The notes under the pieces were generated by a model, which was not told where the DNA came from, did no database searches, and worked only from the letters and a program-made list of their open reading frames with translations. The translations under genes were made by a program, and so were the position numbers. A DNA stretch of 64,000 nt from Gammaproteobacteria bacterium (GTDB lineage: Bacteria; Pseudomonadota; Gammaproteobacteria; Pseudomonadales; Pseudohongiellaceae): NCBI GenBank assembly GCA_017853205.1, contig JAFMKB010000001.1, positions 62,001 through 126,000 on the forward strand. The letters are read 5' to 3'. Shown here one piece after another: positions 1 through 64,000 of the stretch. Every line of letters starts with the position of its first letter. The stretch's first letter is position 1.

Positions 1-25
1 AAAGCCCTTATGCAGAGCTCGCAGT

Positions 26-1558
26 TTAGCCTTTTATTTCGAGCGCATGCTCCTCTGCGATGCGCTGCTTCCAAATCGCAGGCCCGGTGTTGTGCACTGA
101 AGTACCAGAGGAGTCTACGGCAACGGTAACCGGCATGTCTTCTACGACGAACTCGTGAATGGCCTCCATGCCGAGGTCCTCGAATGCGACGACCTTAGAC
201 TGGCGGATCGCTTTGGAGACAAGATAGGCGGCACCACCCACTGCCATAAGATAAACCGCTTTATGCTTCTTGATTGCTTCAATGCCAATGGGGCCGCGCT
301 CAGCCTTGCCAATCATGCCTATTAGACCGGTTTTTTCGAGCATATCGTCGGTGAACTTATCCATCCGCGTAGCTGTGGTTGGGCCCGCCGGGCCAATAAC
401 CTCATCGCGCACTGCATCTACAGGACCAACGTAGTAAATAAATTTGTTTTTAAAGTCGACGCCGGCGGGCAGAGGCTCGCCGTTAGCTAATTGTGTAAGC
501 AAGCGCTTGTGAGCCGCGTCGCGGCCGGTGAGTAATGTGCCGGATAGCAACAAAGTTTCGCCTGGCTGCCAGTGCGTAATCTCCTCTGGGGTGACCGTGT
601 CCAGATTCACACGGCGTGTTCTCGGCCCAACGTCCCAGGTTATTTCAGGCCAGTCAGCTAAGCTTGGAGGAGTCAGTTCTGCAGGGCCTTTGCCGTCAAG
701 ATGGAAATGCGCATGCCTAGTCGCTGCGCAGTTTGGAATCATCGCAACGGGCAACGAAGCAGCGTGCGTAGGATAGTCGCTGATCTTGACATCCAGCACA
801 GTGGTCAGGCCGCCAAGGCCCTGTGCACCAATTCCCAAATTATTCACCCGCTCCATTATCTCCAAGCGGAGCTCTTCAACCCGCGAGTTTGGGCCACGTG
901 CACGCAACTCATGAATATCGATAGGGTCCATTAAGGATTCCTTCGCAAGTAACATTGCTTTCTCAGCCGTTCCCCCGATACCAATCCCAAGCATGCCGGG
1001 AGGACACCAGCCAGCGCCCATCGTCGGCACAGTGCGCTCGACCCAGTCAACAATACTGTCGCTCGGGTTCAGCATAACGAGCTTGGATTTATTTTCTGAA
1101 CCACCACCCTTCGCCGCAAGTTTTACCTCGACCGAATTTCCTGGCACGAGTTCCACATGCACCACTGCAGGCGTATTGTCGCCTGAGTTTTTACGCAGCC
1201 CCGCTGGGTCGAGAAGAATAGAGGCGCGCAAGACGTTGTCCGGATGGAGGTAAGCACGGCGTACGCCTTCGTTGACCATGTCTCTGATTGACATAGAGCC
1301 TTCCCACTGCACTTGCATACCGACCTTTAAGAAGACACAAACGATGCCGGTGTCTTGGCAAATAGGCCGCTTACCCTCGGCACAGAGGCGTGAGTTAATC
1401 AGTATCTGCGCCATCGCATCCTTTGCAGCGGGAGACTCTTCGCGCTCGTAGGCAGCATGAACTGCTTGCACAAAATCGATAGGATGGTAGTACGAAATGT
1501 ATTGCAATGCGTCGGCGACGCTCTGAATAAGGTCTTCATTGCGAATAAGGGTAGTCAC
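26..1558 (-). CDS. fumA: Class I fumarate hydratase (iron-sulfur fumarase)
   Basis: Interconverts fumarate and malate in the TCA cycle in the cytoplasm, using a [4Fe-4S] cluster. At 510 aa it is the full-length form in which the alpha and beta parts, separate in tartrate dehydratase TtdAB, are fused. The three likely cluster cysteines are Cys67 (in RPICQDTG), Cys185 (GAGWCPPGMLGIG) and Cys277 (NCAATRHAH). The C-terminal beta region begins around residue 310 and holds GPAGPTTATRMDKF. It starts with ATG and reads away from the crotonase gene at 1834. The family is oxygen-labile; an Fe superoxide dismutase lies 6 kb away, but no functional link is shown. L(+)-tartrate dehydratase is the main alternative and is less likely because the chain is fused. 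Confidence 0.93.
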   Translation of the reverse strand: MTTLIRNEDLIQSVADALQYISYYHPIDFVQAVHAAYEREESPAAKDAMAQILINSRLCAEGKRPICQDTGIVCVFLKVGMQVQWEGSMSIRDMVNEGVRRAYLHPDNVLRASILLDPAGLRKNSGDNTPAVVHVELVPGNSVEVKLAAKGGGSENKSKLVMLNPSDSIVDWVERTVPTMGAGWCPPGMLGIGIGGTAEKAMLLAKESLMDPIDIHELRARGPNSRVEELRLEIMERVNNLGIGAQGLGGLTTVLDVKISDYPTHAASLPVAMIPNCAATRHAHFHLDGKGPAELTPPSLADWPEITWDVGPRTRRVNLDTVTPEEITHWQPGETLLLSGTLLTGRDAAHKRLLTQLANGEPLPAGVDFKNKFIYYVGPVDAVRDEVIGPAGPTTATRMDKFTDDMLEKTGLIGMIGKAERGPIGIEAIKKHKAVYLMAVGGAAYLVSKAIRQSKVVAFEDLGMEAIHEFVVEDMPVTVAVDSSGTSVHNTGPAIWKQRIAEEHALEIKG

Positions 1559-1833
1559 TGTTTCACCTCTAAAGGATCGCCATGCCTTGCATTGATTAAG
1601 GCGCTAGCTTAAGGTTTAGCGCATCGATTTAGCCTAAACCTATCGCCGCGCAAGGGTCTGCCGAGTCGACCGAAGTCGATCGAATGGATGCCAAAAAACA
1701 AATTACTAGTCTACCATCGCTGATCCGGTGCGGCGATGTTCTGCAGACCGAATTATCGGTATTGGCAGAAGAAATAGCCACACGGCTAATTCGCGCCGTC
1801 GCGCACTTTGTATACCTTAAGGAATTTACTCAC

Positions 1834-2604
1834 ATGCTTGACTCCAGAGACCCCAATATAGACTACAGCCTCGACGCAGGGGTTTTCGTCCTTAAAATCA
1901 ATCGCCCCGAAAAAAAGAACGCGCTGCTACCAGGTATGTATGCTGCGCTGGCCGACGGTCTTCGCTGGGCAGACGAAAGCGATGACGTTCGAGTGACGCT
2001 TATCCGCGGAGTAGACAACTGTTTCACAAGCGGCAACGATGTTAATGGCTTTGTGAGCAACGAAGCGGATTCTTCTAAGGGCCGACCATCGCAGGATCTC
2101 ATGCACGCGCTGAACGAGAGCAAGAAGCCGATTGTGGCAGCGATTAGCGGCTTGGCCATTGGCATTGGCACAACGCTGTTGTTTCACTGCGATCTCGTTT
2201 ACGCCTCGCGCGAGTGTTTTCTACAAATGCCGTTTACACGCCTAGGATTATGTCCCGAAGCAGGTTCGAGCTATTTACTACCGCGACAAATAGGGCATCA
2301 GCGCGCTTCGGAAATGCTGCTCTTGGGAGACCGCATGAGTGCCGAGCAGGCGCGGGACTATGGCGTGGTAAATGAAGTCTTGGATCAGGCCGAGTACCTC
2401 GACTACGCGATGACAAAGGCACGACAGCTCGCTGCCCTGCCCGCCGATTCAGTTCAAACCAGCAAACGCCTCATCAAAACCGGATCAGCCGAAGCGACAA
2501 GCGCCGTCATCAATGACGAATTGATCGAATTCAATCGATTACTGCAGACACCAGAGGCGCAAGCTATTGTGCAGGCTTTCTTGGCGAAATCCGCGGCGAA
2601 GTAA
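1834..2604 (+). CDS. Enoyl-CoA hydratase/isomerase family protein (isomerase-like)
   Basis: Crotonase-fold acyl-CoA enzyme of about 256 aa. The oxyanion-hole segments are FTSGNDVNGF (about residue 64) and GLAIGIGTTLLFHCDL (about 107). The block LCPEAGSSYLLPRQIG matches the delta3-delta2-enoyl-CoA isomerase branch (ECI2/PaaG-like), which places an acidic residue at PEAG/PDSG, better than classical hydratase. I therefore infer isomerisation of unsaturated fatty acyl-CoAs. The frame stays open to 1684, but the ATG at 1834 has an upstream AAGGA at a suitable distance and the family alignment begins there. It is divergent from the fumarase gene and convergent with the DnaJ-domain gene. The exact substrate cannot be read from sequence. 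Confidence 0.85.
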   Translation: MLDSRDPNIDYSLDAGVFVLKINRPEKKNALLPGMYAALADGLRWADESDDVRVTLIRGVDNCFTSGNDVNGFVSNEADSSKGRPSQDLMHALNESKKPIVAAISGLAIGIGTTLLFHCDLVYASRECFLQMPFTRLGLCPEAGSSYLLPRQIGHQRASEMLLLGDRMSAEQARDYGVVNEVLDQAEYLDYAMTKARQLAALPADSVQTSKRLIKTGSAEATSAVINDELIEFNRLLQTPEAQAIVQAFLAKSAAK

Positions 2605-2643
2605 GGACCAAAAAACGAAAAACTCAAATGGTTCGAAAGGCTT

Positions 2644-3378
2644 TTACTCGAGTAAGAAATCTTTTGCCGCGTTAACCTTTTTAGCAAGATAGTCATTACC
2701 CCCTCGATCGGGATGCAGCTTTCTCATTAAGTCTCGGTGCGCAGCGATGATATCGGCGCGCTCGGCACCCTCGCAAAGACCCAACACTTCGAGGGCATGC
2801 GCTCTGTTCATTTCTTCGTAGTTTCCGTTTTCAGCATGCTTGCTCCTTCCCGCTGCCTCTTCCCACTCAGGATGCACGCGAGCCAGATAGGCCTGCAGCA
2901 GCTGCACCGAGTCGCCATCGTCGTTGCACTCTGAGAGAAGCTCCAAGAGTTCGCCGAGGCTCATGCTTTCGAGCCGTCGTCCGGCAAACCTCCCAACAAC
3001 CACCTCTCCCTGCATCTCTGCAGATTCATGATCAAGCGACATGGATAAGAAGCTCGTTCTGATTGTTGACTGCTGCCCGGGCTGTCTCGGCTTGCTCGCA
3101 TTCGCGCGTCCACGAAGCATGTGCAACATCGGCAACAAGCGCAGCAGCGCCGGCAGCAATCTAAAGAGTGAGGTCGCTGCCAACCCCAATGGCGCCAAAA
3201 TAAACTGCACTGGCAGTCGACCCATGGCTATCAGCACGCCAACCACTAACAGTCCGGCGAGGCTTATTGCAAGCCAACGTTTCTGAGTCGCTGTGAGTGA
3301 CGCAACTCTCGAGATGCGCTGTGCCAACCAATAGGCAATTAAAGGCAGCAGGATAATGAGAAGCAGTCTAAAAATCAT
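2644..3378 (-). CDS. Membrane-anchored DnaJ-domain protein
   Basis: A 244-aa protein with two hydrophobic segments near the N-terminus (about 4-18 and 36-58, followed by a further apolar stretch to about 90). A linker leads to a C-terminal J domain from about residue 192, with the catalytic KLHPDRGG motif. J domains stimulate ATP hydrolysis by Hsp70 (DnaK). A J domain at the extreme C-terminus of a membrane anchor resembles mitochondrial Tim14/Pam18 in layout, and similar proteins occur in pseudomonads; no specific client is known to me. It lies 22 bp after the VWA-domain gene on the same strand, so the two are probably co-transcribed. There is no Gly/Phe region and no zinc domain, so it is not DnaJ itself. 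Confidence 0.8.
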   Translation of the reverse strand: MIFRLLLIILLPLIAYWLAQRISRVASLTATQKRWLAISLAGLLVVGVLIAMGRLPVQFILAPLGLAATSLFRLLPALLRLLPMLHMLRGRANASKPRQPGQQSTIRTSFLSMSLDHESAEMQGEVVVGRFAGRRLESMSLGELLELLSECNDDGDSVQLLQAYLARVHPEWEEAAGRSKHAENGNYEEMNRAHALEVLGLCEGAERADIIAAHRDLMRKLHPDRGGNDYLAKKVNAAKDFLLE

Positions 3379-3400
3379 AGTGGGGGAAACTCACTCAGTT

Positions 3401-4222
3401 TTATCGACGAATTTGACGTTCGAGCAGAGCGACCGCTCCTGCCGCGTCTTTATCACGCGCACCTAAGGCAGTCAGCGCTTTCATACCGCCAGCCGCATAG
3501 GCCGCGACTGCGCGCAAAAGATGCGCGAGTTGCGCAGCGCTCGCCGAATCGAAGCGACTGTGCGCTCCACCTGAGAGCCTACACAGCTCTTTGAAGCCGG
3601 CCATTGCGATTGGGTCACTGCCTTCCTGAAAAATGAACAGCGGCACTTTTAAAAGGCCTAATTTACCGGCGAGATCCGCGAGTGTGTCTATGTCCTCTTC
3701 GAGACAATCGCCGACATAAACGACACACCCGAGGGGCTTAACTGAATTTTCCCGCAGCGCATGCTTTAACACAGAACCAATTTGAGTGCGGCCTGCCTCG
3801 CATCGCAACCCCTGCATAATACCCAACACACTGTCAGCGTTACTCTGCCAATCACTGGCGAAAAAATCACCGAAACCGCGGAAATAACAAAGCTGAAGTG
3901 CAAGCCCACCGAGTGCAGCTGCCTCACTGAACATCTGTGCTTGGAGATGGCTCGCGCGATCCCAAGTAGATTGTCTGCTCGCGGTCGCATCTAGCGCAAA
4001 AACAAGTCTGCCGTCAGCATTACCCCGGGGCAGCGAAGCCATTTGGGTCAGAAAAGCACTGACGTCAGCCGAAGACGAGACTAGTTGCTTGTCTCTATTT
4101 CCTGATGTCTTCTCGCTGGCCTTCACAGGCGCACGCGCAACTGCCTCAGGCTTATCTGCGCTCGAGGTTTTGGAGTGTGAACTGAGCTTACTCAGAACCG
4201 TGGTCAGAAAGTCTTTCTTCAT
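3401..4222 (-). CDS. von Willebrand factor A-like domain protein
   Basis: Predicted cytoplasmic protein of about 273 aa with no signal peptide. Residues 1-60 are Ser/Lys-rich and probably disordered. From about residue 72 the chain resembles a VWA domain: RLVFALDATASR gives a DxTxS metal-site motif (Asp78, Ser82), a second strand carries CVVYVGDCLEED, and a third carries VPLFIFQEG. VWA domains bind protein partners through a metal ion. A TTG lies 6 bp upstream in frame, but the ATG at 4222 followed by AAG AAA GAC is the more natural start. It precedes the membrane J-domain gene by 22 bp in the same direction, suggesting that they act together. I do not recognise a named family. Confidence 0.65.
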   Translation of the reverse strand: MKKDFLTTVLSKLSSHSKTSSADKPEAVARAPVKASEKTSGNRDKQLVSSSADVSAFLTQMASLPRGNADGRLVFALDATASRQSTWDRASHLQAQMFSEAAALGGLALQLCYFRGFGDFFASDWQSNADSVLGIMQGLRCEAGRTQIGSVLKHALRENSVKPLGCVVYVGDCLEEDIDTLADLAGKLGLLKVPLFIFQEGSDPIAMAGFKELCRLSGGAHSRFDSASAAQLAHLLRAVAAYAAGGMKALTALGARDKDAAGAVALLERQIRR

Positions 4223-4311
4223 GACCAAAGATTAGCATGGCCGAAGGTGTACGATACACCTGAAGTTATTCGACTAAGCCAAAAAGCTCAGAGGGTGAGA
4301 GGGCAGAACCC

Positions 4312-4365
4312 GAAGAGAGTAACGATAAAGAAGAGAGCAACGATAAAGAAGAAAATAACGATAAA
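4312..4365. repeat. Three tandem 18-bp repeats downstream of tRNA-Leu
   Basis: Three head-to-tail copies of an 18-bp unit with consensus GAAGAGAGTAACGATAAA occupy 4312-4329, 4330-4347 and 4348-4365, with only a few substitutions between copies. They end 7 bp from the encoded CCA end of the tRNA-Leu gene, which is transcribed towards them. On the tRNA strand the array is pyrimidine-rich and shows no hairpin. It may be a replication-slippage array in the tRNA 3' trailer. Confidence 0.85.
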
Positions 4366-4372
4366 AGAGCGA

Positions 4373-4457
4373 TGGTGCGGACGGGGAGACTTGAACTCCC
4401 ACACCTTTCGATACTAGAACCTAAATCTAGCGCGTCTACCAATTCCGCCACGTCCGC
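4373..4457 (-). tRNA. tRNA-Leu (anticodon TAG)
   Basis: An 85-nt class II tRNA. The acceptor arms GCGGACG and CGTCCGC pair and the CCA end is encoded at 4375-4373. The anticodon arm is CTAGA-TTTAGGT-TCTAG, giving anticodon UAG, which reads CUA/CUG-type leucine codons. The T arm contains the GTTCAAGTC loop and there is a short variable arm. A strong promoter lies upstream at 4500-4527. Confidence 0.97.
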
Positions 4458-4499
4458 AGCGCTCGACCGAAAAATTCTTTGCTCGATCAAGGGAGGCGC

Positions 4500-4527
4500 A
4501 TTATACCCGATCAGCGCGCTTTGCCAA
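4500..4527 (-). promoter_or_regulatory. Sigma70 promoter of tRNA-Leu
   Basis: On the minus strand TTGGCA (4527-4522) and a perfect TATAAT (4505-4500) are 16 bp apart. The -10 box is followed by GCGCCTCCC, the kind of GC-rich discriminator found at stringently controlled stable-RNA promoters. Transcription would begin near 4493, leaving a 5' leader of about 35 nt to be processed by RNase P. Confidence 0.8.
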
Positions 4528-4595
4528 GCGCTAGTAAGCTATGACCACGCAATCTATACTTTGAGGCGACTACTCGCTAACTCAAAGGAACAACT

Positions 4596-5390
4596 ATGGC
4601 TCATTTGGACCTCGACATTAAAGAAGGTACTGCGACACTCACGATGAATCGACCCGAGGCTAGGAACGCCCTCAGCATGGAGATGCGCGCCCAGCTCATA
4701 GAGGTACTCCACGACATCGAACATGATGACGCTGTTCGCTGCGTGGTCCTTAAGGGCGCCGGCGACCATTTTATGGCTGGCGGCGATGTAAAAGGCATGA
4801 GTGAGTCGATAAAGAAAGCGCCTGCTGAGGTACGCAAAGAATTTCTGTTACGCATCCATGACCTGCACCCAATTATGTTCGCCATGCGACGCATGCCAAA
4901 ACCGATTATAGCGAGCTGCCGCGGCGCGGCTGCCGGTGCCGGCGTGAGTATGGCGCTTGCTTGCGATCTCATTATTGCTGCGGAGGATGCCTTTTTCACG
5001 CTCGCTTACTGCAAGATCGGCACGAGCCCAGACGGCTCTTCCTCTTTCCACCTGCCTCGCGCAGTGGGTATCAAGAAGGCCATGGAAATCGCGCTCTTGG
5101 GCGATAGGTTTAGCGCACAAGAGGCGAAAGACATCGGGATGATTAATTTCGTTGTACCAAGCGCAGAACTCGAAACCGAAACGGCGTCTCTCGCTCAGCG
5201 TCTCGCTACTGGCCCGACACATGTTTATGGGAATACCAAGGCGTTGTTCTATCGATCACTTGAAAGCGAGTTCGAATCACAGTTGCAAGCAGAGGCAGAG
5301 TATTTTGCCGACTGCGCGTCTCGCGCAGATTTCAGGGAGGGTGTCACAGCCTTTGTCGAGAAACGCAGTCCAAATTTTACCGGCAGTTAA
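4596..5390 (+). CDS. Enoyl-CoA hydratase/isomerase family protein
   Basis: A 264-aa crotonase-fold enzyme acting on acyl-CoA thioesters in the cytoplasm. Diagnostic segments are MNRPEARNALS (about 17-27), the oxyanion loop HFMAGGDVKGM (about 58-68) and the second loop RGAAAGAGVSMALACDL (about 109-125). The catalytic block GTSPDGSSSFHLPRAVG has Asp where classical hydratases differ, so isomerase activity of the PaaG type is as likely as hydration. The ATG has AAAGGA 7 bp upstream. It belongs to the same superfamily as the protein encoded at 1834 but is clearly diverged, so I see no recent duplication. It is convergent with the coiled-coil gene. Confidence 0.85.
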   Translation: MAHLDLDIKEGTATLTMNRPEARNALSMEMRAQLIEVLHDIEHDDAVRCVVLKGAGDHFMAGGDVKGMSESIKKAPAEVRKEFLLRIHDLHPIMFAMRRMPKPIIASCRGAAAGAGVSMALACDLIIAAEDAFFTLAYCKIGTSPDGSSSFHLPRAVGIKKAMEIALLGDRFSAQEAKDIGMINFVVPSAELETETASLAQRLATGPTHVYGNTKALFYRSLESEFESQLQAEAEYFADCASRADFREGVTAFVEKRSPNFTGS

Positions 5391-5394
5391 TGGA

Positions 5395-5455
5395 CCGCCC
5401 AGCCAACCCGCGGCTTAGCCGAAAACCCCGCCCAACCTGTTACTGAGCTGGGCGG
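5395..5455. terminator. Hairpin without U-tract at a convergent gene junction
   Basis: Inverted 9-bp arms CCGCCCAGC (5395-5403) and GCTGGGCGG (5447-5455) flank an inner hairpin CGGCT/AGCCG at 5411-5421. It spans the gap between the converging crotonase and coiled-coil genes and reaches into the last codons of the latter. No run of T follows on either strand, so termination is inferred from position and structure only. Confidence 0.4.
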
Positions 5456-6237
5456 AGCGCTGACTGGATAGATTCGACATTTTGCTGGAGTCGGTACAGG
5501 CTGTCATTGACCTGTAGCCTATAAGCATTTACCGACTCCATCGACTGCTCCACATACTCGAGGCGTCCGGCGAGACCAAGCACCGTGCTGTCCCCGCTAT
5601 TTAGGGAAGCCTGGATCGCGACAAGATCACCGCGCAATTCACCGAGTTCGTCCACCTGCGCATTTAATTGAGCGAGCGCCGTCGTGGCAGACGCCAGTTC
5701 GTTGGCCAAACTATTGATGCGGGACTCGACTGCAATCAACGACTCAGCAGAAGCAGCAACGCGCGAAGCATTTTGTGCAATCGTCTCATCTTGTCCCTCG
5801 TTCGTGAGTCTGATACGCGCCGTTTCTCCCTTGAGCTCATCAATGCTGTTATTAATGACTCGCCGTGCGGCCCAGAGTTTATCTATTTCGGAGAAATTAA
5901 AGTCCATGCGCTCAATCATTTTCAGAGTGGACTCCTCTGCGCTATCTCCCACCAAATTAAGTCGGCGCTCAAGATCAGCGATTCGAAGCTCGGCTGCTCG
6001 CGCGCCATCCTCGGCCTCTTGAATGTAGACATAACCAAACCCTGCACCGCCCAGCACTGCCAGAAAAAGTACCGCTACCGTGCTCTTCAAGCCCGCTGAG
6101 CTGCCGGGTTTCGCCGCGCCTCTGGTAGGCATCACAATATCCTGACTTTGCGCTCTACGGTTATTAAGGTGGCTATCTACATCATCGCGCTCGGGAACCA
6201 TCGGGGGAAGCCGACCGAGGTCATCGTTGTCTCTCAT
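5440..6237 (-). CDS. Inner-membrane coiled-coil protein of unknown function
   Basis: A 265-aa protein. An N-terminal polar region of about 50 aa is followed by one transmembrane helix (about 52-72, VAVLFLAVLGGAGFGYVYI). The rest is a long alpha-helical coiled coil rich in Ala, Leu, Glu, Arg and Ser to the C-terminus. With the basic/polar N-terminus inside, the coiled coil would lie in the periplasm. No catalytic motif is visible and I do not recognise the family. The layout (short cytoplasmic tail, one helix, periplasmic coiled coil) is shared with several envelope and division proteins, but nothing specific ties it to them. It is convergent with the crotonase gene and divergent from the gene at 6468. 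Confidence 0.6.
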   Translation of the reverse strand: MRDNDDLGRLPPMVPERDDVDSHLNNRRAQSQDIVMPTRGAAKPGSSAGLKSTVAVLFLAVLGGAGFGYVYIQEAEDGARAAELRIADLERRLNLVGDSAEESTLKMIERMDFNFSEIDKLWAARRVINNSIDELKGETARIRLTNEGQDETIAQNASRVAASAESLIAVESRINSLANELASATTALAQLNAQVDELGELRGDLVAIQASLNSGDSTVLGLAGRLEYVEQSMESVNAYRLQVNDSLYRLQQNVESIQSALRPAQ

Positions 6238-6467
6238 CTTAGGGCTCGCTTGATTCTGTGAGGAGAATATCTCTTATTATCTACAAATTGGCGAAAGCCT
6301 GCTATCCCTTAACCTAGAGTTCCGTACCCGAGTTCCGCGCCTTGATCCTTGAATCGTTTCGATAGCCTGTCTGTTGCAGCAAATGCTACACTGATCACCA
6401 CAGTCGCGAGATTTGCCAATCTCATCGAATGAAACTGATCCCAATAAAACTAATAAAGGAGCTACCC

Positions 6468-7142
6468 ATGGAACTCGACAATTTAGTCCCCTTCCTCGTC
6501 CGCTGGATTCATCTTTTCGCCGGCGTGGTTTGGATCGGCATCCTCTATTACTTTAATTTTGTTCAAACCGAATACTTCAAAGTCGCAGACCCTGCCGCAA
6601 AGGCTTCCGCGATATCGAAACTTCTACCTAATGCGCTCAAGTGGTTCCGCTACGGCGCTTTAGTCACCTTTATATCCGGCATCGCGCTCGCAGGCTATCT
6701 CGCCGCTGCCGTCAATTTTTACATTATCCTAGGCATGCTCATGGGAACTCTTATGTTCCTCAACGTGTGGCTCATTATTTGGCCTAACCAGAAAGTAGTA
6801 ATGGCCTCAAACGAGCAAGTAATGAGCGGAGGCGAAGCGCTTCCAGAAGCGGCCGGCGCCGCAGCGAAGGCTGGACTTGCCTCGCGCACCAACACCCTTT
6901 TCTCGCTTCCAATGCTTTTATTCATGGTTGCCTCGGGGCACTTAAGCGGTCTTGGCAGCCTGCCGTTGGGCGCGGAAATGGGCGTCAGCAGCACAGCAAC
7001 GGCGGTTGCCGTTATTCTCATTCTGGCAATCGAAGCCAATGCCATTAAAGGCAAGATGGGGCCGATGGCAAGCGTTGTCGGTGTCGTACACCTAGGTGTC
7101 GCGCTGGCCGCAGTCCTGCTGGGAGTAGCGCAATACCTCTAA
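6468..7142 (+). CDS. Stand-alone urate hydroxylase PuuD-type membrane domain protein
   Basis: A 224-aa polytopic membrane protein with about six helices. Sequence blocks RWIHLFAGVVWIGILYY, NVWLIIWPNQK and ASRTNTLFSLPMLLFMVAS match what I know of the N-terminal membrane domain of PuuD (Urate_ox_N). Full PuuD proteins carry a C-terminal cytochrome c domain; here the chain stops after the membrane part and has no CxxCH. No purine catabolism genes are near, so urate as a substrate is unsupported and a general haem/redox membrane role is equally possible. An upstream ATG at 6429 is in frame, but the ATG at 6468 has AAAGGAG 6-7 bp upstream and starts where the family does. Confidence 0.7.
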   Translation: MELDNLVPFLVRWIHLFAGVVWIGILYYFNFVQTEYFKVADPAAKASAISKLLPNALKWFRYGALVTFISGIALAGYLAAAVNFYIILGMLMGTLMFLNVWLIIWPNQKVVMASNEQVMSGGEALPEAAGAAAKAGLASRTNTLFSLPMLLFMVASGHLSGLGSLPLGAEMGVSSTATAVAVILILAIEANAIKGKMGPMASVVGVVHLGVALAAVLLGVAQYL

Positions 7143-7184
7143 CAGTCTTTGTACGACTGCTGCTAACTACGTAGCCGCCATCCG

Positions 7185-7232
7185 GAAGGGTCGATTGAGT
7201 CCTGCCTCAAGCAGGTCTAAAATCGACCCTTC
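7185..7232. terminator. Strong 12-bp inverted repeat between puuD-like gene and sodB
   Basis: GAAGGGTCGATT (7185-7196) pairs perfectly with AATCGACCCTTC (7221-7232), and the 24-nt interior holds a second stem CCTGC/GCAGG with loop CTCAA. It begins 43 bp after the upstream stop codon and ends about 70 bp before sodB. There is no T-run after it on the plus strand. It could be a terminator of the upstream gene or a structured element in the sodB leader. Confidence 0.45.
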
Positions 7233-7301
7233 GCCGTATTGCTTGGCACAAATCCCCTTTTTACACCAATCAAATGCAGTATCAGGAGATCAACTAAACT
7301 C

Positions 7302-7892
7302 ATGAGCTTACAACTTCCAGAACTTCCCTTCGCCAAAGACGCACTCGCGCCCCATATGTCGGCTGATACATTCGACTATCATCATGGCAAACACCATAAC
7401 GCCTACGTCGTAAAAGGGAATGAACTTTTGGCCGAAGCCGGTATTGATGCATCGGATCTGGTTCAACTCGTTCACGAGACGGCCAAAATCGGCGGTGCGC
7501 TCTTCAATAACGTCGGCCAACACTACAACCACAGCTTCTTCTGGAACAGCCTCAGCCCTGCAGGCGGCGGCGCACCGACCGGCGAGATCTCAGCACGCAT
7601 CGATGCCGATTTCGGCAGCTTCGACGAGTTTAAAGCACAGTTTGTTGCAGGAGGCGTAGGCCAATTCGGCAGCGGTTGGGTTTGGTTGGTCGAGCGCGAT
7701 GGCAAGCTTGCAATAGAGAAGTCAGCCAATGCTGAAACTCCCTTGACTACAGGTGCGAAGCCTCTGCTCGTCTGCGATGTTTGGGAACACGCCTATTATC
7801 TTGACTTCCAGAATCGCCGACCTGATTTCTTAGCGTCGTTTATCGACAATCTCGTTAATTGGGACTTCGCCAACGCGAACTTAGCGGCGTAA
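7302..7892 (+). CDS. sodB: Superoxide dismutase, Fe type
   Basis: Cytoplasmic enzyme that converts superoxide to hydrogen peroxide and oxygen. The 196-aa chain has the four metal ligands His27 (HHGKHHNAYV), His77 (GQHYNHSFFW), Asp159 and His163 (DVWEHAYYLD). Blocks such as GAKPLLVCDVWEHAYYLDF and FGSGWVWLV resemble FeSOD (SodB) more than MnSOD, though cambialistic use cannot be excluded. The frame opens at 7239, but the ATG at 7302 matches the family start; AGGAG lies about 13 bp upstream, a slightly long spacing. The gene converges with groEL and shares its bidirectional terminator. Confidence 0.95.
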   Translation: MSLQLPELPFAKDALAPHMSADTFDYHHGKHHNAYVVKGNELLAEAGIDASDLVQLVHETAKIGGALFNNVGQHYNHSFFWNSLSPAGGGAPTGEISARIDADFGSFDEFKAQFVAGGVGQFGSGWVWLVERDGKLAIEKSANAETPLTTGAKPLLVCDVWEHAYYLDFQNRRPDFLASFIDNLVNWDFANANLAA

Positions 7893-7997
7893 TTAGCGGG
7901 AGCAGAACCTGCGGGAGCCCATAAGGCCGAGGCAATAATCCAGCGCCGGTCTCGTGCCAATTGAGTTGCGATTATCGGCTGTTCTAAAAAGCCACGC

Positions 7998-8034
7998 AAA
8001 AAAAAGCAGACAATGTGAGTTGTCTGCTTTTTTT
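7998..8034. terminator. Bidirectional Rho-independent terminator (sodB / groEL)
   Basis: The stem AAGCAGACAA (8004-8013) / TTGTCTGCTT (8020-8029) with a 6-nt loop is flanked by a run of A on the left and of T on the right. It therefore has a U-tract in both directions and can terminate sodB from the left and groEL from the right. Confidence 0.9.
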
Positions 8035-8068
8035 ATAGTGGCGCTCTTACTATGCCATAGGCTTGGGC

Positions 8069-9775
<1,707 letters not shown>

Positions 9776-10066
9776 TTAGCTTTCGATAACGCCGTAAATC
9801 TCATTCTCGCTGAGGATCAATAATTCCTCATCGCCGATCTTGACCGTGTTGCTGGCGTATTTGCCGAAGACAACAGTATCGCCGACCTTTACGTCGACCG
9901 GCTGCGTTTCACCGTTTTCTTGTCGCTTACCAGGACCCACTGCGATTACTTCGCCTTGAGCCGGCTTCTCAGTTGCAGAACCGGGTAATACGATACCCCC
10001 TGCGCTGGTTGTTTCTTCTTCCTTGCGTCTAACAACAACGCGGTCTTGCAATGGGCGGATATTCAT
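9776..10066 (-). CDS. groES: Co-chaperonin GroES
   Basis: The 96-aa lid of the GroEL chamber. The N-terminus [13 protein letters not shown], the mobile loop around residues 17-34 ([19 protein letters not shown]) and the C-terminal ENEIYGVIE are all present. The ATG has AGGAG 9 bp upstream. It is the first gene of the groESL operon; its promoter lies about 135 bp upstream. fxsA lies farther upstream on the same strand, as in Pseudomonas. Confidence 0.99.
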
Positions 10067-10397
10067 CTTTCGTCACTCCTAAATCAAAAGTCTTGATTGC
10101 CAGAATTGAAAAGGGCTACGCGGAGCTGTGAGCCACCGTGAAGCCGATCATTACTTACCAAGTTTCGCCGCCCTGTGGTGGCGAGTTAGTAGATGAGTGC
10201 AAGATGGGGATTAGTAGGAGGAATTCAATACCTGCTGGGTAAATTCTTTGCCTAATCGAGGCGCGCTACAGTAGCCCTAACGCGATGGCGCAAAATAACC
10301 CGTTTTATCGGTTTTCATTTTATTAGAATGATTCTAGATTTAAATGATAACTTTATGATTAATATATATTTATATTAATTTTTATTAAGTAGGATCG
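10067..10397. other. groES-fxsA intergenic region with an AT-rich tract
   Basis: This 331-bp gap holds the groES leader, the sigma32 promoter at 10201-10228 and, from about 10315 to 10390, a tract made almost wholly of A and T. The tract lies 90-160 bp upstream of the heat-shock -35 box and directly downstream of the fxsA stop codon. I see no gene or hairpin with a U-tract in it. Confidence 0.6.
10201..10228 (-). promoter_or_regulatory. Sigma32 heat-shock promoter of groES-groEL
   Basis: On the minus strand TTGAAT (10228-10223), a 13-bp spacer and CCCCATCTT (10209-10201) match the RpoH consensus CTTGAA-N13-CCCCATnT almost fully. The start site would fall near 10193, giving a leader of roughly 127 nt before groES. 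No CIRCE inverted repeat is present, in keeping with sigma32 rather than HrcA control. Confidence 0.85.
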
Positions 10398-10964
10398 CTA
10401 TTTTTCAGTTTGCTCAACAGACTCTTCGGACGCGTTTTTACGCTCATCCACTAACTCAACAACTAACTCCCCCTCGATGATGTCGCCAGTCCTATGTCCT
10501 TGCCCACCTGCTTTTGTCTCTGCACCAAATCCTTGGTGCGCGTCACTGAAACCGCCGCCGAAGCTCGCGCCAAATCCCTTAGCGAAACCTGCATTTGAAC
10601 CACCTGCTGCGCGCACAATCCCGCTGCGGAGCAATCTTGATGCAATTAGCCTACGCAACGGCCCAGCAAGAAACACAAACCCTAAGGTGTCGGTTATAAA
10701 TCCCGGCGTCAGCAACAAGGCACCGGCGGCGGCTAGCAACATACCCTCTATTATCTCCTGTGCAGGAAGCTCACCCGAACTAAGTCGCTCGTTTGCTCTA
10801 GTGAGAGTTGCTATACCCTGCTGCTTTAAGACTTGGACACCGATCACAGCTGTTGCGACAACCAGGCCCAGGGTCGGCAGGCCGCCAATCTGATCGCTCA
10901 CCTCAAATAGGAGCAACATTTCAGCAAGCGGCACCGCGATAAAAAACAGGAAGAAAAAACGCAT
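10398..10964 (-). CDS. fxsA: FxsA family cytoplasmic membrane protein
   Basis: A 188-aa membrane protein of the FxsA family, named in E. coli for suppression of F-plasmid exclusion of phage T7. Its normal role is unsettled. It has about three hydrophobic segments (3-22, 28-45 and 76-98), with the family signature LLLTPGFITDTLGFVFL near residue 80. The last 80 residues are Gly-rich and polar and probably cytoplasmic. The conserved position upstream of groES is kept here. The sigma32 promoter lies after fxsA, so heat-shock transcription from it would not include fxsA. Confidence 0.9.
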   Translation of the reverse strand: MRFFFLFFIAVPLAEMLLLFEVSDQIGGLPTLGLVVATAVIGVQVLKQQGIATLTRANERLSSGELPAQEIIEGMLLAAAGALLLTPGFITDTLGFVFLAGPLRRLIASRLLRSGIVRAAGGSNAGFAKGFGASFGGGFSDAHQGFGAETKAGGQGHRTGDIIEGELVVELVDERKNASEESVEQTEK

Positions 10965-11017
10965 GGGAGAGACTCCTTAGCTAGACATGCAGTTCATTCT
11001 ACGCGATCTTGTCGGCT

Positions 11018-11353
11018 ATGCATCTTATTGAAACACTCGCCCCGAATGAACGAATCTGGCAGATAGTTTTTCAGATCCCGGCAGGCCGTGTCGCGAGTTA
11101 CGGACAGATAGCGACTCTCGCCGGCTTGCCTGGTCATGCACGTCAAGTTGGGGCAGTGCTAAAGTCCTTGCCTAAACCAACGACGCTACCCTGGCATCGC
11201 GTCTGCAATGCGCAAGGACGACTCTCTTTGCCCGAGGGAAGTACGAGCTACTGCGAACAAAAAACTCGCTTGGAGTCTGAGGGCATCGTATTCGTTAAGG
11301 GGCGAATAGCGCTTGATCGCTTCGGCTGGGAGGTTGGCATTGAAACAGGCTGA
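11018..11353 (+). CDS. Alkyltransferase-like protein (MGMT family, no catalytic Cys)
   Basis: About 111 aa, corresponding only to the DNA-binding C-terminal domain of O6-alkylguanine-DNA alkyltransferase. The helix-turn-helix region IPAGRVASYGQIATLAG and the Arg finger (ARQVGAVLK) are present, but the active-site PCHRV motif reads PWHRV. Trp in place of Cys is the mark of alkyltransferase-like (ATL) proteins. These bind O6-alkylguanine, bend the DNA and hand the lesion to nucleotide excision repair without removing the alkyl group. The ORF could start at a TTG 9 bp upstream (11009). It is divergent from fxsA and convergent with ampG. Confidence 0.88.
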   Translation: MHLIETLAPNERIWQIVFQIPAGRVASYGQIATLAGLPGHARQVGAVLKSLPKPTTLPWHRVCNAQGRLSLPEGSTSYCEQKTRLESEGIVFVKGRIALDRFGWEVGIETG

Positions 11354-11361
11354 TCGCTTGA

Positions 11362-12726
11362 TCAAGCGTTGGGTTGTGTAGCTGAATAAGCAGGCAGCAA
11401 TCGACCCACCCATACCAGCAGCCCCAGCCCCGGAATCACCATAAGCGTGGTAAGCACAAAAAAGCTCGCCCAATCACCACCAAGCGCGTCAATCACAAAT
11501 CCGCTGCCTGCCGCGAGCGTCGTGCGACCAAAGTTCGATACAGACGCCATAAGCGCATACTGCGTGCCGGTATATGTCCTGCTAGTGAAATAGGAGATAA
11601 AAGAGACGAAAGCGACTGTAGCAAAGGCTTGAAAAAAATTATCGACCAAAAGCGCAAGCATAAGCAGATTGGTATTGGGGCCAACAACGGCTATAAGCGC
11701 GAACATAAGATTTGCGCCCGCCATTGCTATGCCGGCGACGAACAGTCCACGGATAACGCCGAAACGCGTATTGATCACCGCACCAAGCAGCGAGAACGCT
11801 GCGGTAACGAGTCCGCCGAAAAACTTCTGGTACAGGCTAATCTCATCGCGCGAAAAGCCAACCTCTACGTAAAATACCAGTGACATGCGCCCAAGCATTG
11901 CCTCGCCGAGACGAAAAACGAGCAGTAGCAAAAGTACCGAGAGCGCAAGGCGGAAACCGCAGCGCTGAAAAAACTCAGTAAAAGGTGCGATCAACGTAGT
12001 CTGCAGCCAAACGCTTAAACTTGGCGATGCGCCAAGCACCACGGCTTCTGCCGCAGACTCTTCGGCTTCGCTCGGAGGGCGAGGTGTAAGAAGAACGAGC
12101 AAGGCCAATAGTGCCACCATGCCGGCCAGAACAAGATAGACTCCATCCCAGCTCATCCCTATTGTTTCTCCGCCTAAAGCAACGGCTAGAGCACCGCCGA
12201 TAAAGCCGTAACCTGCAAACCACCCCGTAGTACTTACTGCTGCAGCATAGGGCATTTTTCTATCCATCTCTTCGCGGCTAAATAGCGTGATACGATACGC
12301 ATCAACACTGATATCCAGCGTCGCCGAACAGACTGCTATGCCGAGAGCAAGCAAACTAATCTGCAGAAGGCCCTCATTTGGATCGCTCAAGCCTAGGCCC
12401 AGAACGAGAAGTGCCATAACTGTGAGGCAGAGCACGATCCACGACCTGCGCTGACCGAGTCGTTTGCCTAATAATGGCAACGGTACGCGATCGACGAAAG
12501 GTGCCCATAGCCAGTTAATGGCATATACCGTGGCAATAACACCAAAGAAACCGATTGCCGACCGCGACAAGCCCGACTGCTGAAGCCAGAGCGTAAGCAC
12601 CGAGCCGTGGAGAACCCAGGGCAAACCACTGCAAAAGCCGAAGAGCAAGATAGCGAGAAAGCGCCTATCGCGCAGTTGTGCGAGAGTCTCGATAAAAGAA
12701 AGTGATTCGCGCCGAGTCGCCTGCAA
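11362..12726 (-). CDS. ampG: Muropeptide permease AmpG-like MFS transporter
   Basis: A 454-aa major facilitator protein with about twelve membrane helices. The N-terminal FGFCSGLPWVLHGSVLTLWL and the WAPFVDRVPLP loop match AmpG, which imports GlcNAc-anhydroMurNAc peptides from the periplasm for cell-wall recycling. AmpD (20733) acts on the imported products, so the two fit one pathway although they lie 8 kb apart. The only usable start in the open frame is a TTG (or ATT) 2 bp after the yajQ stop codon, implying translational coupling to yajQ. Other acetyl-CoA or peptide MFS carriers are possible but less likely. Confidence 0.83.
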   Translation of the reverse strand: MQATRRESLSFIETLAQLRDRRFLAILLFGFCSGLPWVLHGSVLTLWLQQSGLSRSAIGFFGVIATVYAINWLWAPFVDRVPLPLLGKRLGQRRSWIVLCLTVMALLVLGLGLSDPNEGLLQISLLALGIAVCSATLDISVDAYRITLFSREEMDRKMPYAAAVSTTGWFAGYGFIGGALAVALGGETIGMSWDGVYLVLAGMVALLALLVLLTPRPPSEAEESAAEAVVLGASPSLSVWLQTTLIAPFTEFFQRCGFRLALSVLLLLLVFRLGEAMLGRMSLVFYVEVGFSRDEISLYQKFFGGLVTAAFSLLGAVINTRFGVIRGLFVAGIAMAGANLMFALIAVVGPNTNLLMLALLVDNFFQAFATVAFVSFISYFTSRTYTGTQYALMASVSNFGRTTLAAGSGFVIDALGGDWASFFVLTTLMVIPGLGLLVWVGRLLPAYSATQPNA

Positions 12727-12728
12727 AA

Positions 12729-13214
12729 TTAGTCTCTAAAATTATTAAACTGAAGGGGAATATCGAGCGGCAACTCGCGCAGGAAAGCAATGACCTCCTG
12801 AAGATCATCTCGTTTTTTGCCAGAAACTCGCAGTTTGTCGCCTTGAATCGCAGTTTGTACTTTGAACTTCTTATCTTTGATCTGCTTCACGAGTTTGCGC
12901 GCAATATCGGATTCGATACCCTGCTGTACTGTCACCACTAGGGTCGCACGTTGACCGCTAAGCTGAACCTCGCCCTCGCTGAGACTCTTCACATCAACCC
13001 CCCGCTTGACCAGCTTACCTCTTAGTATTTCAAGCATTTGCTGCAGCTGAAAGTCGACCTCGGCAGTGAGTGTAATCTCGTTCTCTTTCGTCAATGCAAA
13101 GGAGGCGTTTATTCCCTTAAAATCGAAGCGCGTGCCTACTTCTTTGTTAGACTGTTCCATCGCATTGCGCACTTCGTGAACGTCAACCTCTGATACGATA
13201 TCGAATGTTGGCAT
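12729..13214 (-). CDS. yajQ: YajQ family nucleotide-binding protein
   Basis: A 161-aa protein of the YajQ (UPF0234) family, with two ferredoxin-like domains. Members bind nucleotides; in Xanthomonas a homologue binds cyclic di-GMP and partners a transcription factor. The hallmark N-terminus PTFDIVSEVDVHEVRNA and the RFDFKG motif are present, as is the C-terminal LPLDIPLQFNNFRD. The frame is open to 13322, but the ATG at 13214 has AGGAG 8 bp upstream and is the family start. ampG follows after 2 bp and is probably co-transcribed. Confidence 0.93.
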   Translation of the reverse strand: MPTFDIVSEVDVHEVRNAMEQSNKEVGTRFDFKGINASFALTKENEITLTAEVDFQLQQMLEILRGKLVKRGVDVKSLSEGEVQLSGQRATLVVTVQQGIESDIARKLVKQIKDKKFKVQTAIQGDKLRVSGKKRDDLQEVIAFLRELPLDIPLQFNNFRD

Positions 13215-13283
13215 TGTTGGGTCTCCTGTGTGTTCGTGGCGGCCGACGCCGCGAGCTGGCAAGTAACATAGAGCTTGTAAGGT

Positions 13284-13297
13284 TGGTAATGTTACCA
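13284..13297. promoter_or_regulatory. Candidate operator in yajQ / ABC-importer divergent region
   Basis: TGGTAA-TG-TTACCA is an inverted repeat with 6-bp arms, midway between the divergent starts at 13214 and 13362. Its position would suit a regulator of either gene. No known metal-regulator consensus is matched well, so this is a structural observation only. Confidence 0.3.
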
Positions 13298-13361
13298 TCA
13301 ACATCTTATCTAAGCCTCCCAATCAGCATGCGGGGGCGATACGCCTCAAAATGAGCAGATT

Positions 13362-14342
13362 GTGAGCCAATTACAGCCTTTTAGACTTCTATTATTTGCC
13401 CTTTTGGCTGCCTTTACCTCAGTGCTTGTCTCTCTTTTAAGCGGCAGTGTCGAACTCTCGTTTGATGACCTTATAGCTTATGCAGTCGGAGATATACCGG
13501 CTCTGCAACGTCAGGTACTCGAAGAGATCAGATTTCCACGGACGCTGGCTGCATTCGTCACTGGCGCAGCGCTTGCACTCGCCGGTGTGCTCATGCAGGT
13601 ACTGCTGCGTAATCCACTCGCCGATCCCTATATCCTCGGCCTCTCCGGCGGTGCTGCGGTCGGCGCACTAGCAAGCATTATGCTGGGCCTCGGCGGTTGG
13701 TGGTTGTCGGGCACCGCCTTCGTCGGCGCGCTTGTTTCGGTCGGTGTAGTATTCGGCATTGCCAGTCGTTCTGGACGTTGGTCGACCACCCATTTATTGC
13801 TTACAGGCGTTGTAGTTTCCGCTGGCTGGGGCGCGCTAATCAATCTCATGCTGTCGACGAGCGCGAGCGCCAGCGTGCAGGGCATGTTGTTCTGGCTCAT
13901 GGGCGATCTCAGTCAAAGCCGAGTTGGTCTGCTGCAAGTCGGCATCTTAATAACAGGGGCGGCGCTCGCGCTCAGAGCGGCTCGATCACTCAATGTATTA
14001 GTTCGAGGAGACCTCGTTGCAGCGAGCCTTGGTGTTCACGTGAACGGTCTGCGTCTCAGCTTGTTCTTTGGTGCCTCGCTACTCACTGTAATCGCGGTCA
14101 CAACTGCCGGTAGCGTCGGCTTTGTTGGCCTCGTCGTGCCGCATATGCTTCGCCTAACTGGTGCGCGCGACCATCGCCTTCTCATTCCTTTTTCACTTAT
14201 CGCAGGCGGCACATTTTTAGTCGTTGCGGATACGCTCGCGAGGACACTGCTGGCGCCCCAACAACTCCCTGTCGGGGTAATCACAGCGCTTATCGGGGTT
14301 CCTAGTTTCATAGTCATACTAAGGAACGCGGCAAGCAAATGA
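13362..14342 (+). CDS. FecCD/BtuC-family ABC importer permease
   Basis: Inner-membrane permease of 326 aa with about nine to ten helices. The family segments RFPRTLAAFVTGAALALAG, LLRNPLADPYILGLSGGA and GSVGFVGLVVPHMLRLTGARDHR are all present; the last holds the coupling helix that contacts the ATPase. Such importers carry vitamin B12, ferric siderophores or haem from a periplasmic binding protein. It starts with GTG (ATG is lacking near the family start) and overlaps the ATPase gene by 4 bp. No binding protein, TonB receptor or B12 riboswitch is seen nearby, so the substrate cannot be named. Confidence 0.9.
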   Translation: MSQLQPFRLLLFALLAAFTSVLVSLLSGSVELSFDDLIAYAVGDIPALQRQVLEEIRFPRTLAAFVTGAALALAGVLMQVLLRNPLADPYILGLSGGAAVGALASIMLGLGGWWLSGTAFVGALVSVGVVFGIASRSGRWSTTHLLLTGVVVSAGWGALINLMLSTSASASVQGMLFWLMGDLSQSRVGLLQVGILITGAALALRAARSLNVLVRGDLVAASLGVHVNGLRLSLFFGASLLTVIAVTTAGSVGFVGLVVPHMLRLTGARDHRLLIPFSLIAGGTFLVVADTLARTLLAPQQLPVGVITALIGVPSFIVILRNAASK

Positions 14343-15148
14343 CTTCTCTCCTAACCGCAGATAATCTTCTATTACGTGCAGGCCACCGAACGCTTTGTAG
14401 CGGACTGAGCCTCAAGGTCGAACAGGGACAGTGTTGGGGGCTGCTTGGTAAAAACGGTGCGGGGAAAACAAGCTTATTGCACACGCTCGCAGGATTGAGA
14501 AAGCCTGCGGAAGGCACTGTATTGCTGGGCGAAACACCTCTTGCTGCTCTACGCCCTGCACAGATTGCCGAAAAAATTGGGCTATTGCTGCAAGAATCCG
14601 TCGACGCATTACCGTCTACGGTTTTAGAAACCGCATTGCTAGGCCGCCATCCTCATACCAAGGGTCGCTTGTTCGACGACGCTGAGGATCTGGCGATTGC
14701 CTATGAGGCTCTGAGCAAACTAGGCATAGAATCACTCGCCCCACGCACCGTGGACTCGCTTTCAGGGGGCGAACGGCAGCGCTTGGCGCTCGCTATGCTC
14801 CTCGCGCAGAGGCCTCGGCTGCTTCTTTTGGACGAACCGAGTAATCATCTAGACCTCGGGTTTCAAACGCCACTAATCAATCTGCTACTTAGTCAGGCCA
14901 ACGGCAGCCAGAGAAAGACCGCTCCCCCTTCAGACAACGTATCATCTGGGGCAGCTGTAATTATGGCCACCCATGATATCAATCTGGCAGCACGCGTCTG
15001 CGACAACATTGTATTGATGATTGGCGATGGCGAAACACTGGTTGGAAATGCACTTGATGTGTTGACCGAAGACAATCTCGGCAAAGCTTACGATTGCCCC
15101 ATAGCGCGTGTTAAGCATGAGGGTAGAACACTGTTCTACCCTCTCTAA
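14339..15148 (+). CDS. ABC transporter ATP-binding protein, FecE/BtuD type
   Basis: A 269-aa ATPase that powers the permease encoded just upstream. Walker A is LLGKNGAGKTSLL (about 35-47), the signature is SGGERQRLAL (about 141-150), Walker B is RLLLLDEPSNHLDL (about 159-172), and the switch His is in MATHD (about 209). Between Walker B and the switch is a polar insertion of about 20 aa (NGSQRKTAPPSDN region) not typical of short FecE proteins. The ATGA overlap with the permease implies coupled translation. Its last codons form a perfect inverted repeat at 15119-15143. Cobalamin or siderophore import is likely; the choice is open. Confidence 0.9.
   Translation: MTSLLTADNLLLRAGHRTLCSGLSLKVEQGQCWGLLGKNGAGKTSLLHTLAGLRKPAEGTVLLGETPLAALRPAQIAEKIGLLLQESVDALPSTVLETALLGRHPHTKGRLFDDAEDLAIAYEALSKLGIESLAPRTVDSLSGGERQRLALAMLLAQRPRLLLLDEPSNHLDLGFQTPLINLLLSQANGSQRKTAPPSDNVSSGAAVIMATHDINLAARVCDNIVLMIGDGETLVGNALDVLTEDNLGKAYDCPIARVKHEGRTLFYPL
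15119..15143. terminator. Perfect 12-bp inverted repeat spanning the end of the ABC ATPase gene
   Basis: GAGGGTAGAACA (15119-15130) and TGTTCTACCCTC (15132-15143) are exact reverse complements around a single C. The repeat encodes the last eight residues of the ATPase and ends 5 bp before the end of its stop codon. The next gene, aceF, converges from the right and ends at 15175. No T-run follows in either direction; a role as a two-way terminator is inferred from its place. Confidence 0.45.
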
Positions 15149-15174
15149 CCTGCGACAGGTGTTTCTGAGTGACC

Positions 15175-16821
15175 CTAAAGGATAAGGTTGCGAATATCAC
15201 TCAGTACTTTTTCGAGATGCGTGACAAAGAGTCCTCCGTCCACACCGTTGACAGCCTTGTGATCGTACGACAGGGTGATCGGTAGCATCTGGCGAGGCAC
15301 AAATTGTCCACCAACATACTGCGGTTTAATCTGCGTCTTAGCCACACCCAAAATCGCCACCTCCGGGGCGTTTACTATCGGAATAAAGCCGGTGCCACCA
15401 ATTGCGCCCAAGCTTGAGATTGTAAAACAGGCCCCCTGCATTTCTTCTCGCGATAACTTTCGATCCTTAGCTTTCTGCGAAAGTTCGATCACCTCGGCGG
15501 CAAGTTCCCAAAGGCTTTTCTTGTCGACGTTGCGTATCACCGGAACTACAAGGCCTGCCTCTGTTGCTACAGCGACGCCTATGTGGATGTACTTCTTCTG
15601 AACGACGTACTCGCCTGACGAGTGTAACGACACATTGAACTGCGGCAGCTCAGCTAACGCTGAGGCGCAGGCTTTGAGTAAGAACGGCAAGAATGTCATC
15701 CTGACGCCCTTTTTCTCCGCTTCGCCTTTGAGGCTAGTCCGAAACTCTTCGAGGTCGCTAATATCTATTTCATTAAATTGAGCCACATGCGGCACAGCGT
15801 TCCAATTTCGCTGCATGTTTGCTGCAGTTAATTTGTGCAACTTGCTGCGAGGTATTTCTTCGATCTCACCAAACTGACTAAAGTCGATATCAGGCACGGG
15901 AGCAATACCAATGCTGCTTGAAGCAGCCAAAGGTGAATTTATCCTTGTTTTCACGAACCCATGAATGTCTTCCTTGATAATACGCGATTTCGCCCCGCTT
16001 CCTCTCACCAGGGTGAGATCAACACCGAGTTCGCGGGCAAGCTTTCTTACTGCAGGTCCCGCATAGACCTTCGCAGAGTCGCCACCCGGAACGGGCCCCG
16101 AAGGAGTAGGCACTGGTGCAACGCTCGCAGCGGGGCGCAGGTCCGCTGGACTAGTATCCGATGTTTGTGGCTCTGCGGCTTTTGGTTCGATGGCGACCTC
16201 AGCATCAGACGCAGTCGCCGCGGGTGCATCCTCGACGGGTTCCGCCAGAATGCGCACAATGCTCGCGCCCTTCTTCACTTTGTCCCCAACCTTCACGAGA
16301 ATTTCTTGCACTTCCCCTGCGCGATCTGCGGGCACATCCATCGCCGCCTTGTCTGACTCTAAGGTGATTAACGTGTCGTCTAGACTAAGCGAGTCGCCTA
16401 CTGCGACTTGAATCTCAATCACCTCGACTTCGTCGTCGGTACCGATATCGGGTACCTTGATATCGTAAATCGAAGGCACAGCTGCTGCAGGCGAAATCGG
16501 CGCAGGCGTTTTTTCTACAACAGGCTCGGCCTCGCTTTGTTCAAGTGGCGCGGCTTCTGCTACCTCGACCTCGTCGTCCACGTCCTCAACTTCAAGCGTC
16601 AGAATCACGCTGCCACTGCTAACCTTGTCACCGAGGTTGATCTCGAGACTTTTGACGACACCGCTTTTAGGCGCGGGAATTTCCATTGCCGCTTTGTCGC
16701 TTTCCAACACAAGCAAAGAATCTTCCTCTGCCACTGTGTCGCCTACGGCGACTAGAAGCTCGATAACTTCGACATCGCTCGCATCACCCAAATCTGGAAC
16801 TAGAATTCTCTCTATAGCCAC
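15175..16821 (-). CDS. aceF: Pyruvate dehydrogenase E2, dihydrolipoamide acetyltransferase
   Basis: Core of the pyruvate dehydrogenase complex; transfers the acetyl group from lipoyl-lysine to CoA. About 548 aa with two N-terminal lipoyl domains (lipoylated Lys43 in LESDKAAMEIP, and a second LESDKAAMDVP near residue 165) joined by Ala/Pro/Glu-rich linkers. A peripheral-subunit-binding domain follows (AGPAVRKLARELGVDL, near 265), then the catalytic domain ending in SYDHKAVNGVDGG. The frame extends to a TTG at 16860, but the GTG at 16821 gives the usual V/M-A-I-E start and has GGGAG upstream. It lies 47 bp after aceE in the same operon. The E3 gene lpd is not in this window. Confidence 0.96.
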   Translation of the reverse strand: MAIERILVPDLGDASDVEVIELLVAVGDTVAEEDSLLVLESDKAAMEIPAPKSGVVKSLEINLGDKVSSGSVILTLEVEDVDDEVEVAEAAPLEQSEAEPVVEKTPAPISPAAAVPSIYDIKVPDIGTDDEVEVIEIQVAVGDSLSLDDTLITLESDKAAMDVPADRAGEVQEILVKVGDKVKKGASIVRILAEPVEDAPAATASDAEVAIEPKAAEPQTSDTSPADLRPAASVAPVPTPSGPVPGGDSAKVYAGPAVRKLARELGVDLTLVRGSGAKSRIIKEDIHGFVKTRINSPLAASSSIGIAPVPDIDFSQFGEIEEIPRSKLHKLTAANMQRNWNAVPHVAQFNEIDISDLEEFRTSLKGEAEKKGVRMTFLPFLLKACASALAELPQFNVSLHSSGEYVVQKKYIHIGVAVATEAGLVVPVIRNVDKKSLWELAAEVIELSQKAKDRKLSREEMQGACFTISSLGAIGGTGFIPIVNAPEVAILGVAKTQIKPQYVGGQFVPRQMLPITLSYDHKAVNGVDGGLFVTHLEKVLSDIRNLIL

Positions 16822-16868
16822 CGCTTCGCTGCTCCCAAAATTATTCGACTCAAATCGCAAACCTCTCG

Positions 16869-19562
16869 CTAATGCGAAAGCGGATTAGGTTTATTCTGGT
16901 CGATGCCCTCTTTCTTCATAAAGGCAGTGATTTGTTTCGCCTCGATCAAGCCTCGTGCACGGAGCTCGGTCAGAGCTGCCAGAACAATAAACTTCGCGTC
17001 CACCTCGAAAAAGTGTCGAAGTTTTTCACGGCTATCACTACGACCAAACCCGTCGGTTCCGAGCACTTTATACGTATCGGGTACGAACTCCCTGATCTGA
17101 TCCGAATACGACATCATGTAATCGGTCGTTGCGATGACAGGCCCTTTTTTGCTTTCGAGTTGTTCAGTTACAAACGGTTTCTTTATCTTCGCATTAGGAT
17201 TTAGCATATTCTCTCGAGAGACCGTGAGCGCTTCTCGACGCAGCTCATTGAAACTTGTAACACTCCAAACGTCTACGTGTGCGCCGAATTGGTCGCGTAA
17301 TATCGCTGCCGCTTTCCTAACCTCGCGAAGTATTGTGCCGCTGCCAAGGAGGCGAACGCTGAGTTCCTTCAACTCCTTCTTCGGAGCGGCAGTTTTGTAC
17401 TCATCAGTGTCGCTATCTTCGAGGAGATACATCCCACGAATGATGCCGTCTTCGACGCCCTCAGGCATTTCAGGCTGCACATAGTTCTCATTCATCGTAG
17501 TGATGTAATAGAACACAGACTCCATCTCATCATACATACGGCGCAGACCATCTTGAATAATCACCGCGAGCTCATAGGCATACGTTGGGTCATAGGTAAC
17601 GCAGTTGGGGATAGTGCCTGCCAGAATATGGCTATGGCCATCTTGATGCTGTAGACCTTCGCCATTGAGGGTCGTGCGCCCCGCTGTTGCGCCGATGAGG
17701 AATCCACGCGCCTGTGAATCTCCGGCTGCCCAGCAAAGGTCTCCTACACGCTGAAAACCGAACATCGAGTAGTAGATATAGAATGGAATCATTGGGTAAT
17801 TACTTACGCTGTAGGAGGTCGCTGCGGCAAGCCACGCTGAAAATGCGCCCGCCTCGCTGATCCCTTCCTCGAGCATCTGACCCTGCTTGTCTTCCCGATA
17901 AAACATCACCTGGTTGGAATCGGCGGGGTCGTAAAGCTGACCCACAGAAGAGTAAATCCCCATCTGCCTAAACATTCCCTCCATACCGAAGGTGCGCGCC
18001 TCATCAGGAACGATAGGTACAACTCGCTGACCTATCTCTTTATCCTTAGCCAAAGTAGACAGCATGCGCACAAATGCCATTGTCGTCGACACCTCACGCT
18101 CACCGCTGCTCTTTAATTGCGCATCGAAGGCGCTTAACGTAGGCACCGGCAGCGGTGTCGTAACACTACGACGCTGCGGCACAGGCTTGCCAAGAGACTC
18201 GCGCACTTTGCGCATGTATTTTAGCTCGAGGCTGTCCTCGGCGGGGCGGTAATAAGGCACCTCTTCGAGCTTATCGTCAGGAATAGGAATACCAAAACGG
18301 TCACGGAATTTCTTCAGCGATTCGATGTCGAGTTTCTTCACAGAGTGAGCGTTGTTTTGCGCCTCTGCGGTATCCCCGAAAGCATAGCCTTTAACAGTTT
18401 TGGCGAGAATCACCGTCGGCTTGCCACTCGCGCGTGTTGCCTCAGCGTACGCCGCATAGACCTTATAAGGATCATGCCCGCCTCGGTTGAGCGCCATAAT
18501 ATCGTCGTCTGACAAGTGTTCGACCATCTTGAGCAGTTCGGGGCTTTTACCGAAGAAGTTTTCGCGCGTGTAGGCGCCGCCACGGGCAACGTAATTTTGA
18601 TACTCGCCATCGACCACTTCGTTCATTCGCGCCTGCAAAATTCCATCTTTATCTGCTTGCAACAACGGATCCCAATGACGCCCCCAGACAACTTTGATGA
18701 CATCCCAGCCTGCGCCGCGGAAAACACCCTCAAGCTCTTGGATGATTTTGCCATTGCCGCGCACGGGGCCATCGAGTCGCTGAAGATTACAGTTGATTAC
18801 AAAGATCAGGTTGTCTAACTTTTCGCGGCCCGCCTTGCTGATCGCGCCAAGCGATTCAGGCTCATCGGTTTCGCCATCGCCAAGAAACGCCCAAATTTTG
18901 CGACGACTGTTATCCAGAAGTCCGCGGCTAGTCTGATATTTCAACAGATGAGCCTGATAGATCGCCTGAATGGGGCCAAGCCCCATCGAGACTGTGGGAA
19001 ACTGCCAATAATCAGGCATTAGCCACGGATGGGGATAGGAAGAAAGCCCGTTGCCATCTACCTCTTGGCGGAAATTATCGAGTTGTTTTTCATCGATGCG
19101 GCCTTCCAAATACGAGCGCGCGTAAATACCGGGGGATGAATGCCCTTGGAAGTAGATGAGATCGCCTTCGTCGTGTTCATTAGGACCGCGGAAAAAATAG
19201 TTAAAGCCGACATCGTAGAGGGTTGCCGCGGATGAGAATGTTGAGATGTGTCCACCTATACTTGGATTGCGCATGTTCGCGCGCATCACCATCGCCATTG
19301 CGTTCCAACGCACGATGCCTCGAATCTCGCGCTCCATGAACATATCGCCTGGCATGCGGTCTTCGGTCGTGGGGCTTATTGTGTTGCGATAGTCTGTATA
19401 AACCGCCGTGGAATCTTCGCGCGGATCGACGATGGAGGCGCGAGCGGACAGCGTGTTGAGCAAATAATGCGCGCGATCCGATCCTTCTTCGTCGATTACC
19501 GAATTAAGCGCGTCCAGCCATTCTTTGGTTTCTTCGGGGTTTATATCTTGATGTTCGCTCAT
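16869..19562 (-). CDS. aceE: Pyruvate dehydrogenase E1 component (homodimeric type)
   Basis: Decarboxylates pyruvate with thiamine diphosphate and loads acetyl onto the E2 lipoyl arm. About 897 aa, the large homodimeric E1 of gammaproteobacteria rather than the alpha/beta form. The ThDP motif runs from FLGDGETDEPES to VINCNLQRLDGPVRG. Other family segments are RGFLIGATAGRTTLNGEGLQ and the C-terminal GTDGFGRSDSREKLR. An ATG 9 bp further upstream is in frame; I prefer MSEHQ at 19562, which has AAGGA 8 bp before it. It is first in the aceE-aceF operon. A GntR-type palindrome lies about 127 bp upstream. Confidence 0.97.
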   Translation of the reverse strand: MSEHQDINPEETKEWLDALNSVIDEEGSDRAHYLLNTLSARASIVDPREDSTAVYTDYRNTISPTTEDRMPGDMFMEREIRGIVRWNAMAMVMRANMRNPSIGGHISTFSSAATLYDVGFNYFFRGPNEHDEGDLIYFQGHSSPGIYARSYLEGRIDEKQLDNFRQEVDGNGLSSYPHPWLMPDYWQFPTVSMGLGPIQAIYQAHLLKYQTSRGLLDNSRRKIWAFLGDGETDEPESLGAISKAGREKLDNLIFVINCNLQRLDGPVRGNGKIIQELEGVFRGAGWDVIKVVWGRHWDPLLQADKDGILQARMNEVVDGEYQNYVARGGAYTRENFFGKSPELLKMVEHLSDDDIMALNRGGHDPYKVYAAYAEATRASGKPTVILAKTVKGYAFGDTAEAQNNAHSVKKLDIESLKKFRDRFGIPIPDDKLEEVPYYRPAEDSLELKYMRKVRESLGKPVPQRRSVTTPLPVPTLSAFDAQLKSSGEREVSTTMAFVRMLSTLAKDKEIGQRVVPIVPDEARTFGMEGMFRQMGIYSSVGQLYDPADSNQVMFYREDKQGQMLEEGISEAGAFSAWLAAATSYSVSNYPMIPFYIYYSMFGFQRVGDLCWAAGDSQARGFLIGATAGRTTLNGEGLQHQDGHSHILAGTIPNCVTYDPTYAYELAVIIQDGLRRMYDEMESVFYYITTMNENYVQPEMPEGVEDGIIRGMYLLEDSDTDEYKTAAPKKELKELSVRLLGSGTILREVRKAAAILRDQFGAHVDVWSVTSFNELRREALTVSRENMLNPNAKIKKPFVTEQLESKKGPVIATTDYMMSYSDQIREFVPDTYKVLGTDGFGRSDSREKLRHFFEVDAKFIVLAALTELRARGLIEAKQITAFMKKEGIDQNKPNPLSH

Positions 19563-19687
19563 CGATTTCATCCTTACCCTAACATGATTAGTAAAGCTAT
19601 TGCCTTACATAATAGGTGTAACTTAATTACAAGATGACAGAATTTTAGTCTTGTTCACCCATGGATTCCAGTTTCGTTGAAAAAATA

Positions 19688-19702
19688 TGTAGTTAAACTA
19701 CA
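19688..19702. promoter_or_regulatory. GntR/FadR-subfamily-like operator upstream of aceE
   Basis: TGTAGTT-A-AACTACA is an inverted repeat with 7-bp arms and a 1-bp centre. Its core TAGTTAAACTA fits the TnGTnnnACnA pattern of the FadR branch of GntR regulators, to which the pyruvate-sensing repressor PdhR belongs. It is the only clear palindrome in the 211 bp between aceE and ampE. Regulation of aceEF by such a protein is inferred; no regulator gene is adjacent. Confidence 0.5.
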
Positions 19703-19773
19703 AATAATAACGAAGAGTTGGCTATTTACTCGGTATCGGCACCCCATCCTAAAAACCTTAACTTGCCAACTGG

Positions 19774-20676
19774 CTAAGCGCCTATGAGCGTGACCACCGC
19801 GACGACGACAAGCCAAACGATTTGGCTACGCTCGAGAAGCCCACTTAAATCCTCTATCTCCAGACGCATCGCTGCCTCATCAAAGTCACCCTCCTTCACC
19901 TCACAGGCGACCGACTCGGAAAGCGCGCACCGAGCCCAATCGGCTAACAATTGGGCGTTATCGCTCGCCACTTCAAACTCCCACAGATGGCGCCGAAGAC
20001 GAGAGACACAGCTATTAAAATCACCAACCAGAGAGAAGGTGATTGCCAGCAGCCTAAGCGGCACCCACTCAATAACGGCGATAATCCTCTCGAGATGCGC
20101 CGCGAGGGTACGATCCGACTCTTCGCAAAGTTCGGCTCTGAGTTGATAGCTGACATAGCCAAAGATCACGCCTACGGGACCTGCAACAAGATACAGCGCG
20201 TACATCATAAACATACGTTCGAAGCTTCTATAAGCGAGCAGGCGCTTAAATTGAGCGACGATTGCTGCACCGTCTTCGGTGCGAGGAACACCTTCGAGCC
20301 GGAGCTCTGTTTCGAGATAGTTGATGCATTCCTGCCTATCACCTGCGTTCCAGGATCCCAGGAAATCGCGAACCAACCTCCCAGGCTGGGTTCTATCCAT
20401 TGCGAAAAGAAGAACGAAGAGATGCAAAAGCATCGTCGCGAGGCCGTAGAACGTGCCCTCGGCCAACGCACCGAGAATAAGCATGACAGCAATCAGTACG
20501 CCGTAGATAGCGCCCAAGGCAGCGGCAATTGAATACCTGCCGCCGCCGTGGGTTTTATCAACCAGCTTACGGATGGCTCGTTGATAGCGCCCAAACCATG
20601 AATCATCAAAGCGCTCAGCATCTCGCAGCCAAGTCGCTGTCAGCACCAAGGCAAGTAAGATAACCAAAAATTTCAC
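19774..20676 (-). CDS. ampE: AmpE-like inner-membrane protein
   Basis: A 300-aa membrane protein of the AmpE family, linked with ampD in beta-lactamase induction studies; its biochemical role is unknown. The N-terminus MKFLVILLALVLTATWLRD and the DSWFGRYQRAI segment match the family, followed by hydrophobic stretches near 46-66, 72-93, 158-178 and a last helix at 283-299. It follows the amidase gene ampD by 56 bp on the same strand, the conserved ampDE order. Neither ampR nor ampC is present, so a housekeeping role in wall recycling is more likely here than resistance. Confidence 0.88.
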   Translation of the reverse strand: MKFLVILLALVLTATWLRDAERFDDSWFGRYQRAIRKLVDKTHGGGRYSIAAALGAIYGVLIAVMLILGALAEGTFYGLATMLLHLFVLLFAMDRTQPGRLVRDFLGSWNAGDRQECINYLETELRLEGVPRTEDGAAIVAQFKRLLAYRSFERMFMMYALYLVAGPVGVIFGYVSYQLRAELCEESDRTLAAHLERIIAVIEWVPLRLLAITFSLVGDFNSCVSRLRRHLWEFEVASDNAQLLADWARCALSESVACEVKEGDFDEAAMRLEIEDLSGLLERSQIVWLVVVAVVTLIGA

Positions 20677-20732
20677 TTAGTATCCTCGCTCGAAAAAATA
20701 TTCTGAAGCACCAAAGGCAACCGGCGCGCGAT

Positions 20733-21299
20733 TTACGAAAATTCTCGAAGTCGCACGATTTCGCAGCCGAGCTTTTGCCAATCAAACCCTTCACCCGGAT
20801 CAGTCTTGCGTCCCGGCGCTATATCACTGTGACCAACGATACGTTCAGTCGTCACGCCTTCGTAATAGGACTCCAACGCAATGACCAGAGCTGCGAGGGA
20901 GGTATACTGCGCCGCCTCAAAAACATCGTAGTCAGTACCCTCAAGCTCGATTCCGATCGAAAAATCATTGCACTCCTCACGCCCCTCATAGCAGGAGCGA
21001 CCGGCATGCCACGCCCGGCGGTCTAGGTTAACGAACTGAGTTACTTTCCCGGAGCGCTCTATCAGCACGTGAGCAGAGACCTCGAGACCCGCGATCTCTT
21101 CAAAGTAGGGGTGCTCACTGACCTGAAGCTGATTACAAAAAAAACGCTGAACTGCCCCGGTACCGTATTCACCCGGCGGCAAACTGATACTGTGAACAAC
21201 TACAAGATCTATCGGAACGCCCTTGGGCCGTTCGCCGAAGTTGGGCGAGACCAGCTGCTCCGCGGGTGTAATCGTGCCGTTTGATATATGAAATCTCAT
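20733..21299 (-). CDS. ampD: 1,6-anhydro-N-acetylmuramyl-L-alanine amidase AmpD
   Basis: Cytoplasmic zinc amidase that removes the stem peptide from anhydro-muropeptides brought in by AmpG. The 188-aa chain has the family blocks VVVHSISLPPGEYG (first zinc His), the AWHAGRS segment and IVGHSDIAPGRKTDPG (second zinc His and metal Asp). No signal peptide, consistent with AmpD rather than periplasmic AmiD. The frame is open to 21425, but the ATG at 21299 gives the normal length of residues before the first motif; no clear ribosome site marks it, so the start is provisional. It is divergent from nadC and first of ampD-ampE. Confidence 0.93.
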   Translation of the reverse strand: MRFHISNGTITPAEQLVSPNFGERPKGVPIDLVVVHSISLPPGEYGTGAVQRFFCNQLQVSEHPYFEEIAGLEVSAHVLIERSGKVTQFVNLDRRAWHAGRSCYEGREECNDFSIGIELEGTDYDVFEAAQYTSLAALVIALESYYEGVTTERIVGHSDIAPGRKTDPGEGFDWQKLGCEIVRLREFS

Positions 21300-21452
21300 G
21301 AAAAGGTTAATAACCTGTACCGAATGTCCTCTAAGCATACGCCAGCACAGTGCAGCACGCATACCCTCTATTCCTATTCTATCGGCCTTGCGCCATACTT
21401 CTGTCACGTCACTTGAGATCGACACCTAATCCGCAGTTACGCAGGATCAGCA

Positions 21453-22328
21453 ATGCAAACAAACCGCACTAACAGCGACCTTCCGTCACGAGAAGACCTC
21501 ATCAATATAGTTAGAACGACCTTGGAGGAAGATGTCGGCAGCGGGGACATTACCGCCGCGCTCATTCCGGCCGGCCGTGCCGCCACAGCAAAAATCATTG
21601 GTCGCGAGCCGGGAATCCTTTGTGGCACACACTATGCTGAGGAAGTGTTCTCACAAATCGGTCTCACGTCGGGCAGTGTCGCTATTGATTGGCTGGTTGG
21701 CGATGGCGATGAGGTAAAGGACGGCACTGTCATTGCCTCGCTGTCTGGGTCTGCGCGCAGCATTCTTACTGGTGAACGTAGCGCGCTCAATATTCTACAG
21801 ACGCTTTCTGCGACGGCGACGACGAGTCGTCACTACGCGAGGCTTGTGCAACATACGAAAGTGAAAATTCTTGACACTCGAAAGACGCTGCCGGCGCTGC
21901 GCACCGCACAGAAATACGCAGTTCGGGTTGGCGGTTGTGACAACCATCGCATCGGACTTTTCGACGCTTTTCTCATAAAAGAGAATCATATCGCCGCCTG
22001 TGGCGGCATCGCCGCCGCCATTCAACGCGCAAGGACCTTAAACAGCGCTTTGCCGGTAGAAATCGAAGTGCAAACGGTGGCCGAGTTAGACGAAGCCATT
22101 GCCGCCCGCGCCGATATTGTCATGCTCGACAACTTCGATTTAACGCAAACCATCGCGGCGGTAAAACACACAGCGGGACGAGTCAAACTCGAAGCATCCG
22201 GCAGCATAGATGACGCACGCTTGGTAGAGATTGCCGAAACCGGTGTAGACTTTATTTCAATCGGTGCACTAACCAAACACTGCCGCGCACTCGATCTATC
22301 CCTGTTATTTGATTTCTCGAAAACCTGA
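21453..22328 (+). CDS. nadC: Nicotinate-nucleotide pyrophosphorylase (quinolinate phosphoribosyltransferase)
   Basis: Makes nicotinate mononucleotide from quinolinate and PRPP in de novo NAD synthesis. The 291-aa chain has EEDVGSGDITAALIP at the N-terminus, the GERSALNILQTLS helix, DTRKTLPALRTAQKYAV and GGCDNHRIGLFDAFLIKENH (substrate phosphate and carboxylate contacts), and a C-terminal VKLEASGSIDDARL barrel. It is divergent from ampD as in E. coli and Pseudomonas. Its TGA overlaps the ATG of the next gene by one base, so a nuclease gene is probably read from the same transcript; the two have no known metabolic link. Confidence 0.97.
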   Translation: MQTNRTNSDLPSREDLINIVRTTLEEDVGSGDITAALIPAGRAATAKIIGREPGILCGTHYAEEVFSQIGLTSGSVAIDWLVGDGDEVKDGTVIASLSGSARSILTGERSALNILQTLSATATTSRHYARLVQHTKVKILDTRKTLPALRTAQKYAVRVGGCDNHRIGLFDAFLIKENHIAACGGIAAAIQRARTLNSALPVEIEVQTVAELDEAIAARADIVMLDNFDLTQTIAAVKHTAGRVKLEASGSIDDARLVEIAETGVDFISIGALTKHCRALDLSLLFDFSKT

Positions 22329-23122
22329 TGAACCACGCTGTCAACCTAACTGAGAGCCTGCATATGATCTTACGTTCGCTAGAGACTACTCATAGCAACA
22401 CTCACAGCAAACCCGGGCCATGCAGACAACAAGCTCTGCGCTCGATCATCTTCTCTGCCCTCACAGCAATGGCACTCTTTGGCGCCAGCGCGCTCTGGGC
22501 ACATGCCGGCAGTCTCGACCAGAACGGTGGTCATTATCAGTTTAATTCCTACCATTGCCATCTAGGCGGTTGTGAAATGCCGGACACATTCAATCGAGTT
22601 GGTCGCGATAGCCTGCTTATCGATAGACGCGGCAGGGAAAAATTTTTCAATGAAGACGATTGGAACTTCGAACAGGATTTCGACAACGACTGCCAATCGA
22701 CACGGCAAGAAATGCTCGTTCTGACGAGCAGAGTCGAAGCGCGTTTTACCAACCCAAGAAACTGCATTGTAAGAACGGGAGAATGGCTCGATGAATACAC
22801 CGGCGACGTGTTTACTGTAGCCACCCAGGTCGACATCGATCATGTAATCCCGAGACTCTATGCTCATACGCATGGTGGGGATCGGTGGCCACAGAGCAAA
22901 AAAATCCAATTCTCGAACGACCCATTGAATCTAATGATAGTAGAGAAGCGGGAAATCAGAAGAAAATCGAATCGAGGCCCCAGTCGCTATCTGCCGCGAA
23001 AGGAATTTCAGTGTGAGTATGCGAGGCTTTGGCGCGGCTTGGCCGCAAAATACGACCTCGATATAGACCAAAGGGACAACAGCGCACTCAAAAAGATCGA
23101 GAGCGGATGCGGGTCAGACTGA
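22328..23122 (+). CDS. Secreted HNH/DUF1524-type nuclease, predicted
   Basis: A 264-aa protein with a signal sequence in the N-terminal 60 residues (basic stretch, then SIIFSALTAMALFGASALWAHA). If translation starts at the second Met (22364) the n-region is more usual. After the signal comes a His/Cys motif, GGHYQFNSYHCHLGGC (about 67-82). The catalytic-like core reads DIDHVIPRLYAH (169-180), NDPLNLMIV (197-205) and KSNRGPSRYLP (213-223): the D-H-V, N-D-x-x-N-L and K-x-x-R pattern of His-Me finger nucleases of the DUF1524 kind. Five or six cysteines suggest disulfides in the periplasm or outside. Likely roles are nutrient DNA breakdown or DNA processing; neither is shown. The start codon overlaps the nadC stop. 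Confidence 0.75.
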   Translation: MNHAVNLTESLHMILRSLETTHSNTHSKPGPCRQQALRSIIFSALTAMALFGASALWAHAGSLDQNGGHYQFNSYHCHLGGCEMPDTFNRVGRDSLLIDRRGREKFFNEDDWNFEQDFDNDCQSTRQEMLVLTSRVEARFTNPRNCIVRTGEWLDEYTGDVFTVATQVDIDHVIPRLYAHTHGGDRWPQSKKIQFSNDPLNLMIVEKREIRRKSNRGPSRYLPRKEFQCEYARLWRGLAAKYDLDIDQRDNSALKKIESGCGSD

Positions 23123-23152
23123 ACCCGTCGAGCGCGAGGGCGGCGACGGGTT
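23122..23152. terminator. Hairpin without U-tract between nuclease and cytochrome c genes
   Basis: AACCCGTCG (23122-23130) pairs with CGACGGGTT (23144-23152) across a 13-nt GC-rich loop. It starts at the last base of the nuclease stop codon and lies 25 bp before the end of the converging cytochrome gene. Only TTAAGG follows, so it lacks a proper U-tract; a terminator role is inferred from position. Confidence 0.45.
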
Positions 23153-23177
23153 AAGGTCTGAGAGCGAAGCTTTCGAG

Positions 23178-23636
23178 CTAGGGAGCGACGATAGTGATAT
23201 CGGCCATATTGCCATCAGGGTCGAGCGCCGATTCGCCAGTTGGAAAGCCGTTCTCGGACAAAATGTAGGCCACTACGTCGGTGTATTCCTCTAGCATCAG
23301 AGAGCCCGGGTTATCTGCAGGCATTGTGCCTAAAATAGTTTCCCACATCCAAAGCACAGGCTGGCCGTCCCATGACTTTAACGCATCACGGTAGAAGCGC
23401 ATATCGTGGCAGGTTTTGCAGGCCGTGTCGTAGGTTGTCTTGCCCGCGTCAACCTGCGCTTGGGTGAAGACACCGTCATTAATGGTGCGAGTTTCCGCAA
23501 GAGCACTCTGCGAGGACATCAAACCAAAGACCAGCGACGCAGCAAACATTGCTTTCGTACGCGTTAAAATCGACAGACTCATCGAACTGCTTCTCGAACT
23601 ACTAGTCACTTTTCTCATCTTACTACCCATTATCAT
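23178..23636 (-). CDS. Monohaem class I cytochrome c, periplasmic
   Basis: A 152-aa exported protein with one haem site, CKTCH (residue about 73), and a probable axial Met in GTMPADNPG about 35 residues later; the C-terminal helix YTDVVAYILSENGFP is typical of class I cytochromes c. The signal sequence ends near SSQSALAET. The first ATG (23636) gives an unusually long Ser-rich n-region; the Met at 23582 is a good alternative start with GAGAAG upstream. It stands alone, convergent with the nuclease gene and divergent from the pilin gene. The partner oxidoreductase cannot be told from context. Confidence 0.85.
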   Translation of the reverse strand: MIMGSKMRKVTSSSRSSSMSLSILTRTKAMFAASLVFGLMSSQSALAETRTINDGVFTQAQVDAGKTTYDTACKTCHDMRFYRDALKSWDGQPVLWMWETILGTMPADNPGSLMLEEYTDVVAYILSENGFPTGESALDPDGNMADITIVAP

Positions 23637-24060
23637 TCAGCCTTTCTTTAGCTTCGGTCCTGGCCTCTCCGAAGCCCCAATTTGAGCGCTTGGGCGCTTC
23701 TAATTAACCAACAGGAACATAAACTACCTCTCTCAATCATTCAAGGGCGGGTTACGACTCCTCAGGCATCGAATACTACGCTGCTTGAGAGAATTCAGCT
23801 TAGATCTTATGAGATTAATAGAACCTGAATGTCGTTCAGCGCACGGAGGCACGCTCTCTCCCCTGCTCCTACCAAACCAACGCAACGGCCTCGTGGCGCA
23901 AATGATCTATTTTAAAAATAACTGTTAGGAATCCTTGCCGGATCAGTTCTTGTATAGGGCAAAGGCGCCATTTACCTAGGGCGTCGTTATAACTCGCGCA
24001 CGCGAACCCGTTTAAAAAGCAACTATCCGCTCAACATAGAGATCCCGATGGAGAGACAGT
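23637..24060. other. Non-coding gap between cytochrome c and pilin genes
   Basis: This 424-bp region separates two divergent genes and must hold both promoters. I could not find a convincing sigma70 or sigma54 promoter pair. The pilin ribosome site GGAGAG is at its right end. It has no ORF with recognisable content and no tRNA. Its length is unusual for this compact window. Confidence 0.5.
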
Positions 24061-24534
24061 ATGAACCTGCAGACTATTCAACTCCCTTCCACAGCTCGCT
24101 GCCTACGCCAAATGCAAACTAGAAAAGGCGGTTTTACGCTCATCGAAATAATGGTAGTCATTGTCATTATCGGTATTTTAGCTCTGATCGCAGTGCCTCA
24201 ATACAACGTGTTTTCGCAACGAGCAGAATTTACAGAGTTAGTCTCAGCCGCCTCACCGCTTAGGACGTCTGTCGAAATTGCTATCCAGACACGCGGACCA
24301 GCAGATTTAGATGCGCTTGATGGTGGGGCCGATGCTGCCATGGGGATTCCTGCAACGGTTGTCGCGGCCGCAGCGACGCACGGCAGCCAAGTGGCAAATG
24401 GCGTTATCACAATGACTTGGCGCGCCGATACCTCGCCTCTTGCGGGAATCACTTATACCTTAACGCCCAATGGCATTGTTCCACCGGTTGTCTGGACAGT
24501 CGGCGGCACATGCGTGGCAGCAAATTTCTGTTGA
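24061..24534 (+). CDS. pilA: Type IV pilin-like protein (prepilin)
   Basis: Structural subunit of a type IV pilus. The prepilin peptidase site is RKGG/FTLIEIMVV with Glu at mature position 5, followed by the hydrophobic polymerisation helix. The mature part would be 133 aa, with a C-terminal disulfide pair Cys151/Cys157. From the first ATG, which has GGAGAG 6-7 bp upstream, the leader is 24 aa, longer than the 6-7 aa usual for this class; an in-frame ATG at 24112 would give a normal leader but has no ribosome site. It precedes pilC and pilD, as in Pseudomonas, with pilB absent. Confidence 0.88.
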   Translation: MNLQTIQLPSTARCLRQMQTRKGGFTLIEIMVVIVIIGILALIAVPQYNVFSQRAEFTELVSAASPLRTSVEIAIQTRGPADLDALDGGADAAMGIPATVVAAAATHGSQVANGVITMTWRADTSPLAGITYTLTPNGIVPPVVWTVGGTCVAANFC

Positions 24535-24646
24535 AACACGCGGTGCTGCACATGGCGTCAAAACTCGCGAAGTGTCCAGGCGTAGCCTATATCTAGCTAA
24601 AGCTAGTAAATTAAAGACCTATACTTACGCGTTAAAATACTGACTT

Positions 24647-25864
24647 ATGCCGCGGCAATCGACTTCGACAACCTACTCTTGGCAAGGCTTTGATAGATTC
24701 GGCAATCGTCGAAAAGGCGAGCTGCAAGCGCAGGACAAGCAGCATGCGCTGCAAAAACTCTCGAAGATGGGTATTCGACGCGGACGTGTAAGGCGCGCTG
24801 TTCAATCCTCATCCTTCTTGCCCGGCAACAGAATAAAGCCCGCCCATGTCGCGCTCTTTACCCGACAGTTCGCAACAATGATGAAAGCTGGAATACCACT
24901 TGTTCAATCATTCGACATTGTCATTCAGGGTCTGGACCATCCGAAAATGAGTTTGATGACAACCGCCATTCGAGCTGAAATTGCCGCCGGCAATAGCTTT
25001 GCCGAAAGTCTTCGTCGCTATCCACGCGTATTCGATACACTTTACTGTAATCTGATTGAGGTTGGGGAGAGCTCCGGCTCATTAGAGGTCATGCTGGACC
25101 GGCTCGCTACATTTAAAGAGAAAACCGAAGCACTAAAGTCGAAGATCCGCAAAGCGATGAATTACCCTATCGCCATTATCCTCGTCGCGCTGTTGAGCTC
25201 TGGCATTATGCTTATTGAAGTGGTGCCCGCGCTCGCACAAACCTTTTCGAGTTTTGGCGCGGAGCTGCCCGCGTTTACCCTTTTCGTTGTAGCACTTTCA
25301 GATTGGGTTACAGCCTATTGGTGGCAATCGCTGCTTGGTGCCGGCATTGTTCTAATCTTATCGAAAGAAGCTTTACTGCGGTTTAAAGCTCTGCGTCAAC
25401 TCGTGGATCGCCTGCTGCTGCGACTCCCCATTGTTGGCGCAATTATAAAAGCGGCCTGCTATGCCCGATTTTGTCGCACTCTATCTACTTTGTATGCCGC
25501 AGGCGTGCCCTTGGTTGATGCGTTAGACTCCGTCGCCGGTGCGACTGGCAATCATGTCTTCGAACAGGCTATCAACAGAATTCGCACTGATGTTACGAAC
25601 GGCCAATCCCTTCACTCAGCCATTAGCAGCACCGGACTTTTCCCGACAATGATTAGCCAAATGGCCAGCATCGGCGAAGAATCAGGGTCTCTCGAAGCAA
25701 TGCTCGAGAGGAGCGCAACTCATTTCGAGGCTGAGGTCGATGATGCGGTTGACAGCCTGACTTCTCTCCTCGAACCTGCCATCATAGTTGTTATTGGAGT
25801 TCTTGTGGGTGGACTTGTAATAGCAATGTATCTTCCCATCTTCCAATTAGGTTCAGTGATCTAG
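24647..25864 (+). CDS. pilC: Type IV pilus inner-membrane platform protein PilC
   Basis: A 405-aa platform protein that links the pilus ATPases to the growing pilus. It has two copies of the T2SF domain, roughly residues 67-190 and 270-392, each with an FTRQFATMMKAGIPLVQS- or FCRTLSTLYAAGVPLVDA-like start and a GEESGSLE/GESSGSLE motif. Membrane helices are near 171-194, 220-240 and 376-397. The gene directly follows the pilin gene with a gap of 112 bp. The assembly ATPase gene pilB, which normally lies between the two, is absent, so PilC must use an ATPase encoded elsewhere. Confidence 0.95.
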   Translation: MPRQSTSTTYSWQGFDRFGNRRKGELQAQDKQHALQKLSKMGIRRGRVRRAVQSSSFLPGNRIKPAHVALFTRQFATMMKAGIPLVQSFDIVIQGLDHPKMSLMTTAIRAEIAAGNSFAESLRRYPRVFDTLYCNLIEVGESSGSLEVMLDRLATFKEKTEALKSKIRKAMNYPIAIILVALLSSGIMLIEVVPALAQTFSSFGAELPAFTLFVVALSDWVTAYWWQSLLGAGIVLILSKEALLRFKALRQLVDRLLLRLPIVGAIIKAACYARFCRTLSTLYAAGVPLVDALDSVAGATGNHVFEQAINRIRTDVTNGQSLHSAISSTGLFPTMISQMASIGEESGSLEAMLERSATHFEAEVDDAVDSLTSLLEPAIIVVIGVLVGGLVIAMYLPIFQLGSVI

Positions 25865-25892
25865 TCACACGCTTGGAGTCGCTCGATAGACC

Positions 25893-26765
25893 ATGACATT
25901 CGCCACTACCTTTGCCACCTATCCCACTCTCTTATACGGTTGTGCTGCGCTTCTGGGGCTGCTTATCGGTAGCTTTATAAACGTTGTCATCTATCGCCTG
26001 CCAATTATGCTCGAGCGCACTTGGCAGGCGCAGATCAGCGAGTCACGAAGTGAACCCTCCTCTGAGACATTTAATCTTGCCGTCCCGCGTTCACGATGCC
26101 CAACTTGCTCGGCACAACTGAGCGCTCTAGAGAATGTGCCAGTGCTCAGTTACCTTGCTCTTCGTGGTCGTTGTAGACACTGCAAATCTGCGATACCACG
26201 CCGCTACCTCCTGGTCGAGTTAGGCGCATCACTTATCTCAGTGCTTATCGTGATGACCTTCGGCTATACGCTAAGCGCTCTCGCCTATCTCATTTTTAGT
26301 TGGTGTCTGCTCACTTTGAGTCTGATAGATTTAGACCACTATTTACTGCCCGACGACATCACACTTCCCCTTCTCTGGCTTGGCTTACTTGTCTCCGCCA
26401 CGGGACTGGGACTGCCAGACGTCTCGCTTTCTGACTCTGTCGTCGGTGCGGCCGCTGGGTATCTTTCGCTCTGGAGTCTCTTCTGGGCGTTTCTATTCGC
26501 CACAGGCAAAGAGGGCTTAGGCTATGGTGACTTCAAGCTCCTTGCTGCGTTAGGCGCGTGGTTAGGTTGGCAAGCACTTCTCCCTATTCTGTTGCTGTCA
26601 TCGCTTACTGGAGCAGTTATCGGATTAGCACTCATCGCCTTCGGAGGACGCGAGCGAGGTGCGCCGCTACCCTTTGGCCCTTTCCTCGCTGTGGCAGGTT
26701 TTTCTATGTTAGTTTGGGGACCAAAAATTTTGGCTATATACGCAGACTTATTCACCGCGCTCTAA
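25893..26765 (+). CDS. pilD: Prepilin peptidase / N-methyltransferase PilD
   Basis: Inner-membrane aspartic protease that cuts prepilin leaders and methylates the new N-terminus. The 290-aa chain is the full bifunctional type. The N-terminal domain has the GSFINVVIYRLP motif and a four-Cys zinc site, CPTC (about 69-72) and CRHC (about 97-100). The catalytic aspartates are in SLIDLDHYLLPDD (about 146) and the GYGDFK motif (about 210). It has eight or so helices. It follows pilC by 28 bp and precedes coaE, the conserved order. It may also serve a type II secretion system if one exists. Confidence 0.96.
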   Translation: MTFATTFATYPTLLYGCAALLGLLIGSFINVVIYRLPIMLERTWQAQISESRSEPSSETFNLAVPRSRCPTCSAQLSALENVPVLSYLALRGRCRHCKSAIPRRYLLVELGASLISVLIVMTFGYTLSALAYLIFSWCLLTLSLIDLDHYLLPDDITLPLLWLGLLVSATGLGLPDVSLSDSVVGAAAGYLSLWSLFWAFLFATGKEGLGYGDFKLLAALGAWLGWQALLPILLLSSLTGAVIGLALIAFGGRERGAPLPFGPFLAVAGFSMLVWGPKILAIYADLFTAL

Positions 26766-26845
26766 AGTAGAATTTCACGAACTAGGGCGTTAGCCGCAAT
26801 GCAATTACTCTCACCGAGCATAGAGAAAGAGAAGAATACGGAGAT

Positions 26846-27472
26846 ATGAGCGCGATGATTGTTGGACTCACAGGTGGCATCGGCAGCGGAAAAAGTGCGG
26901 CTGCTGATCTTTTTGCTGCCCAAGGAATTGAACTCGTTGACACGGATTTGCTAGCTAGAGAAGTTGTTGAGCCTGGCTCAACAGCCCTCGCTGAAATCGC
27001 CGAGCATTTCGGTAAAGAAATACTCGACGCATCTGGCGCGCTCGACAGAGCCCGTTTGCGCGCAATTATTTTTGCTGACCCCAACCAGAAAGCGTGGCTC
27101 GAGAGGTTACTTCATCCTGCGATCAATACGCTAATGCTGAGCCGCTTAAGCGCCTGCACAGGGCCATACTGCCTGCTAGTCTCTCCTCTCTTACTCGAAA
27201 CCGAGCAAGCAAACGCGGTCGACAGAATTCTCGTTATCGATGCCTGTAGGGAAACCCAGCTTATGCGAACACTACAGAGAGACGGCAGCAGTAGAGAAAC
27301 TGTCGAAGCGATTATCGACTCGCAAATTCCGCGCTCAGAACGACTCAAGCGCGCAGATGATATTATCAGCAACGAATCAGATTTAGAGGCGCTCGCGAAA
27401 GCCGTACTTGCCCAGCACCATGTGTATTGTGCCATGGCTGAGGATGCACGCGGAAAACAAACTTTACGTTAA
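26846..27472 (+). CDS. coaE: Dephospho-CoA kinase
   Basis: Final step of coenzyme A synthesis: phosphorylates the 3'-hydroxyl of dephospho-CoA. The 208-aa P-loop kinase has GLTGGIGSGKSAAADLF near the N-terminus, the DTDLLAREVVEPG segment that binds substrate, and the lid region around SQIPRSERLKRADDII. It sits between pilD and yacG as in pseudomonads. Two in-frame ATGs (MSAM) begin the ORF; the first has GGAG 5-6 bp upstream and is used here. Confidence 0.96.
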   Translation: MSAMIVGLTGGIGSGKSAAADLFAAQGIELVDTDLLAREVVEPGSTALAEIAEHFGKEILDASGALDRARLRAIIFADPNQKAWLERLLHPAINTLMLSRLSACTGPYCLLVSPLLLETEQANAVDRILVIDACRETQLMRTLQRDGSSRETVEAIIDSQIPRSERLKRADDIISNESDLEALAKAVLAQHHVYCAMAEDARGKQTLR

Positions 27473-27505
27473 TAATGAAATAGAAGTTAGAACGAGCTTA
27501 CTAGA

Positions 27506-27694
27506 ATGAAAACAGTGAATTGTCCTACTTGCCAAACACTCGTGGAGTGGACCGAGAAAAACGAATCACGCCCGTTTTGCAGCGAGCGATGTCGCCTAAT
27601 AGATTTTGGCGAATGGGCGACGGAAGGGCATCGTATCGCAGGCGAGCCCGATTATTCCGATGAATTCGATGAATTCGATGAAAGTCTTCGCTAG
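27506..27694 (+). CDS. yacG: DNA gyrase inhibitor YacG, zinc-binding
   Basis: A 62-aa zinc protein with ligands CPTC (8-11) and CSERC (26-30), and the family motif [15 protein letters not shown]. In E. coli YacG binds GyrB and inhibits its ATPase and DNA binding. The acidic tail DEFDEFDE is made from a short 9-bp repeat and is typical in nature, though not in sequence, of the disordered C-terminus. It follows coaE by 33 bp and converges on mutT. Confidence 0.93.
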
Positions 27695-27715
27695 CCTCCT
27701 GAGGCTTGCCGTGTA

Positions 27716-28111
27716 TTAGCCTTCGCTATTTAGTGCCTGAATAATTTGCCTATTTGCTGCCGGAAATTCGTCCTGATCAAGCTCTGAGACATTGCGCCAT
27801 TCCAAGGGCTGAGATTCTCGCGCCATGGGGACACCTGTGAAACGCTTCACGCGCCATACATCGAGCAGAACATGACGATCAGTATAGCGATAGTCGATCA
27901 GCGTAAACGGGTAGGCTAAATTAACTTCGATTCCGAGCTCCTCATAGAGCTCTCGATGTAACGCATCGCGTACGCTTTCACCCTTCTCTACCTTGCCTCC
28001 GGGAAACTCCCAAAGCCCACCTTGATGCTGCTGAGCGCTGCGGCGCGCGACAAGCACCCTGCCGAGTGAATCTTGAATAACCCCAACGGCTACATGCAGT
28101 GGTTCAGACAC
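27716..28111 (-). CDS. mutT: Nudix hydrolase MutT (8-oxo-dGTP diphosphatase)
   Basis: A 131-aa Nudix enzyme that removes oxidised guanine nucleotides to prevent A:T to C:G mutations. The Nudix box GGKVEKGESVRDALHREL continues with YEELGI, matching GX5EX7REUXEEXGU in full, and is preceded by the MutT-type WEFPGG. It follows argJ by 5 bp and is last in the secA-argJ-mutT run, the same position as in Pseudomonas and E. coli. A different Nudix substrate cannot be excluded, but the context favours MutT. Confidence 0.93.
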   Translation of the reverse strand: MSEPLHVAVGVIQDSLGRVLVARRSAQQHQGGLWEFPGGKVEKGESVRDALHRELYEELGIEVNLAYPFTLIDYRYTDRHVLLDVWRVKRFTGVPMARESQPLEWRNVSELDQDEFPAANRQIIQALNSEG

Positions 28112-28116
28112 AGGCG

Positions 28117-29310
28117 CTAACTTCGGTAGTCGGCATTGATGCGAACATAGTCGTAGGATAGATCCGCAGTAAATATTTTCTCAGAATTCTCGCCACGTGC
28201 CAGACTGATGGAGATAGTGATTTCGTCTTTATTCATTTCTGCCTGGCCCGCCTCCTCGGTGTAGTTCGCGTCTCGGCATCCGCCCGCGACAATCCGAGTA
28301 TCGCCTAGCCAGACTTCGACAGCATTGATATCAAGGTTATCCAAACCCGCTCTGCCAATTGCTGCCAAAATGCGTCCCCAATTGGGGTCGGATGCGAAGA
28401 GTGCTGTTTTTACAAGCGGTGATTCCGCCACCGTGTAGCCCACCTGCAGGCATTCTTGACTCGACTGACCGCCGTTAACGGCAACAGTGACGAATTTAGT
28501 TGCCCCTTCAGCGTCCTTAATTATCTCGACGGCGAGCTCACTAAAAACATCACGAAGTGCCAGCACGAAGTCCGAGTGACACTGTCCTGTCTCTGTCTCG
28601 ATTGGTGCAGCAGACAAACAAGTCGCGGAAAGCAAACAGCAGTCGTTTGTGGATGTGTCCCCGTCAACCGTTATCCGATTAAAACTATGTGCAACTTGTT
28701 CGCGAAGAAGTCGATCAAGAGTCGGCTGAGATAAATTTGCATCGGTAAAAACATAAGAAAGCATCGTTGCCATGTTCGGCTTAATCATTCCCGATCCCTT
28801 GGCGATGCCGGAAATAGTCACTGGATGCCCTTCAATTAATACGCGACGTGAGACCAGTTTAGGTCGTGTGTCCGTCGTCATAATTCCGCGTGCCGCAGAC
28901 GCGAACTGATCTTCAGAGAGGGCTCTGTGTGCATCAGGTAGCGCATCAATAATCTTAGAAACAGGGAGAGCCTCGCCGATGACACCAGTTGAGAATGGGA
29001 GCACCTGTTCCAAATTTACGCCGCACTGGCGCGCGAGAGCCTCACAGCATGCAATTGCATCGCGTTCACCTTGTGCACCTGTACCTGCATTCGCGTTACC
29101 TGTATTAATCAGCAAGTAACGCGGCGATGCCGCGGCAAGATGCCGTCGTGCAATGGTAACCGGTGCAGCGCAGAAAGCATTTAGCGTAAATACGCCAGCG
29201 GTTCTGGTCGTGTCTGCAAGTTCAAACAACACTAAATCCAAGCGATTTGCATAGCGGATGCCACTTTCGATCGCCGCTGAACGAACGCCGTCGACGCTCA
29301 TATTTTCCAT
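28117..29310 (-). CDS. argJ: Bifunctional ornithine acetyltransferase / N-acetylglutamate synthase
   Basis: Transfers the acetyl group from N-acetylornithine to glutamate, recycling acetyl in arginine synthesis. The 397-aa precursor is cleaved by itself into two chains at the conserved KPNMATMLSYVF site; the Thr after Ala becomes the nucleophile. Other family segments are AGVFTLNAFCAAPV and SDPNWGRILAAIGRAG. The N-terminus is about 10 aa shorter than usual, but the fold core is intact. A second Met three codons later is an alternative start. It lies between secA and mutT on one strand, with gaps of 56 and 5 bp. Confidence 0.95.
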   Translation of the reverse strand: MENMSVDGVRSAAIESGIRYANRLDLVLFELADTTRTAGVFTLNAFCAAPVTIARRHLAAASPRYLLINTGNANAGTGAQGERDAIACCEALARQCGVNLEQVLPFSTGVIGEALPVSKIIDALPDAHRALSEDQFASAARGIMTTDTRPKLVSRRVLIEGHPVTISGIAKGSGMIKPNMATMLSYVFTDANLSQPTLDRLLREQVAHSFNRITVDGDTSTNDCCLLSATCLSAAPIETETGQCHSDFVLALRDVFSELAVEIIKDAEGATKFVTVAVNGGQSSQECLQVGYTVAESPLVKTALFASDPNWGRILAAIGRAGLDNLDINAVEVWLGDTRIVAGGCRDANYTEEAGQAEMNKDEITISISLARGENSEKIFTADLSYDYVRINADYRS

Positions 29311-29366
29311 CTCACACCTATTTAATAATCATCTAGTTTACGCGAGCGAGGTTGCCGGAGCCAAAG

Positions 29367-32144
29367 CTAGACTATCTTGCCGTGGCAGGCTTTGTACTTG
29401 CGTCCCGAACCGCAAGGGCATGGCTCATTGCGCCCCACTTTTGGCAGGTCACGCACGAATGGGGTAGGATCAACTCGGGTTGATCCTACTGGAACAGTCG
29501 CGCGCTGCGCAGCATCTGAAGGAACATGAGGCTCGGACATAGCCGAAGACTGTTGATGCTGTAAGTTGAGTTGCTGTGCTGCTAACTCCGCCGCACGCTT
29601 TTTCTCGATCGCATCGACCTCGTCATCCTGTCTGATTCGAACGTGACTCAATACCTTTGTGACCTCTTGCTGCAGATTGGTCATTAAATCTTGAAACAGA
29701 GCAAAAGCTTCTCTTTTGTATTCTTGCCTCGGGTTCTTGCCACCGTAGCTGCGAAGGAAAATACCCTGCCTAAGATGATCCATCGTTGCCAAATGCTCTT
29801 TCCAGAGTCCGTCAAGAATCTGCAGCGTGATTTGTTTCTCAAACGCGCGCATCTTCTCACCAATGGCTTCGCTCTTTTCGTCATACGCCCTATTGAGATT
29901 CTCGAGTATTCTCTCTTTTATATGCTCTTCGTAGAGCTTTGCGTCTGCATCTAGCCACGCCTGCACCGGCTGCTCACTGGCAAACTCGACTAGCAATGCC
30001 TGTTCTAGGCCTGCGATGTCCCACTGTTCCGGGACACTCTGTGGAGGTATATAAGTGTCGACCAATTGCTCAACGACCTCTTTGCGCATATCAACAAGAA
30101 GATCTGAAATATCATCGCTCGCCATCAATTCATTGCGCTGGCGGTAAACAATTGTGCGTTGATCATTGGCAACATTGTCATATTCTAAAAGCTGCTTTCG
30201 AATATCGAAATTGCGACCCTCTACTTTACGCTGCGCCTTCTCTATCGCTCGCGTAACCATGCCGTGCTCAATTGCTTCACCGCGCTCCATGCCTAACTTC
30301 TGCATGAAATTTTTCACCGCGTCCGTCGCGAAGATTCGAAGCAAATTATCTTCCATCGACAAATAGAAACGAGAATAACCAGGATCACCTTGTCGTCCCG
30401 CCCGCCCTCGCAATTGATTATCAATGCGGCGCGACTCGTGTCTCTCGGTACCGATTATGTGTAGTCCTCCGGCGGCAAGTACTTGATCATGACGCGCCTG
30501 CCATGCAGCCTTTATCTCTGCTATTTTCTCTGGCGTAGGATCGGTGAGCTCATCAACTTCGACCTCCCAGTTACCGCCGAGTACGATATCTGTCCCCCTC
30601 CCTGCCATATTTGTCGCGATAGTCACGACACCTGGACGTCCAGCTTGCGCGATAATCTGCGCTTCGCGTTCGTGAAACTTCGCGTTGAGTACTTCGTGTT
30701 TAATCTTACTTTTGGTCAAGAATTTAGAGATCGCTTCCGACGTTTCGATCGAGGCTGTGCCCACGAGAACAGGCGCACCTGCAGCACTAATTTCTGTAAT
30801 ATCGGCGACAATAGCTTCAAGTTTTTCCTCCATGCTAAGGAAGATAAGGTCGTTAGCGTCCACTCGAATCATGGGGTTGTTCGTCGGAATCACTACAACG
30901 TCGAGACCGTAAATCTGGCTAAATTCGAAAGCTTCCGTGTCAGCCGTACCCGTCATACCAGACAACTTATTGTAGAGTCGGAAGTAGTTTTGAAATGTTG
31001 TTGACGCGAGCGTTTGACTCTCGCTCTGTATTTCAACCCCTTCTTTAGCCTCTAGAGCCTGATGAAGCCCCTCGGATAAACGACGCCCCTCCATCGTCCG
31101 TCCTGTATGTTCATCAATAAGAACGATCCGCTTATCCTTAACAATGTACTCAACGTCCCGATTGAATAGATAATGTGCTTTGAGTGCTGAGTGCACATGA
31201 TGCAACAAAGAGAGATTGGTCGCTGAATAAAGCGAATCGCCTTCGGCTAATAGCTTTTTCTCGATCAACAATCCTTCAACGAACTCGTGTCCAGCTTCGG
31301 TTAATTCCACCTGCCTGCTTTTTTCATCGACGCTAAAATGGCCCTGCTCTTCTGCCACATAGCTCTTATCCATTTGCTCCATTTTTGTCTTTTCGACTTT
31401 CTCGCCCCGCTCAAGCTTCGGCACAAGCGCGTTGATGGCGATATAGAGCTGCGAACTGTTTTCGGCGGCGCCCGAAATAATCAGCGGCGTACGCGCCTCA
31501 TCGATAAGAATCGAATCGACCTCGTCCACTACGGCAAAATTAAGTTCACGTTGCATCTTATCCGCAACTCGAAACGCCATATTGTCGCGGAGATAGTCGA
31601 AACCGAATTCGTTATTTGTTCCATAAGTAATCGAGCTTTCGTAAGCAGCTTTCTTTTCAATGGGGCTTTGGCCGGACTTGATTACGCCAACTGTCAGACC
31701 GAGAAATTCGTAAAGAGGACGCATCCAGTTTGCATCGCGCTCGGCAAGATATTCATTTACGGTGACTATGTGAACACCTTTACCGGTCAGCGCATTTAAG
31801 TAGGCAGGCAGGGTAGCCATTAGCGTCTTACCCTCGCCCGTGCGCATCTCTGAGATACTGCCCTCATTGAGAACCATTCCGCCTATCAGTTGGACATCAA
31901 AATGCCGCATACCCAACACGCGAACACTCGCTTCCCTTGCTACCGCAAACGCCTCAATCAACAGCGAATCAACAGACTCGCCGGCTTCGATTCGCGCCTG
32001 AAACTCGGCAGTTTTTGCCTTCAATTGATTATCATCGAGGCTTTTAAGCCCTTCCTCTAGCGCGCTGATTTGAGTCACGGTGCGCTTCAGTTTTTTAAGT
32101 TTGCGTGAATTGCTACTGCCAAATATTTTGCTGAATAGTTTCAT
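29367..32144 (-). CDS. secA: Preprotein translocase ATPase SecA
   Basis: The motor that pushes unfolded proteins through SecYEG. At 925 aa it is full length. The first nucleotide fold has [20 protein letters not shown] (Walker A) and [15 protein letters not shown] (DEAD-like Walker B); the second has [19 protein letters not shown] and [18 protein letters not shown]. The C-terminal tail is the SecB/lipid-binding zinc finger [14 protein letters not shown]. There is no secM gene between it and the upstream M23 gene, so E. coli-style arrest-peptide control is not expected here. Confidence 0.98.
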
Positions 32145-32272
32145 AATGATTTCGATTTAACCGTGAATTCTTTGGACGAGGCGTACAGCTGTCTTAAACC
32201 GGACGACTACACTCTTTCGTCTTTAGTAAGTTCAAAGACAGGCGACTGTTTCGATGAGGTTGAGGGAGATGA

Positions 32273-33220
32273 TTAGCGGATGGTGCGACGGATATAGGCA
32301 GCTGGGTCGACTACGCGGCCATTTTTATAGACCTCGAAGTGAACATGCGGCCCTGTCGATCGACCAGTAGAGCCAACGAGAGCAAGCTTTTCGTTACGCG
32401 CGACGAGGTCGCCAACCTCGACAAATAATTCTTGAGAATGGGCGTATCGCGTCGTGAAACCGTTTCCATGATTCACTTCGACCATCAGGCCATAGCCTGA
32501 TCGAGGCCCAGCCCAGGTAACCACTCCTCCAGCGACGCTGCTAATTTGAGCGCCCGGTTTACCCGTCGTTAGGTCGATGCCACTGTGGAAGCTGCTCTTG
32601 CCTGTGATGGGATCCGGGCGGCGACCAAAGGGGGATGCGATCCAACCATTTTCTATCGGCCGTCCAGCGACAAAGCCGTCTTCGATAGACCGCTTATCGA
32701 TTAACATTCCTTCGATATTGCCGAGCTGCTTCTGACGCTCAGTAATTAATTCTTCAAGTTCGTTAATCGACGCTAGCAAGGTTGGGGCGACGACAGCTTC
32801 CTGCATGTCGCTCGCAAGACCAAGCTCAAGCCCTCCGGCCGCGAAAGACGAAGCGGCGTCGGCCTCGAAGTCTTCTAAATTAGCTAGGCCTGCCACTCTT
32901 TCACCCAATGCGTCGAGTCGCGCAAGGCGGGCCTGAAGTTTTGCTAACTTCAGTGTAAGCGCATCGAGTTCTTGCCCTGATTTAGAGCGCAGCTGTTCCA
33001 GCTGCAACGCCTGTAATGCAAGCTCTTTTTGCCAGTTCTCAGCTGATTGTTGGCTAAATACTAATGAATCGTCGTTCTGGCTTGAAGCAAGCTGATAGCC
33101 GAAATAGCCCAGACCGACCGGCGTCCCCAGCAGACAAAGAGACAGGAGCGCACGCAGCCACCCTTTCAGCTCGAGGCTGCGGCTTTGGCCGTGACGGTGA
33201 TCGATTAGAAGGAGTTTCAT
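32273..33220 (-). CDS. M23 family (LytM) metallopeptidase, membrane-anchored
   Basis: A 315-aa envelope protein with one N-terminal membrane helix (about 25-46), a coiled coil (about 55-115) and a C-terminal LytM domain. The zinc ligands are intact: HSGIDL (about residue 214) and HVHFE (about 294), so it is probably an active endopeptidase cutting peptidoglycan cross-links rather than a degenerate activator such as EnvC. It lies between lpxC and secA, as in Pseudomonas. The anchor plus coiled coil resembles MepM- or NlpD-like proteins that act during growth or daughter-cell separation; which one applies here is unknown. Confidence 0.9.
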   Translation of the reverse strand: MKLLLIDHRHGQSRSLELKGWLRALLSLCLLGTPVGLGYFGYQLASSQNDDSLVFSQQSAENWQKELALQALQLEQLRSKSGQELDALTLKLAKLQARLARLDALGERVAGLANLEDFEADAASSFAAGGLELGLASDMQEAVVAPTLLASINELEELITERQKQLGNIEGMLIDKRSIEDGFVAGRPIENGWIASPFGRRPDPITGKSSFHSGIDLTTGKPGAQISSVAGGVVTWAGPRSGYGLMVEVNHGNGFTTRYAHSQELFVEVGDLVARNEKLALVGSTGRSTGPHVHFEVYKNGRVVDPAAYIRRTIR

Positions 33221-33320
33221 TTAAGGGAGTTTAAACTAGTCTTCCACAGAGCCAAAGGGGCAATTTAGCGAGCACTTAATTTAGCTTTTAATCAGGCTCT
33301 TTACAGCGCCACTCAATCGG

Positions 33321-34232
33321 CTAGGCGGCCAGCACTGGCTTTATATAAGAAATAGGGACATTGTTGTCCTCTTCAAAGCTCACAATCTCCCAGGCGTCCT
33401 CGTTTTCTTCTAGCATGCGCAGCAACGCGTTATTGAGGGCGTGGCCGGACTTATAGCCTTTGAATTCGCCTATAAGGCTATTACCTAGTAGATAGAGATC
33501 GCCAATAGAATCGAGAATCTTGTGTTTGACGAATTCATCTTCGTAACGCAGCCCGTCCTCATTGAGCACTTTATAGTCGCCGACGGCGATCGCATTATCC
33601 ATGCTCGCGCCCAGCGCTAAATTGCGATTACGCAGTTCTTCGAATTCGTGCATGAAGCCAAATGTGCGCGCTCGGCTCACTTCCTTCACAAACGACGTAC
33701 TGCTAAAGTCGATCGTCGCTTTTTTCGTATACTTTTTATACACGGGATGGTCGTAGAGTAGAGTGTAGCTCACTTTAAAGCCATCGAAAGGCTCTAGACT
33801 GACAGTTTTATCACCTTGCTCGAGTCGTAGCGGTTTCAGTATCTTAATGAAACGCTTGGGCTCGGACTGCTCTTCAATACCGGCAGACTGTATCAGAAAC
33901 ACGAAAGGCCCCGCACTTCCGTCCATTATCGGGACCTCAGGGGCACTCACATCAATAAACGCGTTGTCGATGCCGAGCCCCGAAAGCGCCGACATCAAAT
34001 GTTCAACCGTCGATATTTTAACCCCGTCTTGTACGAGGGTAGTAGACAGCGTGGTTTCGCCTACGTTGGTCGCCGTGGCTTTGATTTGAACGACTGGATC
34101 GAGATCGACACGAGAGAAAATTATGCCCGTATTCACAGGGGCTGGTCTGAGCGTTAAATAGACTTTCTCACCTGTGTGCAGGCCGACGCCGGTGGCGCGA
34201 ATGATATTTTTAAGAGTGCGTTGACGAAGCAT
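33321..34232 (-). CDS. lpxC: UDP-3-O-acyl-N-acetylglucosamine deacetylase LpxC
   Basis: Committed step of lipid A synthesis. The 303-aa zinc enzyme starts [21 protein letters not shown], the usual N-terminus; the ORF runs 13 codons further upstream but that part is not family sequence. Zinc ligands lie in [10 protein letters not shown] (His) and [13 protein letters not shown] (His and Asp), with the catalytic His in [11 protein letters not shown]. It is the last gene of the division cluster before the M23 gene, separated from ftsZ by 176 bp that hold a strong hairpin. Its C-terminal residues include VLAA, resembling the tail that FtsH reads in E. coli, which suggests similar proteolytic control. 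Confidence 0.97.
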
Positions 34233-34355
34233 AGATCGGCCCTGCCAGGGTTGTAGGCTTAGAATTGTCATTATGGCCGCGGAAACTAGCTAACACCGCT
34301 TGCATGCAGCGCCTAAACGAGGGGCGCTGTATGATTAGCACGAAGTGTAGCAAAG

Positions 34356-34395
34356 GCCTGTGGCTTTCCCAAGAGTCTTTTCTTGGCCCACAGGC
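34356..34395 (-). terminator. Two-tier hairpin between ftsZ and lpxC
   Basis: Outer arms GCCTGTGG (34356-34363) and CCACAGGC (34388-34395) enclose inner arms CCAAGA (34369-34374) and TCTTGG (34381-34386) with a 6-nt loop. The hairpin begins 13 bp after the ftsZ stop codon. On the minus strand only CCTTTGC follows, a poor U-tract, so it may attenuate rather than stop transcription into lpxC, or protect the 3' end of ftsZ mRNA. Confidence 0.55.
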
Positions 34396-34408
34396 ACTAA
34401 AGACTTAG

Positions 34409-35545
34409 TTAATCCGCCTGATTACGCAGAAATGCGGGAACATCCAGGTAGTTTAGGTCGGCGTCCGGCTCAAACAGCGGATCTAATTTGGTCGCTGTGT
34501 TTCCTGTCGCTCGCTCTGTGCGCGGCACCGGACGGCGAATAGCGTCGTACTTAGGCGTATTGTCTACAACTTTAGTAGGTCTCGCGTGAACAGTACCGAG
34601 GCCAGTCGCTACCACTGTTACTCGAATTTCATCTTTTAGCGATGGGTCGATTACTGTGCCAATCACAACAGTCGCATCGTCAGAGGCAAACTCTTCGATC
34701 GTATCACCAACCTCTGAAAACTCTCCGAGAGACAGGTTTTCACCTGCAGTGATATTGACAAGAATTCCCCGAGCGCCTTCTAAATTCACATCTTCGAGAA
34801 GCGGACTGCGAATCGCCGCTTCAGCCGCCTCACGCGCGCGATCTGGGCCGCTCGCGTGCCCTGTCCCCATCATTGCCATGCCCATTTCTGACATAACCGT
34901 CTTCACGTCAGCAAAGTCGACGTTGATCATACCTGGGTTCATGATGAGGTCGGCTATGCCCTTTACCGCACCGAGGAGCACGTCATTAGCCGCCTTGAAT
35001 GCATCTAAAAGCGAGGCATCTTTGCCAAGCACATCGAGGAGTTTTTCGTTAGGAATAGTGATCAATGAGTCGACATGCTCGCTAAGCGCTTCGATGCCTT
35101 GCTGTGCAATGAGAGCGCGTTTGCGGCCTTCGAACGGGAACGGCTTGGTAACAACAGCGACAGTCAGGATTCCTAGCTCCCGTGCAACCTCAGCCACGAT
35201 TGGTGCCGCACCCGTGCCCGTACCACCTCCCATACCGGCGGTAATAAATACCATATCCGACCCGGCTAGTATTGCGGCAATTTCATCCCTGTCTTCCAAT
35301 GCCGCCTGTCGACCGATTTCAGGATTGGCACCCGCTCCGAGACCTTTGGTTACGCCCGAACCCATCTGCAGAATGGTTTTTGCGTCGATATTGCTCAGAG
35401 CCTGCGAGTCGGTATTAGCGCAAATAAACTCCACGCCCTCGACTTGATTGCTGATCATATGGTGTACGGCATTACCACCACCACCGCCAACGCCAATCAC
35501 CTTGATTTCGGCTGTCTGCGCAACGTTTTCGACTAGTTCGAACAT
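34409..35545 (-). CDS. ftsZ: Cell division GTPase FtsZ
   Basis: Tubulin-like protein that assembles the cytokinetic ring. The 378-aa chain has [11 protein letters not shown] (about 20-30), the tubulin signature [10 protein letters not shown] (106-115), the synergy-loop residues around NVDFADVK, and a short linker ending in the conserved C-terminal peptide [12 protein letters not shown] that binds FtsA and ZipA. The linker (about 320-362) is of usual length. The ATG has AGGGGG about 7 bp upstream, a strong ribosome site suited to its high abundance. It follows ftsA by 40 bp. Confidence 0.99.
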
Positions 35546-35585
35546 AGTGCCCCCTAAAAATTAAAATATTCTTGCGCGCTCCGCG

Positions 35586-36821
35586 CTAATTATTGCCCTG
35601 AAACCAGCTCTTTACTCGACCGACTAGCGTTATCTGCGGATCGCCCTTGGCAACGATTCCACCTTGTTCCTGAAACTGCTTTAGGCCGTATAACAACAGG
35701 CCAACACCCGTCGAGTAGATGGGGTTTCGAACTATATCGGCAAGACCGTCAACATTATGAGGCGCACCTATGCGTACTGGCGCATGAAAAATCTCCTCCG
35801 CCAGATCAACCACACCTTCCATCTTGCTCGTCCCACCTGTGAGAACAATTCCAGCGGCCAACATGTCTTGAAACCCACTGCGCTGCAGTTCCTGCTGGAC
35901 TAAAGTGAATAGCTCAACATAACGCGGCTCAACCACTTCGGCGAGCGCTTGTCTTGATAATTCACGCGGTGGTCTGTCGCCAACGCTGGGCACCTTAATA
36001 CTGTCGGCACCGTTGACCAATTGCGTGAGGGCGCAGGCATATTTAACTTTGATTCCATCGGCATCGTCGGTGGGTGTTCTGAGCGCCATTGCGATATCGT
36101 TTGTGACTTGATCACCTGCAATTGGAATAACACCGGTGTAGCGGATAGCACCTTCGGTAAATATGGCGATGTCACTGGTTCCACCACCGATATCTACGAG
36201 ACAAACACCTAGCTCTTTTTCATCTTCTGTTAGCACAGAGTAGGCTGAGGCAAGCTGCTCTAGAATAATTTCATCGACTGCAAGGTTGCAGCGCTTAATA
36301 CATTTCTCAATATTCTGCACGGCGTTGATCGCACAGGTTACGAGATGCACTTTGGCCTCGAGCCTTACGCCAGACATACCGAGCGGCTCCTTTACCCCTT
36401 CCTGCGCGTCAATGAGGTATTCCTGAGGAAGGATATGCAAGACTTTCTGATCGGCGGGAATGGCAACTGCCTGCGCGGCATCGATCACCCTCTCGATATC
36501 GGCGCGCTCGACCTCGCCATCCCTAATTGCCACAATCCCATGCGAATTCATACTCCGGATATGACTACCGGCTATGCCCGCATAGACAGAATGAATTTGG
36601 CAGCCGGCCATCATCTCTGCTTCGGCGATAGCATGCTGTATCGACTCAACGGTCGACTCTATGTTTACGACTGTGCCTTTCTTTAGTCCACGCGAACGAT
36701 GACTGCCTATGCCAATAATATTGAGGCTACCATCGTCGACAATTTCACCAACGATCGCTACGACCTTGGACGTCCCGATATCGAGACCTACGATCATGTT
36801 ATCGCTCGCTGCCGGTTTCAT
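35586..36821 (-). CDS. ftsA: Cell division protein FtsA
   Basis: Actin-like ATPase that tethers FtsZ to the membrane and recruits later division proteins. The 411-aa chain has the phosphate-1 loop VGLDIGTSKVVAIVGE, the 1C domain unique to FtsA (about 85-165), and LVDIGGGTSDIAIF and GIVLTGGTSKMEG nucleotide loops. The C-terminal amphipathic helix VGRVKSWFQGN is the membrane-targeting sequence. It lies between ftsQ (46 bp upstream) and ftsZ. Confidence 0.98.
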   Translation of the reverse strand: MKPAASDNMIVGLDIGTSKVVAIVGEIVDDGSLNIIGIGSHRSRGLKKGTVVNIESTVESIQHAIAEAEMMAGCQIHSVYAGIAGSHIRSMNSHGIVAIRDGEVERADIERVIDAAQAVAIPADQKVLHILPQEYLIDAQEGVKEPLGMSGVRLEAKVHLVTCAINAVQNIEKCIKRCNLAVDEIILEQLASAYSVLTEDEKELGVCLVDIGGGTSDIAIFTEGAIRYTGVIPIAGDQVTNDIAMALRTPTDDADGIKVKYACALTQLVNGADSIKVPSVGDRPPRELSRQALAEVVEPRYVELFTLVQQELQRSGFQDMLAAGIVLTGGTSKMEGVVDLAEEIFHAPVRIGAPHNVDGLADIVRNPIYSTGVGLLLYGLKQFQEQGGIVAKGDPQITLVGRVKSWFQGNN

Positions 36822-36867
36822 ACTTTGCCAATCCTTCTCGCCTCACACAGCCAGTGTCAGGTTGTCG

Positions 36868-37707
36868 TTATCTTTGCGCCACATCGCTCAACGGAGCGAG
36901 TTTCAGCGTGCTTTTCTTCACGGCGATGCCGTTGCCGTACCTTAGATCAATCGATGCAAACTGGGCCGTTTCAGCACGGTCTTGCTGGGCGTAGAAACGA
37001 GCGAAGCGTTGAACTCTGGCGAGTACATCATGCCGACCAACTTCTACTTGCATCGCGTTCACAGAAAGACTCCAACTCTGCCGTTGACTTAGCGCCAGTC
37101 CGTTGAGCCTTAGCCCAACAGGGGACAACACCTGACTAAGCTCCTTATACTGCTGCATTACCCTATCTTGGCTGCCCTCAGGCCCGTCGAGCAGGGGCAA
37201 ACCGGCAAAGCTATCGGTACTGCCAGGTGAGAAAAGCTCACCGTATTGATTTAGCAAATGCTCTGATCCCCACTTTGCTATCGGCATCTCCTCCTTGAGA
37301 TGTAGCGACAATGTATCTGGCCACACTCGCCTTACATCCACACTCGCAACCCAAGGAAGCGCTTCTAGGTCTCGGCTGGCTCCATTAATATCGAAATCAA
37401 AAAAGCCTGCGCCGATATACCTCTGTAGGATCGCGGTCACGTCGCCCTCGCTGACATGCTGCCATTGATTCTCGATTCGAACCTTACTGATAGGCTTACT
37501 AAAAAAATCAGCGAGCCTCGCGCGCTGAACCGAGAATGTATCGAGGGCGACGAAGGCCAGTGTGGTAACGAGGACAGTTAGCATGGCGACATAGCGAACA
37601 ACACCATTCGCTCCGACGGGTTCCTGATCAGGCATTTGGGGCCTGCGGACGGCATGCGCACCGACCCGTTTAGCGCTCTGCGCGTTCACTCTTGGTTCCG
37701 CCCTCAT
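36868..37707 (-). CDS. ftsQ: Cell division protein FtsQ
   Basis: Bitopic inner-membrane protein that joins the early divisome to FtsL, FtsB and the septal synthase. The 279-aa chain has a 37-residue cytoplasmic tail, one helix (about 38-58), a POTRA domain (about 72-140, KVRIENQWQHVSEGDV) and a beta domain (about 150-265). The start ATG overlaps the ddlB stop as ATGA, so the two are translationally coupled. ftsB is not in the cluster, as usual in gammaproteobacteria. Confidence 0.96.
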   Translation of the reverse strand: MRAEPRVNAQSAKRVGAHAVRRPQMPDQEPVGANGVVRYVAMLTVLVTTLAFVALDTFSVQRARLADFFSKPISKVRIENQWQHVSEGDVTAILQRYIGAGFFDFDINGASRDLEALPWVASVDVRRVWPDTLSLHLKEEMPIAKWGSEHLLNQYGELFSPGSTDSFAGLPLLDGPEGSQDRVMQQYKELSQVLSPVGLRLNGLALSQRQSWSLSVNAMQVEVGRHDVLARVQRFARFYAQQDRAETAQFASIDLRYGNGIAVKKSTLKLAPLSDVAQR

Positions 37708-38651
37708 CGTCGATTCCCCCCCTGATTCTCTGCCAAAATACGCAGCACCAATTCATCGAAGTCGATGCCTAACTCAGCGGCAGCTCTCGGAATAAGGCTA
37801 TGCTGTGTCATGCCGGGTAGCGTGTTGACTTCCAGAAGCTGGAAGCAGCCCTGGGAATCACGCATCACATCTACTCGCGCGGTTCCACTGCAACCTAAAG
37901 CGTCATAGGCCGCAATTGCTAAAGAATTCAATTCAAGCGCATCGTCCTCATTGAGGTTGGCCGGACAAATCAACTGCGTCGTCTCGGAGAGATATTTCGC
38001 CTCAAAATCGAAAATCTCTCCACGCGCAGTTAGCTCGATACTCGGCAAAATTTCACCATCAAGAACGCCAATCGTATATTCGGGGCCATCAATGCAGCGC
38101 TCAGCCATGACCCTTGCGCCAACCTTAAGTGCGCTTTGATACGCCGCTTGCAGCTCGCTGGCATTGCGCGCCTTGGTAATGCCTAGACTCGAGCCACCAC
38201 TGACTGGCTTTACAACGCACAGCCCCAATCGTGCTGCTACCGCATCCCAGTCGGTTTGCTCTGACAATGACTCATAGTCAGGCGTTGCGAGACTCGATTG
38301 CAGCCAAACCTGTTTGGCGCGAATCTTGTCCATGGCGAGTGCCGACGCTAGAACGCCCGAACCGCTGTAGGGAATACCAATTGTCTCGAGAAATCCCTGT
38401 ATAACGCCATCTTCCCCACCTTCTCCATGCAGCATGTTTAGAGCAAAATCAGGCGCGAGCGCGGAAAGCTTTTCAACTATTTTATCGTCAACATCAAGCT
38501 TGCTTGCCCTTACACCTGAACGAATGAGACTTTGCAACACCGCCTCACCGCTGAGAAGCGATATTTCGCGCTCGGCAGAATGCCCGCCCATAAGAACGAC
38601 AACATGACCGGCATTGGTCACTGCTTGCTGTCTATCAAACGCTTTCACCAT
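37704..38651 (-). CDS. ddlB: D-alanine--D-alanine ligase
   Basis: ATP-grasp enzyme that makes D-Ala-D-Ala for the peptidoglycan stem. Family segments are VVLMGGHSAEREISLLSG, LHGEGGEDGVIQGFLE, CVVKPVSGGSSLGITK and LLEVNTLPGMTQHSL. The ORF can start at GTG 38675; the ATG at 38651, with AAGAG upstream, is preferred, giving 315 aa. It overlaps ftsQ by 4 bp. It follows murC directly, so murB, which sits between murG/murC and ddl in some bacteria, is elsewhere. Confidence 0.97.
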   Translation of the reverse strand: MVKAFDRQQAVTNAGHVVVLMGGHSAEREISLLSGEAVLQSLIRSGVRASKLDVDDKIVEKLSALAPDFALNMLHGEGGEDGVIQGFLETIGIPYSGSGVLASALAMDKIRAKQVWLQSSLATPDYESLSEQTDWDAVAARLGLCVVKPVSGGSSLGITKARNASELQAAYQSALKVGARVMAERCIDGPEYTIGVLDGEILPSIELTARGEIFDFEAKYLSETTQLICPANLNEDDALELNSLAIAAYDALGCSGTARVDVMRDSQGCFQLLEVNTLPGMTQHSLIPRAAAELGIDFDELVLRILAENQGGNRR

Positions 38652-38741
38652 GCTTTCGATCTCTTTAATTTTCACTCTGACAATGGCGGTGTGTTAGACC
38701 GAATTATCAGCGATCCCCTCGCCCCGTCTTGATGGCCGGTA

Positions 38742-40187
38742 TTACTTACTCGCTTTCACGCTGCGCAATGCAAGCGTCTCTGAAAGCTGTTTTGCCAGCG
38801 CGCCAACGCTACCGGCGCCTTGCGTCACAACGATATCACCGTCAGCCACAATGCCCTCTAAAATTCCCAACACATCAGCCTCGTCTTGAACGAAAATGGG
38901 ATCCACTTTCCCTCGCAATCGAATACTGCGACCTAGGCTTCTAGAGTCTGCTCCCGCAATCTTTTTTTCGCCCGCCGCATAGACCTCAAGCAACAAAAGC
39001 ACGTCAACCTCGCAAAGCACGTCGACAAAATCATCATAGAGGTCGCTCGTTCTGCTATATCGATGCGGTTGAAAAAGCATCACAAGGCGTTTATCAGGCC
39101 ACCCTTCCCTCAGCGCAAGGATAGTCGCCGCCACTTCTGTCGGATGATGACCATAGTCATCAACCAACATAATCTCGCCGTCTCCGAGCGGGAACACTCC
39201 TTGCACATCGAAACGGCGACCGACACCCGAAAAATTCTCGAGACCTTGTTTGATTGCAGCAAGTTCGAGACCCTCGTCAACAGCGACGGCGAGCGCAGCA
39301 GTCGCATTAAGCGCGTTATGACGACCAGGCATATTAAGAGTTATCGGCAGCCTGTTGCTGGTCTCGCGATGATAGACCTCAAATCTTGTCTCGCCGCCGT
39401 GCTGGGAAAGATTCTCGATACGAAAATCTGCATCCTCTGAAAAACCATAGGTCAGTTTAGGACGCGAGACGAGAGGCATAATCTCGCGCACTGAGGGATC
39501 GTCTATACACAGCACGGCTAAGCCATAGAACGGCAGGTTGTGCAGAAAGTTGATAAAGGTTTCTTTAACTTTTTCGAAATCGCCGCCATAGGTGCCCATA
39601 TGATCGGCTTCGATATTGGTAACCACAGCGACCATCGGTTGCAGATGCATGAACGAGGCATCGCTTTCGTCGGCCTCTGCGACCAAATACCGGCTTTCCC
39701 CAAGCCGCGCATTAGTCCCCGCGCTGTTCAACAACCCACCGATAATAAACGTTGGGTCAGCACCACTCGCTGCTAGCACCGAGGCAAGGAGACTTGTGGT
39801 GGTCGTTTTGCCGTGTGTGCCCGCAATTGCAATTGAGTGCCTGTAACGCATGAGCTCAGCGAGCATCTCTGCGCGTGCCAGAAGGGGCAATTTCGCCGCC
39901 GCCGCCGCACGCATCTCAGGATTTTTCATTGTCACTGCGCTCGAATAAACGACAACATCAGCGAATTCTATATTGCTTTCAGCGTGGCCGATAAAGACCG
40001 TAGCACCCAGATCTTTCAGTCGGCGTGTGTTCGCAGACTCGGCAATGTCTGACCCCGTAATGGCATAGCCTTGATTCTGCAACACTTCTGCGATCCCGCA
40101 CATGCCCGCACCGCCTATGCCGATGAAGTGAACCGTCTTGATGCGCCGCATCTCGGGAATACTATGCTGCAGCCGCTTAGTGGGCAT
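38742..40187 (-). CDS. murC: UDP-N-acetylmuramate--L-alanine ligase
   Basis: Adds L-Ala to UDP-MurNAc, the first stem-peptide step. The 481-aa Mur ligase has the N-terminal [17 protein letters not shown] nucleotide-sugar loop, the ATP loop [14 protein letters not shown] (about 121-134), the EADESDASF site and [15 protein letters not shown]; the C-terminal domain has [11 protein letters not shown]. The ATG has GGAGAG 4-9 bp upstream and overlaps the end of murG by 11 bp. Confidence 0.98.
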
Positions 40188-41283
40188 GTGCTCTCTCCAT
40201 CATTAAATCGGCAATATGCGTATCGACATGGCGCGGCGCTAACGCATGCGCGGCCATTGATTTGGCGAGAAGTCCCTCTCGATCTGTGTTCAACGAAGCA
40301 ATCTCTGACGCAAGACGATCGCCTGAAAGCTGTTGCTGCTCGATAATTATCGCCGCGCCTGCTGCATTTAACCACCGAGCGTTATGTAGCTGTTGCTGAT
40401 CTTTGTGGTGAGGGTAAGGCACGAGAATAGACGCGCGGCCCGCGACGGCAATTTCTGTGACTGTGCTAGCACCCGAACGCCCGATCACGAGATCAGCCCA
40501 CGCATAGGCGGCAGCCATATCGTCAATGAACGCTGTAATAGTCAAATTGCTATTAGGTTTAAATCCGGCATTCGCGTAGGCGGTGAGAGTCGATTCGAGC
40601 TGAGCAGCACCGGTTTGATGTCTTACCTCAGGCACCGTAGTCGGCCCTGCGACCTTAAATCGCGCGAGGGCTTCTGGCATCGCCTCGTTGATCGCCAGCG
40701 CGCCTTGACTCCCACCCAGAACCAAAATGCGAAGCGGCCGCTCATGCGTTGCGAGCTCAGGCATACGCGCGCCGACCTGTTCGATGTCTGCGCGCACAGG
40801 ATTTCCGACATACATCACCTTGTCACTCTTCATGAATGCACCAGGGAACGCCTCGAAGACCAAGGTCGCTAGTCGAGAAAGTAACCGATTAGTAAGGCCG
40901 GCTACGGCATTCTGTTCGTGGAGATAAAGCTTTCTACTCAGGAGTCTCGCTGCGACGCCGCCCGGGCCAGAAACATACCCCCCCATGCCCAACACGCAGT
41001 CCGGCTTTACCCTGTAAATGATCACAAGGCTTTGCCATAGCGAACGTATGAGCATCCAGGGCGCGCTAAGAAGCCGTAAAAGTCCTTTCCCTTTCAGCCC
41101 CTTCGCGGCGATCTGGTGAAACTCATAGTCGGTACCTTCCAGGAGCTTCCCTTCCATGCCATATGGCGTTCCTAACCAATCGATTTTAACGCCTCTAGCC
41201 TCTAACTGGCGTGCGATGGCGAGAGCGGGGAAGACGTGACCGCCGGTTCCTGCTGCCATTATTAACACACGAGAGATTGCCAT
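40177..41283 (-). CDS. murG: UDP-GlcNAc:lipid I transferase MurG
   Basis: Peripheral membrane glycosyltransferase (GT28) that converts lipid I to lipid II on the inner leaflet. The 368-aa chain has the N-terminal loop [16 protein letters not shown], a second Gly-rich loop [17 protein letters not shown], and the sugar-nucleotide motif [19 protein letters not shown]. The ATG at 41283 overlaps the ftsW stop by one base (TAATG); a TTG four codons upstream is in frame but less likely. It overlaps murC by 11 bp. Confidence 0.98.
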
Positions 41284-42482
41284 TACCTCTCCCAAATAGA
41301 GGTGGTTTTCGTCACTGCTGCCAGCTGATCAGTCTCATACTCAATTCGTATAAGAAGAGCTGCCATGACGCAGCTCATGATAAGACTCGCGCCACCGTAG
41401 CTAAGGAAAGGAAGCGTAAGCCCCTTCGTAGGGAGAAGGCCGATATTAACCCCCACATTTATGAGAGTCTGACCCGCGAACAAAAGCCCGATGCCGTAGG
41501 CAAAGAAAGCAGCGAAATAGCTTTCTTGAGCCTCGGCACGTCGGCCGATAGCGAACGCCCGATAAACTAAAATACAGAACAGGGAGACGACTACCGCAAC
41601 GCCGACCATACCAAATTCTTCACCAATTATTGCAAGCACAAAGTCGGTGTGTGCTTCGGGTAAGAAATAAAGTTTCTGGATACTGTTCCCCAATCCTGTT
41701 CCGAACCATTCGCCGCGCCCGAAGGCTATCAGCGCTTGGGCTAACTGATAGCCATCGCCATAGACATTCTCAATTGCCCAAGGATCGCGAAAGGAGGTAA
41801 AGCGAGCGATGACGTGCGGCTTATTTATCGCAATGATGGTAAATCCAATGCCTGCGACTACAACAATAAGCAAGAGTCTCCATAGCTTCGCTCCCGCTAG
41901 AAACAACAAGCAGAACGTCGTCGCCATTAATATAACTAACGCCCCATGGTCAGGCTCCCGCTGAAGCAAGCCCGCCGCGAATACCGATACCCCAAGAGGG
42001 ATCAAGAATTGCGTCCAGTTATCACGCACTGCTTGATAGTTTTTCTGCAAATAATCTGCAACAAAAATCACCAAGAATAACTTAGCAAGCTCCGAAGGTT
42101 GCAGATCAAAAAAACCAAGATCTATCCAGCGCGCGCTACCATTAACGCTTTTTCCGATACCTGGAATGAGGACCGCTATCAACAAGACATAAGAAATTAA
42201 TAAAAGCAGGAAAGAGAATCGGCGCCAAAGTGACAACGGGATCGCGAGTGTAATAGCCGAAGCTGCTAAGCCCACAAAAGCAAAAATGGATTGCCGCTTT
42301 AGATAGTAGAGCGGGTCGCCACTGCTCGAATTAGCGATCTCAACTGACGCGGAAGTCATCATGAGTAGCCCTATACAGAGCAGAGAAAATGCAACAAGCA
42401 ACACCGTGTTGAGCTGCCGTGCCGGCGCAGCAGCAAAATCACTCGTCAGAGACAGTCGATTTGTTCGCTCTAAACTCGCCAT
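41283..42482 (-). CDS. ftsW: Septal peptidoglycan polymerase FtsW (SEDS family)
   Basis: Polytopic inner-membrane glycosyltransferase that polymerises lipid II at the septum together with FtsI. The 399-aa chain has ten helices and the SEDS features: the NGSARWIDLGFFDLQPSELAK segment, and the catalytic region DHGALVILMATTFCLLFLAG with the essential Asp between helices. Also present are GEEFGMVGV and PTKGLTLPFLSYGGASLI. It lies within the division cluster, which marks it as FtsW rather than RodA. It abuts murD, with the start codon directly after the stop. Confidence 0.97.
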   Translation of the reverse strand: MASLERTNRLSLTSDFAAAPARQLNTVLLVAFSLLCIGLLMMTSASVEIANSSSGDPLYYLKRQSIFAFVGLAASAITLAIPLSLWRRFSFLLLLISYVLLIAVLIPGIGKSVNGSARWIDLGFFDLQPSELAKLFLVIFVADYLQKNYQAVRDNWTQFLIPLGVSVFAAGLLQREPDHGALVILMATTFCLLFLAGAKLWRLLLIVVVAGIGFTIIAINKPHVIARFTSFRDPWAIENVYGDGYQLAQALIAFGRGEWFGTGLGNSIQKLYFLPEAHTDFVLAIIGEEFGMVGVAVVVSLFCILVYRAFAIGRRAEAQESYFAAFFAYGIGLLFAGQTLINVGVNIGLLPTKGLTLPFLSYGGASLIMSCVMAALLIRIEYETDQLAAVTKTTSIWER

Positions 42483-43904
42483 TTATCCTTCATCCTCTTG
42501 CGCTTTTTCGCGCACTTTTGTGGCAAAAGAGTCGCCACGGTGTTGAAAATTATCAAACATATCGAAGCTCGCGCAGGCCGGAGACAAAAGCACCGCATCG
42601 CCGGCTTGTGCTGCGGCAGTCGCCTGCTCAATCGCCTCAGCCATGCTTTGCGCAAACGTCACCTCGTGTGCGTAAGAATCTTGCTCGAGGCACTCCGCAA
42701 TGAGCTTGGCGTCGCGCCCTATCAAGATTACGTTACGCACGAAGGTGCTTATCGCCGGCGCCAGAGGTGAAAAATCGGCACCTTTCCCCTCACCCCCTGC
42801 AATCAACACGAGCTTGCCACCAGATAACGCGGCGATGTGTTCGCCTAATCCGACAACCGAGGCGAGCGTAGAACCAACATTGGTCCCTTTCGAATCGTTG
42901 AAATAGTCGACATTATCTATTTTCGCGACCCACTGGCATCGGTGCGGCAGACCTTTAAATTCAGCGATCCCTTGTGCAATCGAATCGAGCGAGACACCGA
43001 TGGCGTGTGCGAGAGAGCTCGCTGCAAGTGCGTTTGCAATATTGTGTTCGCCTGCCACTTTCATTCGATCTGTGGCGAGAAAGGCGCTGCCATTAAAACT
43101 CAGCGCTCGCGTACCTGCAGCCTCATTGATTCCAAAACCGCCTTCGAGCGCATCATGCGTCGAATAGCACACTGTCGCTGTCGCTGGATCGAGAGGAAAA
43201 GTTAATGCATCACTTACATTGACGCAGACCTGTTTTGCTCCATGAAATATATTTTGCTTCGCACTCAAATACTCCGAAGCGTCGGTATACCTATCCATGT
43301 GATCTTGGCTTAAGTTCAACAAGGCGACAGCTTCAGCATTTAACGCAAGCGTTGTCTCTAGTTGGAAACTAGATAGCTCTAAAACATAGAGCTCCTTGGG
43401 TTCTTCGCTTAGCAGATCCAAGGCCGGTTTAAAATTTTCACCATCGAGATTCCCCCCGAGGCCGAAGGATCTGCCTGCGGCTCGAAGAATCGAGGCTAGC
43501 ATCGCGACCACAGTGCTTTTACCGTTCGACCCGGTGACTGCAACAATAGGCTTCTTCGCTCGCTGCGCAAACAACGCAATATCGCCGGTGATGTCGACCC
43601 CTGCACTCTTTGCTTTCGCGATTGCGTCAGTTTTTACACTAACTCCCGGGCTGACGATTAGCCGTTGAGCGCGCGCTAAAAGAGCCTCGGGCAGATCACC
43701 TAATTCTAGGCTTACACCAGGAAATTCAGATTTAAAAACATCGAGCATCGCGGGGGCTGCACGCGTATCGGCAACAGCAAATTCGGCGCCTATCGCCTGC
43801 AAGTAGCGAGCGCACGATAGCCCTGTAGCGCCCATGCCGATGATAAGCGACAGCCCATCGACCCACTCTTGCTCTTCGCCGGACAATCCCACTGCTCGCG
43901 TCAC
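42483..43904 (-). CDS. murD: UDP-N-acetylmuramoyl-L-alanine--D-glutamate ligase
   Basis: Adds D-Glu to UDP-MurNAc-L-Ala. A 473-aa Mur ligase with a Rossmann N-terminus (LSLIIGMGATGLSCARYL), the ATP loop VTGSNGKSTVVAMLA, the DHMDRY segment, and the DSKGTNVGSTLAS and SPACASFDMFDNFQHRGD motifs near the end that are typical of MurD. It starts with GTG in a context lacking a nearby ATG. It is 17 bp after mraY and abuts ftsW. Confidence 0.97.
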   Translation of the reverse strand: MTRAVGLSGEEQEWVDGLSLIIGMGATGLSCARYLQAIGAEFAVADTRAAPAMLDVFKSEFPGVSLELGDLPEALLARAQRLIVSPGVSVKTDAIAKAKSAGVDITGDIALFAQRAKKPIVAVTGSNGKSTVVAMLASILRAAGRSFGLGGNLDGENFKPALDLLSEEPKELYVLELSSFQLETTLALNAEAVALLNLSQDHMDRYTDASEYLSAKQNIFHGAKQVCVNVSDALTFPLDPATATVCYSTHDALEGGFGINEAAGTRALSFNGSAFLATDRMKVAGEHNIANALAASSLAHAIGVSLDSIAQGIAEFKGLPHRCQWVAKIDNVDYFNDSKGTNVGSTLASVVGLGEHIAALSGGKLVLIAGGEGKGADFSPLAPAISTFVRNVILIGRDAKLIAECLEQDSYAHEVTFAQSMAEAIEQATAAAQAGDAVLLSPACASFDMFDNFQHRGDSFATKVREKAQEDEG

Positions 43905-43921
43905 GCCTCTCTCATCGCTTA

Positions 43922-45004
43922 TTAGCGCAGCTTCAATGTTGCCAATCCAAATAACACCAGCATCACTGTGATAATCCAGAACCTTACGATAACCCGTGGC
44001 TCAGGCCAGCCCATCAGTTCGAAATGATGATGAATAGGTGCCATCTTAAAAATTCTTTTGCCGGTCATTTTGTACGACCCAACCTGGAGGATTACAGAAA
44101 GCGTTTCCATAACAAACACGCCGCCCATAATGACGAGAACTAACTCGTGGCGAGCGATTATCGCCATCGTGCCGAGTGCTGCACCAAGCGCGAGTGCGCC
44201 GACATCACCCATAAAGATTTGAGCAGGATAGGTATTAAACCAAAGGAAACCCAGGCCTGCGCCGAGCAACCCTCCGGCGAAGATGACCACTTCGCCAGAA
44301 CCCGCAATGTAGGGAATCTGCAAATAACTCGCGAACTCGACATGCCCCGCAAGATACGCGATGGCGCCCAGCGCCCCGCCGACTAGTACCGAGGGAAGGA
44401 TCGCTAGACCGTCGAGACCGTCGGTCAGGTTGACCGCATTACTAAACCCAACAATGAAAAAATAGCTAATGACGATATAGAAAACGCCAAGATCGAGCGC
44501 GATGCTCTTGAAAAACGGCAATATGTAATTCGTTTCAGCAGGGCCGAGTGCCGAACTGTAAAGCGCTATAGCAGCAGCGATGCCGATTAGCGACTGCCAA
44601 AAATACTTCCATCGCGCAGGCAGCCCTACCGCATTTTTTCTAAAGACCTTGCGGTAGTCATCTACCCACCCCACCGCGCCGAAAGCAAGGGTCACCAGAA
44701 GCAACACCCAGACGTAATGGTTTGTCAGGTCAGACCAGAGAAGGGTGCTTGCTGTGATACCAACTAGGATAAGAACGCCGCCCATCGTTGGGGTACCAGC
44801 TTTGCTGAGGTGTGATTGTGGTCCGTCGTCGCGAACTACTTGTCCGATCTGATTCGCGTTTAGCGCGCGAATTAGGATAGGACCAACGAGAAGGGATACG
44901 CCCAGAGCAGTGAGCACGCTAAATATGCCGCGAACGGTAATATATTGCAGCACAGCGAACGCGCTATTGAACTGCATCAAGTAATCCGACAGCCATACTA
45001 GCAT
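43922..45004 (-). CDS. mraY: Phospho-MurNAc-pentapeptide transferase MraY
   Basis: Integral membrane enzyme that moves phospho-MurNAc-pentapeptide from UDP to undecaprenyl phosphate, forming lipid I. The 360-aa chain has ten helices, with [13 protein letters not shown] and [13 protein letters not shown] (Mg-binding Asp pair) in the first half, [13 protein letters not shown] in the middle and [15 protein letters not shown] near the C-terminus. It lies 66 bp after murF and 17 bp before murD in the order usual for the cluster. Confidence 0.98.
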
Positions 45005-45070
45005 TCTGAATTTTCCCTATTCTTGCTTATTCTGAGAGCAACTCTCTTGGGAGTCGCTGTGTTGTGTGAG

Positions 45071-46465
45071 TTACGTCTCGCTGCTTAACGCGGTGACGAC
45101 CGTCTCCATGGCCGCCCCTCTGGAGCCTTTCACGAGAAATACTGTGTCAGCACTAGCGCGCGCCACACAGTCTGACTCCAAAGTAGCGCGATCACTGAAG
45201 AGCACACCCTTCTTACCACCCGCCTTTAAATAGGCGTCGATCATAGCCTCGCAGTCTTTCCCCAAGGCAAGCAACAGCGGCACACCCTGCTTCGCCGCAT
45301 ACTCGCCAACTGCGCGATGTGAAGATTCGGTTTCGTCGCCAAGCTCCCTCATTTCACCGGCGACCATGATCTTCTCGCCCTCTGCTGACATCAATACATC
45401 GATGGCAGCATTAAAAGAATCCGGGCTTGCGTTATACGTATCATCAAGTAATCGGCACCCTTCTCTACCTATTGAGGGAAATAGTCTGCCTGGGACCGGT
45501 GTAGCCTGTCTCAGCCCTACACGAACGTCATCTAAGCTTGCGCCAGCTTCTAAGGCACAGGCTGCTGCAGAAAGCGCATTCTCCGCGTTGTGGCTGCCAA
45601 GCAGCTGTATTTCAGCCTCGATTTCTCCCTGCGGAGTGAAGAGCGTGAAAGCTACGCTCCCCCCCGTAAGCAGGCGCGTAGGCGAACACCGATAATCCGC
45701 CTCAGGCACCTTGTTGCCATAGCTAAATAGCCTGACTTGACGCGTGCCTGCGCGTTTTATCCATTGAAAGCAATTAGGATCATTGGCATTAAGCACTGCG
45801 ACCCCTGAGGTAGAGAGCCCATCAATAATCTCGCCCTTGGCCTCTACAATACCCTGAAGAGAGCCGAAGCCTTCGATATGCGCTGCGCTTGCCTTGGTAA
45901 TCAGTGCAATATCTGGTCTTGCAGCTGCGACACTAAACGCGATCTCGCCGGCGCCATTAGCCCCCATTTCGATCACGGCAAATTGATGCCCATCCTCGAG
46001 CCGCAGCAGAGTAAGCGGCACTCCGATCGTATTATTCAGATTCTCCGCGGTAACTAATGTTTTGGCTTTAGTCTCGAGAATACTGCCGATCATTTCTTTG
46101 ACTGAGGTCTTGCCCTGACTACCCGTAAGCGCAATCACCGTGGCTGAACTCCTCTGTCGGTTAAGTCGCGCAAGGGTAGCAAGTGCGGATAGCGTGTCGC
46201 CAACTACAAGCCGCCTCTCAGCATTGTTAGCGTCAAATTCATGCGTCACAGCCGCGGCAGCTCCTCTGGTGAATGCCTCGTCAACGAATTCATCGCCATT
46301 AAAGCGTTCACCCTTCAGTGCAATAAAAAGCTCCCCTGAATGTGTCTTTCGAGAGTCAGTTGTAACCGCAGTAAAAGCAACTTTCGTTGCTGCTTGGGAC
46401 AGAGGGACGCTCACCGCTTGCCCAAGCTCGCCAGCCAAATCGCCCAGGGTGAATTCGCCAATCAT
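45071..46465 (-). CDS. murF: UDP-MurNAc-tripeptide--D-alanyl-D-alanine ligase
   Basis: Adds D-Ala-D-Ala, made by DdlB, to the UDP-MurNAc tripeptide. A 464-aa Mur ligase with the ATP loop LTGSQGKTSVKEMIG (Ser-Gln in place of the more common Ser-x-Gly), the NNTIGVPLTLLRL motif specific to MurF, EMGANGAGEIAF and LDDTYNASPDSFNAAID. The ATG overlaps the murE stop by 4 bp. Confidence 0.97.
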   Translation of the reverse strand: MIGEFTLGDLAGELGQAVSVPLSQAATKVAFTAVTTDSRKTHSGELFIALKGERFNGDEFVDEAFTRGAAAAVTHEFDANNAERRLVVGDTLSALATLARLNRQRSSATVIALTGSQGKTSVKEMIGSILETKAKTLVTAENLNNTIGVPLTLLRLEDGHQFAVIEMGANGAGEIAFSVAAARPDIALITKASAAHIEGFGSLQGIVEAKGEIIDGLSTSGVAVLNANDPNCFQWIKRAGTRQVRLFSYGNKVPEADYRCSPTRLLTGGSVAFTLFTPQGEIEAEIQLLGSHNAENALSAAACALEAGASLDDVRVGLRQATPVPGRLFPSIGREGCRLLDDTYNASPDSFNAAIDVLMSAEGEKIMVAGEMRELGDETESSHRAVGEYAAKQGVPLLLALGKDCEAMIDAYLKAGGKKGVLFSDRATLESDCVARASADTVFLVKGSRGAAMETVVTALSSET

Positions 46466-48072
46466 GTTGCATCTCTCTGTATGCTGTCCCTAAAACTACT
46501 CGATGAGCGTCTTTTAACAAGCGCTGCGCGCGCGTGTTCAAGATCACTAAAAGGCTGCCGCTGCCCATTGATCTCTTGATAGTCTTCATGCCCTTTGCCC
46601 GCAATCAAGATCACCGCACCGGGTTTGGCAGCAGCGATAACTGTAGCTATAGCCTCTGCTCTGTTCCTAATTTTTGTGACTATCTCTGGCTGAACGAAAC
46701 CCGAACGGATCTGATCGATTATGGCGTCTCCGTCTTCAGTTCGAGGATTATCGTCCGTCAGAATCACCGTGTCGGCATACCGTTCGGCGACCTCCCCCAT
46801 TAAAGGCCGCTTGCCTACATCGCGATTCCCGCCAGCACCAAAGAGGCAGGTTAGCTCTCCACTGAAGTGCTCTCGCAACCCGAGCAGCGCGCTCCGCAGC
46901 CCGTCTGGCGTATGCGCGTAGTCGACTACTACGCTGATGTCGCTTACCTCGCCTTCGGCGCTAACTATTTGCATCCGCCCCGGCACAGGTTTGAGCTCAC
47001 CCAACGCAGCGGCAAGGCGAGGAAAACTGAGAGACTCCTCTGCTGATACGACGCGCGGCTTTCGCTCAGCAGAAAGAAAATAGCTAACCACCGTAGCAAC
47101 TACTGCAAGCAGATTGCTCAAATTAAACCCACCTAAGAGTCCAATCCGTACTTCGCCACTACCGATGGGAGTGATCAAATGCATTGCAATGCCGTGGGAA
47201 TCCATCGTCACACGTTCAGCGCGGACTGAGGCGGCTGTTCGGGATTGACTGTAAGTCATGACTTCAACGGAGGAGGCTATAGCATTGATTAGTGAAAGGC
47301 CGTAGGCATCATCGAGATTTATGACTGCACGTTTGAGCCCAGGCATCGTAAACAACTTCTTTTTACTCGACCCGTAGGCCTCCATGGTGCCGTGGTAGTC
47401 GAGGTGATCGCGAGTGAGATTTGTAAAAACAGCTGTGTCAAAGTGCACGCCGCTCACACGGCGTTGATCTAAGCCAACGGAGGACACTTCCATGATGACA
47501 GGATCAACACCCGTCGAGAGAAGTTCAAACAGCGCGCGCTGCGTGAAGACCGCATCAGGCGTTGTGAGGGCGGTCGCCGCGAGGCAACCAGGACGGCCGT
47601 AGCCCAGTGTGCCGATTGTTGCGGAGTCGTGGCCCAGGCTTGCGAATACCTGAGCCATAAAAGCGGCGCAGCTGGTCTTGCCATTGGTGCCAGTTATTCC
47701 AATCACGCCAGCGTGCGCACTCGGATCGGAATAAAACCTCCCCGCAATTGCGCTCATCTTCGACTGAAGCGAATCGACGGCGATCACAGGAACATGACCT
47801 ATCCAGTTAATGCCCGTCCATTCACCGCCAGATTCGGCGAGAACTGCCACTGCACCTGAGTTTATTGCGGTTGGAATAAAATCGCGCGCATCGAGATTTC
47901 GCCCGAATACTGCGAAGAAAACATCGCCAGGAATGACGAGTCTGCTGTCTAGCTGTATCCCCTTAACCCGAACGTCAGACGTTAATTTGTCGATAATCGA
48001 GGCAGGCACGAACCCAGCTACAAGCTCGCTTAAGGTGATCTCGGCTGCGCTGTGCTCGACGGGGGCGCCCAT
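46462..48072 (-). CDS. murE: UDP-MurNAc-tripeptide synthetase (meso-DAP-adding)
   Basis: Adds the third stem-peptide residue. The 536-aa chain has the ATP loop ITGTNGKTSCAAFMAQ, and the specificity motif DDNPRTED near the C-terminus; DNPR marks enzymes that add meso-diaminopimelate rather than lysine. It is about 40 aa longer than the E. coli enzyme, with extra residues spread around 330-355 (YFLSAERKPRVVSAEESL). A GTG at 48087 inside ftsI would extend it by five codons; the ATG at 48072 begins 5 bp after the ftsI stop. Confidence 0.96.
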   Translation of the reverse strand: MGAPVEHSAAEITLSELVAGFVPASIIDKLTSDVRVKGIQLDSRLVIPGDVFFAVFGRNLDARDFIPTAINSGAVAVLAESGGEWTGINWIGHVPVIAVDSLQSKMSAIAGRFYSDPSAHAGVIGITGTNGKTSCAAFMAQVFASLGHDSATIGTLGYGRPGCLAATALTTPDAVFTQRALFELLSTGVDPVIMEVSSVGLDQRRVSGVHFDTAVFTNLTRDHLDYHGTMEAYGSSKKKLFTMPGLKRAVINLDDAYGLSLINAIASSVEVMTYSQSRTAASVRAERVTMDSHGIAMHLITPIGSGEVRIGLLGGFNLSNLLAVVATVVSYFLSAERKPRVVSAEESLSFPRLAAALGELKPVPGRMQIVSAEGEVSDISVVVDYAHTPDGLRSALLGLREHFSGELTCLFGAGGNRDVGKRPLMGEVAERYADTVILTDDNPRTEDGDAIIDQIRSGFVQPEIVTKIRNRAEAIATVIAAAKPGAVILIAGKGHEDYQEINGQRQPFSDLEHARAALVKRRSSSSFRDSIQRDAT

Positions 48073-48076
48073 GTGG

Positions 48077-49864
48077 CTATTCGTCACCTCCGCTAGACAT
48101 CACCGATTGACCGACAGGCACGTCATCGGGTGGAATATTCAGAAGCCGCATCGCACCCGACGCCACTCGCGCGAAAACCGGTGCTGCGACCTGTCCTCCA
48201 TAGTGTTCGCTGCCCTTCGGCTCATTAATGACCACAACGACAACTATTTTGGGGTCACTCGCGGGAATCATTCCTACGAAGAGAGAGTTGTGAAGATTAG
48301 CCTCATAACCGAACTCACCCACAACGTGCGCGGTGCCCGTTTTACCGGCCACTTTGTAAAAAGGCACTTTCCCTTCACGCGCCGAACCTCCGCGTCTCGG
48401 ATCAACAACTGTTTCTAGCATGTCTTTAATTTGAGCTGAAATTGATGGAGACAACACTCTCTCGCGCGAAAGCGCGGCAACTTCCTCCTCGCTCAATTTA
48501 ACGAGCGATACTGGCTTCTTAATGCCACTGTCGGCAATAACCGAATAAGCCTGAGCTAGCTGAAGAGCCGTAACTGAAAGCCCGTAGCCGTAGGATAATG
48601 TCGCTGTTTCGACTGCACTCCAACGTCGTGGACTCGGCAATAAACCGCCACGCTCGCCAGGGAAACCGGTTCCAGTCACCTGCCCAAGCCCCACTCTTTC
48701 GAGAACATCGCGTATTGGTTCGGGTCCGATTTCTAAGGCGATTTTACTTGTGCCGACATTGCTCGACTTCGTGATGACCTTGCCGACAGTCAATGTGCCG
48801 TAGTTATGAATGTCCTGAATCGTGTGCCCGTGCACCATCATCCATCCTGGGCTTGTTTCGATAATGGTATCAGCCTCATAAACGCCGCTTTCTAACGCCG
48901 CTGCAATAGTGAATGCCTTCACCGTAGAGCCCGGCTCGAATACATCCGTTAATGCACGGTTACGCAACACACCAAAATCGCTAATGTTGCTTTTGTTATT
49001 CGGGTTATAAGAAGGCTGATTCGCCATCGCCAAAACCTCGCCGGTCTCGACGTCCAGCATGACTAACGTCGCTGATTTTGCGCGGCGCTTAGTAAACTCG
49101 GCTTTAAGCTCTTTGTACGCAAGGTTCTGTAGCCTAAAATCTATACTGAGCTCGATGTTCGAGCCGTTTGATGCAGTCTCAATCGTTCTGATTTCTTCAA
49201 TAATGTTGTCGCGACGATCTCTAATTATCTGCCGCCGGCCTTCGACCCCCTGAAGATGCTCCTCATAAGTAAGCTCGATACCCTCTTGACCGACATTATC
49301 GATATTGCTGAAGCCAACCAAGTGGGCAGCGACCTCTCCCTGTGGGTAGAAGCGCTGGTATTCGTCTTCAAGTCTTACATGTGGAATTCGCATCGCGGCG
49401 ACTGGCGCCGCCTCAGCTGGCGAAAGCCTTCGCTTAATAAAGTGGAACGGCTTGTCGCGTTTACTCTCGATGGTTGCGATAAGCGCATCGGCATTCATGT
49501 CGAGCGCGTTTGCGAGGCGGCGAATATCATTGGGGTTATCGATAATTTTAGAGGGATTAACGCTAATGGTTACAACAGGGGTGCTCACCGCCAGCGGTTC
49601 GCCGTTGCGGTCGAAAATGACGCCGCGATTGGCCGCGATAGGAATGGTCCGAATGGCTCGATTGTCGCCTTGGCTCTGTAAAAATTCTTTCTGAGTGACT
49701 TGCAGCTGACCGACTTTCCACGCCACCGCGCCGACACAGAGCACCAAGCCTAGTGCTACCGCCCCGAGCCGCCAAGTGGCTTTGACGTACGTCCAGGCCT
49801 TCGCAGCGACACCCTGCCCCTTGTTAGACGTGTGCGCATTTGTTTCTCGTCTCGTTGCGCTCAT
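48077..49864 (-). CDS. ftsI: Septal transpeptidase FtsI (PBP3)
   Basis: Class B penicillin-binding protein that cross-links septal peptidoglycan. About 595 aa, with a short cytoplasmic tail, one helix (about 27-45), a dimerisation/pedestal domain and the transpeptidase domain. The catalytic motifs are STVKAFTI (SxxK nucleophile), SSN in TKSSNVGTSK, and KTGTAHV. A further ATG lies 9 codons upstream at 49891; the ATG at 49864 has AAGGGG about 7 bp before it and is preferred. It follows ftsL closely. There are no PASTA domains, normal for Gram-negatives. Confidence 0.97.
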   Translation of the reverse strand: MSATRRETNAHTSNKGQGVAAKAWTYVKATWRLGAVALGLVLCVGAVAWKVGQLQVTQKEFLQSQGDNRAIRTIPIAANRGVIFDRNGEPLAVSTPVVTISVNPSKIIDNPNDIRRLANALDMNADALIATIESKRDKPFHFIKRRLSPAEAAPVAAMRIPHVRLEDEYQRFYPQGEVAAHLVGFSNIDNVGQEGIELTYEEHLQGVEGRRQIIRDRRDNIIEEIRTIETASNGSNIELSIDFRLQNLAYKELKAEFTKRRAKSATLVMLDVETGEVLAMANQPSYNPNNKSNISDFGVLRNRALTDVFEPGSTVKAFTIAAALESGVYEADTIIETSPGWMMVHGHTIQDIHNYGTLTVGKVITKSSNVGTSKIALEIGPEPIRDVLERVGLGQVTGTGFPGERGGLLPSPRRWSAVETATLSYGYGLSVTALQLAQAYSVIADSGIKKPVSLVKLSEEEVAALSRERVLSPSISAQIKDMLETVVDPRRGGSAREGKVPFYKVAGKTGTAHVVGEFGYEANLHNSLFVGMIPASDPKIVVVVVINEPKGSEHYGGQVAAPVFARVASGAMRLLNIPPDDVPVGQSVMSSGGDE

Positions 49865-49897
49865 GCCAATCCCCTTTTTTATCGAATCCATTATTTC

Positions 49898-50239
49898 CTA
49901 ATGCCCAACCATGACAATCTGACTGATATCGGGCACTCGCATACCCAACTGATCGGTCGCTTTCTGCTCGATACGACCCTCAACACCGAAGGTGCTTTGT
50001 TCGATGAGTAGCTGTCCCCACTCGACACTCAAGTCGTTAGCCTCGTTTTTAAGCTCTTGAAGATGATTAAAAACGTAGCGATTCTCATGAGTCGTTTTTA
50101 CGACACCCAATCCGCTACCAAGCAAGCAGAAAAGCAACAAGAGGAATATTCCAGAGCGGCGCTCGCCGAGCCCCAGCCAAGTCCAAAGTGACTCGTGGTC
50201 TCCGGCCTGTCTTACCTGTCTCTGTCGCGCCTGCATCAT
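49898..50239 (-). CDS. ftsL: Cell division protein FtsL
   Basis: Small bitopic protein that with FtsQ and FtsB activates FtsW-FtsI. The 113-aa chain has a 28-residue cytoplasmic tail, one helix (about 29-48, GIFLLLLFCLLGSGLGVV) and a periplasmic leucine-zipper-like coil (about 50-95). The last part GMRVPDISQIVMV is the usual beta-like end. Sequence identity in this family is low; the call rests on topology and its fixed place between rsmH and ftsI. Confidence 0.93.
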   Translation of the reverse strand: MMQARQRQVRQAGDHESLWTWLGLGERRSGIFLLLLFCLLGSGLGVVKTTHENRYVFNHLQELKNEANDLSVEWGQLLIEQSTFGVEGRIEQKATDQLGMRVPDISQIVMVGH

Positions 50240-50318
50240 CTTTACCCAACCTACCGCTGTTTCTAGTCAACTCGCATTTTACTTTTGTTTTTGAGAGTTA
50301 CCGCGTTACCAATGACAA

Positions 50319-51266
50319 CTAAAGCTTCGCTGCTACCCGCATGACTGCGCTCCGTGCGCGGGGGTTTCTGTCAATCTCATCTCGGCTCGGTTTAATCGCT
50401 TTCCCTATTGGCCTCACCTTCGGATTGAGCTGCGACTGAGCAACAGGCAGCCCCCTTGGAAACTCGTCCCCACGCGCATGCTTCGCGATAAATCGTTTTG
50501 TTATTCTGTCTTCCAATGAGTGAAAGCTGATCACAACTAACAGGCCACCCGGGCGCAAAATATCCAATGCTTGATCGAGCGCTAATTCCAACTGCTCTAA
50601 TTCACGGTTTATAAATAGCCGTATTCCTTGAAATGCGCGCGTTGCTGGATGCTTGTCGCGCTCCCACGAAGGGTTTGCCTCTTTAATCATCTCAGCGAGA
50701 ACACCTGTTCTTAGAATGGGCGCTATGGCGCGTTCCGCAACGATCCGCCTCGCCATTCTTCGTGAATGTCTTTCTTCACCGTAGTGATAGAGCACATCAG
50801 CAATTTCTGTTTCACTAGCCGAATTTATCCATTGCGCTGCACTTATGCCTTGCGTTGTGTCCATGCGCATGTCGAGCGGACCGTCACGCATGAAACTAAA
50901 TCCTCGCCCCGCATCATCGAGCTGCGGAGACGAGACGCCAAGATCAAGCAGTATCCCGTCAACGCGCCCTAAGAGACCCATATCGCCGAGCACCGAACTC
51001 ATATCGCCAAAAGCACTGTGTTTAGGCTCTAATCTGCAGTCTTCCAACTGCATCGCTGTGGCAGCCTTGATAGCTTCGGGGTCGCGATCAAAGGCGATTA
51101 GCCTGGCGTTTGCAGGCAGTCTTGCCAAGATCCCCCGCGAATGCCCGCCTCGCCCAAAGGTGCCGTCAATGAATAAACCCGGCTCATTACTCCCACTCCT
51201 AGATGCCAGCAAGGCATCAATCGCCTCGTCGAGCAGTACTGTGTGATGGAGCGTTTCGGTGGACAT
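50319..51266 (-). CDS. rsmH: 16S rRNA (cytosine1402-N4)-methyltransferase RsmH
   Basis: S-adenosylmethionine enzyme that N4-methylates C1402 in the ribosomal P site. The 315-aa chain has HHTVLLDEAIDAL, the SAM loop FIDGTFGRGGHSRGIL, DGILLDLGVSSPQLD and the C-terminal VISFHSLEDRITKRF. It partners functionally with RsmI, encoded at 52586, which 2'-O-methylates the same nucleotide. It follows mraZ by 50 bp and precedes ftsL by 79 bp. Confidence 0.98.
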   Translation of the reverse strand: MSTETLHHTVLLDEAIDALLASRSGSNEPGLFIDGTFGRGGHSRGILARLPANARLIAFDRDPEAIKAATAMQLEDCRLEPKHSAFGDMSSVLGDMGLLGRVDGILLDLGVSSPQLDDAGRGFSFMRDGPLDMRMDTTQGISAAQWINSASETEIADVLYHYGEERHSRRMARRIVAERAIAPILRTGVLAEMIKEANPSWERDKHPATRAFQGIRLFINRELEQLELALDQALDILRPGGLLVVISFHSLEDRITKRFIAKHARGDEFPRGLPVAQSQLNPKVRPIGKAIKPSRDEIDRNPRARSAVMRVAAKL

Positions 51267-51316
51267 GTCGCGCCTTATTTCTATTTTGGGGGTCTAAGCA
51301 TTTCACCTGCGACATG

Positions 51317-51772
51317 CTAGAGAGCCAAGGACCGTAACTTATCCGGCAGCTCTGCCGACCCGGCCGACTCGGTAAACCAGAGTTCACGCTGCGCAGTCCA
51401 GGCATCCTGATCCCATATTTCTAGCTTCTTCCCCTGACCAACCAAACAGATATGTTTATCGAGAGCAGCGTATTGCCGGAGCTCCTGTGGCAAGAGAATC
51501 CGCCCATTGCTATCGAGCTCGAGGTCGGTCGCATGGCCTATCAGCAGATGTTTGACGCGCGCAGACATCGGGTCAAAACTCGATAACCCTTCGATTTCGC
51601 GTTCGATTTGCTCCCATTCAGCGAGCGGATACAGAAGTAGGCACCGGTGGTTTGTGTCGATTGTCACCACCATTTGGCCTGCACAGTGACTAAGCAGACG
51701 CTCACGGTAGCGCGCCGGCATCGCCATACGCCCTTTCGCATCGAGATTGATCGAATTGATTCCGCGAAACAC
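51317..51772 (-). CDS. mraZ: Transcriptional regulator MraZ
   Basis: DNA-binding protein with two AbrB-like (SpoVT-type) half domains, forming a ring and controlling its own operon. The 151-aa chain has FRGINSINLDAKGRMAMPARYR in the first half and GHATDLELDSNGRILLPQELR in the second, the two DxxGR motifs of the family. It starts with GTG, with GAGG 6-8 bp upstream. Its likely operator, five phased GTGG boxes, lies about 90-150 bp upstream. Confidence 0.97.
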   Translation of the reverse strand: MFRGINSINLDAKGRMAMPARYRERLLSHCAGQMVVTIDTNHRCLLLYPLAEWEQIEREIEGLSSFDPMSARVKHLLIGHATDLELDSNGRILLPQELRQYAALDKHICLVGQGKKLEIWDQDAWTAQRELWFTESAGSAELPDKLRSLAL

Positions 51773-51859
51773 CGCGTCCTCTCCAAATTAGGTTAGTTAC
51801 TGATATTTCATGTATTTTTAATGGCTTAGCTGACCAAGTTGTATCTACACTAGCGCCGC

Positions 51860-51919
51860 CTCTACCCACAAAGCCCCACTATAATACAAAATTATCCACT
51901 TTTTTCCACAGATTTCCAC
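51860..51919 (-). promoter_or_regulatory. mra promoter with phased MraZ-binding boxes
   Basis: Reading the minus strand from 51919, six 10-bp units follow without a break. Five begin with GTGG (starting at 51919, 51909, 51899, 51879 and 51869) and the fourth unit (51889-51880) instead holds TATTATA, a good -10 element. MraZ of E. coli is known to bind TGGGN-type direct repeats spaced 10 bp apart. Start of transcription would be near 51874, about 100 nt before mraZ. The third box forms TTATCCACT on the plus strand, one base off a DnaA box. Confidence 0.8.
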
Positions 51920-52041
51920 TATAAGGACAGAATCAAACGCATGCAAGCAGAAAATGCCGCTAAGTTACTGATTTTGAGAGTCGCATGATCAATAGTGGCA
52001 TTCACGATCATCCGGGATGCGGAGAGAGGCTAACTAGGAAG

Positions 52042-52070
52042 GAAAACTCGCACCGGCGCTCGCAGCGAGT
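52042..52070 (-). terminator. Candidate terminator of RNase P RNA
   Basis: On the minus strand ACTCGC (52070-52065) and GCGAGT (52051-52046) can pair around a 13-nt loop, followed by TTTTCC. It lies about 55 nt beyond the mature 3' end of rnpB, so a processed 3' trailer is implied. The stem is short, so confidence is moderate. Confidence 0.5.
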
Positions 52071-52124
52071 CGAGACTAGACGCGAACAAGGAGGAAAATT
52101 AAGGAATCCAAGGAGAAAAGTAAA

Positions 52125-52545
52125 AGTGAGCCAGCCTATAAGCCGGGTTCTGTCGAGGACAATCATTCATCTGCGGCTTGCGTCACCGCAAGCCTTTAGC
52201 GGCCTACCCGAACCCAATGCGAGCAGCATCGATGGGCTCCTATTTGGCCTTGCTCCGAGTGGGGTTTACACTGCCACGAACTGTTACCAGTCGCGCGGTG
52301 CGCTCTTACCGCACCTTTTCACCCTTACCGAACCCTGCGACTCTCGAAAACGCTTTCCAGCGGCTGCGAGGACTTCACGCGAGATTTGGCGGTATATTTT
52401 CTGCTGCACTAGCCGTAGGCTTACGCCTCCCAGGCGTTACCTGGCACCCTGCTCTGTGGAGCCCGGACTTTCCTCCGACCCCGTCCTCGAGCGACGCTAA
52501 GCGACGAATGAAGAACTAGGACCAGCGATTGCCCAGCTGACTCGG
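52125..52545 (-). ncRNA. rnpB: RNase P RNA, class A
   Basis: Catalytic RNA of RNase P, which trims tRNA 5' leaders. The conserved core is clear on the minus strand: GGAGGAAAGTCCGGGCTCC (complement of 52458-52476) near the 5' end and ACAGAACCCGGCTTATAGGC (complement of 52134-52153) near the 3' end. The P1 helix is GAGTCAGC (52543-52536) with GCTGGCTC (52135-52128), which sets both ends to within a few bases. The length of about 420 nt is a little above the E. coli molecule. Its position between mraZ and rsmI is as in Pseudomonas. Open frames across it are not genes. Confidence 0.97.
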
Positions 52546-52549
52546 GCGC

Positions 52550-52578
52550 AGCTTAGTCGAGTTCACACTTCCACACAA
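52550..52578 (-). promoter_or_regulatory. Candidate rnpB promoter
   Basis: On the minus strand TTGTGT (52578-52573), a 17-bp spacer and TAAGCT (52555-52550) put the start near 52543, exactly where the P1 helix places the 5' end of RNase P RNA. The -10 box is a weak match, but the agreement of position supports it. It lies in the 40-bp gap after rsmI. Confidence 0.45.
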
Positions 52579-52585
52579 GGCGCAT

Positions 52586-53443
52586 CTATTGCTCTTTTTC
52601 GAGCATAGCCGCATAAAGTGCGTTTTTCCGAACGCCAACGAGCTGTGCAGCCACAGCGACTGCGCGCTTCATCGACACTTCAGCGCTCAAAAGCTCAGCG
52701 GTGTCTATCGCTTTTCGCATTAGCTCATCGATGTCAGAGCCCTGCCTGGCTGCGCGACCCTCAAGCACCAGCACGAACTCACCTCGGGAATTGTTTTCAT
52801 CGCTCGCAATCCATCTCGCTGCCTCGAGGACACTCCCTAGGAAATGGCTTTCAAATTTCTTCGTGAGCTCTCGCGCGACAAACACTTTCCTTTTATCTGG
52901 CTCGGCAATTACTGCTGCCATATCGTTCAGGCACGCGACAATCCTGTGAGGAGACTCATAGAAAACGAGCGTTGAGGTCTCTTCGGCGAGGGCGACAAGA
53001 CGCTTGCAGCGCTGAGTGCTCTTAGCAGGCAAGAAGCCCTCAAAGTAAAACCGATCGCTCGGAATGCCTGCTACGCTTAACGCTGCAATCACTGCGCTCG
53101 CACCCGGCACAGGGATTACAGCGATTCCGCGACTCCTTGCCATTTCGACAAGCCGATAGCCAGGATCTGATATCAGGGGTGTGCCCGCATCTGATATCAA
53201 CGCTAAAGAGCGCCCAATAATGAGTTCATCAAGCAGCTTCTTCACCTCAGAGTCGCTACTAAAATCATGATAGGACGTTAGCGGGGTCGCTATTGCAAAG
53301 TGCTGCAGTAGCCTTTTGCTATGGCGCGTATCCTCAGCAGCGATTAGATCAACCTGCTTGAGCACAGCGATCGCGCGAGCACTGATGTCTTCAAGATTCC
53401 CTATCGGCGTAGCCACAATGTAGAGCGTGCCTTGTATTTCCAT
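52586..53443 (-). CDS. rsmI: 16S rRNA (cytidine1402-2'-O)-methyltransferase RsmI
   Basis: Methylates the ribose of C1402 in 16S rRNA, the partner of RsmH. The 285-aa chain has GTLYIVATPIGNLEDISARA at the start, AAEDTRHSKRLL, LISDAGTPLISDPGYRLV and VPGASAVIAALSVAGIP, all hallmarks of this tetrapyrrole-methylase-fold family. The frame is open to a TTG at 53461, but the ATG at 53443 gives the family N-terminus. It is divergent from lpoA, as in E. coli and Pseudomonas. Confidence 0.97.
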   Translation of the reverse strand: MEIQGTLYIVATPIGNLEDISARAIAVLKQVDLIAAEDTRHSKRLLQHFAIATPLTSYHDFSSDSEVKKLLDELIIGRSLALISDAGTPLISDPGYRLVEMARSRGIAVIPVPGASAVIAALSVAGIPSDRFYFEGFLPAKSTQRCKRLVALAEETSTLVFYESPHRIVACLNDMAAVIAEPDKRKVFVARELTKKFESHFLGSVLEAARWIASDENNSRGEFVLVLEGRAARQGSDIDELMRKAIDTAELLSAEVSMKRAVAVAAQLVGVRKNALYAAMLEKEQ

Positions 53444-53620
53444 GCGATTCTCTCTTTTCAAACGAAGCCGCTATTTCAAACCCTGTGGGTGAAGCGTACA
53501 ATTTTGACAATGTTCGCGCTTAATTTGCGACAATATAGTTGGCAACCTAGTCTTAGACTAAACAACTACTAAACACGTTAAACCGAAGAATTAAACACGC
53601 AAAGAGTGGGTACGTTTGAA

Positions 53621-55501
53621 ATGAGCACGGCCAGACTGCTTCGCAACGCCAACAATTTACGGACTGTCTCGAGCCTCTGCTCTGCGCTCTTGTTCCTCGG
53701 ATTGCTTGTTGGGTGCCAGTCAACATCAATCAATTCCGGTACTACCCCCTTCGATTTAGCATCCGCGTCGGTTGAGACTCTGTTGAACGCTGCTTCTCAG
53801 GCGGACTCTCAGAACGACGCCGAGGCTGCAGCAGAGTATCGACTGCAAGCGATCGATCTGCTCATCTATGAAAATAATCTGGGAAGAGCCGCGACCGAAA
53901 TCGACGCACTTCCGGCGCAGCAGCTGCTTTCTGATGAGCTGCGCGCGTTAGTGCAGCTCGCTAAGGCAACCATAGCTTTCGGCAATAGCGATTACTCTGA
54001 GGCGCGTAGTTTACTTCAAGAACTCGACAGCCGCGCGCGCGAGGCACTCCCAATCGACACAAACATTAAAATCGCGCTACTCGCGGGCAAGGTTTACAAC
54101 GCGCTCGGCGATCCCTCACTCGCGGCAGTCGTTCAACTCAGCCGCAGCGAGGGCGCCGAATACGGATCACCGCCGCTCGCTCGACAACTCAGTGATTCCA
54201 TCTGGCAAACGCTCGACACCCTATCAATCGATGAAATTGATAAAGTGGCCAATGCAACCGCAGGCTATCATGCTCGCGGCTGGCTTGAGCTCAATAAAAC
54301 TATAAGGCGCGAGGAATTTAGCCTGCGCGGCCAACTAGATGCGATTGCGAGATGGCAAAGCGTTTGGGCTCAACATGCCGCGACGAGCTTTCTGCCAAGC
54401 GCACTCCTCAGCCTCAATGCAGCATGGGATCGACGCCCCCGGCATATCGGCCTCATTCTGCCCCTGCAAACAGCCGCCGGAAGAGCACTCCAAGAAGGAT
54501 TTGTCGCGGCCTACTATCAATCTCTCGCCATTTCTCGCGAAGTCCCTCGTATAAGTGTCATCGATAGTAGCGAAGCGACCGATGCGTTTAGCATCTACGA
54601 TGAGGCATTACGCCTCGGCGTCGATCTTGTCGTTGGACCACTGAATAAAGCGCTCGTCAATCAGATCGCTGCCCTTCCAAGACTTCCCACGCTAACTCTT
54701 GCGCTAAATTATGCTGACAGCGAAGAAGGATCTATGGTGGGAAAACCCACTGACCTCGTCCAATTCGGTCTCGCGCCTGAGGACGAAATCGAGCAAATTA
54801 TAGCGCTCGCCAAGCAGCGCGGATTCAACCGTGCGGCGGTCATCACTCCCGAGGGAGAGAACTACACACGCCTGCGAGCGACTTTTCAGGCTCGCTGGGA
54901 ACAACACGGCGGCAGCGTGGTAGCTCGCTCTGTTTTCGGTCCAGAGGAAGATTTTAGCGCTGTTGTGAAGAACCTTCTTGCCATCGATGCGAGTGAAGAG
55001 CGCGCGCGTCGACTTCGCGCAACGCTACCGCGGAACAATATCGAGTTCATACCTCAGCGCCGCAGCGACATAGATTTCATATTTCTAATTGCAAACCCTC
55101 GCCAAGGCCGCCAGTTAGTGCCAACCCTCGCATTTTATTACGCGCAGGATCTCCCGCTCCTTGCACTGCCCTCGATCTATGATGGCGACCCCAGCGCGAG
55201 CACACGAGACCTCGATGGCTTAGTGTTTGGCGACGCGCCTTGGATGGTTAGACCTAGCGAACTGCGGTCGGTGGCCGACGACAACTTCACCCCAGCGTTC
55301 GGCTCAAGTCAGCGTCTCAGAGCCATGGGCGTTGACAGCTTTTACCTGGCGATGCAGATTTCGCAGCTAAGGAACAATCCGCAACGGAGTCTGCGCGGGG
55401 TAACAGGCGAATTGAGCCTAACTGACGACGGGAAAATTACACGCAAGCTGGTGATGCTGAGGTTTGAAAATGGTGTGCCAGAGCCCATACCAGGGAGCTA
55501 G
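53621..55501 (+). CDS. lpoA: Outer-membrane lipoprotein activator of PBP1A (LpoA)
   Basis: Lipoprotein that reaches through the periplasm to stimulate peptidoglycan synthesis by PBP1A. About 626 aa: a signal peptide with lipobox LVGC (Cys about 32), an N-terminal TPR-like helical domain (about 50-270), and a C-terminal domain of the periplasmic-binding-protein fold (about 272-620, starting RPRHIGLILPLQTAAGRALQ). A GTG five codons upstream is an alternative start. The order rsmI/lpoA-yraN-diaA-dolP is the same as in E. coli and Pseudomonas. Confidence 0.94.
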   Translation: MSTARLLRNANNLRTVSSLCSALLFLGLLVGCQSTSINSGTTPFDLASASVETLLNAASQADSQNDAEAAAEYRLQAIDLLIYENNLGRAATEIDALPAQQLLSDELRALVQLAKATIAFGNSDYSEARSLLQELDSRAREALPIDTNIKIALLAGKVYNALGDPSLAAVVQLSRSEGAEYGSPPLARQLSDSIWQTLDTLSIDEIDKVANATAGYHARGWLELNKTIRREEFSLRGQLDAIARWQSVWAQHAATSFLPSALLSLNAAWDRRPRHIGLILPLQTAAGRALQEGFVAAYYQSLAISREVPRISVIDSSEATDAFSIYDEALRLGVDLVVGPLNKALVNQIAALPRLPTLTLALNYADSEEGSMVGKPTDLVQFGLAPEDEIEQIIALAKQRGFNRAAVITPEGENYTRLRATFQARWEQHGGSVVARSVFGPEEDFSAVVKNLLAIDASEERARRLRATLPRNNIEFIPQRRSDIDFIFLIANPRQGRQLVPTLAFYYAQDLPLLALPSIYDGDPSASTRDLDGLVFGDAPWMVRPSELRSVADDNFTPAFGSSQRLRAMGVDSFYLAMQISQLRNNPQRSLRGVTGELSLTDDGKITRKLVMLRFENGVPEPIPGS

Positions 55502-55605
55502 GCTCACCTCGCTAACGCCCACCAGCCTGCTCACATCACTCTCGTGTCTCTCCCTAATCCGGCCCGCCACGCGACTGAACTATTCTAACCGGGGATGCTT
55601 AGTGC

Positions 55606-55980
55606 ATGACTAGAGAAACGGCAGTCGCAACTGGACGTCGGTTCGAGGCTCTCGCTGCTGACTATTTAAAGGTGAGAGGCTGCAGGATCGCGGGGCAAAA
55701 TTTTCGCTGCAAGGCTGGGGAAATCGATCTAATTGTGACTGATGCCGAGAGCAAGCTGATTTTCGTTGAAGTTAGATTTAGATCGAGCAATCGCTTTGGT
55801 GGCGCAAGCGCTTCAGTCACAGCTCACAAGCAGCGCCGACTTCGTAATGCCGCGAAATACTATTTACTCACCCACAGTGAGTTCAAGACCCACTTTTGCC
55901 GATTTGATGTTGTAGCTCTGAGCACTAACAGGCAGACAAACGAGATTGACGTTAATTGGATCAAGGCCGCCTTTGTTTAA
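55606..55980 (+). CDS. yraN: YraN family (UPF0102) endonuclease-like protein
   Basis: A 124-aa protein of unknown role with a restriction-endonuclease-like fold. The motif GEIDLIVTDAESKLIFVEVRFRS carries the acidic residues of a PD-(D/E)xK site (Asp, then Glu-x-Arg in place of Glu-x-Lys), followed by the conserved SVTAHKQRRLRNAAKYYL helix. It lies between lpoA and diaA in a conserved order. Nuclease activity is inferred from the fold and not shown here. Confidence 0.92.
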   Translation: MTRETAVATGRRFEALAADYLKVRGCRIAGQNFRCKAGEIDLIVTDAESKLIFVEVRFRSSNRFGGASASVTAHKQRRLRNAAKYYLLTHSEFKTHFCRFDVVALSTNRQTNEIDVNWIKAAFV

Positions 55981-56001
55981 TCATCGCATTCGGCGCGTTG
56001 A

Positions 56002-57341
<1,340 letters not shown>

Positions 57342-57346
57342 CCGCG

Positions 57347-57766
57347 CTATTTGACCAATCGTAGAGCAGGCTTTTTCTGACTAGAACTCGCTTGGGTGCC
57401 GCTCGCGCTGCTGTCTGACGGCGCTGGCGGCTCCGGCTCTGGAAGTATTTCAGCCTTAAACATCATCCCTTCACCGTTCTCCCGCGCGTAAATTCCCAAC
57501 ATCGCTCCAATGGGGACGAGCACGCGCCGGGAGACTCCGGCGAAGCGCCCATTAAAGCTAACATAGTGATCGTCGATGATGAGATCTTGAACGGCGACAG
57601 GCGACACATTGAGAACGATCTGACCGTCTTTTACGTGTTCTTGGGGCACTTCGACGCCGTCTATTAGCGCGTCAACGACTACATGCGGGGTGCAGCCGTT
57701 GTCTAGAATCCACTCATAAAGGGCTCTGACGAGGTAGGGCCGACTAGAAGTCATTAGTGTCGACAT
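57347..57766 (-). CDS. sspB: ClpXP protease adaptor SspB
   Basis: Delivers ssrA-tagged proteins from stalled ribosomes to ClpXP. The 139-aa chain has the substrate-binding domain (SSRPYLVRALYEWILDNG, then VLNVSPVAVQDL and ISFNGRF-like VSFNGRFAGVSR) followed by a flexible linker rich in Pro, Ser and Glu and the ClpX-docking tail ALRLVK at the very end. It follows sspA by 41 bp in the usual order. A second Met four codons in is an alternative start. Confidence 0.95.
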   Translation of the reverse strand: MSTLMTSSRPYLVRALYEWILDNGCTPHVVVDALIDGVEVPQEHVKDGQIVLNVSPVAVQDLIIDDHYVSFNGRFAGVSRRVLVPIGAMLGIYARENGEGMMFKAEILPEPEPPAPSDSSASGTQASSSQKKPALRLVK

Positions 57767-57807
57767 GTCTTTCTTTTCTCTGAGAAGACTATTCGGCGAA
57801 GAGGGTT

Positions 57808-58440
57808 TTAGACCATCTCTTTTTCTTGCTCGGAAAGACTCATGATCACAGATTCACGCTCAAAGAGGCGATCGCGGTAATCAAGAAGTGGTTTTACTCC
57901 CTTCGTCTTAGGTAGCTCAATTCCCATTACAGGGAGACGCCATAAAATCGGCATTACACAGCAGTCGACGATAGTGAACTCGTCACTCATAAAATAGGGC
58001 TTTTCGCCAAAAATCGCGGCAATAGACACGAGGCTGTCGCGTAATTCTTTGCGTGCCTTCTCAAGCTGCGCCGGCGTCCCGTCTTTAGCCATGAGTTTAT
58101 CGACTAGCGGGCACCAATCTTGCTTTATGCGATAGATCCAAAGGCGGCTCATCGCGCGCGCCACCGGATAGACAGGGAACAGAGGAGGATGAGGGAAACG
58201 CTCATCTAGATATTCCATCATGATGTCCGCTTCGTAAAGCACCAAATCCCTGTCAACTAGCGTGGGTAGCGAGTTGTAAGGATTGAGGCTAGCGAGATCC
58301 TCGGGCTTTTTTTCTGGATCTACATCGATAGTCTCAACGGTCACACCCTTTTCGGCCAACACGATGCGAACGCGGTGGCTGTATTGGCTAGTGCCATCCG
58401 AGTAGAAAGTCATCGACGATCGTTTAGCAACCACACCCAT
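57808..58440 (-). CDS. sspA: Stringent starvation protein A
   Basis: A 210-aa RNA-polymerase-associated protein with a glutathione-transferase fold and no transferase activity. Family segments are FYSDGTSQYSHRVRIVLAEKGV and the NPYNSLPTLVDRDLVLYEADIMMEYLDERFPHPPL stretch. In E. coli it changes promoter use during starvation. The frame opens at a TTG upstream, but the ATG at 58440 has AGGAA 5-6 bp before it and gives the usual MGVV start. It follows the bc1 operon by 52 bp and precedes sspB, the order of Pseudomonas. Confidence 0.95.
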   Translation of the reverse strand: MGVVAKRSSMTFYSDGTSQYSHRVRIVLAEKGVTVETIDVDPEKKPEDLASLNPYNSLPTLVDRDLVLYEADIMMEYLDERFPHPPLFPVYPVARAMSRLWIYRIKQDWCPLVDKLMAKDGTPAQLEKARKELRDSLVSIAAIFGEKPYFMSDEFTIVDCCVMPILWRLPVMGIELPKTKGVKPLLDYRDRLFERESVIMSLSEQEKEMV

Positions 58441-58492
58441 AGTATTTCCTCTCAATCCTTAGATAGTAGACCTTAACTGCAATGCAGTCAGA

Positions 58493-60529
58493 TCAATGAT
58501 AGTCCTTGCTAAACTCTCGGCTCATGAAGAACACGAGGATGTAGAGGAGCCCGAGAAACGCTAAGACCCAGACACCAATCGACTGACGCTTCGCACGGAT
58601 AGGCTCGCCGATGTAGTAGAGAAAGTTCACGAGATCTGCAACCGTTTCATCGAATTCTGCCGGTGATAGGCTACCCGTCCCCTCTACGTGTGTGAGGTCG
58701 CACTGAGTGGGATCATCCGTTCCGTGGTCGTCACAGACCACGTCACCCTGTAGATTATGCAGAGCATTGGGCATGCCGACGTTCGCAAAAAGCTTGTTAT
58801 TGGCCCCCAGCGGACGCGACGGGTCGTTGTAGAACGACTTCATGTAAGTGTATAGCCAATCGGGGGAGCGCACGCGCCCGATCAGCGTAAGATCTGGAGG
58901 TGCCGCACCAAACCATACCTTAGAGTCTTCGTCCGCCATCGCATTGGTCATTAGATCGCCGATAGACGATCCATCGAATATCATATTCGCCTCAACCAAT
59001 TCAGCGTCGAGCTCTAAATCTTCGGCTGTGCGCGCATAGCGCGCGTAGCCAAGCTCATGACAACCCGCACAATAGTTCATGTAGGTACCCCAGCCGCGCT
59101 GAAGTGATCCCTTGTCCTCAAAACTTGTTTCGACGTGCATGAGATCAACATTGCTGGCTTCAGAGGCATGAGCGGTATTGGTGAGCATCAACGGGATGAC
59201 TACCATCGCCGCGATAAGCAATAACGCACCGATAAACTGAGGGATGCTGATAAAGCGACCAGTGACGCGCTCAGGCGGTGTTGCTGTCTCTTCAGCACGT
59301 GTATACCAAGGCATCGCGAAGAAATACCCGAAATACACAAGCGTCATAACCTGAGCAAGGAGTGTTTTGGCTGGACTGACTGATTGCGTACCAAGCACAC
59401 CAAGAATCAGGAACGCGACAACGAAAAGTAGAAGCGCGATGCGGCTAAACTTACCTTTGTAACGAATTGATCTGACCGGACTCTTGTCGAGCCAAGGCAG
59501 TACAAAGAGAATCGCAATCGCACCGAACATGACCAGCATTCCCCAGAATTTCGCATCGATACCGAACAGCGGGTAGGTAACCGCACGCAGCATCGAGTAG
59601 AACGGGGTGTAATACCAAACCGGCGGCACGTGCTCTGGCGTTTTTAGTGAATCTGCTTCTTGGAAGTTGGCGACTTCTAGGAAATACCCACCCATCTCTG
59701 GCGCGAAAAATACGATCGCACAGAAGACAAATAAGAAGACGATTATGCCCCCGAGATCATGATACATCGTGTAGTAAGGATGGAAAGGAACACCGTCGAG
59801 AGGCACACCATTTGCATCTTTATTCTTCTTGATCTCGACGCCGTCAGGGTTGTTCGAGCCCACCTCATGAAGCGCAAGAATATGTAACACCACCAAGGCG
59901 ATTAACACGATTGGAAGTGCGACCACGTGAAGAGCGAAGAAGCGATTCAGTGTAGCGCCCGAAATTAAGTAATCACCGCGCACCCAAACTAATAGGTCTT
60001 CACCAATGACGGGAATCGCGCCGGCCAGCGATACGATAACGTTAGCGCCCCAGTATGACATTTGGCCCCAAGGCAACACATAGCCCAGGAATCCTTCCAT
60101 CATCAGGACGAGGTAGATCGCCATACCGAAGACCCAGATCAACTCGCGAGGCTTTTGGTACGAGCCATACATCATGCCGCGGAACATATGGAGATAAACC
60201 ACAGCAAAGAAGGCTGACGCACCGGTTGAGTGCATGTAACGCAGAATCCAGCCATAGTCGACATCACGCATGATGTATTCGACGGAAGCAAATGCCGCTT
60301 CGGCACTCGCGGTATAATTCATCGTCAACCAGATGCCTGTAAGCAACTGGATAACCAATACAACCATCGACAATACGCCGAAGAAGTACCAAAAGTTGAA
60401 GTTTTTAGGAGCGTAGTATTCGCTCATGTGTTTCTTCCAAGCTGACACTATTGGCAGCCTGTCGTCTGTCCAGTCGCGGAGACCGACTAATGCGCCCATT
60501 ACGAGGCCGGGCTTGTTTGAATCGCTCAT
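58493..60529 (-). CDS. Fused cytochrome b / cytochrome c1 of the bc1 complex (FbcH-type)
   Basis: A single 678-aa protein holding both redox subunits of the quinol:cytochrome c oxidoreductase. Residues 1-425 are cytochrome b with haem ligands His100/His201 and His114/His216 and the quinol-site motif PVWY (303-306) where many have PEWY. Residues 431-454 form a signal-like helix ending TAHA/S, a good signal peptidase site. From about 460 the chain is cytochrome c1: haem motif CAGCH (487-491), axial Met586 in ANVGMPNAL, and a C-terminal anchor (652-668). The layout matches Bradyrhizobium FbcH, which is cleaved into two proteins. Pseudomonas has two separate genes at this spot. It overlaps petA by 4 bp. 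Confidence 0.95.
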   Translation of the reverse strand: MSDSNKPGLVMGALVGLRDWTDDRLPIVSAWKKHMSEYYAPKNFNFWYFFGVLSMVVLVIQLLTGIWLTMNYTASAEAAFASVEYIMRDVDYGWILRYMHSTGASAFFAVVYLHMFRGMMYGSYQKPRELIWVFGMAIYLVLMMEGFLGYVLPWGQMSYWGANVIVSLAGAIPVIGEDLLVWVRGDYLISGATLNRFFALHVVALPIVLIALVVLHILALHEVGSNNPDGVEIKKNKDANGVPLDGVPFHPYYTMYHDLGGIIVFLFVFCAIVFFAPEMGGYFLEVANFQEADSLKTPEHVPPVWYYTPFYSMLRAVTYPLFGIDAKFWGMLVMFGAIAILFVLPWLDKSPVRSIRYKGKFSRIALLLFVVAFLILGVLGTQSVSPAKTLLAQVMTLVYFGYFFAMPWYTRAEETATPPERVTGRFISIPQFIGALLLIAAMVVIPLMLTNTAHASEASNVDLMHVETSFEDKGSLQRGWGTYMNYCAGCHELGYARYARTAEDLELDAELVEANMIFDGSSIGDLMTNAMADEDSKVWFGAAPPDLTLIGRVRSPDWLYTYMKSFYNDPSRPLGANNKLFANVGMPNALHNLQGDVVCDDHGTDDPTQCDLTHVEGTGSLSPAEFDETVADLVNFLYYIGEPIRAKRQSIGVWVLAFLGLLYILVFFMSREFSKDYH

Positions 60530-61128
60530 GCTGCTGTCTCCTCGTCAATACCTATGATCAACACGTTGTCGTCCTCAAATGAATGCGGCGGCACTTCCAT
60601 GTTGCGCGATGAAGGTGACCCGCTGTAAACACGTCCAGCGAGGTCGAATCGCGAACCGTGACAGGGGCAGAAGAATCCGCCACGCCACTCCTCGTCGAAA
60701 GGCTGCGCCTTGAGTTCGATATGCGGAGTGGGTGAGCAAAAAAGGTGTGGGCATAGGCCGACCAAAACCATTATATCGGGGCGGCGCGCACGGTATTCAT
60801 TTTGCGCGTAAGTGGGCTGTTCTGGCTCTTGCGAATCTGGATCGGTTAGGCGATCGGGGTCTTCGTTGAGTACAGCAAGCAATGCCTCGCTGCGCTTAAC
60901 AACAAAAATAGGACGCCCACGCCATGCAGGGATTGGCCCCAGCATCTCACCGTCTTGCAGACGACTAATATCTATGCGAACAGGAGCTCCTGCCGCACGC
61001 GCTTTGGCGCTTGGGTTCCACGACCCTACGAAAGGCACCGCAGCACCTACTACACCAGCGGCACCAACCGCTGTCGTCGAACCAACTAAGAACCGTCTAC
61101 GGCCAACATTCGCACTGTTGTCAGTCAC
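60526..61128 (-). CDS. petA: Rieske iron-sulfur subunit of the bc1 complex
   Basis: A 200-aa [2Fe-2S] protein that carries electrons from quinol to cytochrome c1. A twin-arginine signal/anchor (RRRFLVGSTTAVGAAG) is followed by a flexible hinge rich in Ala and the Rieske domain. The second cluster box is standard (CPCHGSRFD, Cys154/Cys156/His157). The first reads CPHLFC (Cys126, His128, Cys131) instead of the usual CTHLGC, keeping ligands and disulfide but changing two neighbours. The stop overlaps the start of the fused b/c1 gene (ATGA), so the complex is made from one transcript. Confidence 0.95.
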   Translation of the reverse strand: MTDNSANVGRRRFLVGSTTAVGAAGVVGAAVPFVGSWNPSAKARAAGAPVRIDISRLQDGEMLGPIPAWRGRPIFVVKRSEALLAVLNEDPDRLTDPDSQEPEQPTYAQNEYRARRPDIMVLVGLCPHLFCSPTPHIELKAQPFDEEWRGGFFCPCHGSRFDLAGRVYSGSPSSRNMEVPPHSFEDDNVLIIGIDEETAA

Positions 61129-61390
61129 CGTTTTTCTCCTCGAGAGCTAGCTTTAAAAGAATGTATTCGCGCCCGCCACGAGCTCTTTTTTGACACGGAC
61201 GAAGCGGACTCCGTGCTAGCGTCAGGGCAGAAATGGGGCGAGTATTCTGTTGAATTGGATGCAGTGTCCATTGCGGGTTAGCAAACCGCGCCAATCATAG
61301 ACAAACATCGGGGTTATTTCAAGTCGACTATGACCGAATCCGTCAGTAGATGATTGAAATCAAAGTAGAAAAAATATTTTTCCCAGCTCA
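61129..61390. other. Upstream region of the bc1 operon
   Basis: About 260 bp between the petA start and the S9 terminator. It must hold the petA promoter. I see no ORF, no strong hairpin and no convincing promoter pair; a run of A/T around 61365-61380 lies next to the terminator. Confidence 0.4.
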
Positions 61391-61430
61391 AAAAAAACGC
61401 CGAGATCGAGGACGATTCCGGCGTTTTTTT
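61391..61430 (-). terminator. Rho-independent terminator of rplM-rpsI
   Basis: AACGCCG (61396-61402) pairs with CGGCGTT (61419-61425), extended by the flanking A and T runs, and an inner ATCG/CGAT stem closes the loop. On the minus strand it begins 24 nt after the rpsI stop and is followed by seven U. The A-run on the other side makes it symmetrical. Confidence 0.92.
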
Positions 61431-61453
61431 GCTCAACCCTCGCGAGACGAAGA

Positions 61454-61846
61454 TTAGCGCTTAGAGAATTGCGGCTTCTTGCGCGCCTTACGCAAACCAA
61501 CCTTCTTACGCTCAACTTCACGCGCGTCACGAGTGACGAAACCCGCCTTACGCAGCGTAGGCTTGAGCTCTTGGTCGTACTCCATCAGTGCGCGAGTAAT
61601 TCCATGCCGAATAGCGCCGGCTTGCCCGAAGCTACCACCACCGCGAACTGTGACATTTACGTCGAATTTCTCGATCATTTCCACGAGCTCTAGAGGCTGG
61701 CGCACGATCATGCGAGCCACTTCCCGACCAAAATAGCCATCGAGAGGACGCTTGTTCACCGTGATAGCACCGCTACCATTCTTGAGGTATACCCTCGCAG
61801 TCGAGGTTTTACGACGACCAGTTCCGTAGTATTGCGTAGTAGACAT
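61454..61846 (-). CDS. rpsI: 30S ribosomal protein S9
   Basis: A 130-aa small-subunit protein whose C-terminal tail reaches the P-site tRNA anticodon loop. The start [20 protein letters not shown], the [19 protein letters not shown] block and the terminal QFSKR are all standard. It follows rplM by 17 bp in the universal L13-S9 operon. Confidence 0.99.
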
Positions 61847-61863
61847 AGAACTAAGCTAACCTC

Positions 61864-62292
61864 TTAAAATTTAACGGCTTGCGGCTGCTGGGCACCGTGG
61901 GGATGCTCGCTACCGGCGTAGACTTTTAATTTTTTGAACATGGCACGACCTAGTGCATTCTTGGGCAGCATACCTTTCACTGCGTTTTGAATAACACGCT
62001 CAGGCGCACGTTCGATGAGCTTTTCAAAAGAGATCGATTTCAGGCCGCCGGGGTATCCCGAGTGCGCATGGTAGATCTTGTCTTTTGCTTTATTACCCGT
62101 AACCTTCACTTTTTCACAGTTGACAACAACGACGAAGTCGCCGGTATCGATATGCGAAGTGAACTCTGGCTTGTGCTTTCCACGCAGGCGATGCGCTATC
62201 TCAGCCGCCATTCTGCCTAGTGTTTGGCCTTCCGCATCGACCAGGAGCCATGCCTGATCAACTTCATTTGTTTTTGCGCTGTAAGTCTTCAT
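61864..62292 (-). CDS. rplM: 50S ribosomal protein L13
   Basis: A 142-aa early-assembly protein of the large subunit. It contains [38 protein letters not shown] and [19 protein letters not shown]. First gene of the L13-S9 operon, with its own promoter at 62328-62356. The leader is short; no structured autoregulatory site was obvious. Confidence 0.99.
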
Positions 62293-62327
62293 CGATTAGT
62301 CATCGGTCTTTACTTTAAGGAGGGCGA

Positions 62328-62356
62328 ATACTACCGGAGCAATTTAGATCTTTCAA
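62328..62356 (-). promoter_or_regulatory. Sigma70 promoter of rplM-rpsI
   Basis: On the minus strand TTGAAA (62356-62351) and TAGTAT (62333-62328) are separated by exactly 17 bp, with GCCCTCC downstream of the -10 box. The start would fall near 62321, giving a leader of about 30 nt that contains the CCTTAAAG stretch before the ATG. Confidence 0.65.
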
Positions 62357-62382
62357 GCGAATTTATAAGGATTTCACCCTCT

Positions 62383-63495
62383 TCAGCCACGATGCGCTGT
62401 CGCCAGATAGTCCAAGGACTGCATTTCCAATAATCGGGAGGCTGTTCGCTCAAACTCGAAGCGTAATTGCGTCCCAACATAGAGCGCCACTATAGGGGCT
62501 GCGGCCGACGCAATCAACTTAACTCTGCGGTCGTACAGCTCATCGACAAGGTTGATGAAGCGTCGCGCTTGATCATTTCGAGCGTCGTCGAATACAGGAA
62601 CGCCTGTAATAAGCATCGAATGGAATAGCTTCGCCAGCTCAACGTAATCGAAAGCGCTTCGGGGCCCGTCGCATAGTTCTGCGAACTCGAACCAGACGAT
62701 ATCATCTGCAACCCAGAGTGCGCGCAGTTCCCGTCCAAGAATTTCAACACAGACGTCGTTTGCCAAGTGCGCCTTAGAGGGAACCAGCTCATGCAGGCTT
62801 GCAAGCATCGCCGCGCGCGCCTGCGAATCATCTGGAGTGTAATAAAGCGTTGCTTGTTCGAGGCTACGAAGTCGATAGTCGATACCCGACTTAATTTCGA
62901 TTACCTGAGTCTGTGTCTTAAGTAGTTCAATAGCAGGTAGAAAACGTGCTCGCTGCAGCCCGTTCTTATACAAACCATCGGGATGGATGTTTGACGTTGC
63001 AACCAGCACCACGCCACGTTCAAATAACGCATCTAAGAGCCCGGCGAGCAACATGGCATCGGCGATATCCTGCACAAAAAATTCGTCGAAGCAGAGCAGC
63101 CTAACTTCATTGGCCAGCTCATCGGCGACCTCCTTAAGAGGATTCTTATGCCCTTGCAAAACGGCAAGTTTCTGGTGAACCTCTTGCATAAAGCGATGGA
63201 AATGCGTGCGCCTTTTAGGCACCGAATGGATCGAATAAAAAAAGAGATCCAAGAGGTAGGTTTTGCCTCGCCCAACTCCTCCCCACAAATACAAACCTTT
63301 GCATGAGGTTTCGCTCTTTCGCCCTATCATGCGCCTGAGCTGGCCTAGCAGGCTGCTCTCACGGCGAACAGCTGAATCCAACTCAGCTGATAATCGCTCC
63401 AGCGAGCCAACGATTCTCACCTGCTCTGCATCTTCGCTAATTTTCCCCGCCGCAACATCGGCTTTGTAACTTGCTAACAATCCAGTTTGGGACAC
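62383..63495 (-). CDS. zapE: Cell division ATPase ZapE (AFG1-like)
   Basis: A 370-aa P-loop ATPase that binds FtsZ and acts late in constriction in E. coli. Walker A is WGGVGRGKTYLLDLF (about 71-85) and Walker B is LLCFDEFFVQDIADAMLL (about 135), followed by the VATSNIHPDGLYKNGLQRARF motif of the AFG1 family. It has no membrane helix. The gene lies next to rplM-rpsI and divergent from zapG, the E. coli arrangement. ATG at 63495 gives the expected N-terminus. Confidence 0.96.
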   Translation of the reverse strand: MSQTGLLASYKADVAAGKISEDAEQVRIVGSLERLSAELDSAVRRESSLLGQLRRMIGRKSETSCKGLYLWGGVGRGKTYLLDLFFYSIHSVPKRRTHFHRFMQEVHQKLAVLQGHKNPLKEVADELANEVRLLCFDEFFVQDIADAMLLAGLLDALFERGVVLVATSNIHPDGLYKNGLQRARFLPAIELLKTQTQVIEIKSGIDYRLRSLEQATLYYTPDDSQARAAMLASLHELVPSKAHLANDVCVEILGRELRALWVADDIVWFEFAELCDGPRSAFDYVELAKLFHSMLITGVPVFDDARNDQARRFINLVDELYDRRVKLIASAAAPIVALYVGTQLRFEFERTASRLLEMQSLDYLATAHRG

Positions 63496-63825
63496 GAAAC
63501 TTTGCTTCCTTGTGGCGAATCGACGCGATGCTAATTAGCGATCGAGCGCTGCCTCGCTTCTAAGCTGACCCACTGAACATCGAATATTCGCCGGTAAATC
63601 TTAGAATATTTGAGAATTAGCTTATATCCACGCGCAACTCAACCGCTGAACCACGCCTAGTTTTGCGGAAACGCGATTGTACGGCAGTGCGGCCCCACCA
63701 TCTAGCCGTCTCTTCTATCTCATCAAGCTTGTGGCTATACTGCTCTTTGACGTATAGGCAATGGCAGAGCGATCTCGCGAGACTCGTCGCCGTCTTCCAA
63801 CCTTCTCCCAATCGAGGACCTCTGA
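63496..63825. other. Divergent zapE-zapG intergenic region
   Basis: A 330-bp gap with both promoters. For zapG a possible pair is TTGTGG and TATAGG, 18 bp apart, around 63730-63760; this is weak. Short open frames here have no recognisable content. I see no hairpin or repeat. Confidence 0.4.
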
Positions 63826-64000
63826 ATGACCTGGATTATCGTAACAAGCAGCCTCCTCGCAGGAGTTGTTATCGGTTTACTCATCGGCGGGAAATTAAGC
63901 GCTAACCCAAGTCGGGTCAAAGAACTCGAGACACAGCTGCGTGACGCCAAAGAAACGGAGCGGCGCTACCGGGACAATGTCAGCGATCACTTTAGTATGA
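63826..64000 (+). CDS. zapG: ZapG/YhcB (DUF1043) inner-membrane protein, N-terminal part
   Basis: The reading frame from ATG 63826 (GAGG about 8 bp upstream) is open to the window edge, giving 58 residues. It begins with one membrane helix (IIVTSSLLAGVVIGLLIGG) and continues as the coiled coil of the DUF1043 family, including ELETQLRDAKETE and the YRDNVSDHF segment that matches YhcB. In E. coli this protein links division and envelope growth and is encoded beside zapE, as here. The C-terminal part lies outside the window. Confidence 0.88.
   Translation, partial: MTWIIVTSSLLAGVVIGLLIGGKLSANPSRVKELETQLRDAKETERRYRDNVSDHFSM

Follow-up and report, generated by a model that had tools for sequence, protein, structure and literature searches.

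The window (the whole stretch of 64,000 nucleotides analysed here) appears to encode a bc1 complex that is ordinary in itself and unusual in the form of its genes, with cytochrome b and cytochrome c1 joined in one uninterrupted frame of 678 codons that begins with ATG and has no internal stop (Table 1). Taking the account as a whole, we consider it quite likely that this gene specifies a joint b/c1 precursor of an ordinary proteobacterial bc1 complex, which would be translated straight through and cut after A455. The earlier note had described a stop-free passage from a complete cytochrome b through a signal-like helix ending TAHA/S into a complete cytochrome c1, and the reading frame and Pfam searches bear this out, with matches above the curated cut-offs to Cytochrome_B (residues 36–224), Cytochrom_B_C (291–400) and Cytochrom_C1 (472–673); the residues at the end of the helix are indeed T-A-H-A455/S456. 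The haem ligands that it named for the two parts are all invariant among 41 aligned fused proteins (H100, H114, H201 and H216 in b; C487, C490, H491 and, as the presumed axial ligand, M586 in c1), and so is the linker proline P446. The locus thus has a cytochrome b with four haem histidines, a c1 with CxxCH and methionine, and an adjoining Rieske gene, as in a bc1 complex, and has both subunits complete in one frame with a signal-type helix and a predicted peptidase site between them, as in the FbcH type. We also note a pair of cysteines in c1, C599 and C610 (window 58700–58735), of which C610 is invariant and C599 is present in at least 90% of the 41 fused proteins; perhaps they form a disulfide.

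Table 1. The fused gene, its parts and its neighbours, in positions of the window.
Feature	Positions	Strand	Basis
sspB, conserved downstream neighbour	57347..57766	-	PF04386
sspA, conserved downstream neighbour	57808..58455	-	SspA is the top-scoring model at 292 bits (cut-off 314, not reached)
petB-petC fusion, precursor of cytochromes b and c1, 678 aa	58493..60529	-	ORF; Pfam; 20/20 full-length genus homologues fused
c1 C-terminal membrane anchor, residues 645-675	58505..58597	-	model helix; hydrophobicity
Predicted mature cytochrome c1, residues 456-678, 223 aa	58496..59164	-	Pfam; residue 463 is aligned to residue 3 of 8smr_J
Met586, presumed axial haem c ligand	58772..58774	-	invariant in 41 fused proteins
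Haem c motif CAGCH, residues 487-491	59057..59071	-	C487, C490 and H491 invariant
Predicted signal peptidase I site, A453-H454-A455/S456	59165..59173	-	site test on 114 fused junctions; low model pLDDT (41) at 451-460
Signal-type helix, residues 429-450, ninth hydrophobic helix, presumably of c1 signal peptide origin	59180..59245	-	model helix; visual alignment to the signal peptides of split c1 genes
Cytochrome b portion, residues 1-426, with 8 predicted membrane helices and haem ligands His 100/114/201/216	59252..60529	-	Pfam; invariant columns; model helices; 8smr_I match
petA, Rieske iron-sulfur subunit, Tat-type N-terminus	60526..61128	-	TIGR01416 and PF10399 above cut-off; 4-base overlap with the ATG of the fused gene
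Conserved upstream neighbour, presumably rpsI	61454..61846	-	ORF; conserved gene order; name from the earlier note
Conserved upstream neighbour, presumably rplM	61864..62292	-	ORF; conserved gene order

An AlphaFold model based on a 41-row alignment is of moderate quality (mean pLDDT 65.2, pTM 0.63, 148 residues below 50) and was used for helix positions alone. It has eight long membrane helices up to residue 412, the linker helix at 429–450 (block pLDDT 85), a poorly predicted segment at 451–460 (41), and the C-terminal c1 helix at 645–675. The best solved matches in a fold search are the cytochrome b (68% identity) and c1 (42%) of P. aeruginosa, which are separate chains in their complex; b (8smr_I) matches residues 19–424 and c1 (8smr_J) residues 463–674, so that the linker helix is left out.

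The fused form is widespread within the order. We surveyed 195 genomes of the order (185 with a match), 184 of the class (154) and 199 of the phylum (177), and parsed 264 loci for gene state, 127 being fused, 136 split and one useless; once 26 loci whose domain hits were incomplete (25 of them split and 1 fused) and repeated sequences had been removed, 224 rows were left, comprising 119 fused, 101 split and 4 split with a helix remaining on b. In a set of 80 loci, 37 were fused and 43 split. At the level of families, defined by whole-genome family codes and parsed in 41 of 45 cases (f19, f22, f25 and f33 were left out), 14 are fused (f1, f4, f9, f10, f11, f13, f16, f23, f24, f40, f41, f42, f44 and f45), 26 are split, and one, f14, is split with a b that carries a helix like that of the fused linkers. 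Fused and plain split loci do not occur together in any family, except that the f14 row L124 has an assembly gap at the junction. The closest named relatives are metagenome bins and an uncultured Pseudohongiella (76% identity), with LSUCC0112 at 71%, so that the window probably belongs to a Pseudohongiellaceae-like genus. Among the named loci, Zhongshania, Gilvimarinus, Haliea, Seongchinamella and Pseudomaricurvus are examples of the fused state (Zhongshania antarctica and Gilvimarinus chinensis among them), and Halomonas, Pokkaliibacter, Thiobacillus and Burkholderia of the split one.

Outside the order, several class-level rows with matches spanning 8–678 in long frames with one stop were candidates for further fusions, and on parsing all 27 of the best-scoring loci proved to be split, although in many of them b and c1 share a frame around one stop. 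Beyond the class, fusion is seen at five loci of one alphaproteobacterial genus (g310 of family f217, which we take to hold Bradyrhizobium), the six other loci being split. An apparent triple fusion with the Rieske subunit in an 899-codon frame (L017) was rejected; its first 230 codons have no PetA match and are therefore an out-of-frame extension.

Among loci from this order that are 6 kb or longer, the gene order rplM-rpsI-petA-b-c1-sspA-sspB is complete at 27 of the 28 fused and at 40 of the 45 split ones. The identical order in the split relatives agrees with the proposal in the earlier note that two adjacent genes were joined within a Pseudomonas-type neighbourhood. That a fusion of adjacent genes took place therefore stands, but its placement 'here' was too local, as the fusion is older than the genus and is found in 14 of the 41 parsed families of the order.

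The split members of the order suggest what the joining would have involved. Their cytochrome b ends mostly in ...PxRVTG-stop (exactly so in 24 of 50), and c1 starts at or just past this stop, in the +2 frame in 49 of 50 loci, so that the stop had to be lost and the frame shifted for a fusion to form. The proposed event is an in-frame joining of the cytochrome b end and the signal peptide of c1, in an ancestor that predates the genus. By-eye alignment shows that the split c1 signal peptides end alike (for example VPLTAMA), and the linker helix is therefore most simply the old c1 signal peptide. The junctions are of different types in what we call group A (the window's family and two relatives), where b continues from its VTG end as VTGR, and group B (Halieaceae, Cellvibrionaceae, Spongiibacteraceae, Porticoccaceae and others), where it is largely VTM-DGG. 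Both ends occur in split relatives, VTMK or VTMR being found in 6 of the 50 split rows of the order (from f18, f27, f29, f30 and f31); on the tree of b and c1 together these families are placed close to group B.

The trees conflict as to the number of fusions, which is probably two or three. With b and c1 combined there are four changes of state, three of them forced by starred branches; with b alone there are three, and f44 joins group A (92); with c1 alone there are eight, and group A is weak (34). The combined topology test left out 25 of 129 rows, and the two single-gene trees 7 rows. RpoB and RpoC, in a quick tree and in a second tree without the long-branch rows L319, L304 and L320 and without L302 (which lacks RpoB), give five to seven changes, depending on the rows and on how f14 is counted. 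All of the fused families could also go back to one fusion, placed at the root of a large portion of the order and lost several times afterwards, and one clade of all fused rows is not rejected on b and c1 (p-AU 0.352; 0.509 for groups A and B without f44); the helix end P-L-K-A-V-G-A is moreover alike in both groups, although like ends also occur in the split c1 signal peptides and may therefore be ancestral. Against this, RpoB and RpoC reject groups A and B as one clade (p-AU 0.027), with group B alone not rejected (p 0.135), and place f44 among split families (SH-aLRT 98). We regard the single fusion as doubtful, and read groups A and B as separate events on the basis of their different junctions and the RpoB and RpoC result; f44 is perhaps a third. 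We note also that the split families f12, f27, f30 and f31 are placed differently relative to f9, f13 and f14 by the b, c1 and RpoB plus RpoC trees, a pattern that may point to exchanged bc1 genes or to further fusion and fission.

It seems that the fusion has also been undone at least once, in f14 (apparently the BD1-7 clade). Four of its five rows (L029, L091, L093 and L101) have 41 residues after PxRV on b, holding a hydrophobic helix like that of the fused linkers, whereas the other split rows have 0–5 residues there (97 rows). The f14 c1 has a start and a signal peptide of its own, and in three of the five rows it shares the frame of b, unlike the +2 frame of the other split rows. Its b lies inside group B (98–99), and its c1 groups with that of the fused family f13 and also with those of the split families f30, f31 and f27 (82–96), so that replacement of c1 is possible, which counts against simple fission. 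The chances seem to us about even that, within the order, b and c1 were joined at least twice and probably three times, at separate in-frame junctions each with a site, and were parted again at least once, in f14, the old helix staying on b and c1 gaining a new signal peptide. If this is true, such subunit fusion would be frequent and reversible, because the peptidase makes it invisible at the protein level.

For the working of the window's gene we favour a joint precursor for the two subunits. On the predicted helices, cytochrome b would insert as eight membrane helices with its C-terminus in the cytoplasm; with the end of b inside, the former c1 signal peptide would serve as a ninth helix, an internal signal-anchor that carries c1 out to the periplasm. 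Signal peptidase I would then cut after A455, the Ccm system would attach haem c, and c1 would be held by its C-terminal anchor in a finished complex with separate b and c1; the genome has two Peptidase_S26 genes and one CcmF-type gene.

The junctions themselves are consistent with cutting. The helix proline, used as the anchor, is present in 113 of 114 fused junctions (f217 excluded), and a script found a −3/−1 site in 112 of the 114, a raw count over related rows without a chance control. In 86 of 87 junctions the site lies at a fixed distance from the proline (residues +4 and +6, of the P-L-K-A-V-G-A type). In the window's group it lies 3–4 residues further away in 26 of 26, by a test that is loose for this class, and strictly as [AV]xA in 25. 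By eye, the two junctions that the script missed have a shifted site (L032, the odd one of the 87) and I-G-A (L118, which is unanchored). What appears to speak most for continued cleavage is that the register has moved in the window's genus, yet a predicted site is still present.

The continuous frame and the well-predicted helix would also suit a protein that is never cut, the ninth helix staying in the membrane and tethering c1 to b in the working complex; the split-again f14 retains such a helix on b without c1, and a bc1 complex can therefore apparently hold it. This reading is improbable given that every fused junction examined has a peptidase site, including those with a moved register, that the genome encodes signal peptidases, and that the FbcH precursor, the precedent, is reportedly cut.

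A separate c1 might also arise from an internal start within the fused frame, as the tested region contains at least one in-frame ATG in 91 of 114 fused genes. We scored an own c1 start as an ATG (no other codon) with a ribosome-site-like motif of at least 4 bases, 35–75 residues before CxxCH; by this measure 80 of 105 split rows have one, as against 5 of 114 fused rows. The window is without the motif, and its ATGs in residues 406–456 are M406, M442 and M448 alone, the last two within the helix, which makes internal initiation very unlikely here. With the start signal mostly gone from the fused genes, c1 is very probably made from the joint precursor, and the kept site together with the lost start signal lends indirect support to the suggestion in the earlier note that the product is still cut.

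The fusion recurs throughout the window's genus. In a search of 38 genomes, 25 of them from the genus, 23 of the 25 match the fused protein, and 20 of these copies are full length, in one frame and without a stop; another is broken over two contigs with its large piece fused (G023), two are fragments (G005 and G010), and two of the 25 genus genomes searched gave no match to the fused protein (G001 and G008). Two further members from the order survey (G098 and G148) are both fused. Uncorrected pN/pS among 25 genus-group sequences, with pS near saturation, is 0.28–0.30 at the junction, 0.11 in cytochrome b and 0.22–0.24 in c1. The junction is under purifying selection and evolves as coding sequence; that its ratio is somewhat above those of both domains would be expected of a linker no less than of a signal peptide. 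There is no hidden stop between b and c1 in any of the 20 full-length genus copies, and the split relatives that share the flanking gene order belong to other families and are not near-identical copies. Although the window comes from a draft of 109 contigs, a sequencing or assembly error masking a stop and a start is thus hardly conceivable, since all 20 full-length genus copies, and 14 families, are fused in frame and the junction is under selection. Neither a second c1 nor a second match to the fused protein was found in the window's genome, and the fused gene is therefore its only bc1.

A single gene whose product is cut into b and c1 is already known in principle from Bradyrhizobium, where the FbcH precursor is reportedly cleaved. 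The window's gene resembles FbcH in that b and c1 share a single gene, with an internal signal helix and a site of the peptidase type between them, as seen in the five f217 loci. It differs in its gammaproteobacterial host, in a junction whose sequence appears unrelated, and in the spacing of the helix-D haem histidines (residues 201–216, window 59882–59929), which is H-x14-H here and 13 in the alphaproteobacterial fused loci; cutting, moreover, is reported for FbcH and predicted for the window's protein. Since the 27 parsed class-level loci from beyond the order are split without exception and the junctions differ, the alphaproteobacterial fusion may well have a separate origin, the f217 rows lying outside our trees. 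Pseudomonas and the split members of the order share the neighbourhood and the same subunits, but in P. aeruginosa (PA4430 and PA4429), as in those members, there are two genes, with c1 in another frame and with its own start. The fused genes of group B share with the window the single frame, the internal helix and the kept site, and differ in their VTM-DGG-type junction in place of VTGR and, in some, by two extra hydrophobic stretches before the signal helix.

One passage of a text on Rhizobiales (PMC8555084) uses 'cytochrome b/c1 (K00410)', which is the KEGG name. Among the matches listed from the open-access literature we found no paper on a b/c1 fusion in gammaproteobacteria, and no description of its spread, variety of junctions or apparent reversal there. 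With the present loci, a curiosity that textbooks connect with Bradyrhizobium is extended to a large marine group of gammaproteobacteria, and these loci provide a natural series of split genes, fused genes, fused genes with extra helices, and genes split again with a left-over helix. Such a series lets one ask what benefit joint synthesis of b and c1 may bring and whether the usual peptidase cuts the internal signal helix; for annotation, one gene here stands for two subunits.

Two further observations concern the forms that lie around the plain fusion. A class of 22 of the 119 fused rows, from several families (including L026, L030, L096, L102, L108, L111 and L132), has about 60–70 extra residues that follow helix 8 of b and precede the signal helix, seemingly forming two additional membrane helices. 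In Betaproteobacteria b and c1 lie mostly in the same frame with a single stop between them, one change short of fusion (L192, L200, L206–L210, L216–L232 and others); all nine rows kept have the two genes in one frame, and none of the betaproteobacterial loci parsed is fused.
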